A DNA stretch of 64,000 bases from Echinarachnius parma (taxonomy: Eukaryota > Echinodermata > Echinoidea > Clypeasteroida > Echinarachniidae): contig JBAMJV010010674.1 in assembly GCA_037951105.1 (NCBI GenBank), positions 62,001 through 126,000 on the forward strand, read 5' to 3'. Below are positions 1 through 64,000 of this stretch, piece after piece. The notes beneath the pieces were generated by a model that did not search any database, was not told where the DNA came from, and saw only the letters and a program-made list of their open reading frames with translations. A program made the position numbers and the translations under genes. The first letter of the stretch is position 1; the number at the start of each line of letters is the position of its first letter.

Positions 1-1711
1 ATACACTATTTTCGTGTACTATTGCAAACCGATGGCGGCATATTTATGACATAAAAGAAGAAAACTGAAGTCTTTGCTAAAAAATGGTATCAACAATATG
101 TCATTATTTAGGAGAAATTCTTGAATAAAGTCCGTAAACAAGAATTACATTTATTGGGGCACCCTGTATAGTGTTCGAAATCGTACAAATTTGCTGTATT
201 TGTCGATATCAAATGCTGAGTTCCAAGAACTATAACTTTTTGTTCAGATACAATATACACTTGAAATTTTTAGAGAGTATTGTTGATATAATTGGACAGT
301 TTTTCGAAAAGTATTACTTCAACAGCTAATGCAATTATTATGCCGAATTATGTAAATCAATAATTTCATATTTTGGTGAAAAATGCCTAAAATTTGAGTT
401 TGGGGCTAAAAATGACCGTGTTACATATTCTGAAACCCATTGTGTTTGGTATCAGATTATAGGACATTTTGATTGTCTTCAATATGACTGCAAAATCATG
501 CTTATTCCAGGTGTTGTTTGTGAAATCTGGCCAATAATCTATAGCAAGTCAAAACGGCTACTTTTTTGGACGCCATCTTGGATTTGAAGGTGTTTGCAAA
601 AAATTTGTTGAGGTAGACCTCCGAATTAATTTGTCTCACTAAAAATACTTGCAAATAAAATTGGTTTAAACTTGTTGTGGTGATCTGGCAACCTAAGTCC
701 TTAAGGAAGCCACTTTTTCGATGTTGGCCCTCCCCTTATAAACCATTTCATGTCTGATGAGAAACAATAATATAAGCTTGTCCCTGGTTATCCCTGGTTG
801 AGCATCAATATGCTAGTAAAATTCCACTGATGTGGAATGGTTTTTACTGGTTAGAGGTGACTTCTGTCATTTCAGTCTAACTACCCGACATGCTTCGCAA
901 ATTATGACGTTTGTGCGGACTGTCCGAACAAAAAGATTGATTCACTGATTTGCAGACTCATCAAAGCGTCTACACGTATTCAAACAATGGTTTGGTGCGG
1001 TGAAAACTAGTTAAGTGCAGGAATGCATTGATCGATATGGTCCGCACTGACGTAAATGATGGCCTCCCGCGTTCGCGTGAAAAGTGGTGTACCCGATTGT
1101 GTTTGCACATATTTCTTCCGAAGCAGAAATCTGAGTCGGGGTAATGTTATGCGAAATAAACAAGCATATTACGATGTATAAAGTAGGATAAACTCTATTC
1201 TATAGAGTTGCATTGGCCAACAAAGTTTACCAGATAACCATTAAAACCATTCCATAACTGTAAATGTTGACTGGCACATTGATGGTTGCATGGACCACCA
1301 GACTGATAAGCTAATTTATTGTTTCTCCTCGGAATAACATTCCAATGAAATTAAATGGTTTAAAAAGTCACCAGTAATATTATGTCTTCCAACTAAAAGG
1401 ACATTATGATAAGTTGTAAATGGAGACATGTTAAACCATTTCATTGGAACGTCAAGCATCCCTCTGTCTGGATGTCTACTGACAAAAAACAAACAATTTA
1501 AAGGTGGTGTGACATGACTGACATGACATGCTTGTCAAATTCCACATGTGTGAACTGTTAAAAAAATATCCGCTTTTAAATAGACCTATGAAACAAAAGG
1601 GGCAGCTCAATATTAATAGACCTATTCATTCGCGACGCCGTTTACACTGTCTTCACCAAATTTCGGGTATATAGGTCTGTGCCTCCCAGGGTTCCAATGT
1701 AGGCCCGGAGC
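1..1711. other. no gene seen; dispersed repeat DNA
   Basis: I see no convincing exon here. At 156-170 there is a sequence ending in 'gcaccctgtata', resembling a mariner-type terminal repeat whose partner would lie outside the window. The rest is AT-rich sequence without long open frames. Confidence 0.5.
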
Positions 1712-2055
1712 GGATCGCCCCTCACTACGTTTGCTATAGGGGTTCTCCGGTCGGGAGCGGGAGGGTGTTTCACAAAGAAATATTTTGTCATTATGACAAA
1801 TTTGTCATAATGACACATTTTTATGGTGGCATTAAAAGGACCTTTTGGTTAAAATGTTGCCAAATATTGGTCAAATTCGCATAATAAAATTAGCCAAATT
1901 TTGGACCAAATTCCGCCAAATATCGGCCAAACTGTCCCTTTATTGCCAACTCGAAAAATTGTCATTATGACAAATTTGTCATAATGACAGAATATTTCTT
2001 GTGAAACAACCTCCGGATCACCCCTCGCCACGTTTGCAAGGGGATCCCGGGGGGA
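1712..2055. repeat. inverted-repeat insertion between direct repeats
   Basis: An inverted repeat spans 1759-2014: 'gggtgtttcac' at the left mirrors 'gtgaaacaacc' at the right. Each arm carries the palindrome tgtcattatgacaaa/tttgtcataatgaca (about 1786-1816 and 1961-1990). The element is bracketed by related direct repeats beginning 'cggatcgcccctc' (1711) and 'cggatcacccctc' (2014). This looks like a small foldback element inside a duplicated GC-rich repeat. Confidence 0.6.
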
Positions 2056-2562
2056 GGGGAGGGGAGGGGGGGGGGGGGGGGGGGGCTCCGGTGGCTGTTC
2101 AAATTCACTATCAGGACCCGGCGGAACGTCCGATATTTAGGATTTGGGGGTCTGCGCCCTGCGGAACGGCGGAACGGTCCATATTGAGGATTTGGGGGGT
2201 CTCCGGAACAAAAAAAAATTACTGAAAAAGGGGGTCTTGAGGAGGGCACATACCTATAGTGCCAATTATAGGGAGTACCCCCCCCCCCCCCCTATTTCCC
2301 CCCCCTCTCATCCGCTCCAGACCAAGTATAGGGAGATACCCCCTCCCCTCCCCCCACCGTACCGTAGTTTAGACCCCCGTTTTGATGTTGGCTGAGGCAC
2401 ACCCCATGCCAACAAATTATTCAAGTGACCCTTCCCCCCGCCCCCCCCCCCCCCCCCCCCCAACCCCTTAAGCTTTGCCTCTGGGTGAGTCGTCATCAAT
2501 CATCGATCAATCAATCAAGCGCGCGCGCGCGCGCGCGTTGATCGATCGATCGATCGAGGGTT
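2056..2562. repeat. low-complexity tract: G/C homopolymers, (CG)n, (GATC)n
   Basis: There is a G run near 2067-2091, C runs near 2279-2292 and 2435-2461, then (CG)n at about 2519-2537 followed by (GATC)n to 2556. Open frames across it are proline/glycine-rich artefacts of the homopolymers. Confidence 0.85.
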
Positions 2563-3439
2563 CGCGAATTCGTGGACGTCTGTAATTATATAATGCACTT
2601 TTGTATATGTGACAATCGGCGTTATGAAGTCGACAGTGTGGGCTGTGCCTGTGCCTTTGCCTTTGACGATCTTGTTGGTAAGATAATTACTTTTTTGGTG
2701 CTTATCATTTTTCAATACATATTTTATTAATCAGGTGTCTTTAGCATGCTTGTAACTGATCAAGTGCGATCCAAATGAAAATTTTATCAGTCAATTGATA
2801 ATGACGCAGAGAGAATAAAACGCCCATCTAAACTAGAAATATCAAATTTCGATATGCTACTGAAATGCTTAAATATTTTATCAGGAGTTGTCTTCGTAGG
2901 TATGTTGTGATGCTGCTCTTATTCCAGTCACTTCAAGTCATACAATGCACATTGGGGAGCTCAGCGAAATGTCTGAGCGTTTTTGGGCAGCGGGTTTTGT
3001 GGAGAATACGCGGTGGATAAGCTTAATAACGCAGTAGTACGTTACTGATTGCTATCAGTTTACATCAAATCGCCAAATAAGATATATTTTAAGCGGCGAA
3101 AAACATATCTACTAAAACTCAATAGACAATTCTAGATGGATTTGAGGAAATTATAGAATGCACTTTTCGATTTAATTAATTTATTAATTATACTAAGGCT
3201 AAGCCTAAGACTAAGTCTAAGAGACTAAGACAGTCTGGCTTTGTTTAGCTTTTGGTAGGGTGTCTGATACATGGTGAATATCTTGACCTCAACAAAATAT
3301 GCTGATTTGCAAGAGTCAAGACAAATACAAAGTATACTAATACTAGCCTAGTAATACTACGGAGTTCGGTGATATTTGGATTTGCGTGCAGATGCAAATG
3401 CGTGATTGCGGTATTCGGTCGTTCTCCCTACTAGAGTAG
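2563..3439. other. no gene seen
   Basis: AT-rich sequence with a short (taagac/ctaag)-type tandem at about 3194-3230. No exon or RNA gene is supported. Confidence 0.5.
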
Positions 3440-3551
3440 TAATGCAGTTTCGTACCCCTTTTTTTGTTTTCATTTGCATCACTTCAATTTCAAACTGACT
3501 AAAAAGTCTAAATAATTGGTTTGTATTACTCATTGCACTCTTTCCTTATCC

Positions 3552-4288
3552 CTCGATGGTCTGTTGTATATTTTGGTCAAAATTTAAGTAATTTTTTACT
3601 ACTTTTAATTATCGATGGTTGTTGCGTCGCGGTAAATATTCGCACTTCGCGGTTGCTAAAATCGAAGTTAGCAGGACTTCACCAGCAGCTATGCCGTTAG
3701 CTAGGGGCATACCTGTACTTATACATGTGTAAAATACTTTGCATGTTACACATGGCGCCGCACACTACGTGGTGCCATTGTTCTATACCGCTAGCGTCCG
3801 GTCGTAACCATTAACAACTCATTGTCAACTGGGTCAAAGTGAATTCGCCAACACCCCTCGAACAATGCCCCGCCGAGCGAAAAAATAACGCACTACGGCA
3901 ATGTGATTCTGTATGCTATACACAAACGGTATAAGTGGCCCTGCTGGTGGCTAGGGGTGACTTGCGAATGGAGAGAGTACCGTACTCCTGCGGTACGCGC
4001 GCGCTCTGTATCGGTCGGTTACATCCGTAGCTCGATGTATGGTGGCTCTAAATTATACATCTGGACGTAACCGGTACGGCGCGCGCGCGCGCACCGCAGG
4101 AGTACGGTACTCTCTCTTCTCACAAGTCACCCCTAGCTAACGGCATAGCTGCTGGTGAAGTCCCGCTAACTTTGATTTTAGCGACCGCGAAGTGCGAAAA
4201 TTACGTCGCCGCGACGCATCCAAATCATCGATTAAAGTTGTAAAAAAATGACTTAAATTTTGACAAAATATTACAACGGACCATTGAG
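3552..4288. mobile_element. foldback element, ~740 bp
   Basis: The arms are inverted copies: 'ctcgatggtctgttgta' (left) against 'tacaacggaccattgag' (right). The homology extends through the segment 'gctatgccgttagctagggg' and its complement. A second, inner hairpin (about 3948-4136) has the stem 'gagagagtaccgtactcctg' with GC-alternating flanks. No coding capacity. Confidence 0.65.
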
Positions 4289-4576
4289 GTAGGCAGATTC
4301 ACGAAAGCCGCCGTCAGCGGCGCTATAACGCGGCGCTATATTGCAGCGCGGAAGTGTGACCGACTCGGAAACACAGCGGCGATCGGCACTTTCTGTGCAA
4401 ATGTGATCAGGCTTTGTTGTTGTCATTGACGCCATCTTTAAAGAGCAAGATGCTAGCTTCGATTGAAAAAAAAGATCACAGAGAAAATCCTTTTCGTTTT
4501 CAAAATACAGCCAGCTGTTTTCAGTAAGTTTTTCAAGATTTTCTAGCCTAACTTTGATGATAAATTATGGCTATAC

Positions 4577-4599
4577 GGGGGGGGGGGGGGGGGGGGGGG
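4577..4599. repeat. G homopolymer
   Basis: A run of about 23 G, then ggtgggggtgag. It is one of many G or C runs in this window. Confidence 0.85.
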
Positions 4600-6492
4600 T
4601 GGGGGTGAGGTCGATGTTTTGATGTCGATTGTGAAACTACGTACAATTTTAGACTAAGAAAACTCAACCTGCATGAGTTGCAGTGTTGCGATAAGAAAAT
4701 GCTAGGCGCGCGAAATGAGATTCCCCGATCCTTTCTGTGAAAATGTGTGGTCATTTTGGTGAAATTGTGGTCATTGACTTGCCGACTCGGGGTTGTCAAT
4801 CCATAATACTAAAACGCAAAATAAGCGTATTATAGGTAATTGAATGGTAGTAAAATACTATAAAATTGATGAAACGATCTACATTAACATGTTTTGTTTG
4901 AAACTTAACTTATCTTCTGACGATTTTAATCGGAAGGTGATAGTCCCTCAAATATTTCACCCTACAATATTAGTAGATCAATCCGAAAATCTCGTCATTA
5001 TTACAAGGCAATGGTGACATAATGGACTTACTTGTCCATTCTTTCCTATGGGGTAGGAATTTTGTTTGATGAGTGCTAATTAAATACATAATTAATAAAG
5101 TCAAATTTCTTTCTTTGTTAATTAATTAATGTTTGTATTTAATAATTCATTTCTTTGTTGATTTCTGTGTGTATGTGTGTGCGTGTATATGTGTGAGTTG
5201 TGTTTGTGTTGTGTTTTTAAGGCCCAAAACATGTATAAAGGCATTGATTACCATACATGACTGCACACTGTTAGGTAGCCCATGATTTGAGTTGGCCAAA
5301 CTCTGTCTATATATGGCTCTGGTCACAATTTTTTGGTTGAAAATTGTCCTCAAAAGTACTTAAATATGGAATACAAACATTCCTGTAACTTTGCTTGTGG
5401 TTGTCCAATTTTATAAAACAGCTCTGGTGAATTCTGTAACGTGATTGGTTAAATCCTGTCACGTGACTATTCATTAAATTTCCACAAACATGCACGACCG
5501 TGCAAAACAGGGTGCAACCCCATGCATTACTCGTTTTGGTTGCGCAACTTTTTGCACGGCTGTGACGTCACAATGCTTGTTTACATAGTTCGATCGAAGA
5601 CGAGCTTGCGAAAGTGATAAAAATATGATGGAAATTGCTTCATTTTGTAAATTATCTGTTCTGTAGTAAATAAATGTGTGCAATTTCGTAAATTATATGG
5701 TATGTGGTTTGATATTGGGAAGTCTTGGAATGGGAATGCATACAATTCTTTGATAATTCTCACTTTTAACGAGAAAATTTTCTGATTTTCGGCGACTGTG
5801 ATTGATCTGCTGAGCTGCCAGAGTCAAATTCAGTGAAGTGAGTGCAGAAGTGATGATTAATTTTGTAAATTCCTTAACAAATTCACACTCTAGAGAGTAG
5901 ATAGACTGGGTTACTAATTGTGGCGAGTCTGTTTTCAATAATCCAGCAAAATGAAACAATCCGTGGTTGAGCTTAGTTTTATAAAACTAATAATACAACA
6001 GTCTAATTATCGTACATTGTGTAAATGCATGGACTCTCGGCTATGTTAGCTGTGCGCATGCGCACTCGGCGTTGCCTCGTGCACATCGCACAGATAACAT
6101 AGCCTCGAGTGCAATGAATTTACACAATGCACTCTAGACAGTGTATTATTAGTATAACAACACTTGACCCCTCATTTTTTCCCTTGTTTTGAGCTCTTTC
6201 AGATAAAATAAGATTCACAACAAAATAATCAACTTTACATTTTCATGATTCTGCCTAATTGAGGGATATTAAGGAAAGAGTGCAGTGAGTGATACAAACC
6301 AATTTAGTTGAGTTTAAAGTATTTTTGAAGTGATGCAAATGAAAACAAAAAAAAGGGTACGAAACTGCATTAGCGCCCAAAAGTGGACCCTTTTTGGCTT
6401 TTTTGCTTAATTTTCAAGGCAATCCTGCTAATTACTTAGTGCTATATGGCTTAAAATTAAATGCTAGTGCTAACTCGCTGCTAATGCCATGG

Positions 6493-8067
6493 TAGACAGA
6501 AATACCCGTCTCTAAATGGGATTTATTATATATCAGATTTTGTATAGTATCCCATTACAAGACGGTAATCTGAAGTGTTCGCGCTGTGTGGAAGTAAATT
6601 TGCCATAGACCCTGTGGTTAAGGCGGCCAATTTGTCTACTTTTAAGCCGGACACAATGAATGGGAGACACGCGCCGCGCGTTGGACGAAATCTGCACGAA
6701 ATTTGCAATATCTTCGACTTTACTTGTAATTTTTGCTTAAAAGCAAGTCGTATTGATTTTGCTTTGAAACGGATATGGTAGTATGTTTTATACTTGATAC
6801 CAAGGGCGTCGATTTCTTCTCGCCATTGGGGGGGATGATTCGTCATTTTGACCATCTCTGGCGAGGGAGCGAAGCGATAACCCAGCAGCGTGCCCGGGTT
6901 TTTATGGCTGAGGGGGGGGGGGGGGGGGGGCAAAGCTTTTTAAGTGCACATTGCAAGCATCATGTTATGAGCTGGGCTTTGTCCAATATGAACTTTAGCC
7001 TGATAGATACATATATTGCAAGCATTCTGCTGGAACCCTGAATAGCATCAGTCATGGGATACCCACATTGGAACTCTTATTGGGGGTCCAGGGGGCGGAG
7101 CCCCCGGAAACTTTGGGATTTGTAATATCCAGATATTATAAAGATGAATTGTCTATATGTAAATATAGAGTTAACTATTCTTTAGTTAATTGGCTTTTGA
7201 ATTGGAAGATTATTAAGTGCACATTGCAAGCATCCTGTTATGATGAGGGAACTGTTCAAGTATGGATGAATTTTAGCCTGATAGATAAATACTGTCGATT
7301 GCAATCATCCTGTTGGAACCCTGAATAGAATAAGTCAAGGGATACCCACATTGGAAAGCTTATTTGGGGTCCACGGGGCGAAGCCCCCGGAAGCTTTGGG
7401 ATTTGTAATATCCAGAAATACAATTAACTATTGAATAGTCAGCCCAATTTTAGTGAGCGAAGCGCAAACGCACAGTGGGCCAGGATCGCCTGACAGTTTG
7501 CCAAGAGAGAAGTCCTGAATAAAACTATTTAATGAGTACATGGCTGGTACTGGGTCAAATAACCTTAATGGGGGTTCCAGGGGCGCAGCCCCGGAAAATT
7601 TTGGATTTGGGCAGTTTAGCAAATTATCAAAAAGTGGTTTAAAGAAGACTATAGTAACAACTTCCATTCATGAGAGGGGGCAATGCTTCTTAATTTTAAT
7701 GTTATTATATATTTTTGAACCCCAAATATTGGGGGGGATGATAATACAGGCCATCCCCCCCACCTGAAATATTGGGGGGGATATATCCCCCCCATCCCCC
7801 CCGTGATCGACGCCCCTGCTTGATACATACAGTTAATCAATTTTTGCAAAATATAGAAAAAAGTCAGATATAGGAACTTATTGACTTGATGTTATCAATT
7901 GTCACAAGCCGATATGAAGCAATTTTAGTTAGCTAGCGCGCGTCACTGAACGCCGTACAGATTTACTTCCACACAGCGCGAACACTTCAGATTACTGTCT
8001 CGTAATGGGAAACTATAAAAAATCCGATAGATAATAAATCCCATGAAGAGACGGGTATTTCTGTCTA
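6493..8067. mobile_element. Mutator-like TIR element with 9-bp TSD
   Basis: The terminal inverted repeat TAGACAGAAATACCCGTCTC at 6493 is mirrored at the right end, which finishes at 8067. The inverted homology runs about 110 bp inward. Flanking 9-bp direct repeats ATGCCATGG occur at 6484-6492 and 8068-8076. A 9-bp duplication is typical of Mutator-like elements. The interior has no transposase and is interrupted by a second element at 6801-7818. Confidence 0.75.
6801..7818. mobile_element. hAT-like non-autonomous element nested in the 6493-8067 element
   Basis: The termini CAAGGGCGTCGAT (6801) and ATCGACGCCCCTG (ending 7818) are inverted copies. They are flanked by the exact 8-bp duplication CTTGATAC at 6793-6800 and 7819-7826. 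An 8-bp duplication with CARGGGCG-type ends fits the hAT superfamily. The interior holds two tandem copies of a 272-bp unit (starting about 6941 and 7213) with 'ggggtccagggggcggagcc'-type motifs. No transposase is present. Confidence 0.8.
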
Positions 8068-8076
8068 ATGCCATGG

Positions 8077-9730
8077 CTGCTATGCTATGTCTAGACTAGA
8101 GTCTACTCTAGTATGATTCGAATATGATCTGATCATGCTGATTGTCTTTTCTGTTCATGTTTGCATGATTGAAATAGTATTTTCTTTATCTTTTGCCCAA
8201 TGGCAATGAGCAGCAAATATAACTGATTAGAACGAACAACATACAAGATATTGCAAACCGTTCTCTTAATTGACTGACGAGTGCAGTGACGTAAGTCTGC
8301 AATCTCTCATTCAAAACCTATGGCTTATGCCTATGGCTATGCCTATGGGAAATTGATTTATACTAATTTTTCACTAAGTTTTATGCAATTCTGAGGGATC
8401 CCAAATTAAATTCATTACAGATTTTACATCAAAAGAAAGAGCATACAATTTGTACAAAATGTACGTTGTCAGTGACCACTTTTTTGGCTTATTTCCTCCT
8501 ACTAGTAAAACTAAAAGTAAAAAACTAAAATAGGATGAAAAAACTCACACAAATTTCATTATGATTCAAAAACAAGAAAAGATAAATGGTATGGCCGTGA
8601 AACTTTCCACATGTATAATTTGTTAACGCTGTTCTATTTAAAAATTAAAAGGTATTGCCTTTGACATGGCACATATTTTAGGAATTACAACATTTCACCA
8701 GACACCCTACTTTTGGCAAAGCCAAAGTCAAAAGAAATAAGTGATGTTTCATGCATGCAGGTATTTTAAAGTTTTAGTTACATTGCCTTATAATAATTTG
8801 CATTTTTATTATTGCCTAATACATACGTATATTTCCAATAGATGCATTTGTAAAGAACTACTTTTGAAAACTAATGTTATTCCTGTGTTACTTTTTAAAA
8901 AGTTTAAAGATTTTTCCAAAAGTTATCTTTGAGACTTAAAGGGTACCAATATCATTGCTCATTCTTCTTATATGTGATATTTTCATAGAAAAAGAACAAC
9001 GTTTACCTTAGCTAGTGAAAAAAAAGTGAAAATTGATGTCAGATTCTATCACTCATTCATGCGAAATATCCAAATTTAGATGCTATGTATGAGCAATCGA
9101 AGAATCAGAAGTAGGATAACTTTTGACCAAAATTGAACAAACTTTCCGGAATGCTTTTATTAATTCAATTGATCTTAAAGTGATCTCCATAATTAGGGTC
9201 TAGGGTAGTAAGGAGACATTTAAACAATCAAAACACATTTCTTTGTTCTGAGTTGTGTACCATTTATAACTTCATAAGCCAGACAACAAGGTACTAGAGA
9301 ATGGACCACTTTAAGATTGGTCCTGGTCCCGTTTTTGTAAATTACGCACCCCCCCTTGAAAAATCCTGCCTACGGGCCTGATACTGTACTGTGCGCTCTG
9401 CATTGCATTTACAATTCATGGGTACCGATAGACTAACAACTAACATTTGCTCCAATGATATTGCGTGTCTGGGGTGTAAATGGTCAAACCATTGTATTTA
9501 CCATTTACAAAGTAGATAGCCTACAGTGAGCACTAACAGTACATTGGAAGGTAGGTGGCCAAGTTCCGCCGCCATGGCACTGCGGTTAACAAATTATACA
9601 ATTATGAAAGAGCTCTAGATATGCAACACAAAATTTGATAATTCAATGTTGATCGTGCAGGCAGATGGCTCTAGAACTAAGTAGCCGCTTGAATTAACAT
9701 TTTTCTTTTTTTCTTGATTGTATCTTTTAG
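8077..9730. other. no gene seen upstream of the acyltransferase gene
   Basis: AT-rich DNA without supported exons. It should contain or adjoin the promoter or first non-coding exons of the acyltransferase gene, but I cannot identify a transcription start. Confidence 0.45.
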
Positions 9731-10003
9731 GTTAACTGAAGTGAAGCTCAATGTGCAGTGTGTCAAGAAGACAAGAACTTAATTCGTGGAGCAATTTGAT
9801 GTGGAAGTAGGAGGAGATGCATATGTCTGGTATCAGAGAACAGAGAACAGAAATCTTTAGATCTGACTTTATCAACTCTGGTCTGAAAGAATAAGAGACA
9901 AGTACAGAGATACAATTAGCGTGTATACATGAAGCTTGGCCACGGTGGATGAAAGGACTAGACTTGACTTGTGAAAGTGAAAGAAGTCCCAACTTCAGTC
10001 GCC
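9731..10003 (+). other. probable 5' UTR part of acyltransferase exon 1
   Basis: A pyrimidine-rich tract ending 'tatcttttag' at 9730 is a plausible 3' splice site, so an untranslated segment may start at 9731 and run to the ATG at 10004. An in-frame GTG at 9971 opens the same frame earlier, but the ATG in 'gtcgccatgg' (purine at -3 is absent, G at +4 present) is the better start because the family homology begins there. Confidence 0.45.
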
Positions 10004-10181
10004 ATGGAGATCCCGCCGTACATCAAGACGTCCCCCATCATTCACATGTGGATATTCTGCACTTACGTAATCAGCGCCGTGATCGTCACATCCCTCCAAT
10101 GTTTCACGCTCATTCTCTGGCCATTCAGCAGAGATCTCTATCGGACGGTCAACGGACACCTCATCAACTTCATGTGGCTAC
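10004..10181 (+). CDS. acyltransferase exon 1 (coding)
   Basis: Starts MEIPPYIKTSPIIHM and codes residues 1-59 plus one base of codon 60. It holds the first membrane segment (WIFCTYVISAVIV region). The donor is c|gtaagt at 10182. The next exon completes the codon as Gln, giving 'MWLQLVWLV', which matches the equivalent 'SQLV' position of the family. Confidence 0.9.
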
Positions 10182-13100
10182 GTAAGTATCAGAAGAAAAC
10201 AAGCATTCTCTACCAAAGCGTGCCCACGACTTTGCATGCATGACAAAATGAACTGATGCTTCATGCGATTTTTATAGAACAAAGATGTTCTTTAAGTAAT
10301 GCATGCCAAGTCATGGGCATGCTTTTGTAGAGAATGCCCTCAAAATAAGTCTCAAAGTTTCAAGGACCACTAGTGAATTTAAATATGTTCTGAAATTTGT
10401 AGTGTATTTCTTACTTGGTCATTGGTTGTACGCAATTGATGAAATTGTAAATGGTTCGGAATTCCTTTAATGTTTTAAAGGACCTAAAGAATACAACGTA
10501 CTTTGGCACTTATTCCATAGTTGATGACTTGTAAAATAGGTCTGCCGAAAAAAAATCCATGAAAATAAACACAGTAGTGATTTAAGACATTTATGGTCCA
10601 GAATTAGCATCGTGATTGACAATTCATTGGCTTACGTCATGACGCGTCATCTACAGAATTTAGTTCATTAGTGCGTGCTTTAGATGACGTCACATTTTGG
10701 CAATTTAAAAGGGGCATCCCAGGACAATTAGATATTTACTAATTACCCCAAAATTGATTGATTTCATGAGAAATGACTGCCAAATTCTTTTTCTTCAGGA
10801 AAAATTACATATAGAGAGCCAAATTGTGAAAATTAGGCCATCTAGACGCTATAGGTCCTTTAAAGGGACTTAGTAACATTGTCCAAATCCTCAAAATAAA
10901 TTTTTTATTCTAGCGGTTCCCTTATACCTTGTTGTATTCGTATTAACAATAAAATCATGGGACCGGTTTCGGTTTTTCAAATTTCCCTTTCGTTACAAAG
11001 ATATGTATGATTGAAGTATTCAGATAAGAAAAACTCTGGGCGAGTTTTTCTTCCGTTTACAAAGTGAGTGCAGTGAGTTACTGAATATTACTTTGCATTT
11101 TCACTCATTACTTGGCCATACAATGTCCATTTGACTTGAAATTTTCACACAATACCCTGTGAACATATAGGATAACAAGAATATACATTGCATCAACCAT
11201 TTATCACTTTTTGCACATGTCAACAAAGTTACTAGATCCCTTTAAGCTCAACCTTAGGCCATTTAGCTAATTTCCAAATTTGCTTCAAGAAGGAAAAAGC
11301 AACCCCACAAAGCTGCTTTAAAAAAAAAATACACCCATCACCTAGTAGCTGAAGAACACTTTCCCTTTAAATTTGTAAATTAAACAGATCCATAGCTGCA
11401 TGTCCAAAATATGTGAATTTGTATATAACATATCTTGTTATTTTCTAAGAAAAATGTAACCTTCTTTTTGACCCATCGTGTACAAGATTCTATAGAGTTA
11501 AATAACATGGCACACCTGGGGGTGTATTATAAGCCAGTTCAGATCAGAGTTACGTTTTGCGCATGTGCAATACAAAGGTCAATCGTACGAATTTGGCATT
11601 CATCGAATTGAAAGGACTGGATAAGGTTCTTTACTTGTTATTCTTGAGTACATCGATTGGAAATTCCTTGATGCGAAGGTTGATCAATTGTTCTCATGAA
11701 AGTAACAAAGGATCCCATGACAACCATCTGCCACTCTGAACATGACTGCACAGAGTAAAGGCTTTATAGCCTACCCATGATTGTAGAATTCAATGGTCAA
11801 GGGGTCAAACGTCCCATATGCTATCTGCGAACTGGTGTATTAAACACTAAAATTGATTTTAAAATCTTCTTGATCACGAAAAATTGATGATAAAATCAAT
11901 TGAAGTGAAGGGTCATTCCATGTCAAATCACCCAATGGATTTCATCGTACCCCCTTCAAATTTGTTCATATTTGGTATGTATGATATTTCAACCTTTCAA
12001 AGCGCAAATATTTAAGTTTTATCCCAATCCGCCCAACGGTTTTGGCGCTATGGGCGATTCTTTGGGGGTAGTTTTGTCAAAAATGGGCGTGGGCACCGTT
12101 TTTCAAATCGCCATTGTCCGTTAACCGTTGGATCAATTTATTTTTTAATGGTGTCATTGGACTGGAGATGTTATATGCAATCCATTTATGCCATTTGTTT
12201 TCATGCATGAGCGAGTTTGGATACGATAACCTTTGACCTTAGGCTTCAACCTTCCGTTTTACCTCGTGGATCAAATAATTTTGAGAATTTTTTTGGCTTA
12301 AATCTTGGCTTGATATAATATCTACAACATAAGAAAGAATTGGAGATGTATTATTTCTTGTTTTTTCTACAGCCTTGTTTTAAGTTTGCAAATTTCATGT
12401 AAAATTGAATTATTTTAGACCTACACCCATGTCCAAGAATTCTATAGGGGTCTATTGTATGAAAAAGACCTTTTCAAAGTCAGGATTAGAGCTGGCTCAC
12501 CACTGTTAAATAGACCTGCTAATCCCCATACAATAGCAATCCAGACAAATGACATTCTAATGATACCACATGTTTCCAACCTGACAATGGCCCTGTTGCA
12601 GAAAGAGATAAATCAATTGTGAGTCAGATCAAATGTTCTAAATGGACAAATCTGATTGGTTGAAACGCAGAAAATGTCCATCTCTGCAACAGGGCCTAGG
12701 TGGAGATGTTTTCTTGAATAAAATCTTTCAAGTTCAAATTATTGCAAACTTGTACATCAATTATGAAAGCAAATATCTACAGGTATCCCTTTTCAATTAA
12801 TTTAACCCTGATTATTTCCAACTAAACCAAATACAAAAACAATGCTGTTTGATATTCCACTCATTTTGATTTTTAATGGCACTTGTTTTTAAATGCATTA
12901 ATTGCAATTAAAAAAACAGTGCAATTTGAAATTTCACAAACCATAAATAATGCATTAAGCAAATGTGATGATTCACAGAAATGGACAGGCATGCGCAAGT
13001 TCTTGTGACTTTTGAAATTAGGTCATTTGTCTTTAATCTAAGCTCTTTCATAGCATGAAGAGATAAGTATCTCTGATTTTCACACATAGTGTACGAAACA

Positions 13101-16100
13101 ACTGTAGAAATATTGTGGTAAGATCAAATCTTAAACAATCATTGGTTATAAAATTATGAGCAGTTGTCTAGAGGGTAGTTACTGTTTGTGTTTGGTATAG
13201 TTGGAAAGAATCAGGTTTGAATTTGTACAGATTGCAAATCATGTTAATATTGCATGAATTTCTGATGCATAGAAACATTACATTCATTGAAAAGGGATAC
13301 CTGTAGATATTTGCTTTCATAATTGATGTACAAGTTTGCAATTTGAACTTGAACTTGAAAGATTTTATTCAAGAAAAGATCTCCACCTAGGCCCTGTTGC
13401 AGAGAGAGACATTTTCTGCATTTCAACCAATCAGATGTGTGCATTTAGAACATTTGATCTGACTCACAATTGATTTATCTCTTTCTGCAACAGGGCCATG
13501 GTCAGGTTGGAAACATGTGGTATCATTAGAATGTCATTTGTCTGGATTGCTATTGTATGGGGATTAGCAGGTCTATTTAACAGTGGTGAGCCAGAGTGTG
13601 AATAGGCTCTAATCCTGACTTTGAAAAGGTCTTTTTCATACAATACACCCCTATAGAATTCTTGGACATGGGTGTAGGTCTAAAATAATTCAATTTTACA
13701 TGAAATTTGCAAACTTAAAACAAGGCTGTAGAAAAAACAAGAAATAATACATCTCCAATTCTTTCATATGTTGTAGATATTATATCAAGCCAAGATTTAA
13801 GCCAAACAAATTCTCAAGATTATTTGATCCACGAGGTGAAACGGAAGGTCGAAGCCTAAGGTCAAAGGTTATCGTATCCAAACTCGCTCATGCATGAAAA
13901 CAAATGGCATACATGGATTGCATATAACATCCCCAGTCCAATGACACCATTAAAAAACAAATTGACCCAACGGTTAACGGACAATGGCGATTTGAAAAAC
14001 GGTGCCCACGCCCATTTTTGATAAAACTACCCCCGAAGAATCGACCATAGCGCCAAAACCGTTGGCCGGATTGGGCTAAAACTTAAATCTGTGCGCTTTG
14101 AAAGGTTGAAATATCATACATACCAAATACATTGTATTAGCAAATTTGAAGGGGGTACGATGAAAATTTTCACTTTTTTTGGGTGATTTGACATGGAATG
14201 ACCCTGAAACACTATACAGGTTTCCCTAATCCCTAGCCAATGTATTAAGAGAATATTAGAGTAATTTTGAGCAAATCAAATGTGCTGATTCCTTAGAACG
14301 TTTTCCTCTTTAATTTCAGAGTTGGTATGGCTGGTGGACTACTGGTCAGCTTCCCCTGCCCACATGTATGCCAGCAAGGAGATGCTGGACAGTGAAACAC
14401 TCTACAGGTTTCCCTAATCCCTAGCCAATGTATTAAGAGAATATTAGAGTAATTTTGAGCAAATCAAATGAGCTGATTCCTTAGAACGTTTTCCTCTTTA
14501 ATTTCAGAGTTGGTATGGCTGGTGGACTACTGGTCAGCTTCCCCTGTCCACATGTATGCCAGCAAGGAGATGCTGGACAATTTGTCTGACCGTCACGCCT
14601 TGCTAGTGGTCAACCACAAACAGGACGTCGACTGGCTGGTCATCTGGCAGCTGGCAGACAGATTTGGATTAATGCGGGTATGTACACTAATCACTTACCC
14701 TGATGCACTCATCATTATTATCACAATAATCAAAGGGGTAATATCCCCATATTAAATTGAACAATTACCAACATTATTTATTTTTGAATCAACATTGATC
14801 ATCATTGTTATCATCGCCATGATTATACCACCACCATGATTATACCGCCACCATCAGCAACACCATCAGCACCACCTTACTTCAGATCATCATCATCGTC
14901 ATCGTCATCATCACCATCACCATCACCATCATCACCACCATCACCATCATCACCATCATCACCACCATCATCACCAACACCACCACCACAACCACCACCA
15001 CCACCACCACCACCACCACCACCACCACCACCACCACCACCACCACCACCACCACCACCACCACCACCACCACCACCACCACCACCACCACCACCACCAC
15101 CACCACCACCACCACCACCACCACCACCACCACCACCACCACCACCACCACCACCACCACCACCACCACCACCACCACCACCACCACCACCACCACCACC
15201 ATCATCTTCTACATTATCATAACAAATAAAATGATTCATTATCATTTATTTGTTGTCCAGAAAAGTTCATGCCAGTTTTTGTCGCAATCTCGAGAAATGC
15301 CTTTGTTTGGGCTGATCAGTAGTTACTAAAAGATATAAAGTAATCTAATAATAAGTAAAAGATCGCAAGATGCAGGCACAAATGCATTTGTTTATTCTAA
15401 TGCCATCATGTACTTGAAATAACAAAATGTATGTTTATGTAGCGCGTGGGTTGTTGGCCTTGATTGTGGATAGATTAGAAGCAAGGTATACAAACATTGT
15501 TAGTTGATCTTTGTGTAAAGGTCATGTTTACTCAGAGTACAACATCCTATCCTTCCTTTTCTGAGTTAAACATGATTCGTGTTGGGCATGTGAATATGAC
15601 CTTCTTGAGCACAGAATGTTATTAAAAATACACGTCAAGTTTGTTTGTAATTTGTTTCTTAGTGTAGATCATTAAAAAAAAATACACAGGGGCTCAGCCG
15701 CTCAGGGTGAGTAAGCCCCCAATTGCCAGAAAAGAGCCCCCCCCCCCCAAAAAAAAATAAAATCATAAAAGACTTGCTGTATTAAATTTGAAGAAACAAT
15801 TCAATGCAAAACAAAACAAATTTTAGAAGGTGAGCTTGAAAGCCCTCCAAAAAGAATGTTAATTGTTTTTCCTGACAGAGTAGGCAGGGCTCGACACTAG
15901 CCCGCTTGCCCAGGGCAAGTAAAAATCGATGTCGGGCAAGTAAAATGTCATAAATTGTCTAGTTTGCTTGCCTGATCTGGCAACTAAATAATTTTTCAAC
16001 TATGAGTGAACAATCAAATTTCATAGGTGTAAATCTCATCTAGAAGTAAGAGGGCAAGTAAATTTTTTATTTTGAGACTAGTCAAATGTACACATTTGTG

Positions 16101-19100
16101 ATTTTACTTGACCAAACAGGCCAGTACAGACAAAAGTTAGTGTGGAGGCTTGGAGTAGATCTATTCTCATTCTTATTCGGACTAAAATTGCCTCACATCT
16201 AGCATATGAATGTGACCTTGTGTGGACAGTATGTTGGATCAAAATTATAGATTTGTAGACACGACTTTAAATATATATAAAGTTTGTTTTGGGTTCATAG
16301 TTTTGTTCCGGCCGTGATGGGTAGATTTGTTTTGTTATATCTTTTTAAAGATCATGAGTAGAACATTCTTTCTATTCCTGATTTGCTTATCATCTGCCTG
16401 TAAAAGTGACTTTGTAGGGACATACAGATTGAAGATTTCCCAGCAAAATACATTGAAAGCCAATTTTGAAAAAGTTAAAGTAAGGCCACAATAGTGATGC
16501 AAAATACATTTAATGCCTGTCAAATGATACCACTCTTTTGTTGAGAAAATATTGAACAAAAATGTTGTGAAAATGTGTTTAATTTGTTTGTTCTTACAAA
16601 TGTTTGATGAAAAAGAATGCCTTTCAAAGTTTCAAATTACACTTTTCTCATTACATATCAATATATTAAAGTTACCATCAACATCTAATGATTATTTATC
16701 ATGATTGAGCATTTTCATAACCGTTATATTTTTAAAATCAGGCTGTATAATTGATTCCCAGAGAAGTAGATATGTGTAACAACTTTAATTTTGGGTTTGT
16801 CAAAAACGATGAATGTATTTTACAGTTTTGTAATTTATTGAACTTACTTCAATTGTATTCCTTTTATTCCCACAGAATGTATATTATTTTGAATTGTTAA
16901 TAAATCCTTCATTCGTTTGTTCATACAGGGAGCTAAATGTTTGATGAAGAAAGAAATCAAGTTTATGCCTTTCTTCGGCTGGTCCTTCTATCTCACGGAG
17001 CAGCTCTTCGTCAACAGGAACTATGCCAAAGACAAAAGCAGCCTGTTGAGCCAGCTGAAAAACATCACCACATATCACTTCCCTACAGTGGTAAGAGCCT
17101 GGAGACACCCCCCCCCCCCCCCCCCTCATCAACAGGAATAGTTAGGGTCTGAAATGTCTGGAAATGTCCTAAAATGCAATTGTTAAAGCTCTCGTATTTA
17201 CGTAAACATTAGTTCTATGTATTGATTAGCTAGCTGAAAGGTCAATGAAGTTTTCATAAAAGTAACAACACACTTAAAGGGGCATTCCCTCTTTTGCAAG
17301 CCAAAAATAATAACAAATATAAGTTGCCATATTAACCTCAAATATTATAGATCATGATTTTTAAAATTTATTCTGAAAAGATTAGGACTTGACAATGTAT
17401 TTTGGTGGAGTTATGAATTTTATGATTTTTGTTATTACCTATAGATTAATAAAATGTTGGACGACGGTTTAATAACCAAACCTCACAATAATCTGTCTAG
17501 CTCCCTCTACGTTCGTTGGATATAGTATGAATGTGATGCCCACCACCCATAATATATAGCGCCACCCACGAGAGAGATCTGCACAACGAGAGAGATCTGT
17601 ACAACAGCAGTGATCGCTATGAATGATGGCACCTACGGCTATGCAATTTCATACGCAGCATAATACAAGTATTATACAGATCTGTACCAAATTTGAAGCA
17701 TTTTGAAATTTTTGGTAAAGAGGGAATGTCCCTTTAATACAAGCCTCCACACTAACTTCTGTCTGTACTTGCCTGTTCGGGCAAGTAAAATCATACATTT
17801 TGACATTTTACATGCCCCAATAATGTAATAATGCAATGTAAAATTTACTTGCCCTCTTACTTATAGATATAGCACATACAGTCAAACCTGTCTATAGTGG
17901 CCACCCAAGGGAGACAAGAAATGTGGCCACTGTAGACAGGTGACAGGTTACACTGTTTTTCTCTGCAAGGGATCACTTTGAGTGGCCACTATAGGCAGGT
18001 TGGCTGCTATAGACAGGTGGCCGCTAAGACAGGTTTGACTGTATATGAAAATACATTGTTCTCTTGTAGTTGAACAATTATTTAGTTGCCCAATCGGGCA
18101 AGAATTTATGACATTTTACTTGCCCAACACCAATTTTTACTTGCCGTCTCAAGTGCTAATGTCGAGCCCTGCTTAATAAATTGCGCTGATTGAGGTAGGA
18201 GTACCTATTATTCATACCACAATGTACATCTCTTGAAGGCCTAGTCACATATGTTGGGTTTCCAATCTGCCTAAGGTCAAACTCCCGGTGAAAACATATT
18301 TGTACGTTGCTTTATTTAGTGCTCACCACATGGCAACCCGGCACAATTCCATAACTCAATTTAAATATGTGCTAGCCACGCTTTGTAGGGCAATAGCTCG
18401 AGCTACAGCAATGCTCAAAATGAGTACTGGCCTGCTGGCCCATAGCCACTAAATATAAAACTAAATAAAAAACAAATTCAACCGAAATCACTTGGAGCTT
18501 TTACACTTTTCTTGTACCTTGTTGCTTGGCTTATGGTAACAGAAGAATAAAATGGGTTTTGATTTTTCAAATGTCTCCCTAATTATGGAGATATTTATTA
18601 TATCTGTATAATACATCCCCCATAGTATCCAAATTTGGATACTTATATTCGGGATAAAAGCAGACATCGATTCACCCTTTTTTTTCCCTAGGTTTTTTTC
18701 ACTTTTTCTATGAAAATCTCACATATCCTTCTCGAGAATCTTACAATGATATTGGTATATGATTGAAGTCTCAAATATCACATTTGGCAACAAATATTAG
18801 GATCACTTTAATTCCACTTTAATTCCACCATCTCAAACGAGCAAACATTAATAACATTTATAGTTTGTTTCGTTTTTTTGGGCTACGCCTACCAGATTCA
18901 GGTTTTGGGCCACTAGAATATGAAGATGTTGTTTTTACTTTCCAAATCGGGCCACAAGGTAAAAGAGTTAATTTCTTGCATTGGCTAGAGTAAATTGCAC
19001 AATTTTCTTCTTACGATGTCAAAGGGGTACAGCACTTTTAGGTGAATATCACATCATTCGTTCTCTTCGTTTATTTAGACCCTGATATTCTCCGATGGTG

Positions 19101-22100
19101 CTTATAGTGCACTAGGTCATGCTAGAGTATGATTATCCTCTTGTAAAGAGGAATACAGTGCCTATTCTTAATTCATTTTTGTTCTCTTTTTTTTTTAGAC
19201 CATGATATTCTGCGAAGGTACAAGATACACGCAGGAGAAATATGAGAAGAGTTTAGCCTTTGCGAAGGAGAGAGGGCTTCCTGAGCTGAAGCATCACTTG
19301 GTGCCCAGGACTAAGGGCTTCAATCTATGCATAGAGGCATTTAAGGGCAAAGGTACATATATATGTTTGCTATTAAAGTCATACCTGTAAAGTGTCCAAA
19401 TCCACGAAAATTACTTGGAGCTTCCTCGTTTTTCTTCTACCGTGTTGTTTAGCTTATGGTAAGAGAAGAATAAAATAGGGTTTGATTTTTTCAAATGTCC
19501 CTTTAGTATGAAGATAATTATCATTGAAAATCATTATTTCTAAAGCGTTAATTAACGCAATTGAAAAAAAGTACAATTGTTGTAGCTAAACGTGTCCGCA
19601 TTGCAGCATGCGTGGGAACATTCCGGAGATTGAACTTTGAGCCGAGCGAGTGCAAATTCCATGAATTCTGTACTACGTGTGTAAACATACACAGGTGCGA
19701 ATATCCCAAACGGATCATTCATTACTGCGACAAATGTATGGCAGACCATCAGTATTCGGTGATAAAATATGAACTCAATATTCGTTTTTTTCACTAGGTT
19801 AAACGGTGTTCGTTTTCTTTCAAACTTTCACAAATCTTTCAATTGTATTTTACAATGATATTGATATAGGATTGAAGTCTCAAATGTCATTTTGTGCAAT
19901 ATCTGACACTTTACAGGTATCACTTTAAGGTTTTAGTAAATAATTATTTGATTTATGCTTGTTTTGTTGTACTATTTACTTTGTTACCATGTGAAAATTT
20001 TCATTAATTTTGTTAATGAAATGAAATATAACAATCAAATCAAATAAAACAATCAAATCAAATCAAATAAATCTTATAAGATAAAATTGAATAGAATCAT
20101 TGTGTGTATTTGCGTGTAATCTTGTAACATTCTCCAGATCGTGAGGGGGGGGGGGGGGGGCTAAAATGGCCCCCCCTCGACATTTTTCGCGATAATTTTT
20201 TAACGCGAAAAAAACTTGCGCTGAAATTTCATGACTTTTTTCTATTGGGTCTTGCGCATCTTTTGAAATAAAATTTTTGAAAATCGGACCTACCGTTATG
20301 AAGTCACATGACCTTTTGTCTATGCATGTCAGCCCGAAAATTGCTAAATTTTGTGATTTGTGTACAAAACATGGAAATATCAGTTTTCATAAAAAGAGAT
20401 ATATCATGGTTATTTGGTCTTGTTTACGTTTTAGGCGTTTGTTTTGGGGTTCATAGTAGTTGATTTATCGTTAGAAATAAAATAAACAACAAAAACAATA
20501 AAATACATAAGCTAAAAAAACAAAGAAATACATAAGAAATTATAAAAACAATAGAAAACATAAGGAAGAACCTGGCTCTTCCAAATTTTTTGGTTGTATT
20601 ATTATTCAAAATGGTCTAAAGAACATATGTAGTGAAAACCAATGTTCAATTATGAAGAATATATGATTTATGGGTAAAAATATGAATTTATGACATTATT
20701 TGCATAAATTACCATAATTATGCAAAAATAATGCATTTTTCTAAAAATTTAAAATTACCATAGCATTCTATACACTTCACTAAACATGCGTGCAAGTTTT
20801 CGCGGCGAACGGCCGCTTCGCAGCCGAGATCTTAGGGGGGGGGCCAAATTAGCCCCCCCCCCCCCCCCCCCCCCGGGCTATGCATTTTCAAAATAGCCCG
20901 GGCTTTATAGGGTTAATACTTGGCTGGCAAGGTTGGCTCGTTCTTTTTATTTTCTTTGTTTTAATTTTTCACTTTCTTGGCCAAAAGTAATATCTATTTT
21001 TGTGGAAAATTTCATAGAGTTTTATTAAACAGAGTCAATCAAACTGATATGTAATTTGCCTATAGATGACAAAAAGTACTCCAAAGTTGTGTACTACTTA
21101 TGGCCCGGTCAGATATCAACGGATAGCGGAAACGTATGCCCAACGAATATTTAGACAATTTGCGAAATTTAATTATCCGGTGATGAAAGTCGTCTCCATT
21201 GCTTCATGTACTAAACATAGAACAACGTACATCACCGGACAAGGAACGGACAAGAAATGCATAGAACGGATGGAAAATTTAGCTCTCCGTTTCACATACG
21301 TTTGCACAATCCGTTGATATGTGACCGGGCTATGATAGGATAAATTGTAGAAATTTTCGAAAGTATTTTTGATTGCATTGCATGTCAACAAGTCATTTAA
21401 TTTTGCTTTTTACTTTTTCAGGACTTGACCTATTAACAATAATTATTAGAGAATGTTTGTTTAAACTGAAATAAAATGATCTTCAATAGGATTATTCATT
21501 TTGTTTTGTTTTGCAGTTCCAGTTATATACGATACAACAATAGCTTACCAGGATAATGTGGAGCCATCGATATATGACCTCTTGTGTGGGAAAAAATATG
21601 ACTTTCACGCATACTGCAGGTAAGTAATAATGCCAATAATGATGTACACATGTATTCAATGATAATAATAATGATACTACAAATAATAATAATAACAATG
21701 ATACAAATAATAACAACGATGATGGTGGTGGTGGTGGTGGTGGTGATGGTGATGGTGGTGGTGATAATGATGATGGTGATGATGAGGATGATGAGATGAT
21801 TGATGATGATGATGGTGATGTTGATGGCGACGGTGATGGTGATGGTGATGGTGATGATGATGAGATGATTGATGATGATTGATGATGATGGTGATGATGA
21901 TGGCAACGGTGATGGTGATGGTGATGATGAGGATGATGAGATGATTGATGATGATGATGGTGATGATGATGGTGATGATGATGGCGACGGTGATGGTGAT
22001 GATGGTGATGGAGATGATGATGGTGATTGTGATGGTCGTGGTGGTGGAGTCTGTGGCAGTGCTGGTGCTTCTATAAAAAAAAAAACTTTTAAAAGCAGGA

Positions 22101-25094
22101 TAAGAATTGAAAGAACAAAAAGCATAATGCAGCGTAATCGTAATAAGGTGTAATATTAACCCATTGCTTACGGGAACTGGATAGACTATGTACAAAGTCT
22201 AAGATTCTCGAAGGGAATGGGTTAAAAAGAAGAAAAAAAAACAAGTAGTAATGTATAATTGATTATGTAATTGATTAGATTGTCTTGTCTTCCAGGGCCG
22301 GTATTTAATTACCTAAGCAATAAGATAACCGAGCAATTTTCCAATCAAATCCTGTAGTCAAACTTCTGTAAAAACAAATTCTGAGTATCAAAAATAAACA
22401 ACACAATTTTGACATACAGTATATCAATTTTCCTAAGTGAAAGCCAACAATTAAATAAATTACTTTGATAATTGTTTACCAAACACTGTGTACGTAAATA
22501 TTGAATTGAATACCAGCCAACAAATCCAAATTATCTTGACTATTTATCTCCCGACAGAGATATTCCGCTGGATGAAGTACCTACTGACACAGAAGAAGCA
22601 ACGGCAGATTTCTGCCATGAGATATACAAACAAAAGGTGAGAGAAAACAAAATTTGTTTAAAAAAATGGGTAATGTATAAGCAAATGGAATAATCTCAGC
22701 TCCAATATAAGATCCAGTACAACTTTGACAAGATTTAAGAAATTGTGTAAAAGTGAATTGTTTACAATTTTATCATCTAATTGAGTAGACTGAATTCATA
22801 TATGTTATTCTGTATTTTCCCCTCTCTTCTACTTTCTTTCCTTTTTCTTCAAAATCTGCTGCGACATGGTATGAGTGTATTTATGCATGGTAGTTGGGGA
22901 GAGGGGGGCGGGTAGGGTGGGCTCACGAATGTAGTTTTATGTATGAATATTTATTTCCATCAATGTGTATGTAATATATTGTTATGTATTGATATGTGAA
23001 AGGGCCCTATTACAAGCTTTGCTTCCTAGGTGTCCCTATTACCATTCATTATATTTTACATTGTACAACAGCATACGTGTATAAACTTTGTATTTGATTT
23101 TTAATGATTTGGTTGAATAAATTGAACATGAACTTGAACTTGAATGAAATTTGTTGTAAGAGGTACGCAGTCCTGGTAAACACACACTACGATGCCTCAA
23201 TATCTAAGCATGTGTGTAAACCATCCCCCTAAAAAAACACCAAATAACAAGCAGATAAATAAACAAACAAACACAGAAGAACAATAGATTTCTTTGTTTG
23301 GAACTTTTCAATTTGATTTCTTGTTTTGTAAAACTTTCTTTTCTGCAGGATAAAGCATACAAGTACATGTACTTCATGCAGCACAATTACACATGTGCTG
23401 GTTACGAACCACTGAGACTTTAGTAAACACCCCCTCCAAGAAAGGCGCCTAGCTTGTATATCATGTGTTTCTGGATTCTGGCTGCCGCTGCTCTACTGGG
23501 TTTTAGCTCATAATATTCTGTTTATTAATCATGTGCTGTTTTGTTTGTTTCATTTCTTTCTCTGTAGGATGAAGCATACGAGTACTTCATGCAGCACAAC
23601 ACATTTGCTGGTTATGATCCACTGAGACCTGAGAAAATACCCCCTCCAAGAAAGGCGCCCCTGTATATCATGTGCTTCTGGGTTGTGGCCGTCGGGCTGC
23701 CACTGCTGTACTTTGTCCTGGCACTCATTCTGTTTGGATCCTCAACAACGGTCATCACCGTTGTTGTTGTCATTAGTGCAAGTAAGAAATTAAAGTTATT
23801 TGTTTGTTTTTTATTTGCTGTAAATGAATAAGAAAAATAATTTGTGTATTTCGTGATCATGGGAAAACAAAATTAAACAAAAATTTCGGGGGCTACTTTT
23901 CACACTGGCTTGCATGAAAATAACACTCTTTAATTTGTTTTGCATTGAACTCTATGCAAATTTTCGGGGGCTCTTTTATGACTTTCGGGGGCTCTTTTAT
24001 GACTTTCGGGGGCTCTTTTATGACTTTCGGGGGCGAAATCGCCCCAAGCCCCCGTGTATTTTTTCCCCACTGATCAAGAAAATGTTAATCGTTGATCACA
24101 AAATGTTTGAGGTCTTAACTGTTTCTGATTTTAAGGTTTTAGATTTTTTTAAATATGCCTGTCCTGTTCCAAATCTTGCCAAAACACAAATTGGATTGCA
24201 GCAGTTGCCTCGCTTTTGTCTGTATAACATTCACTAAAAACATGAAGAAAATTTCTCTCAATAGTCGGCCAAATCTCGGCCAGTGGAGATACTTTGTATG
24301 CCAATGGGATATACATGTAGCATTGGTCATATCTTACCTATATTTCGACCACTTTCACACACTTTTCATCCATTTGCATTTTCACTATCTTCTATGACTA
24401 GAAGCGAGAATTTTCAAGGCTTACACAGAGCTGCCAAGTCTCCCTAATTCCGTGGGAAACTCCCTGAAAATTGTCCAAGATAACTGCATCCGATTTCATC
24501 CCATCAGCCAATATCCCTGTATATCTAAAGATTATTGTCATTTATAGTTAGTGCACATTTGATAGATATCTCCCTGATTTCTGATGTAATTTCCCCAAAT
24601 CTTCCCTGATCGCTGAATTATAATGCTGTTAGCTCTGCTTACATTCTTCATTATCTCTTCTTCTCCCTCCAGTGTTTGCATTCGGCAAAGCTCTGTTAGC
24701 CATCACGGTTTCTTCCAAGGACTCCGCTTACGGGAGTATTAAAGACAGGCGCACCCAAGTCTCTGCCAGTGGGGACGCTGAACATACCAATGGGATTAGC
24801 ATTGGTCATATCTTATCTACATTATATATCTTGACAACTTTTCACACACGTTTTATCCATTTGCATTTTCTCTCATCTTCTATGACTAGATGCAAGCATT
24901 TTCAAGGCTTACATTATTCGTTATTATTTCTTTTACTTCCAGTGTTTGCATTCGGCAAAGCTCTGTTAGCCGTCACGATGTCTTCCAAAGGCTCCGCTTA
25001 CGGTAAGAAAGACCGGCGCACCCAAGTCTCGGCCGGTGGGGACGCTGTGCATACCAACGGCACTGGAGTAGTTGGAGAGAAGAAGGAAGATTAG
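10004..25094 (+). CDS. AGPAT3/4-like 1-acyl-sn-glycerol-3-phosphate acyltransferase (eight-exon gene model)
   Basis: The exons are 10004-10181, 14508-14677, 16929-17090, 19199-19352, 21517-21619, 22558-22636, 23568-23781 and 24943-25094. All introns are GT-AG and all phases fit, giving 403 residues (human AGPAT3/4 are about 376-378). The family moves an acyl group from acyl-CoA to lysophosphatidic acid in the ER membrane, making phosphatidic acid. Seen in the sequence: N-terminal membrane segment (about 15-37); block I NHKQDVD at 95-101, with catalytic His96 and Asp101; block II VNRNYAKDK; block III CEGTR at 175-179; block IV VPRTKG. Then come the C-terminal acyltransferase extension and two hydrophobic segments (about 315-337 and 342-365). 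The protein ends in KKED, a KKxx ER-retrieval signal. The motifs and the C-terminal 'SAYG' region place it with AGPAT3/4 rather than AGPAT1/2 or AGPAT5. Confidence 0.93.
10203..10337. mobile_element. small palindromic MITE in intron 1
   Basis: It begins gcattctctaccaaag and ends with the inverted copy cttttgtagagaatgc, lying 21 bp after the exon 1 donor. The same family occurs upstream of both zinc-finger exons (about 49990-50127 and 60288-60425). Confidence 0.7.
10864..11241. mobile_element. TTAA-flanked MITE, intron 1
   Basis: The ends AGGGACTTAGTAAC and GTTACTAGATCCCT are inverted and flanked by TTAA (10860-10863 and 11242-11245). A TTAA duplication is typical of piggyBac-type elements. 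A second copy of the family lies at 27205-27592. Confidence 0.7.
11910..14204. mobile_element. 2.3-kb palindromic (foldback) element in intron 1, TGAA TSD
   Basis: The left end GGGTCATTCCATGTCAAATC is mirrored exactly at the right end (finishing 14204). The inverted arms run about 0.9 kb each (11910-12800 and 13280-14204) around a spacer of about 480 bp. The flanks are TGAA at 11906-11909 and 14205-14208. The interior of each arm contains a smaller hairpin bounded by 'ggccctgttgcag', inserted before the arms arose. No open frame. The duplicated exon 2 segment that follows preserves the uninterrupted target 'agTGAAacac' at 14391-14400, an empty site confirming the boundaries. Confidence 0.85.
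14205..14580 (+). repeat. 188-bp tandem duplication covering the exon 2 acceptor and the exon 2 start
   Basis: Two copies with a 188-bp offset start with tgaaacact at 14205 and 14393. Each copy contains the intron end, the acceptor 'tttcag' and the first part of exon 2. Copy 1 (exon part about 14320-14390) stops after the Leu-Asp codons and runs back into intron sequence. Copy 2 continues into the full exon. The copies differ by only a few bases, so the duplication is fairly recent. Confidence 0.9.
14320..14390 (+). pseudogene. partial duplicate of acyltransferase exon 2
   Basis: It has an intact acceptor and codes the same start as exon 2 (LVWLVDYWSASP, then AHMYASKEMLD where the real exon has VHMY). 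It lacks the remainder, including the catalytic NHKQDVD block, and has no donor at the break. Splicing into it would read through the repeat. Confidence 0.85.
14508..14677 (+). CDS. acyltransferase exon 2, catalytic block I
   Basis: Codes residues 60-116 and includes HALLVVNHKQDVDW. The NHx4D block holds the catalytic His96 and Asp101. The acceptor is tttcag|ag and the donor cgg|gtatgt, phase 0. Confidence 0.95.
14820..15205. repeat. (CCA)n/(ATC)n microsatellite, intron 2
   Basis: A mixed CAT/CAC trinucleotide tract becomes essentially pure (CCA)n from about 14992 to 15201, around 70 units. It starts about 140 bp after exon 2. The complementary type of array, (GAT/GGT)n, lies in intron 5. 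The long Pro, Gly or Val frames here are artefacts. Confidence 0.97.
15884..16152 (+). mobile_element. 'gcagggctcgacac' repeat, intron 2
   Basis: A dispersed repeat starting gcagggctcgacactag and ending agtgtggaggcttg, with internal 'gggcaagtaaaatgtca' motifs. An inverted copy lies in intron 3 (17740-18172). Related copies are at about 35170-35320, 51587-51735 and 61208-61357. The coding capacity and class are unknown to me. Confidence 0.75.
16929..17090 (+). CDS. acyltransferase exon 3, block II
   Basis: Codes residues 117-170 (GAKCLMKKEIKFMPFFGWSF onward) and includes FVNRNYAKDK, the position of PlsC block II that contacts the glycerol phosphate. The acceptor is tacag|gg and the donor gtg|gtaaga. 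The exon is phase 0 at both ends, so skipping it would keep the frame but lose block II. Confidence 0.93.
17278..17733. mobile_element. TTAA-flanked MITE, intron 3
   Basis: The ends AGGGGCATTCCCTCTTT and AAAGAGGGAATGTCCCT are inverted, with TTAA at 17274-17277 and 17734-17737. No coding capacity. Confidence 0.75.
17740..18172 (-). mobile_element. inverted copy of the 'gcagggctcgacac' repeat, intron 3
   Basis: It reads caagcctccacactaac at its left and gtcgagccctgc at its right, the reverse complement of the intron 2 copy. It is interrupted by a 163-bp mariner-type MITE at 17879-18041. Confidence 0.75.
17879..18041. mobile_element. mariner-type MITE, TA TSD
   Basis: The termini CAGTCAAACCTGTCT and AGACAGGTTTGACTG (with an internal variant) form inverted ends flanked by TA. 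Internally it repeats 'gtggccac' motifs. It is nested in the intron 3 repeat. Confidence 0.8.
19079..19116 (+). pseudogene. decayed duplicate of the exon 4 start
   Basis: 'ttctcttcgtttatttag|accctgatattct' closely resembles the real exon 4 junction 'ttctctttttt..tttag|accatgatattct' 120 bp downstream. After about 30 bases the similarity to the EGTR-coding region fades. It reads TLIFSDGAYSAL where the real exon reads TMIFCEGTRYTQ, so the EGTR block is lost. Confidence 0.65.
19199..19352 (+). CDS. acyltransferase exon 4, blocks III and IV
   Basis: Codes residues 171-221 plus one base. TMIFCEGTRYTQEK holds block III (EGTR), which binds the phosphate of the acceptor. HHLVPRTKGF holds block IV with its conserved Pro. 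The acceptor is tttttag|ac and the donor aag|gtacat. Confidence 0.95.
19377..19924. mobile_element. TTAA-flanked MITE, intron 4
   Basis: It begins AGTCATACCTGTAAAGTGTC and ends GACACTTTACAGGTATCACT, flanked by TTAA at 19373-19376 and 19925-19928. It starts 24 bp after the exon 4 donor and is the same family as the tRNA-bearing elements at 36265 and 52113. Confidence 0.75.
20142..20874. mobile_element. inverted-repeat element with G/C-run ends, intron 4
   Basis: The left end is a G run then 'ctaaaatggcccccc'. The right end has 'gggggggccaaattag' followed by a C run, an imperfect inverted copy. The interior is AT-rich and non-coding. Confidence 0.5.
21103..21330. mobile_element. 'gcccggtcacatatcaacgg' MITE, intron 4
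   Basis: Its ends are inverted copies of gcccggtcaNatatcaacgg. A second copy in opposite orientation lies at 26820-27054. About 230 bp, non-coding. Confidence 0.7.
21517..21619 (+). CDS. acyltransferase exon 5
   Basis: Codes residues 222-255 plus two bases (VPVIYDTTIAYQDN...YDFHAYCR). The 'YDTT' segment matches the conserved stretch after block IV in AGPAT3/4. The acceptor is ttgcag|tt and the donor cag|gtaagt. Confidence 0.93.
21660..22060. repeat. (GAT/GGT)n microsatellite, intron 5
   Basis: About 400 bp of GATGGT/GATGAT-type trinucleotides beginning 40 bp after exon 5. It is the reverse-complement type of the intron 2 array. The Asp-rich or Ile/Thr-rich frames are artefacts. Confidence 0.95.
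22558..22636 (+). CDS. acyltransferase exon 6
   Basis: Codes DIPLDEVPTDTEEATADF and on to KQK (to residue 282). The 'IPLDE' segment corresponds to the conserved 'IPLxD' of the family's C-terminal extension. The acceptor is gacag|ag and the donor aag|gtgaga, phase 0. Confidence 0.92.
22970..23145 (+). mobile_element. possible LINE 3' tail, intron 6
   Basis: It ends in 'gaataaattgaacatgaac' with tandem (ttgaac)-type repeats. This resembles the 3' tail of CR1/L2-like LINEs in invertebrates. No reverse-transcriptase frame precedes it. Confidence 0.35.
23349..23520 (+). pseudogene. duplicate of exon 7 with an in-frame stop
   Basis: It follows a good acceptor (ttctgcag) and reads DKAYKYMYFMQHNYTCAGYE then PLRL and TAG at 23421-23423. 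The real exon 7, 219 bp downstream, reads DEAYEYFMQHNTFAGYDPLR. Homology continues past the stop through 'cctccaagaaaggcgcc' and into the membrane-segment region. If spliced from exon 6 (phase 0) it would truncate the protein before the C-terminal membrane segments. Confidence 0.88.
23568..23781 (+). CDS. acyltransferase exon 7, C-terminal membrane segments
   Basis: Codes residues 283-353 plus one base. EKIPPPRKAPLYIM leads into hydrophobic stretches around 315-337 and from 342 on. The acceptor is tctgtag|ga and the donor caa|gtaaga, phase 1. Confidence 0.93.
23941..24045. repeat. 21-bp tandem repeat, intron 7
   Basis: Four or so copies of tttcgggggctcttttatgac. The period is a multiple of three, which produces a spurious FRGLFYD repeat frame. 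Confidence 0.9.
24265..24425 (+). pseudogene. decayed third copy of the terminal-exon region
   Basis: 'ccaaatctcggccagtggag' and the following ~140 bp match the 3' part of exon copies 8a/8b and their downstream sequence ('gcattggtcatatctta', 'tttcacacac', 'catttgcattttc', 'ctatgactag'). The acceptor-proximal half is missing or unrecognisable. Confidence 0.7.
24673..24942 (+). CDS. alternative terminal exon 8a (duplicate of 8b)
   Basis: It follows a good acceptor (ctccctccag) and codes FAFGKALLAITVSSKDSAYG and on to HTNG, close to exon 8b 270 bp downstream. The frame stays open across the whole spacer into 8b. Use of this acceptor would therefore give a 493-residue protein ending at the same stop, with the FAFGKALLA segment present twice. 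Whether it is used is unknown; 8b alone gives the length nearer to the family norm. Confidence 0.6.
24943..25094 (+). CDS. acyltransferase terminal exon 8b
   Basis: Codes FAFGKALLAVTMSSKGSAYG then KKDRR...GEKKED and TAG at 25092-25094. The 'KGSAYG' stretch is a family signature near the C terminus, and KKED is a dilysine (KKxx) ER-retrieval signal. The acceptor is acttccag|tg. Confidence 0.9.
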
Positions 25095-25939
25095 CGCAGC
25101 CAAATGCATCGGTGGTTGGCAGATGCTTATTGGACTAAAGGTATTGGACTAAGATGCGGATGCTTATTGGACTCAAGGTATTGGACTAAGATGCGGATGC
25201 TTATTGGACTCAAGGTATTGGACTAAGATGCGGATGCTTATTGGACTAAAGGTATTGGATTAAGAAGAAAGACGCCTGATTGACTGATGTCATTGGTAGC
25301 GTGAAGTGGCGTAAGGTTTATGAAAAAATAATAGCACAGCAATTGTTCCCGCAGCAATGAAAACTTATTGGACCAGTGAAATTACTCTTTCGTTTTCACT
25401 TAAATAATCAGATTTAAAGATATGACAGTATTATTGAGAATATTTGGGCTGGAAACTTCCTGAATATTAGCAAGGATTGTTAGGATTGTAGTGATTCTTT
25501 TATTGTGAGAAGACCAGGGCTGGTATTCAATTCAATACCAAAGTGAAAAATGTAAACTACTTACTATAAAGTAAATTATTGGGCTTTAAGTGAATTACTT
25601 AGCCTCAATTGGGATTCAATTATTTACTTAATTGAAAAACTTACAGAAATTGTGAAATCATAATTCTAAGTACTAATGACTTTACTTGCGGGTTGTATTG
25701 AAGGTTGACATGAATATGTGATATGAATATTGGATGAGTGTATTTATTAGCCTAGCCTATTGCTTTGTTTGGAATGGAATGCATTGAACATGTCGTGCTT
25801 TGTGGTGTGTATTTTACAATGAGATATAGCATCAAAGATATAATATGTTTCAATCCACAAAATCTGAAAGTGCCAAATGTGTAGGAAAAACTTATAGAAT
25901 TAGAAGTTGCTAGCTACAACCAAAGACATCTCTAATAAA
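25095..25939 (+). other. probable 3' UTR with a 37-bp tandem repeat and AATAAA
   Basis: From about 25118 to 25265 there are four copies of a 37-bp unit (ttattggactcaaggtattg..., ending gatgcggatgc). The first AATAAA after the stop that I see is at 25934-25939, which would give a 3' UTR of about 850 nt. No cDNA supports this end. Confidence 0.5.
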
Positions 25940-26389
25940 TTGAAAACAGGACAATTTTAGTTTTAGCAATATACATGTAGGTCTAAGGTTAGAAAGTTTT
26001 GACCGTTGGTCGATAATTTACCACTATTACCAGATAGTCTCTGACATCACAAGTGACATGAGAGAGAGAGTGGACAGTTTGAAAAATTGCAATAATTCAC
26101 ATTAGTCCGGTCTATTGCGATTTCCTAGTTTTTTTCTTTGTACAATTTTTGATATTCTTTCCATTTTAATCAAAATGACATAACTTATTTCTTAAAAATT
26201 TTTGCTCATAATATTACAGAATAGCTATACTGCCTCTTATTCTGAAATCAAAATTTTCCAAGGGTTTCCTTCCCCTTTATTCATCTTTCTACCTGTCTTT
26301 TTTTCTTTATCTTTTCTCTTAAAAAAAAACTTATCCTTTTGACTTACTGGATGTGATGAGAGCATAACTACTATCATTGCTAGTCACTT

Positions 26390-26605
26390 ATTTCCTCATG
26401 AATATTCCTGATGACAAAAATAATCAATATTTTATGGACCACGATAGCATTATCGTAACCCGCTATTGTGTTCTCTGCCTGACACGTCATTTCACCGCGA
26501 GAAGTTGAAGAAATGGCCGCCTCCTGTTGGCATTGAAAGCAGACGACAGTGGGCCATAAAATATTGATTATTTTCATTATTGGGAATATTCATGAGGAAA
26601 TTAAG
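26390..26605. mobile_element. MITE-like inverted repeat
   Basis: 'atttcctcatgaatattcc' at the left is mirrored by 'gaatattcatgaggaaat' at the right. The inner arms 'aatcaatattttatgg' and its complement also match. About 210 bp, non-coding. Confidence 0.65.
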
Positions 26606-26819
26606 TAAGAATACTGATGATGATAATGATGATCCACAACACTATAGTGTGATGCTTCTGATCTGTTTCAAACATCCAAAGTTGCCCACTCTTCCAATAG
26701 TTATGGACTGCACATTTGCTTGAAAAGACGTTTTTGAGGCTGGTTTGAGGCATGTCATGCCTGCATGATGAATATATATGATTCTTTATGGCCTGTTAGC
26801 CAGGGCTCAACACCTGATA

Positions 26820-27054
26820 GCCCGGTCACATATCAACGGATTGCGTAAACGGACGTCAAACGGAGAGCTAAATTTTCCATCCGTTCGTCTCCGTTCGTAT
26901 GCGTTTCTTGTCCGTTCCTTGTCCGGTGATGTACGTTGTTCTATGTTTTGTACATAAAGCAATGGAGACGACTTTCATCACCGCATAATTTCATTTCGCA
27001 AATTTTCTATTCGTTGGGCATTCGTTTCCGCTATCTGTTGATACCTGACCGGGC
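26820..27054. mobile_element. second 'gcccggtcacatatcaacgg' MITE
   Basis: Inverted relative to the copy at 21103-21330, with the same ends and about 85% similar by eye. Confidence 0.7.
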
Positions 27055-27204
27055 CACTTGCCTGTTGGCCCATGGCCTGGACAATTTTTCTTTGGGCTAG
27101 TGAAAACTAACGGAATTTGTCATGCAAGTTCTGATCAATTATTAAAAGGTAGTACAATTTGGATAGTTAACAGTTTACAAGAGCCACGAGCAAGCAACCT
27201 TTAA

Positions 27205-27592
27205 AGGGACTTGTAGTAACATTGTCCAAATCCTCAAAATCCAATTGGAAAACTAGCAGTTCTCTCATACCTTGTTTGTTCGTATTGAAAAAACAAAAAC
27301 ATTGGACAGGTTTTGTTTTTTCAAATTTACCTTTCGTTACAAAGATATGAACGATTGAAGTTTTCAGATAATAAAATATCCGTTGGAGTTTTGAAACCGT
27401 GTACAAAGTGAGAGCTGTGAGTTAGGGAATATCACTTTGCATTTTTGCTCATTACTCGGCCATATACATGTAACGTCCATTTGACTTGAAATGTTCACAC
27501 AATGTTCACAACAATATACATTATATCAACAATATACATTATATCAACCAATCATCACTTTTTGCACATGTCAACAAAGTTACTAGATCCCT
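27205..27592. mobile_element. TTAA-flanked MITE, same family as 10864-11241
   Basis: AGGGACTTGTAGTAAC at the left and GTTACTAGATCCCT at the right, flanked by TTAA on both sides. The interior matches the intron 1 copy ('acattgtccaaatcctcaaa', 'gttacaaagatatg'). Confidence 0.75.
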
Positions 27593-27639
27593 TTAAAATG
27601 TTGCTTTATGCTAATATTAGGTATTCTGACAACTTTTGT

Positions 27640-27790
27640 TATACATTTGTTGTTATAAACTTTTGTTTTAAATAAATTAAAAATGAGCAAAGAAAATTGG
27701 GCTTCACCAGGAATCACACTCAAGACCTTCTGATCTTCTTACCATATTTAGCTCATCCGGCCCGATGAGCTTATGCCATGGTGCAAACTT
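27640..27790 (-). repeat. degenerate tRNA-like repeat
   Basis: 'gagcaaagaaaattgggcttcaccag' then 'acactcaagaccttctgatc' follow the order of the tRNA-like segment at 36505-36586 but with many substitutions. This is a decayed relative, not a tRNA gene. Confidence 0.5.
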
Positions 27791-27862
27791 GCCAACCGTT
27801 CCGTTTTTAACGGAATTGTCCCGTTTTTTAAATTTTTATAGCCATAACAAACGGAACGTTCC

Positions 27863-27890
27863 AATTTTTTTTTTTTTTTTTTTTTTTTTT
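27863..27890. repeat. T homopolymer
   Basis: A run of nearly 30 T. A second T-rich run lies at 28193-28212. Confidence 0.85.
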
Positions 27891-28479
27891 TCTTCTCGGA
27901 TATACATGTAGGTACCATCCGATATCTGTCCGTTTTTTTCAATTGTAATCAGCAGGGCAGTGCCATGTTAGTCTACAAACCGCTGTCAAGATGAAAGCCT
28001 TCAGATATCTCATCACAAATGATTCTTCTAAATTTGGCTCTTACCAGGTTTAATCTATTCATTAATCCTCTTACCATTTGATTATTTGAACATTTTGTTA
28101 CATGTAAAATACCTTTACTTTAGCAATAGATTGGCAGGGTTCAACGTGCCATTTTATGACCGAATCTATAGAATGGGGAAGGGAAAAAAAAGTTTTTTTT
28201 TTTTTTTTTTTTGGTTAACCGAAACCGTGAAAATGAAAACGTTTTTGCCGATGTCGGTCGGTTAACCGTCGTGTAACCGTTTCACTACAGCCCTAGTATG
28301 CACCAGATTGCACAATTGTAAGTCCAAAAATGCAAAAGCTCCCTACCGTAAGAGGGGGGACACCCCCCTCCCACACCCTCCCCCCCTCGGTCGCTCCGCT
28401 CCCTCGCAATCGGGTGTTCAGTTTTCTGTCTTTCAAATGTTGGCTGCATGGTGTGGCGTCCGTCCGTCCGTCCACAGTT

Positions 28480-29070
28480 TTCAAAATGCTTCTTCTTCGT
28501 TATTTTTCAACCGATTTTGATTCTGATTGTTTCATAAGATAGGGCTAGGAGGGGGATTTAAAACTTCTACACAGAATCGTGAAATTCATTATCTATAGTA
28601 ATTTATGCAAATTTATTCGAAATCACAAAAAATGCTTCTTCTCCTTCATTTCTCGACCGATTTTGATTTGGTTTGCTTTATCTGGTAGAGCTAACTTTGG
28701 TACACTAAACTCCTACACAGAATTTTGAAATTTTTCTCCATTAATTAATTATGGTAATTTATGCAAATTTCTTCCAAAAATAACAAAAATTGCTTCTTCT
28801 CCCTCATTTCTTGACCGATTTTCATTCTGTTTGGTTTATCTAATAGGGCTAGGTTTCATAAGATAGGGCTAGGAGGGGGATTTAAAACTTCTACACAGAA
28901 TCATGAAATTCATTATCTATGGTAATTTATGCAAATTTATTCGAAATCACAAAAAATACTTCTTCATTTCTCGACCGATTTTGATTTGGTTTGCTTTATC
29001 TGGTAGAGCTAACTTTGGTACACTAAACTTCTACACAGAATTTTGAAATTTTTCTCCATTCATTCATTAT
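28480..29070. repeat. tandem array, ~150-160-bp unit
   Basis: The motif 'accgattttgattt' and variants recurs near 28510, 28660, 28814 and 28975. Each is followed by 'ctacacagaat' and 'ggtaatttatgcaaattt'. Four diverged monomers. Confidence 0.75.
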
Positions 29071-29177
29071 GGTAATTTTTAATTTTTTAATTTTTTAATT
29101 TTTTAATTTTTTAAATTTTTTTAAATTTTTTTTTTGTGTCTATGTTTGAATTAACTTAGAAGACAACAGTAATAATT

Positions 29178-29212
29178 TGTGTGCTTGTATGTGTGTGTGT
29201 GTGTGTGTGTAT
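29178..29212. repeat. (TG)n microsatellite
   Basis: 'tgtatgtgtgtgtgtgtgtg' tract. It is preceded at 29085-29125 by an A/T octamer tandem (taattttt). Confidence 0.85.
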
Positions 29213-30092
29213 CCATGTCTATTTGTTTTGAACAGTAAAGCAGCACAAATGGCAATTGTGGCATAGAGACAGTAGTGTAAAATTCAATATTTGGCTTGTG
29301 CTTATAAATGAAGTTTGAAGTAATATTTGTGTGTGACTTTTCAATAGTAGGTTGTAATTGTGTTACATTTATGAAACTGTTTACCCAGTATTACTAGTAT
29401 ATATTTCACAAAACATAGATGTACATTATTTTGAGTTGTGGTGCAATACACTATTGCACAGATATGTTCATTTTGCTGCCAATTTAACATGGATTATCTA
29501 TTAACAGTATTAACAAGCAGATCATTGCATTTCAGACAGAAATGGCTTTGAAAGCAGTATTGTTCATCATGTTATCAATGATCAGAATTGCAATTGATTG
29601 CAACTCTATGTGCAACACCCCCTTGGTTTGCAGGAAATAAAAAATATAACAAATAAAAACAATACAGCATTAAGGACAAATTATAACATTAGAGTTTTTT
29701 TCATTTACTGAGTTTTAAACCTAGTATATTTAGTTGTAGTATTTTTGTCCCCACTGTTATCCAGGGAAATGTACGTGTTGTAATACATGTACACGTAGTT
29801 CCGTAAAGCATTTGTTAGTACAATTATGAGTTTCTTTTTGTAGAATATTACTTTCCTGGCAGAGGTTTCAGTTTATACAAATCTACATATTGAACAATTG
29901 ATATGCATGTACATATTTCAAAGGAAAATAATGCTCTGAAATTGGACTGAAAGATTTTATATATCATGCACTTTCCTTTTTTCTGCACATATTCATAGAA
30001 ACTGGAATTTGCTCTTTTTGATGTTTTAAATTATATATAGTGAAATTTTGTAATTGATTTATGCTTTGTAATATAGGGAAATATTTTTAGCT
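29213..30092. other. no gene seen
   Basis: AT-rich sequence without supported exons or recognisable repeats. Confidence 0.45.
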
Positions 30093-30096
30093 TTAA

Positions 30097-30625
30097 AGGT
30101 ACCGTTGAGTATTGGTATTTCCCGAAGTGCCCCCCGATATTTTTTTGTGAGATAATGAAAAACTGACTGTCAAATTTGAAAGAACATACAATTTTAATGA
30201 CAGAATAAACTTTATTTGATCAAAATCGGTTCAGAAACGGCTGAAATATCCATAAGTATATTTTTATTCAAAAGATTCTTCACCGGCAATCACCGGGGGA
30301 TATTTAGACTTTTTAGAAAAATAATTAAAAATGCTTAAAGACTACTTGGAAAAAAATCTGAATAGGTTTTTAAAAAGTTGTTGATATCTCTATTGAATCA
30401 TTATTTTAACAAAACATTAAATGCACAATTTGTATGAAAAATGGCTAAAACCAGTGATTTTTTTAAATAGCGCCCTCTTGTGTTGTAACAGCTCTTTTTT
30501 TAATGATAGGGTTATTTTACTTAGTCTTTGGAATTGTGTATACTTTTCGAGCATGGTGAAATTGTACCGTAATGGTGCAGGTTTTGGTTACTAAAGTTAA
30601 GTTTGACCAATACTCAACTATCCCT
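30097..30625. mobile_element. TTAA-flanked MITE
   Basis: The ends AGGTACCGTTGAGTATTGGT and its inverted variant ACCAATACTCAACTATCCCT are bounded by TTAA at 30093-30096 and 30626-30629. Non-coding, 529 bp. Confidence 0.75.
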
Positions 30626-30763
30626 TTAAAGTTTAAACTTGCCACACTGCCAACTACCCTACGACATACATACGTATATTGTACATTTGTAACGATTCTC
30701 GCCATTTCCTCGCTTAACCCCTTTCTTACTGGATGTTGCAATCCCCATAAAGATAATAACCTG

Positions 30764-31022
30764 GCCCCATATTCATGAAACCCCGCTAGCTTTGTAAAAT
30801 ACACTAATATTTCCTTGCTAAGTGTATTTTAAATGTGCAGCTTTATCGAGTAGCAAACATTTTTCCTAGTCCGAAACTAGGGTCAACTGGGTAAGTCTTG
30901 CGTACCCACTAAGTTAATCTTGGTTAGCAACTAAAAGAACTTGCGTGTAATTCGTAGCCACGTCATCCAAAATAGAATTAGCAAGGAACTTTTAAAGCTA
31001 GCAGGCTTTCATGAATATGGGC
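30764..31022. mobile_element. 'cccatattcatgaaa' MITE
   Basis: The inverted ends are gccccatattcatgaaa and tttcatgaatatgggc, with further inverted interior ('cgctagc', 'gctagcagg'). Related copies lie at 37042-37503 and 52893-53350. Confidence 0.7.
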
Positions 31023-33624
31023 GCTGTTCCCTACTAGATTTGCAATCCACTTTGAGTTAACTCCCTGAATGCCAAGCTCGCATTTTTGCGAGCATTAAAA
31101 TCCCTGGCACTTTAAAGAGTTAATGCAGAACCAACCATTTTTTTTTGCATTTTTGTTTGCGCACACACATCAGTGTATTTTCTCCATCCCTGATAATATC
31201 TATCAATTCTGCAATTTTTGCATGCAACTCCTACTGTAATGCTTTATTTGAGTAAACCTGTTCCCTACTAGATTTTTTTGGAACCATATTTTAAAAAAAG
31301 ATAGACTTTAACTATTGTACAAGCAAAAAGTTATTGAGAAATATGAGTGGCACAAAACTTTGGTCACTGCCGCCATTAAAGCTTGAATTGTTGCAAATAA
31401 ACTATAGTATAGCGAGACATAAAGGGTAGACAAAATGGAAGACAACGTTATAAATATGAAGCATATTTGGTAGAGTTTTAAAGCCAAATAATAGTTATAG
31501 TGCCGATTTATATAGAGCCACGTTTCACACAGTGCGACTCTCCTGGCACACAGAGCCTACTTGACCGGATCCAACTGGTTTCAGTCGGATTGGGTCAGTG
31601 TGCGTAGCCTTCTGATGGGGCTCGACTCTATCCTCAATGAAAACCAGTCAGATCCGGCCGAGTTGGCTCTGTGTGTGTTGGGCTTTAGTTGTAGCAATAC
31701 AAATAAATGGTCAATAAAAAATGTACTAATCAATTGTTTTTTAATATGCTGCAAAGATGTTGAATGTGTTATAATGGATATATGCACATGTACTGCTACA
31801 TTCTGTAGAAAAGTATGATGTTGTGATTTATTGAAAATGAACTTTATAAATGTTTATAACTTTTAAGTTATTATTCTAAAGTTTTGGACAGGTGGTTCCG
31901 TCTAAAGGGCAAGCAAGAAATTTTTTTTTTTTGTAGCACCCAGTGTTTTGGGGAAAGATTTGCTGCTGTAAAAATTGGTAGATTAGTAAATTGTTGTCAA
32001 TTTTATTACATATAATAGATGAAAAAAAGCTTTCATGCATACATGTGCATGTACAGTAATTTTGAAAAAAGTACTTTGGATAATGTGCAGCTGAAAAAAC
32101 AAACTTTTTTGATAAAAAATAGCATCGCAGAAGCAGAACCTTTTTTTATGGCAGTGGTTTGTAGCAATTTTTGGTCCAAATATTGCAGATCACCTATCAT
32201 TGTATGTTGATTTGATGTGGAATGTGTAGTACAATGAAGTTGTATGATCAGGCTACCAAATATGGCCCGTGCTGTAATATGGCCCCCCCTGTTTATCAGC
32301 TGATTAAGCGCATTAACATAGAAAATTTCGCGCAGTGAACTTAAGTGCAATAAGACTCTTTGTGCAAGCAAAAAATTATCTTCTGCGCGCTCATAGTCAA
32401 GTGTGTACAAATGAATGGGAAATTTTTGGCACAAGGGAATAAATGACATGGTTTCAGAATTGGCTCAGATTTGTCACGTTTATACAAATGTTTTGTGGAT
32501 AAATTAAATCTTCAGGATTTTAAGAACACTTTGATGGCACTTTCATTGGAAAAAGTTTATTATTTTTCAAAGAAAACAGACTTTAAAAAGGGGGGCAATA
32601 TTACGGCACCCTTTTTCAATGTGATTGTTTTGCGCAGTGAAATGCAAATCGCCATTACGGGACAATTACGATCACAGTCGGCAGATAAGGTATGGCATTT
32701 TTTTCATCTTCATTTGAAGTTCATTCTTTACAAATTTTGTGTTTTTTACTATCTTAGTTTTTTCAGATATCGGTTGTTAAAAATTAGGGGGGCCATATTC
32801 GGACACCGCATCATACTAGATACTTGCCGGCCGCATCAAAATGCAATTGTATCTCAAATAAAACTTCCAGTTGAGTTCGAAAAAAGTAGTACACTTTATG
32901 ACCAAGTGAAACTTTCATATTATTGTCCATTCAATTTATGTTTTTTTTTTTAAATCGAAGCCTATGCCAGTTATATTATGTCAAACATTTTTGTCCATCA
33001 ATATGAAAATATTTAGTTTTCTTCAATAAATTGCACTTATTACATGAAGAAACATGACGGGAGTGATTTAGGCAGCCAGTATAACGGAACCGATTTTGGT
33101 TTGATTGGTCAGTTTTAGTCATCCATTCCAACAACCAAAGAAATATGTAATCCAGAATCATTTTATGCAGACTTAAATACTGCTAACAATCATAGGAACT
33201 TGTCAAAATTATTGTAACATTTATCTGGAAGTGCACCCATTTAATACAATCTGCACTTTTGGTGGAATGGAATACTAAAAACTAATCTTTTATGTATAAA
33301 TAGATAATTTTGTTGGGGTGTTTATATAATAATAATGCAGGTTCCCATTTATTTGTACTATCATCATTATTATAATCATATTGATTCTGACCAGATGGTG
33401 CATGTATTAATGTGATGAATAATAAAGTAGAAATTATGAATTTCAAGAAACGATACGAGTGGATTTGTTTTTCTTTTGTTCAATATGAAATTAGCGTTCT
33501 ATGAATAGTTCTTATTGCAATGTAAAATTCATGTTGCATTGTATTTGTATGTACCGGGACATGTGTATTTATTTTGTGTGCAATCAAATTCATCACCCTG
33601 TTCCTTGTATATTCATGACATAAG
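31023..33624. other. no gene seen
   Basis: Repeat-like AT-rich DNA. A short inverted repeat 'cacacagagcc'/'ggctctgtgtgtg' lies at 31548-31677. Segments at about 32250-32810 contain 'tatggcccgtg' and 'ggccatattcgg', which may be decayed ends of an element. No exon is supported. Confidence 0.4.
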
Positions 33625-33696
33625 AAGATGCTACACAACACATTCTGTATAGCTCTGGTGTGTTTGTGTGTGTGGGGTGTGTACGTGTATTTGGAC

Positions 33697-34047
33697 GTGG
33701 TGTGGCAAGATTGGTAGAGCGCGCGCTTTCCGATCGTGAGACTCAGAGTTTGAACCCTGTGTAGGCCCACTGCGTTTGTCCTTCAGCAAGACAATTAATC
33801 CACAATTGCTGCTCTCTACCCAGGTGTATAAATGGGTACCATGGTCAGGTGTTAATTATCCTTAGCGCCATCATCAGTGGCGGCTCGGCTAGTATGCTCC
33901 CCGGGGAGTTGAGAAAGTACGCAATATCATTGTGTGGGTTTGAAATGTACCTGATGACCATGGGTAATAATAATTAAATAATTATTTAAGCGCTTAGAGG
34001 CTCTTTGCAATATGCGCTATATAAATGTCTATTATTATTATATATTA
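33697..34047 (+). mobile_element. tRNA-derived SINE, possible Deu-domain type
   Basis: Box A-like 'tggcaagattggtagagcg', box B-like 'gagtttgaaccc', then a conserved body 'tatgctccccggggagttga' and a 3' tail 'gcgctatataaatgtctatt' with (att)n. Body and tail resemble SINEs of deuterostome invertebrates, a call from recall rather than a search. Copies are at 50246 and 60543. Confidence 0.75.
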
Positions 34048-34394
34048 AAGTGATCCATTAACTTTGTAAAATTCAACCCAAAACACTTGGATCTTTCCCC
34101 CTTCTCCTGTACGTTGTTATTTAGCTTGTAGTACAGGAGAATGAAATGGGTTCCGATTTTTCAAATGTCTCCCTAATTATGGAGAAAGTAAGATTGAATT
34201 TGAAAGTGTCTATGGACGCTTTTGACCATAGAAATTGAAATCAATCGTCCATATCATCAATCGTCCATATCATCCAAATTTGGATACATCACGCGAGCGA
34301 TAGGGATAAAATCAGACATTAGTTTTCTAAGAAAATCTTGAATATGCATTCTCAAGAAAAATTTGTTGGGGAAAATATAAAGTTAATGGATCAC
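34048..34394. mobile_element. MITE 'agtgatccattaactttg'
   Basis: Its right end 'aaagttaatggatcact' is the inverted copy of the left end. The body has 'caaatgtctccctaattatg'. Copy in unit B at about 50559-50907. A related decayed repeat lies in intron 3 of the acyltransferase gene (about 18480-18810). Confidence 0.7.
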
Positions 34395-35527
34395 TATGCA
34401 TTTCTATGTAGTATGCAAATACAATACATGTTGGTATCATGAGTAAACTGACAAACATACATGTATACAGTGGAACCTCGTTACAAAGAACTCGCATAGA
34501 TTTTAAGTTGAACTTGACTCTACATTGGACCTTTACAAATTATGAAGAGCCGTTAGGCATAAAGTTGAAATAATTGATAAATATTTGTTTTTGCTCTAAA
34601 TCTCAAATACGTGTATATTTTTAAAACTTTCTTTTGAATATGTTTCATTCCAAGGCTACAAATGTCTTTCCACAATTGTTAGGTCCAACGAGAGTCTCTG
34701 TGAAACACCCCCAGGTTCTACTTTGTGCAACAAGATCAAATAAGGACATTCATAAGAGAGAATTTGCATTCTGGAAAATTTAATACATGTACAGAATAAA
34801 AACATCTTGACAAAAATAACGCAATTATAGTTTGAAAGGAATTACCATCAAAATGATCAACAAACTTTTATGTAATACGTATTCTGTAGTATACTTATCA
34901 CAAATGATCACATTAAAACAGAAAATATGGAAATAATTTCAGTTCTCACTATCAAAGATGAGATCATGCCATATTTTTTCTTCAAAAATCAAATTTTTTC
35001 AAACTCTAAGTATTACTAGCTTTTTATAAAACAGTAAACATTTTCCAACTTGTATAAATGTACAGGTCTTTGTTTTTTAATTAACATGTAACATCAAAAC
35101 CAACAATAGGAAAAGGGATTATAAGACAAAGGGAACAATAAACATTCATTGAAACTGTTAACTTTATACACATGCAAGCCTCCACACTTAGATGTAATTG
35201 TTTCTGTATTAATTATTGGCACATTCAGGCAAGTAAACTAGACAATTTATGACATTTTACTTGCTCGACATCAATTTTTACTTGCCCTGGGCAAGCCGGC
35301 AAGTGCTTGTGTCGAGCCCTGATACATGTATCCGGGCTACATACAGTACAATTGGTTGATATTTCAACAGAGCATTCATATACATGTAGGTACAATGTGT
35401 AATAAGTGCTTTCACTAACTTATATATCAGTGCCCGAATACACACAAATTAGAACACACTTCATTACCTCATAACAAACAAACAAAAACAATTATTATAC
35501 ATATGACAAATTATGAGTAGGCAAATA

Positions 35528-36094
35528 CCCAGGTAGCAAACAAACGTTGGTCCATCGTTGGACCAACGTTGTCCAATTTTTTTGGCAACGTTGGTCCAAC
35601 GTTGTCCGGCAACGTTGGACCAACGTTGCTTGTGTACGCCCAACCAACGCTGCTCCAACGTTGGCGAAAACAAAATACCAACCTTGGATCAACGTTGGTC
35701 CAATAAGTCTGTCCAACGTCCAACGAGTTGGCAAATTTCCAACGTTGGACCAACGTTGGCATCCAACCAGATTTCAACTTCCAAGGAGTTGCGAGAATCC
35801 AACGTTAATCCAACGTTGGACCAACGTTGGCATCCAACCAGATTTCAACTTCCAAGGAGTTGCGAGAATCCAACGTTAATCCAACGTTGGCATCCAACCA
35901 GATTTCAACTTCCAAGGAGTTGCGAGAATCCAACGTTAATCCAACGTTGGACCAACGTTGGTATCCAACCAGATTTCAACTTCCTAGCAGTTGCAAGAAT
36001 CCAACGTTAATCCAACGTTGGACCAACGTTGGTTTCCAACTTCCAACGAGTTTCGAGATTCCAACGTTGGTCCAACGTTGGCTTGCTACCTGGG
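35528..36094. mobile_element. 567-bp CCAACGTTGG-rich element at TA
   Basis: The ends CCCAGGTAGCAA and TTGCTACCTGGG... (finishing GCTACCTGGG at 36094) are inverted and flanked by TA. The interior holds about 23 AACGTT motifs, mostly within the palindrome CCAACGTTGG, and four copies of a 'catccaaccagatttcaact' unit. Unit B lacks it: 'ggcaaaTAttgtaaccag' at 51933-51950 is the near-empty site. Confidence 0.85.
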
Positions 36095-36264
36095 TAAGTA
36101 ACCAGTAATATTATTTACCATTAACCTGTTTTTAAATTAAATTTGTTGCCATGGTACCACAATAGGCTTGATGTAAAGCCGTTTTCCTTTTCAATTCATC
36201 CTTGATTTTTGCTCTCAATGAATGTCGTTGTTATAAAGAACATTCAAGAGACATCAATCATTAA

Positions 36265-36762
36265 AGGTGCACCTGTAAAGTGTCTATAACTCCACAAAAA
36301 TTAATTTGAGATTCCACATTTCTCTTCTACCGTGTTGTTTGGCTATTTTGGTAAGAAAATAATAAAATAGGGTTACCGTAGATTTGTTTTCAAATGCCCC
36401 TTTAGTATGACGATATCTATCATTGATAATCATTCAGCTCAAGAGCGTTTATAAATGCATGGTCATACTGTAATTAGTTATAAACGCTGAAAAAGAGCAA
36501 AGAAAATAGGATTCCAGCGGGATTCAAACCCGAGACCTCCGGATTGCTAGACCGGCGCTCTTACCGACTGAGCTATAGAAAACCATTTGTTCGGTGTTAT
36601 AAAAGCTGACACATATTTTAACTTTCTCAACCAGGAAAGCAGTGTTCTTTTTCAATGAAACTTTCACACATCATTCGGACATATCTTACAATGATATTTT
36701 GGTATAGGATTAAAGTCTCAAATATCATTTTGGGCAATATCCGACACTTTACAGGTGCACCT
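36265..36762. mobile_element. TTAA-flanked MITE carrying a tRNA-like segment
   Basis: The ends AGGTGCACCTGTAAAGTGTC and its exact inverted copy are flanked by TTAA at 36261-36264 and 36763-36766. The tRNA-like segment sits inside on the - strand. The element is duplicated in unit B at 52113-52613. Confidence 0.8.
36509..36586 (-). repeat. tRNA-Ala-like (AGC) relic inside a MITE
   Basis: On the - strand the D arm (TAGCTCAGTCGGTAAGAGC), anticodon region CCGGTCTAGCAATCCGG and T arm CGGGTTTGAATCCCG are well kept. The acceptor stem (ttttcta against tggaatc) does not pair, and the anticodon stem has a T-T mismatch. Probably tRNA-derived and not a working tRNA gene. Twin at 52361-52434. Confidence 0.65.
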
Positions 36763-37041
36763 TTAAAAGAAAACCCTGCATGAGAAATAAGTTGCTCTCG
36801 ATCATTGTTTGCATAATTTCATTAGCAGTATCGCTGTATCGGCAATAATCTTCAGGATTGAAACCCGATTGAAAGAGGCAGATTAACCCGAAGAAGAAGA
36901 AGCTAGAACATGGTAATATTCAAATATTTGTCTTCTTCTTAATTAATTGCCCTGTTTGGGCAGGTAACTCAAATGTTACTTGCCCACACCCGATTTTCGT
37001 TTGCCCTGAGCAAGCCAGATAGTGAGTTTGTTAGAGCTCAG

Positions 37042-37503
37042 GGCCCATATTCATGAAAGCCTGCTAGCTTAGTTCCTTGCTAAGTCTATTTTAGGGTTAT
37101 ACACAAGATCTTTTAGTTGCTAACTTAGGCGAACTTAGAGGGTACCTAAGGCTTACCCAGTTGACCCTCGTTGGGGACTAGGAAAACTGTTTGTTGCTCA
37201 ATAAACTGCACATTTAAAATACACTTAGCAAGGAACTAAGCTAGCATGTTTCATGAATATAGGGCCTGCTAGCTTAGTTTCGTGCTAACTTGCTAAGTGT
37301 ATTTAAAATGATACAGTTTAGTGAGCAACAAACAGTTTCCCTAGTCCCCAACTAGGGTTAGCTGGTTAAGCCTTAGGTACCCACTAAATAAACCGTAGTT
37401 ACATGTAGCAACTTAAAGATCATACATGTGCTTAATTCTTAGACATATCATCCAAAAAAAGCATGAAACTATATGTAGCTAGCAAGGTTTATGAACATGT
37501 GCT
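37042..37503. repeat. two adjacent 'cccatattcatgaaag' MITE copies
   Basis: The first copy runs 37042-37267 and ends 'catgaatatagggcc'. A second, more decayed copy runs directly on to 37503. The same pair is in unit B at 52893-53350. Confidence 0.65.
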
Positions 37504-39359
37504 ATGGTATATTCCTCACTACTGGTATTTCACATTTCACAACATTATTATAAACTGGGCTCCAAAAGAAACTGATCACTTTTTCAGAGCGCCGCTCACT
37601 AAAATCCATAGCATCAAATTGAATCATATTTAGACACAGATAAGCTATTGTTCTCCTTATGAAGCATATCTTTAAAATTACAAATTTGCTTTTGCCAAAA
37701 AATAGAAAAATGCGATGGAATCACTACAGGTCAGTTTTAAAAAATCACAGAAACTGCTCGCTGCGAACCTCCACGAGAGGCGGTCTATTCAGAACTTTCA
37801 ATAGCTATTCATTCAACTTCAAAGCGGGTTATTAGTCCAGTCAATATATGGTCTTGACCTCGGCAAAATTGCAACACGGGATTTTTTTTCGGAATTCTGT
37901 TCAGGAAACTCCCCTTAACAACCAAAAAAAAGTCCCAAGAAATCGAAGTTGCGGAAAGTGGTTTAATTTGCATAATATGCAAATTAGGTATTGTTTGAAT
38001 GTAAAAATATTAAATTAATTGTTTTAAAATATTTATATACTATATTGACGCCAGAAAAGTATGGCAACCCAATATTAGGATCATAAAGTACACGATGAAC
38101 GCATACCCGTACTAGTAATTACTACATAATTTGCATAATATGCAAATTAGGTATTGTTTGAATGTACAAATATTAAATTAATTGTTTCAAAATATTTATA
38201 ACCTATACTGACGCCAGAAAAGTATGGCAACCCAATATTAGGATCATAAAGTACACGATGAACGCATACCCGTACTAGTAATTACTACATAATTTGCATA
38301 ATATGCAAATTAGGTTTCACCCAAAAATCAAATATTCCATATTGTTGAACAAATAGACTTGATCGAGTGGATGCAAATGATAAAGCCTTTATATTTTTAA
38401 GGTCAGATGTGAAACAGGTTAGGGTGACACGCAATCGAAACATTAGCATCATTAGTACTTTGCATATTATGCAAATGAGCTATAGTTTGATTGGATCAAT
38501 ATGAAGTTTTGTATTGTTTAAAAACTAAATGCACTATCATAGCCAGAAGAGTGTGCACATCTTGTATCAAAAGCCAATATACCATAACACACGGTGACAC
38601 GTATATCAGTTCAACATAATTTGCATATAATTTGCATAATATGCAAATTAATGTCCACAAAATGGTAAAATATTGCACATTTCTTTAAAAAAAACGGACT
38701 TGATTGAGTGAATACAAACGATAAAACCTTCATTTTTCAGGTCAGTAGTAGCAAGTATTTTTGTTAGACATCCTACCAAAACAGTAGGCCTGTAATTAAA
38801 GTGCTTTGCATTATGCAAATGAGCTATTGAAACGGTTACTGATAATTTTAGTTTCGATGTAACTTTGCATTTACAAATGAATGAAAACTATAGGCTACAG
38901 AATGGTAATCAATTTGTACCAAGTTCAACGAACACATCTATGGACTCATCAATCGTGATAGATGATACATAAATTGGGGATATTATTCCTATTATTAGTA
39001 TTTATCTGCATATAGATTCCCATGTTTCATTGGTACAACGAAATTTCAATGAAGATTTGCATTTAGAAACATAACAGGTCAAACTGTTATAGTTATGTAT
39101 ACAGTTTTCACAGTAAAGACATAACTGCTCATATGATATCGAGAAATAATAATAGCGTAACTTGCTTTGAACAATGCAAATAATTTAGCCTTTTTTATAT
39201 TCTAACATTCTAGGTTTTAAAACTGTTGAACAAAAGCGTATAACAGCAGAGATTTTCTTTCAAACTTCAGCAAACATAATGGCATGTTGTCCGTACAAGT
39301 CAATTGCATCATTGCATGCTAACATGAAAGTCGACAGCGAGAATGATGGTCATTTTAAG

Positions 39360-40403
39360 CCCGGGGGCCACTCAACTATATTGCTGTACACACGCGCGAC
39401 CAAAAAAACGGGTAAAAGGGTCCTTTTTGCCGATCATGACGCGTCACGCGCGTGACGCGTTTCGGGTGTCAAAAAGGCCAAAATCAGAAAAAAGGGTATG
39501 TTTGTGGAGTTAAACAAATCCCGGGGGGTCTGTCCTCATAGAAAGGGGGGTATCATGCGTGACCAAGGACTTGCCAAAAGCACCCTAAGCGAGTATTTGC
39601 GTGGTGCAAAAAATACACCCTAAGTAAGTGTGATTATCGGTAATTTGATACCCTAAGCAAGTAATCAATTTTTTGTAAACCCCTCAGCAAGTATTTTTGA
39701 TACCCTAAGCAAGTAATCAATTTTTTGTAACCCCCTAAGCAAGTTATAACTATTTTTGATACCCTAAGCAAGTAATCAAATTTTTGTAAACCCCTAAGCA
39801 AGTCATAACTATATTTGAAACCCTAAGCAAGTAATCTTTTTTTTTGTAAACCCCTATTAAAAGCAAGTGATAACTATTTTTGATACCCTAAGCAAGTAAG
39901 CTGAGTTTTTGAGACCCTAAATGAGTAATTCATCTTTTTGAGACCCTAAACGAGTAATTTATCAGCGTAAAAAAGATACCCTTTTTCCTGATTTTGGGTG
40001 ATTTTGAAACCCTATTCGAGATACTCGAGTATCTCGCCTGATCGTAAAAAAACACCCTAATTACTCGTTTTCTTGGTCACGCATGATACCCCCCTTTCAA
40101 TGAGGACAGACCCGCCCCCCCCCCCCCCCCCCCCCCACCCGGGAAACAAATACGCGTTTAGGGTATCTTTTTCTCCAAACTTGTTTAATTGAGAGCAATT
40201 GACGTAGACCTAGTTTAGGGGTATGTTTTAGGGGTATGTTTTAGGGGTTATATTTGTTTTGGGGGCAAAATTGACAAAAAAAGTACGCGAAAATACTTGA
40301 ATAGGGTATAAATTTGACCAATGGATACAACTTGTTTAGGGTGGGTTTGAAAAACCTGTGGTCGCGCGTGTGTACAGCAATATAGTTGAGTGGGCCCCCC
40401 GGC
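39360..40403. mobile_element. 1.04-kb nested element with 8-bp TSD
   Basis: The inverted ends cccgggggccactcaac and gttgagtgggccccccggc are flanked by the exact 8-bp repeat ATTTTAAG at 39352-39359 and 40404-40411. The long arms contain 'tatattgctgtacacacgcg' and its complement. The interior is a tandem of 'accctaagcaagtaatc' units and a C run at 40109-40136. The superfamily is not certain; 8-bp duplications fit hAT or P-type elements. Confidence 0.85.
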
Positions 40404-42176
40404 ATTTTAAGATTGTTTCCCTTTATCTGAGGAACAGGAATTGAACTGAAAAGATACAACAAACTATCTAGTTTAAAAACGTAAATATTTTTTTTTTTTT
40501 CAAATCGTATAGTGCAGGAAAATTGAAGGATTCACAGGTTTTCACCCAACAGGGGCCGCGACGAGAACGCTCCTTCATTGGCCCCCCAAAATAATAAAAA
40601 CAGAAATAAACAGAAATGACTAGAAATGTTAAAATATTTCTCCAAAATATAACTATGTAACATTATCCTCTTGTCATTTTATAAAGACAACTCAAATCTG
40701 CTTACCACATGTTTTGAAATGATGTGATAATGATTTCACATGTGAAAATATACTCCGGAACGTACTTTCATTCTGGTAAATGTTCTTGTTCTTTAGAAAA
40801 ACACAATCCTTAGTTCGTTATATACAGTTAGGACATGTCGCCCTGGTTACATGTTATGCACAGGTTTTCTTTTTTGTTGTAATTATACCGAACTTACTTC
40901 AGAATCATATTTGTATACATTAATCCTGCTTAGGATAAGTTTGTTATATCATAACCTAAGAACATGTTTAGCGACTTATATTTGTTTCTAACGTAGATGT
41001 TGCACTCACACATGCATTTAAGCGGTCATAATTTATAGTCACTTCTATTTTTGTTTGTTTATCAAAATATATTATAAATCAAACTTGAAATCGGTAAATT
41101 ATAATCCTTGCTTTCTCCAGGACTGCTTCATACATATTTCTCTAAATAGAATATATCATCTTGCTTTCAAATAAAGTGTTATGATGAATAGGACATTGTC
41201 CTGCTGTCCATAATAATAATGAATTTATATAGCGCATTTTCCATATAGAATGTTCAAATGCGCTTGATATTATGATTAATGAGTGTGTCTACTTTTAATC
41301 GTATTCAATATACATGCATTTGTTTTAACAGGCTTTATTTTTGTCAAGTTTAATGTGTACAAATGAGTTGACCATATCTCTTTGTGCCATCTACATTTCA
41401 CTTAGTCATCATTCATTATTATTTTGAAACCACTGTCCATGTCCTCTTCATCGCTTTGTTGATGTGTCACTTATTCAAACCTTACTAAGTTTATCGTGTA
41501 AGTTTTTGTCAAAGTATATGTTTCCCTTGTAAAAAATAAGCTATGAAAGGTTACTTAGTATAATTTTGAAATATATCATTTATACAACATATTGTGTGAG
41601 ATTTCCAGTCTTGTGAATTAGCACAATTGTACATGACGGTTAACGTAACTGTATTATATGTGCATGTTATCCTTATATACATACATACATTTGTTTGTCC
41701 TTGTTTTTCATCAACAAATATCTAATCAATATGATTTTGACAATAATCAAATTACAGTGTGTATGTCTTCCTGCTCCACATGATCAAAATTTCAGTTGTC
41801 GTCCATCAATAGAAATCTTTGGTGCTAAATAAGTAATCGACATTTTGACATGACATTAAAGAAACTTAAATCCTGGATCACGTACTTTTCAAACTCTGGC
41901 TTAAGAAATTGCATTATAAGTTATGGGTCAAGATCAATCGTAAGTCAATGTAGATGAACCTTCAAGGTGATGACCTTCTTTTGGCAGGGTTTGATAATAG
42001 ATGCATAATATGCAAATTGCATCACAATGGATGGATTGTCTTGCTCCCATTGGGTGCCATAAACGTTGTAATTACCGACCTTGCCAATAGAGGCTTTATC
42101 ATTTGCATTCACTCAATAAAGTCTGTATTTTTTTTTAGAATATGAAATATCTACATCATAGGGCATCTTAAATTTG

Positions 42177-42345
42177 GTTAGTATGCTCCCATGGGAGTTG
42201 AGATGGTGCACACGATAGGTATGCGGGTTTGAACTGTACCTGATGACCAATTGCAAGGGTAATAACACGCCTCTGAATAGGGCACCCAGATTCATGGCGC
42301 TCTATATAAATTCTATATTGATATTATTATTATTATTATTGATAT
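42177..42345 (+). mobile_element. 5'-truncated SINE
   Basis: 'tatgctcccatgggagttga', 'gggtttgaactgtacctgat' and the tail 'gcgctctatataaattcta' with (att)n match the body and tail of the SINE at 33697. Confidence 0.65.
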
Positions 42346-43339
42346 TTTTATCTGTCTTTTGTGGATCTTAATTTGCATAATTATGCAAATAATATTGGTA
42401 CTATTAGTACTGATATATGTGCGTTTTAGTATCTTAGCTTTGGATAAAAGATTCACAAACTTTTCTAGCTAAAATCATACATCTACATTTCAAACGACTG
42501 CAGAACTTCATTGGTCCATTTAAACAATAGCTCATTCGCATATTATGCAAATTACTTTGATAGTAATGTTTTGATTGTATGTCAAACTTTACCCTTTTTC
42601 ATATCTGACCTTTAAAAAGATACTTTTTCATTTGCATCCTCTCAATGAAGCCCGATTTGTAAAACAATATGAAATTTTTTCTTTTTTTGCGAGCTTAATT
42701 TGCATATTATGCAAATTAAGTAGCTATTATTAGAACGGACGTGCGTTCATCGTGTAGTTTGGGATACCAATATTTGGTTGCCATACTTTTTTGGCGTTAA
42801 TATAGTATATAAATATTTTTAAACAATTAATTTCATATTTTTACTTTCAAACAATACCTAATTTGCATATTATGCAAATTAAACCACTTTCCGCAACTCC
42901 GATTTCTTGGGACTTTTTTTTGGTTGTTAAGGGGAGTTTCCTGAACAGAATTCCGAAAAAAAATCCCGTGTTGCAATTTTGCCGAGGTTACCCCCTTATA
43001 TATGCTAGATTGACTGGACTATATGTAACCACTAGACTAGCTATTGTCCGTACCGAGCTCTGTGCCCGGAAGGCGAGCAGTTTCTGTGATTTTCGAAAAA
43101 TGACCTCTTGCGATTTCACCTTATTTTATTCTTTGTTGACTAAAGCAAACATAATTTGTTTTAGATGAGCTTGCTAAGGGGTATTGTAGCTAATCTATGC
43201 TCAATTATGATTAATGTTTATGCTTTGGATTTTAATGTGTGTCACTCTGAAGAAGTGATAAGTTTCTTTTGGAACCCAGTTTAGTAATTATCTTCTTTCT
43301 ACCCTTCATTCTTGTTTGTTTCATTTTATAAACTATCTT

Positions 43340-43575
43340 TTCCAATGCGCTTTGAGCACCTTATTAGGTGGATATTGCGCAATAAAAAATATTCAATATT
43401 ATTATTATTTATTAATCAGGGTGCCTATACAATAAATGTGATGTATAAGTTGCACGATGGAAGAAATCTGGAAATTATTTTATGAGCAATGCGCTTTGAG
43501 CACCTTATTAGGTGGATATTGCACAATATAAATATTCAATATTATTATTATTATTTATTAATCAGGGTGCCTATA
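43340..43575. repeat. tandem ~145-bp repeat, 'gcgctttgagcacc'
   Basis: Two copies (from 43347 and 43491) of 'gcgctttgagcaccttatta', then 'attattattatttattaatc' and 'agggtgcctata'. Unit B has two copies at about 54196-54440. Confidence 0.8.
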
Positions 43576-44463
43576 CACCGTGTCCCAGAAAAAAACGAAA
43601 CCGGGTTTCATGGCAGAAATTTTCTATCATAATGAATAATTTAATTGATGATATATATATGCCTGGAAAGCTCTGTATCTCTTCTTTCATTTGATGTGCA
43701 ACTTATGGCACATACTTCAAGCATGACTGAATTAGAACAATGGAAAGTGGTGTTACCAATATTCAATTTGCACGCATAAATTTGAAGTTTGGGTGAGTTT
43801 TAAGAGTTGTAAACGTACTTATTTTTAAAAAGGACAAACACCACATAAAAGTTCATATTTTTATCTTTTACATGACACCTCATGCTAAAAAAATTAATGA
43901 TTTATGCCAGAGAACGAGTACAATGAAAACATGCCTGATTTCTGCCCGAATGAGTGAAAGTTGAGTAAGAAGTCGCTCAGCTTTCCTGACTAGCAGCTGA
44001 CAATGGACTTTGATGCATGAGTGAATTTACACAAACATGGGGATCAGGAAACAGGCTAGATCAGGAAAGTTACTCATTTGGGCTGGAATCAAGCATGTTT
44101 TCATTGTATTCGTTCTCTGGCATATATAATTTATTTTTTAATCATGAGGTGTCATATAAAAGATAAAATTATGAATTTTCATGCGGTGTCTGTCCTTTTT
44201 CAAAATAAGTACATTTACTACTCTTAAAACTCTCCCCAAAACCTCACCCAAACTTGCAATTTCTGCGCGCAAATTGAATTTTGGTAACACCACTTTCTAT
44301 CGTTCTAATTCAGTCATGCGTGAATTATGTGCCATAAGTTGTATATCAAATAAAAGAAGAGACACATAGCTTTTCAGACATATATATATCATCAAGGAAA
44401 TTATTCATTATAACATAACATTTCTGCCATGAAACCCGGTTTTGTTTTTTCTGGGACACGGTG
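43576..44463. mobile_element. 888-bp mariner-like non-autonomous element at TA
   Basis: The ends CACCGTGTCCCAGAAAA and its complement (finishing GGGACACGGTG) are flanked by TA. Inverted homology extends about 350 bp, including 'aaaccgggtttcatggcaga'. The empty site is intact in unit B: 'gtgccTATAcaataaatg' with TA at 54436-54437. Confidence 0.88.
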
Positions 44464-44574
44464 TACAATAAATGTGATGTAAGTTGCACGATGGAAGAAA
44501 TCTGGAAATTATTTTATGAGCAAGCAAGCCGAGTGCTAACATACATAGTGCTTCAAAAAAGAAATGTTGAACAT

Positions 44575-44580
44575 TTTAAT
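44575..44580 (-). promoter_or_regulatory. polyadenylation signal ATTAAA, gene A
   Basis: On the - strand ATTAAA lies about 300 nt after the gene A stop codon. The equivalent site of gene B is the canonical AATAAA (54547-54552). This supports a 3' UTR of about 0.3 kb for both genes. Confidence 0.5.
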
Positions 44581-44878
44581 ACGAATATGATCAGTAAAAA
44601 AAAAAATGGTTCCCAATTATTTTTTGAATAATAATTGAAAGATACAAACATTTAGGGGGGTTAAAAAGTCTAAAAAGTGAGAAAACAAAAATCTATAAAA
44701 CTTTGTGTACATCCCTGTAACTGTGACGAGTGGTACATCAGGGAAGGAGTGAAGGTGGAAGTCTCCCCCTAGTAATTTGACAACAGTGATCAGATATGTA
44801 AGCTTGGGCACAAACATAGAGTACCGCCAAATATGTAACCAACCCTACTTCACTAAACTGCGATCATCCTACTCATTC

Positions 44879-47800
44879 TCACTCGTTTTTCTCCCTCTCA
44901 TGAGTCTTCATGTGCGCATACAACCCAGCATGCTGCGTAAACGCCTTGTTGCAAGTGCCGCATTTGTATGGCTTTTCCCCGGTGTGCCGACGCTCGTGAT
45001 CCTGTCTCGTTTTCGAACGAGCAAAAGCCTGATCACAGAATCTGCAGGGGAAACGTCTTTCCCCGGTGTGCACTTTCTCATGTTCCTTGAGACGCGATTC
45101 TTCGGCAAACATCTTCCCGCAAGTGGAACACTGGAAATCGTAGTTGCCGGTGTGCCTTGCCATGTGCACCCTGAACGCCGCCTTCCTAGTGAACCCCTTG
45201 GGACAAAGGTCACAATGAAACCTCTTGATCAAATTTCTTCCATTATGCCTGCTCATATGGAAGCGGAGGGACGAGTCGTTCCAGAGTCCCATGCCGCAGA
45301 TCTGGCAGGTGTATCTTGGACCATCCCGATGATACCTGTCATTGTGCGCAATAAGACTTGTGCTGCTTTTGTATGTTTTATTGCAGAGAGAGCATTGGTG
45401 CACTTTTTCGGTCTTGAAGTGTGTCTTCATATGCATTATGCAAGATTGCACTCTCGTTAAGGCTTTTCCACAGATGGAACACACCTTTGATTTGGGCTCC
45501 CTATTCTGTGCACAGCTGTGCATCTGAAATGATTTCTCAGAGCTGAAATATTGATTGCACTGGTCACATTTCACACGTCTGACAGAAGTGTTCCTCGTTT
45601 TGTCACAATCCTCACTGCATTCAATATGCTGCTCCAGTTCTGTCTCCTTGAGGAATGCTCCTTTACACACTTTACATTTGAACATTTTCTGCTTCGAATA
45701 AGTGATCAGATGTAGCTCAAGCTGAAATCTAGAACCAAACATCTTATCGCAATGGTCACAAACAAAAGGAGGCCCCTTCTTTATGACAAGTTCTGGATCA
45801 CCAGAGGTCCCTTCAGCTGCTTCATTTCCTTGCACATCAGCCTCACCAGGTTCTTTTACTTCTCTGCTCTTAGGATGCTGTACAAAATCTCCATATTCCC
45901 AACCATTTTCATGGCTGTGTATTTTCCACAAGTGTCTAAGGACCTCTCGACGTCTAAAGAAACCCTTCTTACACCAACCGCATTTGATTGGGAACTCTCC
46001 TTCATGGCGGAATAGATGATCACTCAAGTGACCTTGCTGCACATATGATTTGTCGCATTTGGGGCACGCAAAACGCTGCTTTCCACTTTCCAGTATATTA
46101 AACTGGGAATCTTGATCACTTGCTAGTGGATTTTGCTCCTCAACATCGGCATTACTGGCATCCACCTCCTCATCGTCGCACGCCTCATCTCCATCCATGC
46201 CATCATATTCCTCCTTAATCTCAACATGTGTCACATAAAAGACATCCTTGACATCCTCCGTTTCCGACTCCTTGAGCACTTCCGTTGCTTTTTCGTTGTT
46301 TGGTTGTTGTTTGTTTTTGTATATTTTCTTGTTAACATCATGACGCTTCATGTGCAGCTTGAGCTCTCCTGGTCGCCTGAAGCCTTTATTACAGAGGCTA
46401 CATCTGTGAGGATATTCTCCTGTATGTGTCATCATGTGCTCCTTCAAATGCCACAGGGATGAAAATGCTTTCCCGCACGTTTCACAAACAGAAGATTGTT
46501 TTTTCTTTGTCCCTTGCTTGACACTCAATGGCTTGTCTGTAGACCCCTGTACATTCTTAGATACATTATTGGTATCTTCAATTTCAGCTTTCACTTTCTG
46601 GTTTTGATCGTGAACCTGTGGTTCATCATCATTTGATTCCGAATTTTGCACTTTGTTTTTGTATATTTTCTTGTTAGCATTATGACGTTTCATGTGCGAT
46701 GTAAGCTCTCCTGGTCGCCTGAAGCCTTTATCACAGAGGCTACATCTGTGAGGATATTCTCCTGTATGAATCATCATGTGCTCCTTCAAATGCCACAGGG
46801 ATGATAATGCTTTCCCACACGTTTCACAAACAGACGATTGTTTTTTCTTTGTCCCTTGCTTGACACTCAATGGCTTGTCTGTAGACCTCTGGACCTTCTT
46901 AGATACATTATTGGTATCTTCAATTCCAGCTTTCACATTCTGGTTTTGATCGTGAACCTGTGGTTCATCATCATTTGATTCCAAATTTCGCACTTTGTTT
47001 TTGTATATTTTCTTGTTAGCATTATGACGTTTCATGTGCAATGTGAGCTCTCCTGGTCGCCTGAAGCCTTTATTACAGAGGCTACATCTGTGAGGATATT
47101 CTCCTGTATGAATCATCATGTGCTCCTTCAAATGCCACAGGGCGGAAAATGCTTTGCCGCACGTTTCACAAACAGACGATTGTTTTTTCTTTGTCTCTTT
47201 CTTGACGCTCACTGGCTTGTCTGTAGACCTCTGGACCTTCTTAGATACATTATTGGTATCTTCAATTCCAGCTTTCACATTCTGGTTTTGATCGTGAACC
47301 TGTGGTTCATCATCATTTGATTCCAAATTTCGCACTTTGTTTTTGTATATTTTCTTGTTAGCATTATGACGTTTCATGTGCAATGTGAGCTCTCCTGGTC
47401 GCCTGAAGCCTTTATTACAGAGGCTACATCTGTGAGGATATTCTCCTGTATGAATCATCATGTGCTCCTTCAAATGCCACAGGGCGGAAAATGCTTTGCC
47501 GCACGTTTCACAAACAGACGATTGTTTTTTCTTTGTCTCTTTCTTGACGCTCACTGGCTTGTCTGTAGACCTCTGTACCTTCTTAGATACATTATTGGTA
47601 TCTTCAATTTCAGCTTTCACTTTTGGGTTTTGATTCTGATCATGTGGTTCTTTAAGACTTGATTCCAAAATTCGCACTTTCTTTTTGTATATTTTCTTGT
47701 TAGCACCATGACGCTTCTTGTGCAAGTTGAACTCTGAACGTCGCCTGAAGCCTTTATTACAGAGGCTACATCTGTGAGGATATTCTCCTGTATGAATCAT

Positions 47801-49839
47801 CATGTGCTCCTTCAAGTGCCACAGGGCGGAAAATGCTTTGCCACACGTTTCACAAACTAAAGGTTTTTTTTTGTTCTTGTTAGCATCATGAAGCTTGATG
47901 TGCAAATTGAGCTCTGAACGTCGCCTAAAGCCTTTATAACAGAGGCTACATCTATGAGGATATTCTCCTGTATGAATCATCATGTGCTCCTTCAAATGCC
48001 ACAGGGATGAAAATGCTTTCCCGCATGTTTCACAAACAGACGATTGTTTTTTCTTTGTCCCTTGCTTGACGCTCACTGGCTTGTCTTCATTTAATCGTTC
48101 TTCTGATACAACATTGGCACCTCCAAATCCAGCCACCTTCTGATTGCGAATCTCTGTTTTTTCATTCTGCCCTTTAGAAGTTAGTTCGTCATTTTTGTCC
48201 ATGAACTTGTCTGGATGATGACGCTTTGTGTGTGAGTCAAGCTCTGCAGGTCGCCGAAAACCTTTCTTACAAACTTCACATTTCATATGATATTCTCCGG
48301 TATGTGTGATTGCATGTTCCTTCAAATTACTCACAAATTGAAATGCCTTCCCGCATGCTTCACAAACGTGACAACGTTTTCTGACCCTTTCTTCTTTGTC
48401 CTTTTTCTTTGGCCTGCCTCGTCTCCTCTGTGGGGGGTTAAGGGTGAGGGGTGAGGGGTGGTATCTCCTCTGGTGCAAGATCAGTTCTTGTTGGCGGCGA
48501 CATCCTTTGCTACAGATGCTGCACTTCAGAGGATATTCTCCTGTGTGTGTGATCATGTGTTCCTTCAGATGACTCGCTGAATGGAATTCTTTGCCACACT
48601 GTTGACATTGTTTTCTTTGTGGCTTTCCCTCGACTGTCAATGGCTTGTCTTTGGTCCTCTCGACCTGAGGGATGTCATTGGTATCTCCAATTTCAGCCAG
48701 CTTCTCATTGGGAACGCGTGTTTCTCGACGCTGTGATTCGGAAATGTGTTCTTTGTCGGGATGCTGACGCTTCGTGTGCAAGTCGAGCTGTGCAGTTCGC
48801 AGAAAACCTTTATCACAAATTCCACACCTTACAGAATATTCTCCTGTATGAGATATTTTGTGATCCTTCAAATGACCAGTTGATCCAAATGTTTTGCCAC
48901 ATGTTTCACAAACATACATGTAAGTAAATTTTCTTTTTTCACCTGGCTTCTTCCGATTATGACTTTGTGTTTCTTGATGCTGCGATTCGGAAATGTGTTC
49001 TTTGTTGGTATGATGACGCTTTGTGTGCAAGTCGAGTTGTGCCGTTCGCAGAAAACCTTTTTCACAAATTCCACAACTTACAGGGTATTCTCCTGTATGT
49101 GTTATTATGTGATCCTTCAAATGACCCTTTGATCCAAACGCTTTGCCGCATGTTTCACAAACGTACGTGTAAGACCTTCTAACTTTGTTCCCTGAGTGTG
49201 CTTCATTCTGGCTGCACTTACTCTTTACATTTCGAACAGCTGTCAACTCCCCGTTTATCATCTCTTCAACTTCCTGACATCTCATGACTTTGTACTCGAC
49301 GTTCAATTGTATGATTTCTGCCGAACCATCTTCTTCTTGATCCTCGACACATTCAGGAACCCTAATGTTACGTTCTTTGTCATGATCCAGGATGTCAGGG
49401 ATCTTCGCTTCTGTATAAAATACAGATTTCTCTGATGCACTTTCCTCATCCTTGCAAACATAGGCTTTTTGTCTTTCCGACTGATTACCCACAAAACTGA
49501 CAGCGTATCCTTCACAGTTCGTAAAGTCATTACCCATTTCCTTGTCCTTGTAGATCTCATCTGTACTTACTTCAGAAGAACTTTCCAGGTTTCCATCAAA
49601 ATAATCTTCACAGGGGAGGGATATACTGGCCTGAGAATTCTTCACATCATCCAAACGGCAGTTATGAGTTGTCCCGTACCAGTCGTCTGTCAATCTGGTT
49701 GACTGGCTGTATTCCATTGTTCCTGGGCTGGCATTAGCAGAACCAGCCTGACTTCCATTGCATTCCTCAGGAGATGAATTCATGGTTCCTCTGTTCTGGT
49801 TGTCTGAGTTGGTCATGTAGATTTCCTCTCCAATTGCAT
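44879..49839 (-). CDS. multi-C2H2 zinc-finger protein A (large 3' exon)
   Basis: A 3' splice site (ctactgtag) precedes 49839 on this strand. The first in-exon Met in frame is at 49816, giving 1645 residues; an upstream exon could add more. I see no KRAB, SCAN, BTB or ZAD domain. The acidic, Ser/Glu-rich N part (about 215 residues from that Met) is followed by ten two-finger modules. Each pairs a CETCGKAF..HLKEHMMIH-type finger, through HTGEYP, with an HRCSLCNKGFRR..LH..RH-type finger. Modules are joined by 25-65-residue Lys/Glu/Asp/Asn-rich linkers. The last ~400 residues hold about twelve more varied fingers, two or three lacking a ligand (for example HLITY). Probably a nuclear DNA-binding protein; targets unknown and orthology not recognised. 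Confidence 0.93.
46340..47700. repeat. 342-bp coding tandem repeat in zinc-finger gene A
   Basis: The two-finger module plus linker repeats with a 342-bp (114-codon) period, at 46340, 46682, 47024 and 47366. The finger part of the units starting at 47024 and 47366 is identical for about 200 bases, and the linkers are nearly so. This indicates very recent duplication or gene conversion. Confidence 0.9.
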
Positions 49840-49989
49840 CTACAGTAGTTTTAAAAAAAGGAAAACAAAAAACATAAACAAAATGTAGAATAGGCATTCT
49901 CTGCCAAGACATGCCCACAACATGATGAAAAGAATGGATACTTGGACATGCAAATCACATAGAGCATCCATTCTTTTTGTCATGCATTG

Positions 49990-50127
49990 GGGGTATTCTC
50001 TACCAATGCCTGTCCAGGACTTGGCATGCATGACTAAAAGAACAGCAATGCTGATGCACTTTGTATAGAACAACAATTCTTTTAGTCATGCATGCCAAGT
50101 CCTGGGCACCCTTTGGTAGAGAATGCT
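49990..50127. mobile_element. palindromic MITE upstream of the gene A exon
   Basis: 'tattctctaccaatgcctg' at the left is mirrored by 'ggtagagaatgc' at the right, with 'ggacttggcatgcatgac' arms. Same family as the element after acyltransferase exon 1. A related half-copy at 49899-49985 supplies the spurious MGMSWQR start that can be read upstream of the exon. Confidence 0.7.
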
Positions 50128-50245
50128 GCCTTGGGCATGTCTGGGTATAGCCCCGGACACAGTTAAGTAACAAGATGCGCTACACAACACATTCTGTATA
50201 GCTCTGGTGTGTTTGTGTGTGTGGGGTGTGTACGTGTATTTGAAC

Positions 50246-50572
50246 GTGGTGTGGCAAGATTGGTAGAGCGCGCGCTTTCTGATCGTGAGATCCCGAGTTT
50301 GAACCCTGTGTAGGCCCACTGCGTTTGTCCTTCAGCAAGAAATGGGTACCGTGGTCGGGTGTTAATTAGCCTTAGCGTCATCATCAGTGACAGCTCGGCT
50401 AGTATGCTCCCCGGGGAGTTGAGAAAGGACGCAATATCATTGTGTTGGGTTTGAAATGTACCTGATGACCATGGGTAATAATAATTAAATAATTATTTAA
50501 GCGCTTAGAGGCTCTTTGCAATATGCGCCATATAAATGTCTATTATTATTATATATTAAAGTGATCCATTAA
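50246..50572 (+). mobile_element. SINE copy in unit B
   Basis: Same as the SINE at 33697 but missing about 48 bp between 'cagcaaga' and 'aatgggtacc'. Confidence 0.75.
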
Positions 50573-51586
50573 CTTTGTAAAATTCAAGCCAAAGCCAAAA
50601 CACTTGGATCTTTCCCCCTTCTCCTGTACGTTGTTATTTAGCTTGTAGTACAGGAGAATGAAATGGGTTCTGATATTTCAAATGTCTCCCTAATTATGGA
50701 GAAAGTAAGATTGAATTTGAAAGTGTCTATGGACGCTTTTGACCTATGTAGTCGAGAGTATTGAAATCAATCGTCCATATCAACCAAATTTGGATACATC
50801 ACGCGAGCGATAGGGATAAAATCAGACATTAGTTTTCTAAGAAAATCTTGAATATATGCATTCTCAAGAAAAATTTGTTGGGGAAAATATAAAGTTAATG
50901 GATCACTATGCATTTCTATGTAGTATGCAAATACAATACATGTTGGTATCATGAGTAAACTGACAAACATATACAGTGGAACCTCGTTACAAAGAACTCG
51001 CATAGATTTTAAGTTGAAATTGACTCTACATTGGACCTTTACAAATTATGAAGAGCCGTTAGGCATAAAGTTGAAATAATCGATAAATATTTGTTTTTGC
51101 TCTAAATCTCAAATACGTGTATATTTTTAAAACTTTCTTTTGAATATGTTTCATTCCAAGGCTACAAAAGATCAAATAAGGACATTCATAAGAGAGAATT
51201 TGGATTTTGGAAAATTTAATACATGTACAGAATAAAAACATCTTGACAAAAATAACGCAATTATAGTTTGAAAGGAATTACCATCAAAATGATCAACAAA
51301 CTTTTATGTAATATGTATTCTGTAGTATACTTATCACAAATGATCACATTAAAACAGAAAATATGGAAATAATTTCAGTTCTCACTAGCAAAGATATAGC
51401 CATATTTTTTCTTCAAAAATCAAACTTTTTCAAACTCTAATAAAACAGTAAAAAGTTTCCAACTTGCATGTACAGGTCTTTGTTTTTTTATTAACATGTA
51501 ACATGATCAAAACCAACAATAGGAAAAGGGATTATAAAACAAAGGGAACAATAAACATTCATTGAAACTGTTAACTTTATACACAT

Positions 51587-51735
51587 GCAAGCCTCCACAC
51601 TTAGATGTAATTGTTTCTGTATTAATTATTGGCACATTCAGGCAAGTAAACTAGACAATTTATGACATTTTACTTGCTCGACATCAATTTTTACTTGCCC
51701 TGGGCAAGCCGGCAAGTGCTTGTGTCGAGCCCTGA
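51587..51735 (-). mobile_element. 'gcagggctcgacac'-family repeat, unit B
   Basis: 'caagcctccacactta' to 'gtgtcgagccctg' with 'gacattttacttgc' motifs. Copies in unit A (about 35173-35322) and unit C (about 61208-61357). Confidence 0.7.
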
Positions 51736-52112
51736 TACATGTATCCGGGCTATACATACAGTAAAATCGGTTGATATTTCAACAGAGCATTCATATACAT
51801 GTAGGTACAATGTGTAATAAGTGCTTTCACTAACTTTTTTCAGTGCCCGAATACACACAAATTAGCACACACTTCATTACCTCATAACAAACAAACAAAA
51901 ACAATTATTATACATATGACAAATTATGAGTAGGCAAATATTGTAACCAGTAATATTATTTACCATTAACCTGTTTTTAAATTACATTTGTTGCCATTAT
52001 TGTACCACAATAGGCTTGATGTAAAGCCGTTTTCCTTTTCAATTCATCCTTGATTTTTGCTCTCAATTAATGTCGTTGTTATAAAGAACATTCAAGAGAC
52101 ATCAATCATTAA

Positions 52113-52613
52113 AGGTGCACCTGTAAAGTGTCTATAACTCCACAAAAATTAATTTGAGGTTCCACATTTCTCTTCTACCGTGTTGTTTGGCTATTTTGGT
52201 AAGAAAATAATAAAATAGGGTTACCGTAGATTTTTTTCAAATGCCCCTTTAGTATGACGATATCTATCATTGATAATCATTCAGCTCAAGAGCGTTTATA
52301 AATGCATGGTCATACTGTAATTAGTTATAAAAGCTGAAAAAGAGCAAAGAAAATAGGATTCCAGCGGGATTCAAACCCGAGACCTCCGGATTGCTAGACC
52401 GGCGCTCTTACCGACTGAGCTATAAAAAACCATTTGTTCGGTGTTATAAAAGCTGACACATATTTTAACTTTCTCAACAAGGAAAGCAGTGTTCTTTTTC
52501 AATGAAACTTTCACACATCATTCGGACATATCTTACAATGATATTTTGGTATAGGATTGAAGTCTCAAATATCATTTTGGGCAATATCCGACACTTTACA
52601 GGTGCACGTACCT
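52113..52613. mobile_element. TTAA-flanked MITE with tRNA-like segment, unit B
   Basis: Unit B copy of 36265-36762, with TTAA at 52109-52112 and 52614-52617. The right end has a 4-bp insertion (gcacgtacct). The tRNA-like relic lies on the - strand at about 52361-52434. Confidence 0.75.
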
Positions 52614-53360
52614 TTAAAAGAAAACCCTGCATGAGAAATAAGTTGCTCTTGATCATTGTTTGCATAATTTCATTAGCAGTATCGCTGTATCGGCAAGAAT
52701 CTTCAGGATTGAAACCCGATTGAAAGAGGCAGATTAACCCGAAGAAGAAGAAGCTAGAACATGGTAAAATTCAAATATTTGTCTTCTTCTTAATTAATTG
52801 CCCTGTTTGGGCAGGTAACTCAAATGTTACTTGCCCACACCTGATTTTCGTTTGCCCTGAGCAAGCCAGATAGTGAGTTTGTTAGAGCTCAGGGCCCATA
52901 TTCATGAAAGCCCGCTAGCTTAGTTCCTTGCTAAGTCTATTTTAGGGTTATACACAAGATCTTTTAGTTGCTAACTTAGGTGAACTTAGAGGGTACCTAA
53001 GGTTTACCCGGTTGACCCTCGTTGGGGACTAGGAAAATTGTTTGTTGCTCACTAAACTGCACATTTAAAATACACTTAGCAAGGAACTAAGCTAGCAGGT
53101 TTCATGAATATAGGGCCTGCTAGCTTAGTTTCGTACTAACTTGCTAAGTGTATTTAAAATGATACAGTTTAGCGAGCAAAAAACAGTTTCCCTAGTCCCC
53201 AACTAGGGTTAGCTGGTTAAGCCTTAGGTACCCACTAAATAAACCGTAGTTTAATAGCAACTTAAAGATCATACATGTGCTTAATTCTTAGACATATCAT
53301 CAAAAAAAAACATGAAACTATATGTAGCTAGCAAGGTTTATGAACATGTGCTAAGGTATA

Positions 53361-54084
53361 CACTACTCACAACAAGAAAGTACCCCCTAGCATTTTTTCA
53401 TATATCTCAACAAGTATTTCACCGATTTTGATCATTCAAACGGTAATGGATGCGCAATTTTCTTACGCACAATGTGAGTGGTAAATGGTTGCCATAGCGT
53501 TACGTTTTCATCATGAAAAAATGAATTTTCTAAAACAAAGTGCCCCCCAAAAAGTTGCACTTTCAGTTTTATTTCGCATAGTGGGTACATTTTGTATACG
53601 AGTAAACATCTTTATTGAAGATTACCCGACACACAAATCTATTATGTTATCCACTACTACTGCTGCATTGTTTTTAGTGACAAAAGCATGCATTTTTCTA
53701 AAACAATAGGCCTTTCAATATGAAATGGATTAGAATGGCCGAAGTCATGTCCTGTTTCATTTTTATTGGAGTTGGCCTAATTCACTAATCTGTTATGTAA
53801 TTCAGTACTACTGCTGCATTGTTCACAGTCCAAAAGCTTACTCGTGTACAAAATGTACCCACTATGCCAAATAAAACTGAAAGTGCAACTTTTTTGTTGG
53901 CACTTTGTTTTAGAAAATTCATTTTTTTAATGATGAAAACGTAACGCTATGGCAACCATTTACCACTCACATTGTGCGTAAGAAAATTGCGCATCCATTA
54001 CCGTTTGAATGATCAAAATCGGTGAAATACTTTTTGAGGTATATGAAAAAATGCTAGGGGGGTACTTACTTGTTGTGAGTAGTG
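53361..54084. mobile_element. 724-bp hairpin element at TA, absent from unit A
   Basis: The ends CACTACTCACAACAAG and its complement are flanked by TA at 53359-53360 and 54085-54086. The inverted arms run about 240 bp ('gcactttcagttttattt', 'taatggatgcgcaattttct'). Unit A has the empty site 'gtaTAttcctcactac' at about 37508-37522. Confidence 0.9.
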
Positions 54085-54546
54085 TATTCCTCACTACTGG
54101 TATTTCACATTTCACAACATTATTATAGTAATTATCTTCTTTCTTCCCTTCATTCTTGTTTGTTTCATTTCATAAACTTTTATAATCTTTTCCAATGCGC
54201 TTTGAGCACCTTATTAGGTGGATATTGCGCAATATAAATATTCAATATTATTATTATTATTATTATTTATTAATCAGGGTGCCTATGATACAATAAATGT
54301 GATGTAAGTTGCACGATGGAAGAAATCTGGAAATTATTTTATGAGCAATGCGCTTTGAGCACCTTATTAGGTGGATATTGCAAAATATAAATATTCAATA
54401 TTATTATTATTATTATTTATTAATCAGGGTGCCTATACAATAAATGTGATGTAAGTTGCACGATGGAAGAAATCTGGAAATTATTTTATGAGCAAGCAAG
54501 CCGAGTGCTAACATACATAGTGCTTCAAAAAAGAAATGTTGAACAT

Positions 54547-54552
54547 TTTATT
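54547..54552 (-). promoter_or_regulatory. polyadenylation signal AATAAA, gene B
   Basis: On the - strand about 300 nt after the gene B stop. One substitution separates it from the ATTAAA of gene A. Confidence 0.5.
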
Positions 54553-54848
54553 ACGAATATAATCAGTAAAAAAAAAAATTTCCCAATTATTTTTTGAATA
54601 ATAATTGAAAGATACAAACATTTAGGGGGGTTAAAAAGTCTAAAAAGTGAGAAAACAAAAATCTATACAACTTTGTGTACATCCCTGTAACTGTGACGAG
54701 TGGCACATCAGGGAAGGGGTGAAGGTGGAAGTCTCCCCCTAGTAATTTGACAAAAGTGATCAGATATGTAATCTTGGGCACAAACATAGAGTACCGCCAA
54801 ATATGTAACCAACCCTACTTCACTAAACTGCGATCATCCTACTCATTC

Positions 54849-57800
54849 TCACTCGTTTTTCTCCCTCTCATGAGTCTTCATGTGCGCATACAACCCAGCA
54901 TGCTGCGTAAACGCCTTGTTGCAAGTGCCGCATTTGTATGGCTTTTCCCCGGTGTGCCGACGCTCGTGATCCTGTCTCGTTTTCGAACGAGCAAAAGCCT
55001 GATCACAGAATCTGCAGGGGAAACGTCTTTCCCCGGTGTGCACTTGCTCATGTTCCTTGAGACGCGATTCTTCGGCAAACATCTTGCCGCAAGTGGAACA
55101 CTGGAAATCGTAGTTGCCGGTGTGCCTTGCCATGTGTACCCTGAAAGCCGCCTTCCTAGCAAACCCCTTGGGACAAAGGTCACAATGAAACCTCTTGATC
55201 AAATTTCTTCCATTATGCCTGCTCATATGGAAGCGGAGGGACGAGTCATTCCAGAGTCCCATGCCGCAGATCTGGCAGGTGTATCTTGGACCATCCCGAT
55301 GATACCTATCATTGTGCGCAATAAGACTTGTGCTGCTTTTGTATGTTTTATTGCAGAGAGAGCATTGGTGCACTTTTTCGGTCTTGAAGTGTGTCTTCAT
55401 ATGCATTATGCAAGATTGCACTCTCGTGAAGGCTTTTCCACAGATGGAACACACCTTTGATTTGGGCTCCCTATTCTGTGCACAGCTGTGCATCTGAAAT
55501 GATTTCTCAGAGCTGAAATATTGATTGCACTGTTCGCATTTCACACGTCTGACAGAAGTGTTCCTCGTTTTGTCACAATCCTCACTGCATTCAATATGCT
55601 GCTCCAGTTCTGTTTCCTTGAGGAATGCTCCTTTACACACTTTACATTTGAACATTTTCTGCTTCGAATAAGTGATCAGATGTAGCTCAAGCTGAAATCT
55701 AGAACCGAACATCTTATCACAATGGTCACAAACAAAAGGAGGCCCCTTCTTTCTGACAAGTTCTGGATCACCAGAGGTCCCTTCAGTTGCTACATTTCCT
55801 TGCACATCAGCCTCACCAGGTTCTTTTACTTCTCTGCTCTTAGGATGCGGTACAAAATCTCCATATTCCCAACCATTTTCATGGCTGTGTATTTTCCACA
55901 AGTGTCTAAGGACCTCTCGACGTCTAAAGAAACCCTTCTTACACCAACCGCATTTGATTGGGAACTCTCCTTCATGGCGGAATAGATGATCACTCAAGTG
56001 ACCTTGCTGCACATATGATTTGTCGCATTTGGGGCACGCAAAACGCTGCTTTCCACTTTCCAGTATATTGAACTGGGAATCTTGATCACTTGCTAGCGGA
56101 TTTTGCTCCTCAACATCGGCATTACTGGCATCCACCTCATCATCGTCGCACGCCTCATCTCCATCCATGCCATCATATTCCTCCTTAATCTCAACATGTG
56201 TCACATAAAAGACATCCTTGACATCCTCTGTTTCCGACTCCTTGAGCACTTCCGTTGCTTTTTCGTTGTTTGGTTGTTGTTTGTTTTTGTATATTTTCTT
56301 GTTAACATCATGACGCTTCATGTGCAGCTTGAGCTCTCCTGGTCGCCTGAAGCCTTTATTACAGAGGCTACATCTGTGAGGATATTCTCCTGTATGTGTC
56401 ATCATGTGCTCCTTCAAATGCCACAGGGATGAAAATGCTTTCCCGCACGTTTCACAAACAGAAGATTGTTTTTTCTTTGTCCCTTGCTTGACGCTCACTG
56501 GCTTGTCTGTAGACCTCTGTACCTTCTTAGATACATTATTGGTATCTTCAATTCCAGCTTCCACATTCTGGTTTTGATCGTGAACCTGTGGTTCATCATC
56601 ATTTGATTCCAAATTTTGCACTTTGTTTTTGTATATTTTCTTGTTAGCATTATGACGTTTCATGTGCGATGTAAGCTCTCCTGGTCGCCTGAAGCCTTTA
56701 TCACAGAGGCTACATCTGTGAGGATATTCTCCTGTATGTATCATCATGTGCTCCTTCAAATGCCACAGGGATGAAAGTGCTTTGCCGCACGTTTCACAAA
56801 CAGAAGATTGTTTTTTCTTTGTCCCTTGCTTGACGCTCACTGGCTTGTCTGTAGACCTCTGTACCTTCTTAGATACATTATTGGTATCTTCAATTCCAGC
56901 TTTCACATTCTGGTTTTGATCGTGAACCTGTGGTTCATCATCAATTGATTCCAAATTTCGCACTTTGTTTTTGTATATTTTCTTGTTAGCATTATGACGT
57001 TTCATGTGCAATGTGAGCTCTCCTGGTCGCCTGAAGCCTTTATTACAGAGGCTACATCTGTGAGGATATTCTCCTGTATGAATCATCATGTGCTCCTTCA
57101 AATGCCACAGGGATGAAAATGCTTTCCCACACGTTTCACAAACAGACGATTGTTTTTTCTTTGTCACTTGCTTGACACTCAATGGCTTGTCTGCAGACCT
57201 CTGGACCTTCTTAGATACATTATTGGTATCTTCAATTCCAGCTTTCACATTCTGGTTTTGATTGTGAACCTGTGGTTCATCATCACTTGATTCCAAATTT
57301 CGCACTTTGTTTTTGTATATTTTCTTGTTAGCATTATGACGTTTCATGTGCAATGTGAGCTCTCCTGGTCGCCTGAAGCCTTTATTACAGAGGCTACATC
57401 TGTGAGGATATTCTCCAGTATGAATCATCATGTGCTCCTTCAAATGCCACAGGGCGGAAAATGCTTTGCCGCACGTTTCACAAACAGACGATTGTTTTTT
57501 CTTTGTCTCTTTCTTGACGCTCACTGGCTTGTCTGTAGACCTCTGTACCTTCTTAGATACATTATTGGTATCTTCAATTTCAGCTTTCACTTTTTGGTTT
57601 TGATTCTGATCATGTGGTTCTTTCAGACTCGATTCCGAAATTCGCACTTTCTTTTTGTATATTTTCTTGTTAGCATCATGACGCTTTTTGTGCAAGTTGA
57701 ACTCTGAACGTCGCCTGAAGCCTTTATTACAGAGGCTACATCTGTGAGGATATTCTCCTGTATGAATCATCATGTGCTCCTTCAAATGCCACAGGGCGGA

Positions 57801-60142
57801 AAATGCTTTGCCACATGTTTCACAAACTAAAGGTTTTTTTTTTTTCTTGTTAGCATCATGAAGCTTGATGTGCAAATTGAGCTCTGAACGTCGCCTAAAG
57901 CCTTTATAACAGAGGCTACATCTATGAGGATATTCTCCTGTATGAATCATCATGTGCTCCTTCAAATGCCACAGGGATGAAAATGCTTTCCCGCATGTTT
58001 CACAAACAGACGATTGTTTTTTCTTTGTCCCTTGCTTGACGCTCACTGGCTTGTCTTCATTTAATCGTTCTTCTGATACAACATTGGCATCTCCAAATCC
58101 AGCCACCTTCTGATTGCGAATCTCTGTTTTTTCATTCTGCCCTTTAGAAGTTAGTTCGTCATTTTTGTCCATGAACTTGTCTGGATGACGCTTTGTGTGT
58201 GAGTCAAGCTCTGCAGGTCGCCGAAAACCTTTCTTACAAACTTCACATTTCATATGATATTCTCCGGTATGTGTGATTGCATGTTCCTTCAAATTACTCG
58301 CAAATTGAAATGCCTTCCCGCATGCTTCACAAACATGACAACGTTTTCTGACCCTTTCTTCTTTGTCCTTTTTCTTTGGCCTGCCTCGTCTCCTCTGTGG
58401 GGGGTTAAGGGTGAGGGGTGAGGGGTGGTATCTCCTCTGGTGCAAGATCAGTTCTTGTTGGCGTCGACATCCTTTGCTACAGATGCTGCACTTCAGAGGA
58501 TATTCTCCTGTGTGTGTGATCATGTGTTCCTTCAGATGACTCGCTGAATGGAATTCTTTGCCACACAGTTGACATTGTTTTCTACCCTTTCCTTTGCCCC
58601 ACACTGGCCTTCCTCCTTGCCCGGAACACTCTTGTGCATCTTCGAGCCCATCCACCTTGTTTACCTCAAATTTGTCATTGGTGTCTCTAATTTCAGCCAC
58701 CTCCTCATTGTGAATTTGTGATTCTTGATGCTGTGATTTTGAAACCGTGTTGGGATGATGGTGCTTTGTGTGCGAGTCAAGCTCTGCAGGTCGCCGAAAA
58801 CCTTTCTTACAAACTTCACAATTTACAGGATATTCTCCGGTATGTGTGATTGAATGTTCCTTCAAATTAGCCACTGAATGAAATGCTTCCCCGCATTGAC
58901 CGCAAACATGAGAAAGTTTTCTTTGTGGCTTTCTCTCGACAGTCGATGGCTTGTCTTTGGTCCTCCCGACCTGAGGGATGTCATTGGTATATCCAATTTC
59001 AGCCAGCTTCTCATTGGGGATGCATGCTACTTGATTCTGTGATTCGAAAATGTGTTCTTTGTCGGGATGATGACGCTTCGTGTGCAAGTCGAGCTGTGCA
59101 GTTCGCAGAAAACCTTTATCACAAATTCCACACCTTATAGAATATTCTCCTGTATGAGATAGTTTGTGATCCTTCAAATGACCAGTTGATCCAAATGTTT
59201 TGCCACATGTTTCACAAACATACATGTAAGTCAATTTTCTTTTTTCCCCTGGCTTCTTCCGATTATGACTTTGTGTTTCTTGATGCTGCGATTCGGAAAT
59301 GTGTTCTTTGTTTGTATGATGACGCTTCGTGTGCAAGTCGAGCTGTGCAGTTCGCAGAAAACCTTTTTCACAAATTCCACAACTTACAGGGTATTCTCCT
59401 GTATGTGTTATTATGTGATCCTTCAAATGACCCTTTGATCCAAACGCTTTGCCGCATGTTTCACAAACGTACGTGTAAGACCTTCTAACTTTGTTCCCCG
59501 AGTGTGCTTCATTCTGGCTGCACTTACTCCTTTCATTTCGAACAGCTGTCAACTCCCTGTTTATCATCTCTTCAACTACCTGACATCTCATGACTTTATA
59601 CTCGACGTTCAATTGTATGATTTCTGCCGAACCATCTTCTTCTTGATCCTCGACACATTCAGGAACCCTAATGTTACGTTCTTTGTCATGATCCAGGATG
59701 TCAGGGATCTTCGCTTCTGTATAAAATACAGATTTCTCTGATGCACTTTCCTCATCCTTGCAAACATAGGCTTTTTGTCTTTCCGACTGATTACCCACAA
59801 AACTGACAGCGTATCCTTCACAGTTCGTAAAGTCATTACCCATTTCCTTGTCCTTGTAGATCTCATCTGTACTTACTTCAGAAGAACTTTCCAGGTTTCC
59901 ATCAAAATAATCTTCACAGGGGAGGGATCTGGCTTGAGAATTCTTCACATCATCCAAATGGCAGTTATGAGTTGTCCCGTACCAGTCGTCTGTCAATCTG
60001 GTTGACTGGCTGTATTCCATTGTTCCTGGGCTGGCATTAGCGGAACCAGCCTGACTTCCATTGCATTCCTCAGGAGATGAATTCATGGTTTCTCTGTTCT
60101 GGTTGTCTGAGTTGGTCATGTAGCTTTCCTCTCCAATTGCAT
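54849..60142 (-). CDS. multi-C2H2 zinc-finger protein B (large 3' exon)
   Basis: Paralogue of the 44879-49839 gene, with the same 3' splice site and the same exon layout. The first in-frame Met inside the exon is at 60119, giving 1756 residues. It has eleven two-finger modules instead of ten. The extra one (about 58600-58930) holds HVCGQCGEAFHSVANLKEHS and VNCEVCKKGFRRPAELDSH, most like the module that starts HVCEACGKAFQF. The C-terminal cluster is nearly identical to that of A (for example LTRVQSC in A, FTRVQSC in B). No frameshift or stop is seen, so both copies look functional. Confidence 0.93.
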
Positions 60143-60287
60143 CTACAGTAGTTAAAAAAAAAGGAAAACAAAAAACATAAACAAAATGTAGAGGCATTCT
60201 CTGCCAAGACATGCCCACAACATGATGAAAAGAATGGATACTCCATGCAAATCACATAGAGCATCCATTCTTTTTGTCATGCCTTGG

Positions 60288-60425
60288 GGGTATTCTCTAC
60301 CAATGCCTGTCTAGGACTTGGCATGCATGACTAAAAGAACCGCAATGCTGATGCACTTTGTACAGAACAACAATTCTTTTAGTCATGCATGCCAAGTCCT
60401 GGGCACCCTTTGGTAGAGAATGCTG
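60288..60425. mobile_element. palindromic MITE upstream of the gene B exon
   Basis: Unit B counterpart of 49990-50127. Confidence 0.7.
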
Positions 60426-60467
60426 CCTTGGGCATGTCTGGGTATAGCCCTGGAGACAGTTAAGTAA

Positions 60468-61443
60468 CAAGATGCGCTACACAACACATTCTGTATAGCT
60501 CTGGTGTGTTTGTGTGTGTGGGGTGTGTACGTGTAATTGAACGTGGTGTGGCAAGATTGGTAGAGCGCACGCTTTCTGATCGTGAGATCCCGAGTTTGAA
60601 CCCTGTGTAGGCCCACTGGGTTTGTCCTTCAGCAAGAAATGGGTACCGTGGTCGGTACGTGTATATTTTAAAAACTTTCTTTTGAATATGTTTCATTCCA
60701 AGGCTACAAATGTCTTTCCATAATTGTTAGGTCCAACGAGAATCTCTGTGAAACACCCCCAGGTTCTACTTTGTGCAACAAGATAAAATAAGGACATTCA
60801 TAAGAGAGAATTTGGATTTTGGAAAATTTAATACATGTACAGAATAAAAACACCTTGACAAAAATAACGCAATTATAGTTTGAAAGGGGTCATCAAAATG
60901 ATCAACAAATTTGTATGTAATATGTATTCTGTAGTATACTTATCACAAATGATCACATTAAAACAGAAAATATGGAAATAATTTCAGTTCTCACTAGCAA
61001 AGATATAGCCAAATTTTTTCTTCAAAAATCAAACTTTTTCAAACTCTAAGTATTACTAGCTTATATAAAACAGTAAAAAGTTTCCAACTTGCATGTACAG
61101 GTCTTTGTTTTTTTATTAACATGTAACATCAAAACCAACAATAGGAAAAGGGATTATAAAACAAAGGGAACAATAAACATTCATTGAAACTGTTAACTTT
61201 ATACACATGCAAGCCTCCACACTTTAGATGTAATTGTTTCTGTATTAATTATTGGCACATTCAGGCAAGTAAACTAGACAATTTATGACATTTTACTTGC
61301 TCGACATCAATCTTTACTTGCCCTGGGCAAGCCAGCAAGTGCTTGTGTCGAGCCCTGATACATGTATCCGGGCTATACATACAGTAAAATCGGTTGATAT
61401 TTCAACAGAGCATTCATATACATCTAGGTACAATGTGTAATAC
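60468..61443. repeat. tandem segmental duplication, truncated unit C
   Basis: A third copy of the flank, starting 'caagatgcgctacacaac'. An internal deletion of about 0.45 kb or more joins the SINE ('gtaccgtggtcgg') directly to 'tacgtgtatattt'. Homology ends near 'ggtacaatgtgtaatac' at 61443. No zinc-finger copy follows within the window. Confidence 0.88.
60543..60656 (+). mobile_element. 3'-truncated SINE in unit C
   Basis: Only the tRNA-like head is left. It shares the unit B internal deletion. Confidence 0.7.
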
Positions 61444-61569
61444 ATGTAATAGTCAGGTTCACTATGTAAAGTTGTAAACTTTTTTTGGGGATTTGTAAAC
61501 CTATACATTTTTGGAATCTGTATAGTATAAGAAGTCAGAAAACCAATGTTTACAATTTGCCGGAAGCAT

Positions 61570-62700
61570 TTATGGCGGCCATCTTGGATTTTCAAAATGG
61601 CCGCCATAACAATAGGTGTTTCTCATTATCTCAGCTTCCAGGTGGCCTAGAGTAATGATTTGAACGACTAAACATATGTTTTCATGGATGGGGAAGACAG
61701 TGGTACAATGTAAAATAAGATAAACATAACCACAAAGCGGCCATCTTGGATTTTCAAAATGGCCGCCTTGAAAAACAGTGTTTTTCAATATTTCAGCATT
61801 CAAGTGGCCTAGAGTAATGATTTTAATGGCTACACATATGTTTTCAGGGATGGGGAAGACAGTGGTACAATGTAAAATAAGATAAACATAACCACAAAGC
61901 GGCCATCTTGGATTTTCAAAATGGCCGCCTTGAAAATCAGTGTTTTTCAATATTTCAGCATTCAAGTGGCCTAGAGTAATGATTTTAATGGCTACACATA
62001 TGTTTTCAGGGATGGGGAAGACAGTGGTACAATGTAAAATAAGATAAACATAACCACAAAGCGGCCATCTTGGATTTTCAAAATGGCCGCCTTGAAAATC
62101 CGTGTTTTTCAATATTTCAGCATTCATGTGGCCTAGAGTCATGATTATAACGGCTAAACATCCATTTTCAGGGACTAGGAGGCCAGTGGAACAATGTAAA
62201 ATTAGTCAAACATAAGGTTCCACAAAGCGGCCATCTTGGATTTTCAAAATGGCCATCTTGAAAATCAGTGTTTTTCAATATCTCAGCATCTTAGTGGCCT
62301 AGAGTCATGATTTTAATGGCTAAACATACATTTTCAGGGATTTGGAAGCCAGTGGTATGAATTAAAATACCGTAAGCTACACACAACCACAAAGCGGCCA
62401 TCTTGGATTTTCAAAATGGCCACGAAAATGTGTTTTGTTTCACTATTTCGGCATGCAAGTGGCGTAAAGTCATGATTTTAACGGCTAAACACACATTTTC
62501 AGGGATGAGGAAACCAGTGCATGGTAAAAAGTAAATGAATCTAAACATTACCCAAAAGTGGCCATCTTGGATTTTCAAAATGTCCACCTTGAAAATACGT
62601 TTTTTTCTCACTATTTCAGCATCCAAGTGGCTTAGAGTCATGATTTTAATTGGTAAACATACATTTTCAAGATGAGGAAGCCAGTGGTTTAAAGTAAAGT
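61570..62700. repeat. tandem array, seven ~162-167-bp monomers
   Basis: The motif gcggccatcttggattttca starts at 61575, 61737, 61899, 62061, 62227 and 62394, with a variant (gtggccatc) at 62559. The first spacings are exactly 162 bp (54 codons), which leaves an open frame on the - strand that I judge non-coding. Each monomer has a 'ggcggccatcttgg...caaaatggccgcc' hairpin with YY1-like ATGGC cores on both strands, and a conserved 'gtggcctagagtaatgattt'. Confidence 0.9.
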
Positions 62701-63059
62701 AAGGTTAACATGATATAGATTATAATGTTAGTTTCATTATAACAGATGTTCTTAATGGTTCAGAACTTCAATGTGTAGCACGCTACACCTCTAGCATGTC
62801 TAGATAGCTTATTGACATATTTATGCAGAGTCTTTGCATTTCATCATCCTCATCACTGTCACTGGTCGACAACATATTATTCCTACGTTCCTCGTCATTC
62901 TTGCACTGAGTGCTACACTGGCAGAGGTCTATGCATGATAAATTATTGGACCTACACGAGCATCAACATGTTGGAACAGTCTGCTTGGGTCCTACTAATT
63001 AGCGCGAACAAGTGCAAAATAATGCGACAAGCGCGAAGAAGTGCGAACCTGCTGTGTCA

Positions 63060-63523
63060 TTGTAGTAGCCATGCTGCAGCGGATCCCGGAACTGGTGCAG
63101 AGCCTGGCCCCATAATGTGGCATGGATCTGGACTCGTTGGATGTGCTGCTTGAGATGCAATGCTGACATATCCGCCTGCTTTGAGGTAGACTTGCAGCAT
63201 GCAGGTTGCCTTGCCTATGTGATAGAATCGTCCCCGTGTTGTCTTCCCCTTTGAATGCATGGAAGGCTGGTAAAGCCTTTGCTCTTTCTGAACCTAGAGC
63301 TGTCTATATTGGCTGCACTGAGACCACTCCGGACGCCATTTCTCAGCAGAAGGTCATAGTGTGCTATGACCGACTCTGCATCAGGTGGGTTACTCTTTGA
63401 AATCAGCGCGGCATTGTGTATGAGCAGTGTATCCGCCTCTTCATGATTGTTGTCCTCGCTTTTCAGCTCGCTGTTGCTTCTGGTGTATGAAACAAACAAG
63501 CCTGATTCCCTGAAGAATACCAC
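63060..63523 (-). pseudogene. fragment of a mobile-element-type 'HEEADT' protein gene
   Basis: On the - strand one frame reads NNHEEADTLLIHNAALISKS (about 63385-63450). A second, shifted frame further on reads TTRGRFYHIGKATCMLQVYL (about 63180-63235). The order 'HEEADTxxxHA' then 'TGCDTTGRFxxxGKA' is, from recall, found in a large family of repeat-encoded proteins in invertebrate genomes. The frame shift and missing flanks mark it as broken. Function unknown. Confidence 0.5.
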
Positions 63524-63689
63524 AAGGGAGAATCAGAGACAAGGAGATTTTCCGATCCAATATCATATATCAGAGATGACACCAACATATCACATTCCAA
63601 TTATGACCCGTTTCTTTTCCCACGACAAAACGAAGACTGATCCGACTGGTATCTGACAGCAAAAACACTGGAGTACAACCAACATGACC

Positions 63690-63900
63690 GAGCATGGTGG
63701 ATCAGCGGTTGGAATGTCAGCCTCATGCACGGGAGGTCCCGGGTTCGATCCCAGACCGGGTCATACCAAAATGGTACCTTCTGCCTTCTAGCCAGGCGCT
63801 CGTCATCTATATAATGGAGAAGGGAATTTTAATCACACAATTTACCAGAGGACTGGCCGGCCCCTTCTGTAGCTTTCGCTACATTTTGTAGACGTGTGGC
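63690..63900 (+). mobile_element. tRNA-derived SINE, second family
   Basis: Box A-like 'tggtggatcagcggttgg' and box B-like 'gggttcgatccc' at the proper distance, then 'ccttctgccttctagccagg' and 'tatataatggagaaggg'. It differs from the 33697 family in head and body. Confidence 0.65.
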
Positions 63901-64000
63901 ATAGGGCTAATTAATCGGAGATAGGCACCGCCTTATATGCCAACATTGGCAAGGGAAGGTCTTTAACTCTTAACTTATTAACAACCAACATGACCAGGGC

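What the first reader, a model, noticed from the sequence alone, without database searches (positions are those of the whole stretch)
37553..43281. 5.7-kb foldback element proven by an empty site
Both TA flanks and the clean unit B sequence 'attattaTAgtaatt' define a single insertion of 5,729 bp after the duplication. It has ~1.3-kb inverted arms made of repeated monomers and no transposase frame. Such a large non-autonomous foldback element is unusual and may be undescribed.
Basis: partly seen in the sequence, partly recalled or inferred. Interest (0 to 1): 0.72.

Follow-up and report, generated by a model that had tools for sequence, protein, structure and literature searches.

The report
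Foldback transposon nested inside a MITE
The 5.7-kb stretch is not one jumping element but several nested ones: a common 536-bp element, interrupted by a 5.2-kb hairpin-armed transposon that carries another transposon and a broken self-cleaving ribozyme inside it.

Summary
The 5,729-bp stretch with TA on both sides is really there and really absent from the sister copy of the duplication, whose substitutions amount to 2-3%. It is not one foldback element. The 20-bp end belongs to a MITE of about 536 bp with about 1,230 ends per strand in this genome; 16 of 16 complete MITEs read straight through the point where the window has 5,189 bp (37833-43021) inserted, flanked by TAT. That insert is the real foldback: 13-bp ends, arms of about 1 kb with alternating 163-172-bp monomers that share only a palindrome, no coding found. 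It is a dispersed non-autonomous family: 15 other ends read lie at the same base, none in the MITE; a perfect 3-bp duplication in 2 of 3 copies with both ends read. Inside sit a 1,043-bp element with a 9-bp duplication, absent from 3 of 14 family loci, and a CPEB3/HDV-like ribozyme (60.7 bits); at least 60 such ribozymes lie in the genome. Its catalytic C is U here and in 11 of 14 family loci. The kind is known (Tetris, Galileo); the ribozyme cargo is the surprising part. No autonomous partner was found.

The parts
37551..37552 (.). TA, left copy of the MITE's target duplication
   Evidence: empty site at 54119 in unit B
37553..37832 (+). left half (280 bp) of a MITE of about 536 bp
   Evidence: continuous with the right half in 16 of 16 complete MITEs; 90.6-94.4% identity to them over both halves
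37830..37832 (.). TAT, left copy of the foldback's target duplication
   Evidence: single TAT at this point in 16 of 16 complete MITEs
37833..43021 (.). 5,189-bp non-autonomous foldback element, ends TAGTCCAGTCAAT / ATTGACTGGACTA
   Evidence: other copies end at the same base
37833..38830 (+). left arm: 131-bp terminal stretch, then monomers A A B A B and a degenerate sixth
41990..43021 (-). right arm: terminal stretch, monomers A B A B, the last one interrupted by a SINE-like stretch
37964..38126 (+). monomer L1 (type A), begins with palindromic core TAATTTGCATAATATGCAAATTA; the next type-A monomer (38127-38289) is 97% identical
39351..39359 (.). CATTTTAAG, left 9-bp duplication of the nested element
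   Evidence: single copy in L052
39360..40402 (.). 1,043-bp nested element, ends CCCGGGGGCCACTCAAC / GTTGAGTGGGCCCCCCGG, with a further inverted pair inside (39523-39567 / 40072-40116)
   Evidence: empty site in 3 of 14 family loci
40403..40411 (.). CATTTTAAG, right 9-bp duplication of the nested element
40524..40597 (-). CPEB3/HDV-like ribozyme (Rfam RF00622); position 57 is U instead of the catalytic C
   Evidence: C57 from PMC9901934
42145..42350 (-). SINE-like stretch in the right arm (approximate limits)
   Evidence: parts match 33887-33960, 50397-50471 and 54224-54270; spacing between palindromes 372 (from 41999 to 42371) instead of about 165
43022..43024 (.). TAT, right copy of the foldback's target duplication
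43022..43281 (+). right half (260 bp) of the MITE
43282..43283 (.). TA, right copy of the MITE's target duplication
54119..54133 (.). empty site in unit B

Best explanation
After a segmental duplication, a MITE of about 536 bp inserted at a TA in unit A. A non-autonomous foldback element then inserted into the middle of that MITE and duplicated TAT. The foldback belongs to a dispersed family. It is moved in trans as DNA by a transposase it does not encode, which recognises the TAGTCCAGTCAAT ends and probably also the palindromic sites repeated every 163-172 bp in both arms (binding is inferred). The inserted copy already carried a 1,043-bp nested element and a CPEB3-like ribozyme as cargo; the ribozyme has lost its catalytic C, so cleavage is not needed for amplification. 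Shown by sequence: the nesting, the three empty sites, the family, the cargo and the 3-bp duplication. Inferred: the order MITE then foldback as separate events, that this copy brought its cargo with it, trans-mobilisation, the role of the palindromes.
For: Empty site for the whole in unit B. 16 of 16 complete MITEs uninterrupted at the junction, 15 of 16 with TA on both sides. Foldback ends at TAGTCCAGTCAAT at other sites: two partial copies in one tandemly repeated stretch of C26, L055 and L056 left and L054 right, and 10 ends in the 20 end stretches fetched for 10 further copies; none of these 15 flanks is the MITE. Both ends read: window TAT/TAT, C216 TCT/TCT, C3446 TAC/TAT. The 10 end stretches are 97.7-100% identical to the window copy; L055 is 94.3% identical over 37964-42939, nested element included. 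Nested element absent, 9-bp site once, in L034, L052, L053; present in 10 of 14. Position 57 is C in those 3 and T in the 10 with the nested element. No Pfam hit in 6 frames. Nine palindromic cores in the element, 0 in the rest of the window, kept in L054-L056.
Against: A MITE already carrying the foldback could have moved as one 5.7-kb unit; this is not excluded, only unsupported (0 of 15 other ends have MITE flanks). The third copy with both ends has TAC/TAT, not a perfect duplication, and right flanks elsewhere are not always TAN (CAA, AAA, CTA). 10 of the 20 end stretches held no end: some still lie inside the element, others show no match. Longer family copies without the nested element are only about 90-94% identical to the window (L054, L056) and the C26 partial copies 88-90%, so the family as a whole is not uniformly young. 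No autonomous partner was found because the genome search for it did not complete. The 14 family loci were chosen by their ribozyme, so they say nothing about copies without it.
Confidence: 0.92

Rival explanations
1. One 5.7-kb TA-flanked foldback transposon inserted once.
For: TA on both sides, inverted ends, empty site in unit B.
Against: 16 of 16 complete MITEs lack the interior with a precise 3-bp junction; the interior occurs elsewhere without the outer 280/260 bp.
Confidence: 0.03
2. The MITE-plus-foldback composite moved into unit A as one unit, the foldback having landed in the MITE elsewhere.
For: The empty site in unit B fits this equally well.
Against: 0 of 15 other foldback ends read have MITE flanks. 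It needs the MITE transposase to move a tenfold longer element.
Confidence: 0.1
3. Unit B lost the segment by precise excision.
For: Cut-and-paste elements can excise (general knowledge).
Against: Unit B shows the target with a single TA and no footprint: 43 bp left and 17 bp right of the joint are identical to unit A; unit B would have to lose every layer at once.
Confidence: 0.04
4. The interior spread as an RNA-borne element, the ribozyme marking a retrotransposon 5' end.
For: HDV-like ribozymes sit at 5' ends of some non-LTR retrotransposons (PMC8256844 passages); an A-run follows the ribozyme.
Against: Copies end at inverted repeats, with arms on both sides of the ribozyme and 3-bp duplications; 11 of 14 family loci have lost the catalytic C. 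It may still describe how the ribozyme first entered the family.
Confidence: 0.05

Closest known systems
Tetris of Drosophila virilis (PMC4079207; abstract and passages read)
   Same: Apparently non-autonomous foldback without conserved ORFs, TIRs with internal tandem repeats (about 220 bp), autonomous copy not found
   Different: Tetris has 8-10-bp target duplications and is assigned by its authors to Mutator; here 3 bp. No alternating monomers with a shared palindrome and no ribozyme are mentioned in the passages read
Galileo of Drosophila (PMC3688188 abstract; PMC3573991 passages)
   Same: Long, internally repetitive TIRs of up to about 1.2 kb; variable number of about 210-bp repeats; multiple transposase (THAP) binding sites in the repeats
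   Different: Galileo is a P-superfamily element; no P-type transposase or other coding found here
TA-flanked MITEs (Tc1/mariner-type, recalled)
   Same: The outer element: TA duplication in 15 of 16 complete copies, short, about 1,230 ends per strand
   Different: Its left and right halves cross-match at only 72-79% over about 200 bp (window halves against the opposite halves of other copies); transposase unknown
CPEB3 / HDV-like ribozymes in mobile elements (PMC8256844 passages; PMC4035085, PMC3774820 and PMC3414825 search listings only)
   Same: Rfam RF00622 full-length match, with complementary P2 strands
   Different: Here carried inside a DNA foldback transposon and lacking the catalytic C; the mobile cases in the passages read are non-LTR retrotransposons

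Membership tests
Foldback-type non-autonomous DNA transposon | long inverted arms with internal direct repeats | tested here: met
Foldback-type non-autonomous DNA transposon | dispersed copies with the same ends and a target duplication | tested here: met
   (perfect duplication in 2 of 3 copies with both ends read, the window included)
Foldback-type non-autonomous DNA transposon | no transposase in the element | tested here: met
   for the window copy; in L054 and L056 only 1 and 3 frames of 90 aa or more were listed, not scanned against Pfam
Mutator-type foldback (Tetris-like) | 8-10-bp target duplication | tested here: not met
   3 bp in the window and C216
PIF/Harbinger or another 3-bp superfamily | 3-bp duplication plus its own transposase | tested here: inconclusive
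   3-bp duplication seen; no transposase found; superfamily signatures are recalled only
Tc1/mariner-type MITE (outer element) | TA target duplication | tested here: met
   15 of 16 complete copies and the window
Tc1/mariner-type MITE (outer element) | ends shared with an autonomous Tc1/mariner element | not tested
   no search for it was made; the genome search tool was busy for nearly the whole session
CPEB3/HDV-like ribozyme | full-length match to the covariance model above the gathering score | tested here: met
   60.7 bits against 35, model positions 1-78 of 78
CPEB3/HDV-like ribozyme | catalytic cytosine (C57) | tested here: not met
   U in the window copy; C in 9 of the 20 loci read, 3 of them in the foldback family
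CPEB3/HDV-like ribozyme | self-cleavage | not testable with these tools
   needs an in-vitro assay

The most novel reading that the evidence does not exclude
The CPEB3-like ribozyme is a mobile module in this genome: a 64-nt stretch 89-95% identical between the foldback and other contexts whose flanks show only 33-51% identity to it, at least 60 copies. One context is a DNA foldback transposon, most read copies of which have lost the catalytic C. If the contexts that keep C57 prove to be retrotransposon 5' ends, this would make a retrotransposon origin of the mammalian CPEB3 ribozyme directly testable.
Probability: 0.25. Interest if true: 0.78.

Novelty: new variant of a known kind. Interest (0 to 1): 0.5.

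Why it matters
It corrects a plausible misreading: inverted ends plus an empty site do not prove a single element, since each layer needs its own empty site. It gives a foldback family whose arms hold a regular array of palindromic sites, a good case for how long repetitive arms work. It also shows self-cleaving ribozymes of the CPEB3 type multiplied as cargo of a DNA transposon, which bears on how such ribozymes spread and why many genomic copies may be dead.

Tried and rejected
Rejected: arm-to-arm gene conversion as the cause of the highly similar stretch 37858-38052. The contrast is real (5 of 195 mismatches against 53 of 209 outside; 0 of 200 shuffles reach it), but the outer 209 bp turned out to be the two diverged halves of the MITE, so the stretch is the terminal part of the foldback arms. 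A weaker hint remains (L1-L2 differ at 5 of 89 and 0 of 74 sites) and is not used. Rejected: the ribozyme plus A-run as a separate mini-retroposon specific to this copy, because its flanks on both sides are shared by 14 of 20 loci.

Led nowhere: pattern scans of viral contigs and genome contigs, 0 matches each; paper search for five sequence strings, 0 papers; an assignment to a superfamily. Fold predictions were not run, as no coding was found. Position-by-position identity of MITE halves without gaps is spoiled by indels and not used; the 72-79% quoted is from BLAST. The other 8 of 24 MITE places read (L012, L016, L019, L021, L022, L026, L027, L028) were not counted as complete because one end was missing or the pair was over 700 bp apart. 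I also narrowed the flank identity around the empty site, the wording on age and that on the MITE halves; the one-element rival went from 0.04 to 0.03.

Not answered: the genome search was busy (pattern, answered; arm DNA, never answered; ribozyme family, answered in 98; foldback end pattern, never answered). Hence no copy number for the foldback and no search for its autonomous partner.
Full report
What is there. The window lies in a 1.2-Gb genome of 14,790 contigs, organism not named; long C2H2 zinc-finger frames suggest an animal (inference). It holds a segmental duplication: unit A (about 33.6-50.4 kb) and unit B (about 50.2-60.7 kb), aligned in pieces. Counting substitutions only, pieces outside the zinc-finger frame are 96.7-98.1% identical (990, 1,411, 404 and 294 columns) and a mostly coding piece 98.4% (1,844 columns); BLAST, which counts gaps, gives 91-97% for the main pieces. 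Unit A has 5,729 bp between ATTATTATA and TAGTAATT; unit B reads ATTATTATAGTAATT at 54119, with 43 bp left and 17 bp right of the joint identical. The observation of an empty site is sound, and the insertion is later than the duplication unless unit B lost it.

The ends belong to a MITE. The 20-bp end, one mismatch allowed, occurs 1,236 times forward and 1,232 times reverse in the genome, against 0 and 0 for the reversed pattern. Of the roughly 100 places listed, by my count 38 +/- pairs can be made, 35 of them with starts 484-527 bp apart. I read 24 places: four pairs (L001-L008, each read twice) and 20 places whose listed end had no listed partner (L009-L028), so the sample leans towards atypical copies. 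BLAST shows the MITE as window 37553-37832 joined to 43022-43281. Sixteen are complete by my criterion (both ends with at most 4 mismatches, 400-700 bp apart); all 16 read GGTTATGTA(A/C)CC without a break where the window has its interior, and 15 of 16 have TA on both sides.

The real foldback. The interior, 37833-43021 (5,189 bp), is flanked by TAT on both sides and starts TAGTCCAGTCAAT, repeated inverted at its other end. Two partial copies (about 148 bp matched, 88-90%), in a tandemly repeated stretch of contig C26, begin at exactly this base. Three longer copies were read: L055 matches the window from 37829 to 42939 (94.3% over the main piece), L056 has the left end and L054 the right end, each with foreign flanks; the other ends of L054 and L055 break off into other sequence, and L056 is rearranged in its right part. 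For ten more copies I fetched two 501-bp stretches each, placed by offset from the ribozyme: 10 of the 20 stretches held an end, all at this base, with homology to the window stopping 0-5 bases beyond it; the other 10 lay inside the element or showed no match. Left 3-bp flanks were TAT, TCT, TAA, TAC; right ones CAA, AAA, CTA, TAA, TCT, TAT. Both ends were read in C216 (TCT/TCT) and C3446 (TAC/TAT), besides the window (TAT/TAT). These 10 end stretches are 97.7-100% identical to the window copy, so at least part of the family multiplied recently; L054 and L056, without the nested element, are about 90-94% identical. None of the 15 other ends lies in the MITE.

Arms. Left monomers L1-L6 and right R1-R3 fall into two alternating types: A (L1, L2, L4, R1, R3, probably L6) and B (L3, L5, R2). 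Outside the core, A and B are 31-47% identical in the multiple alignment; realigned in pairs, 9 A-B pairs give 38-50% against 39-50% for shuffled bodies. Within type A identity is 44-96% (the inner members are weakly linked), within B 61-75%; the position-matched pairs L1-R1, L3-R2 and L4-R3 have 86, 75 and 67%. All share a palindrome, TAATTTGCATAATATGCAAATTA, two inverted octamers; mean core identity 0.90. Nine cores with at most 2 mismatches lie in the element and none in the rest of the window. L054-L056 keep them; L055 has six left-arm cores against five in the window, so monomer number varies. I infer a multi-site binding platform, as shown for the Galileo THAP domain (PMC3688188, abstract); a host POU-type factor is an alternative (recalled). 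Neither was tested.

No coding. The longest stop-to-stop frame in the stretch is 120 aa; six frames with X at stops gave no Pfam family at E <= 1. The same library recognises the zinc-finger frame, though that frame has no X, so it is only a partial control. In L054 and L056, frames of 90 aa or more number 1 and 3; I did not scan them against Pfam.

Cargo. (a) 39360-40402, 1,043 bp, flanked by CATTTTAAG (9 bp). In L034, L052 and L053 the family sequence joins 40403 to 39359 with the 9 bp once (letters shown for L052). In 10 of the 14 family loci the nested element, or at least its end, is present; L043 is undetermined. L055 carries it at a different site, so the composite moves as a unit. A deleted relative lies in L010. 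(b) 40524-40597, minus strand: Rfam CPEB3 ribozyme, 60.7 bits against a gathering score of 35, E = 2.6e-14. Its P2 strands (UGAAGGA/UCCUUCA, my reading) are complementary although they differ from the Rfam consensus. Position 57, the catalytic cytosine of the CPEB3 ribozyme, mutation of which abolishes activity (PMC9901934, passage), is U; I counted the position by hand on the Rfam alignment.

Ribozyme copies. In the own genome 60 of 60 scored candidates passed the cut-off (31,723 candidates in the first look, of which 60 were scored, so 60 is a lower bound); 0 of 14 control genomes. I read 504 bp around 20 of the 60, mostly from the upper part of the list and including the lowest: 14 lie in the foldback core, 6 elsewhere. 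Position 57 is C in all 3 family loci without the nested element, T in all 10 with it, and T in L043. These loci are related, so this is a pattern of descent rather than independent trials. The branch without the catalytic C is the more numerous one in this sample, so spread does not seem to need cleavage. The 6 other loci keep C57. L044, L049 and L050 are near-identical to each other, as are L045 and L046; L036 resembles L045 downstream (65%) but not upstream (50%). Between five foldback copies (the window among them) and L036, L045 and L044 the ribozyme (64 nt) is 89-95% identical while flanks are 33-51% upstream and 38-50% downstream.

Literature. Foldback elements with internally repetitive TIRs and no transposase are known: Tetris, with 8-10-bp duplications (PMC4079207, abstract and passages); Galileo has such TIRs and a known transposase (PMC3688188 abstract; PMC3573991 passages). 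HDV-like ribozymes at the 5' ends of non-LTR retrotransposons are known (PMC8256844 passages; PMC4035085, PMC3774820 and PMC3414825 seen in listings only). I saw no report of such a ribozyme carried by a DNA foldback, but only the searches bear on this, in an open-licence library, and most listed papers were not opened.

Verdict. The site is real and recent; the reading as one 5.7-kb foldback is wrong. It is a foldback inside a MITE, with cargo inside the foldback that is shared with other copies. The kind is known; the 3-bp duplication, the alternating monomers with a shared palindrome and the ribozyme cargo make it a new variant.

Noticed in passing
own genome, 60 places; e.g. L044, L049, L050 and L036, L045, L046: CPEB3-like ribozymes with C57 kept in contexts unrelated to the foldback; possible retrotransposon 5' ends.
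   Followed up: partly
window 43576-44463: 888-bp imperfect palindrome (81% with its own complement; ends CACCGTGTCCCAG), TA on both sides, absent from unit B near 54437.
   Followed up: partly
window 53361-54084: 724-bp element with ends CACTACTCACAACAAG, TA on both sides, in unit B only. With the MITE and the palindrome, three TA insertions tell the two units apart in the same short part of the duplication.
   Followed up: partly
window 44879-49954 and 54849-60251, minus strand: Duplicated long single-frame C2H2 zinc-finger frames with 342-bp internal repeats (Pfam scan of the first only).
   Followed up: no
window 28483-29078: Tandem array of about 158 bp with ATGCAAAT octamers; no BLAST match to the foldback monomers at E <= 1e-3.
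   Followed up: no
L012, L026, L031, L032, L033: MITE copies interrupted by other inserts at other points, some with inverted ends or palindromic.
   Followed up: partly
window 36508-36584 and 52355-52431: tRNA-Ala (agc) in both units of the duplication.
   Followed up: no
window 61575-62711: Tandem array of about 162 bp, about seven copies.
   Followed up: no
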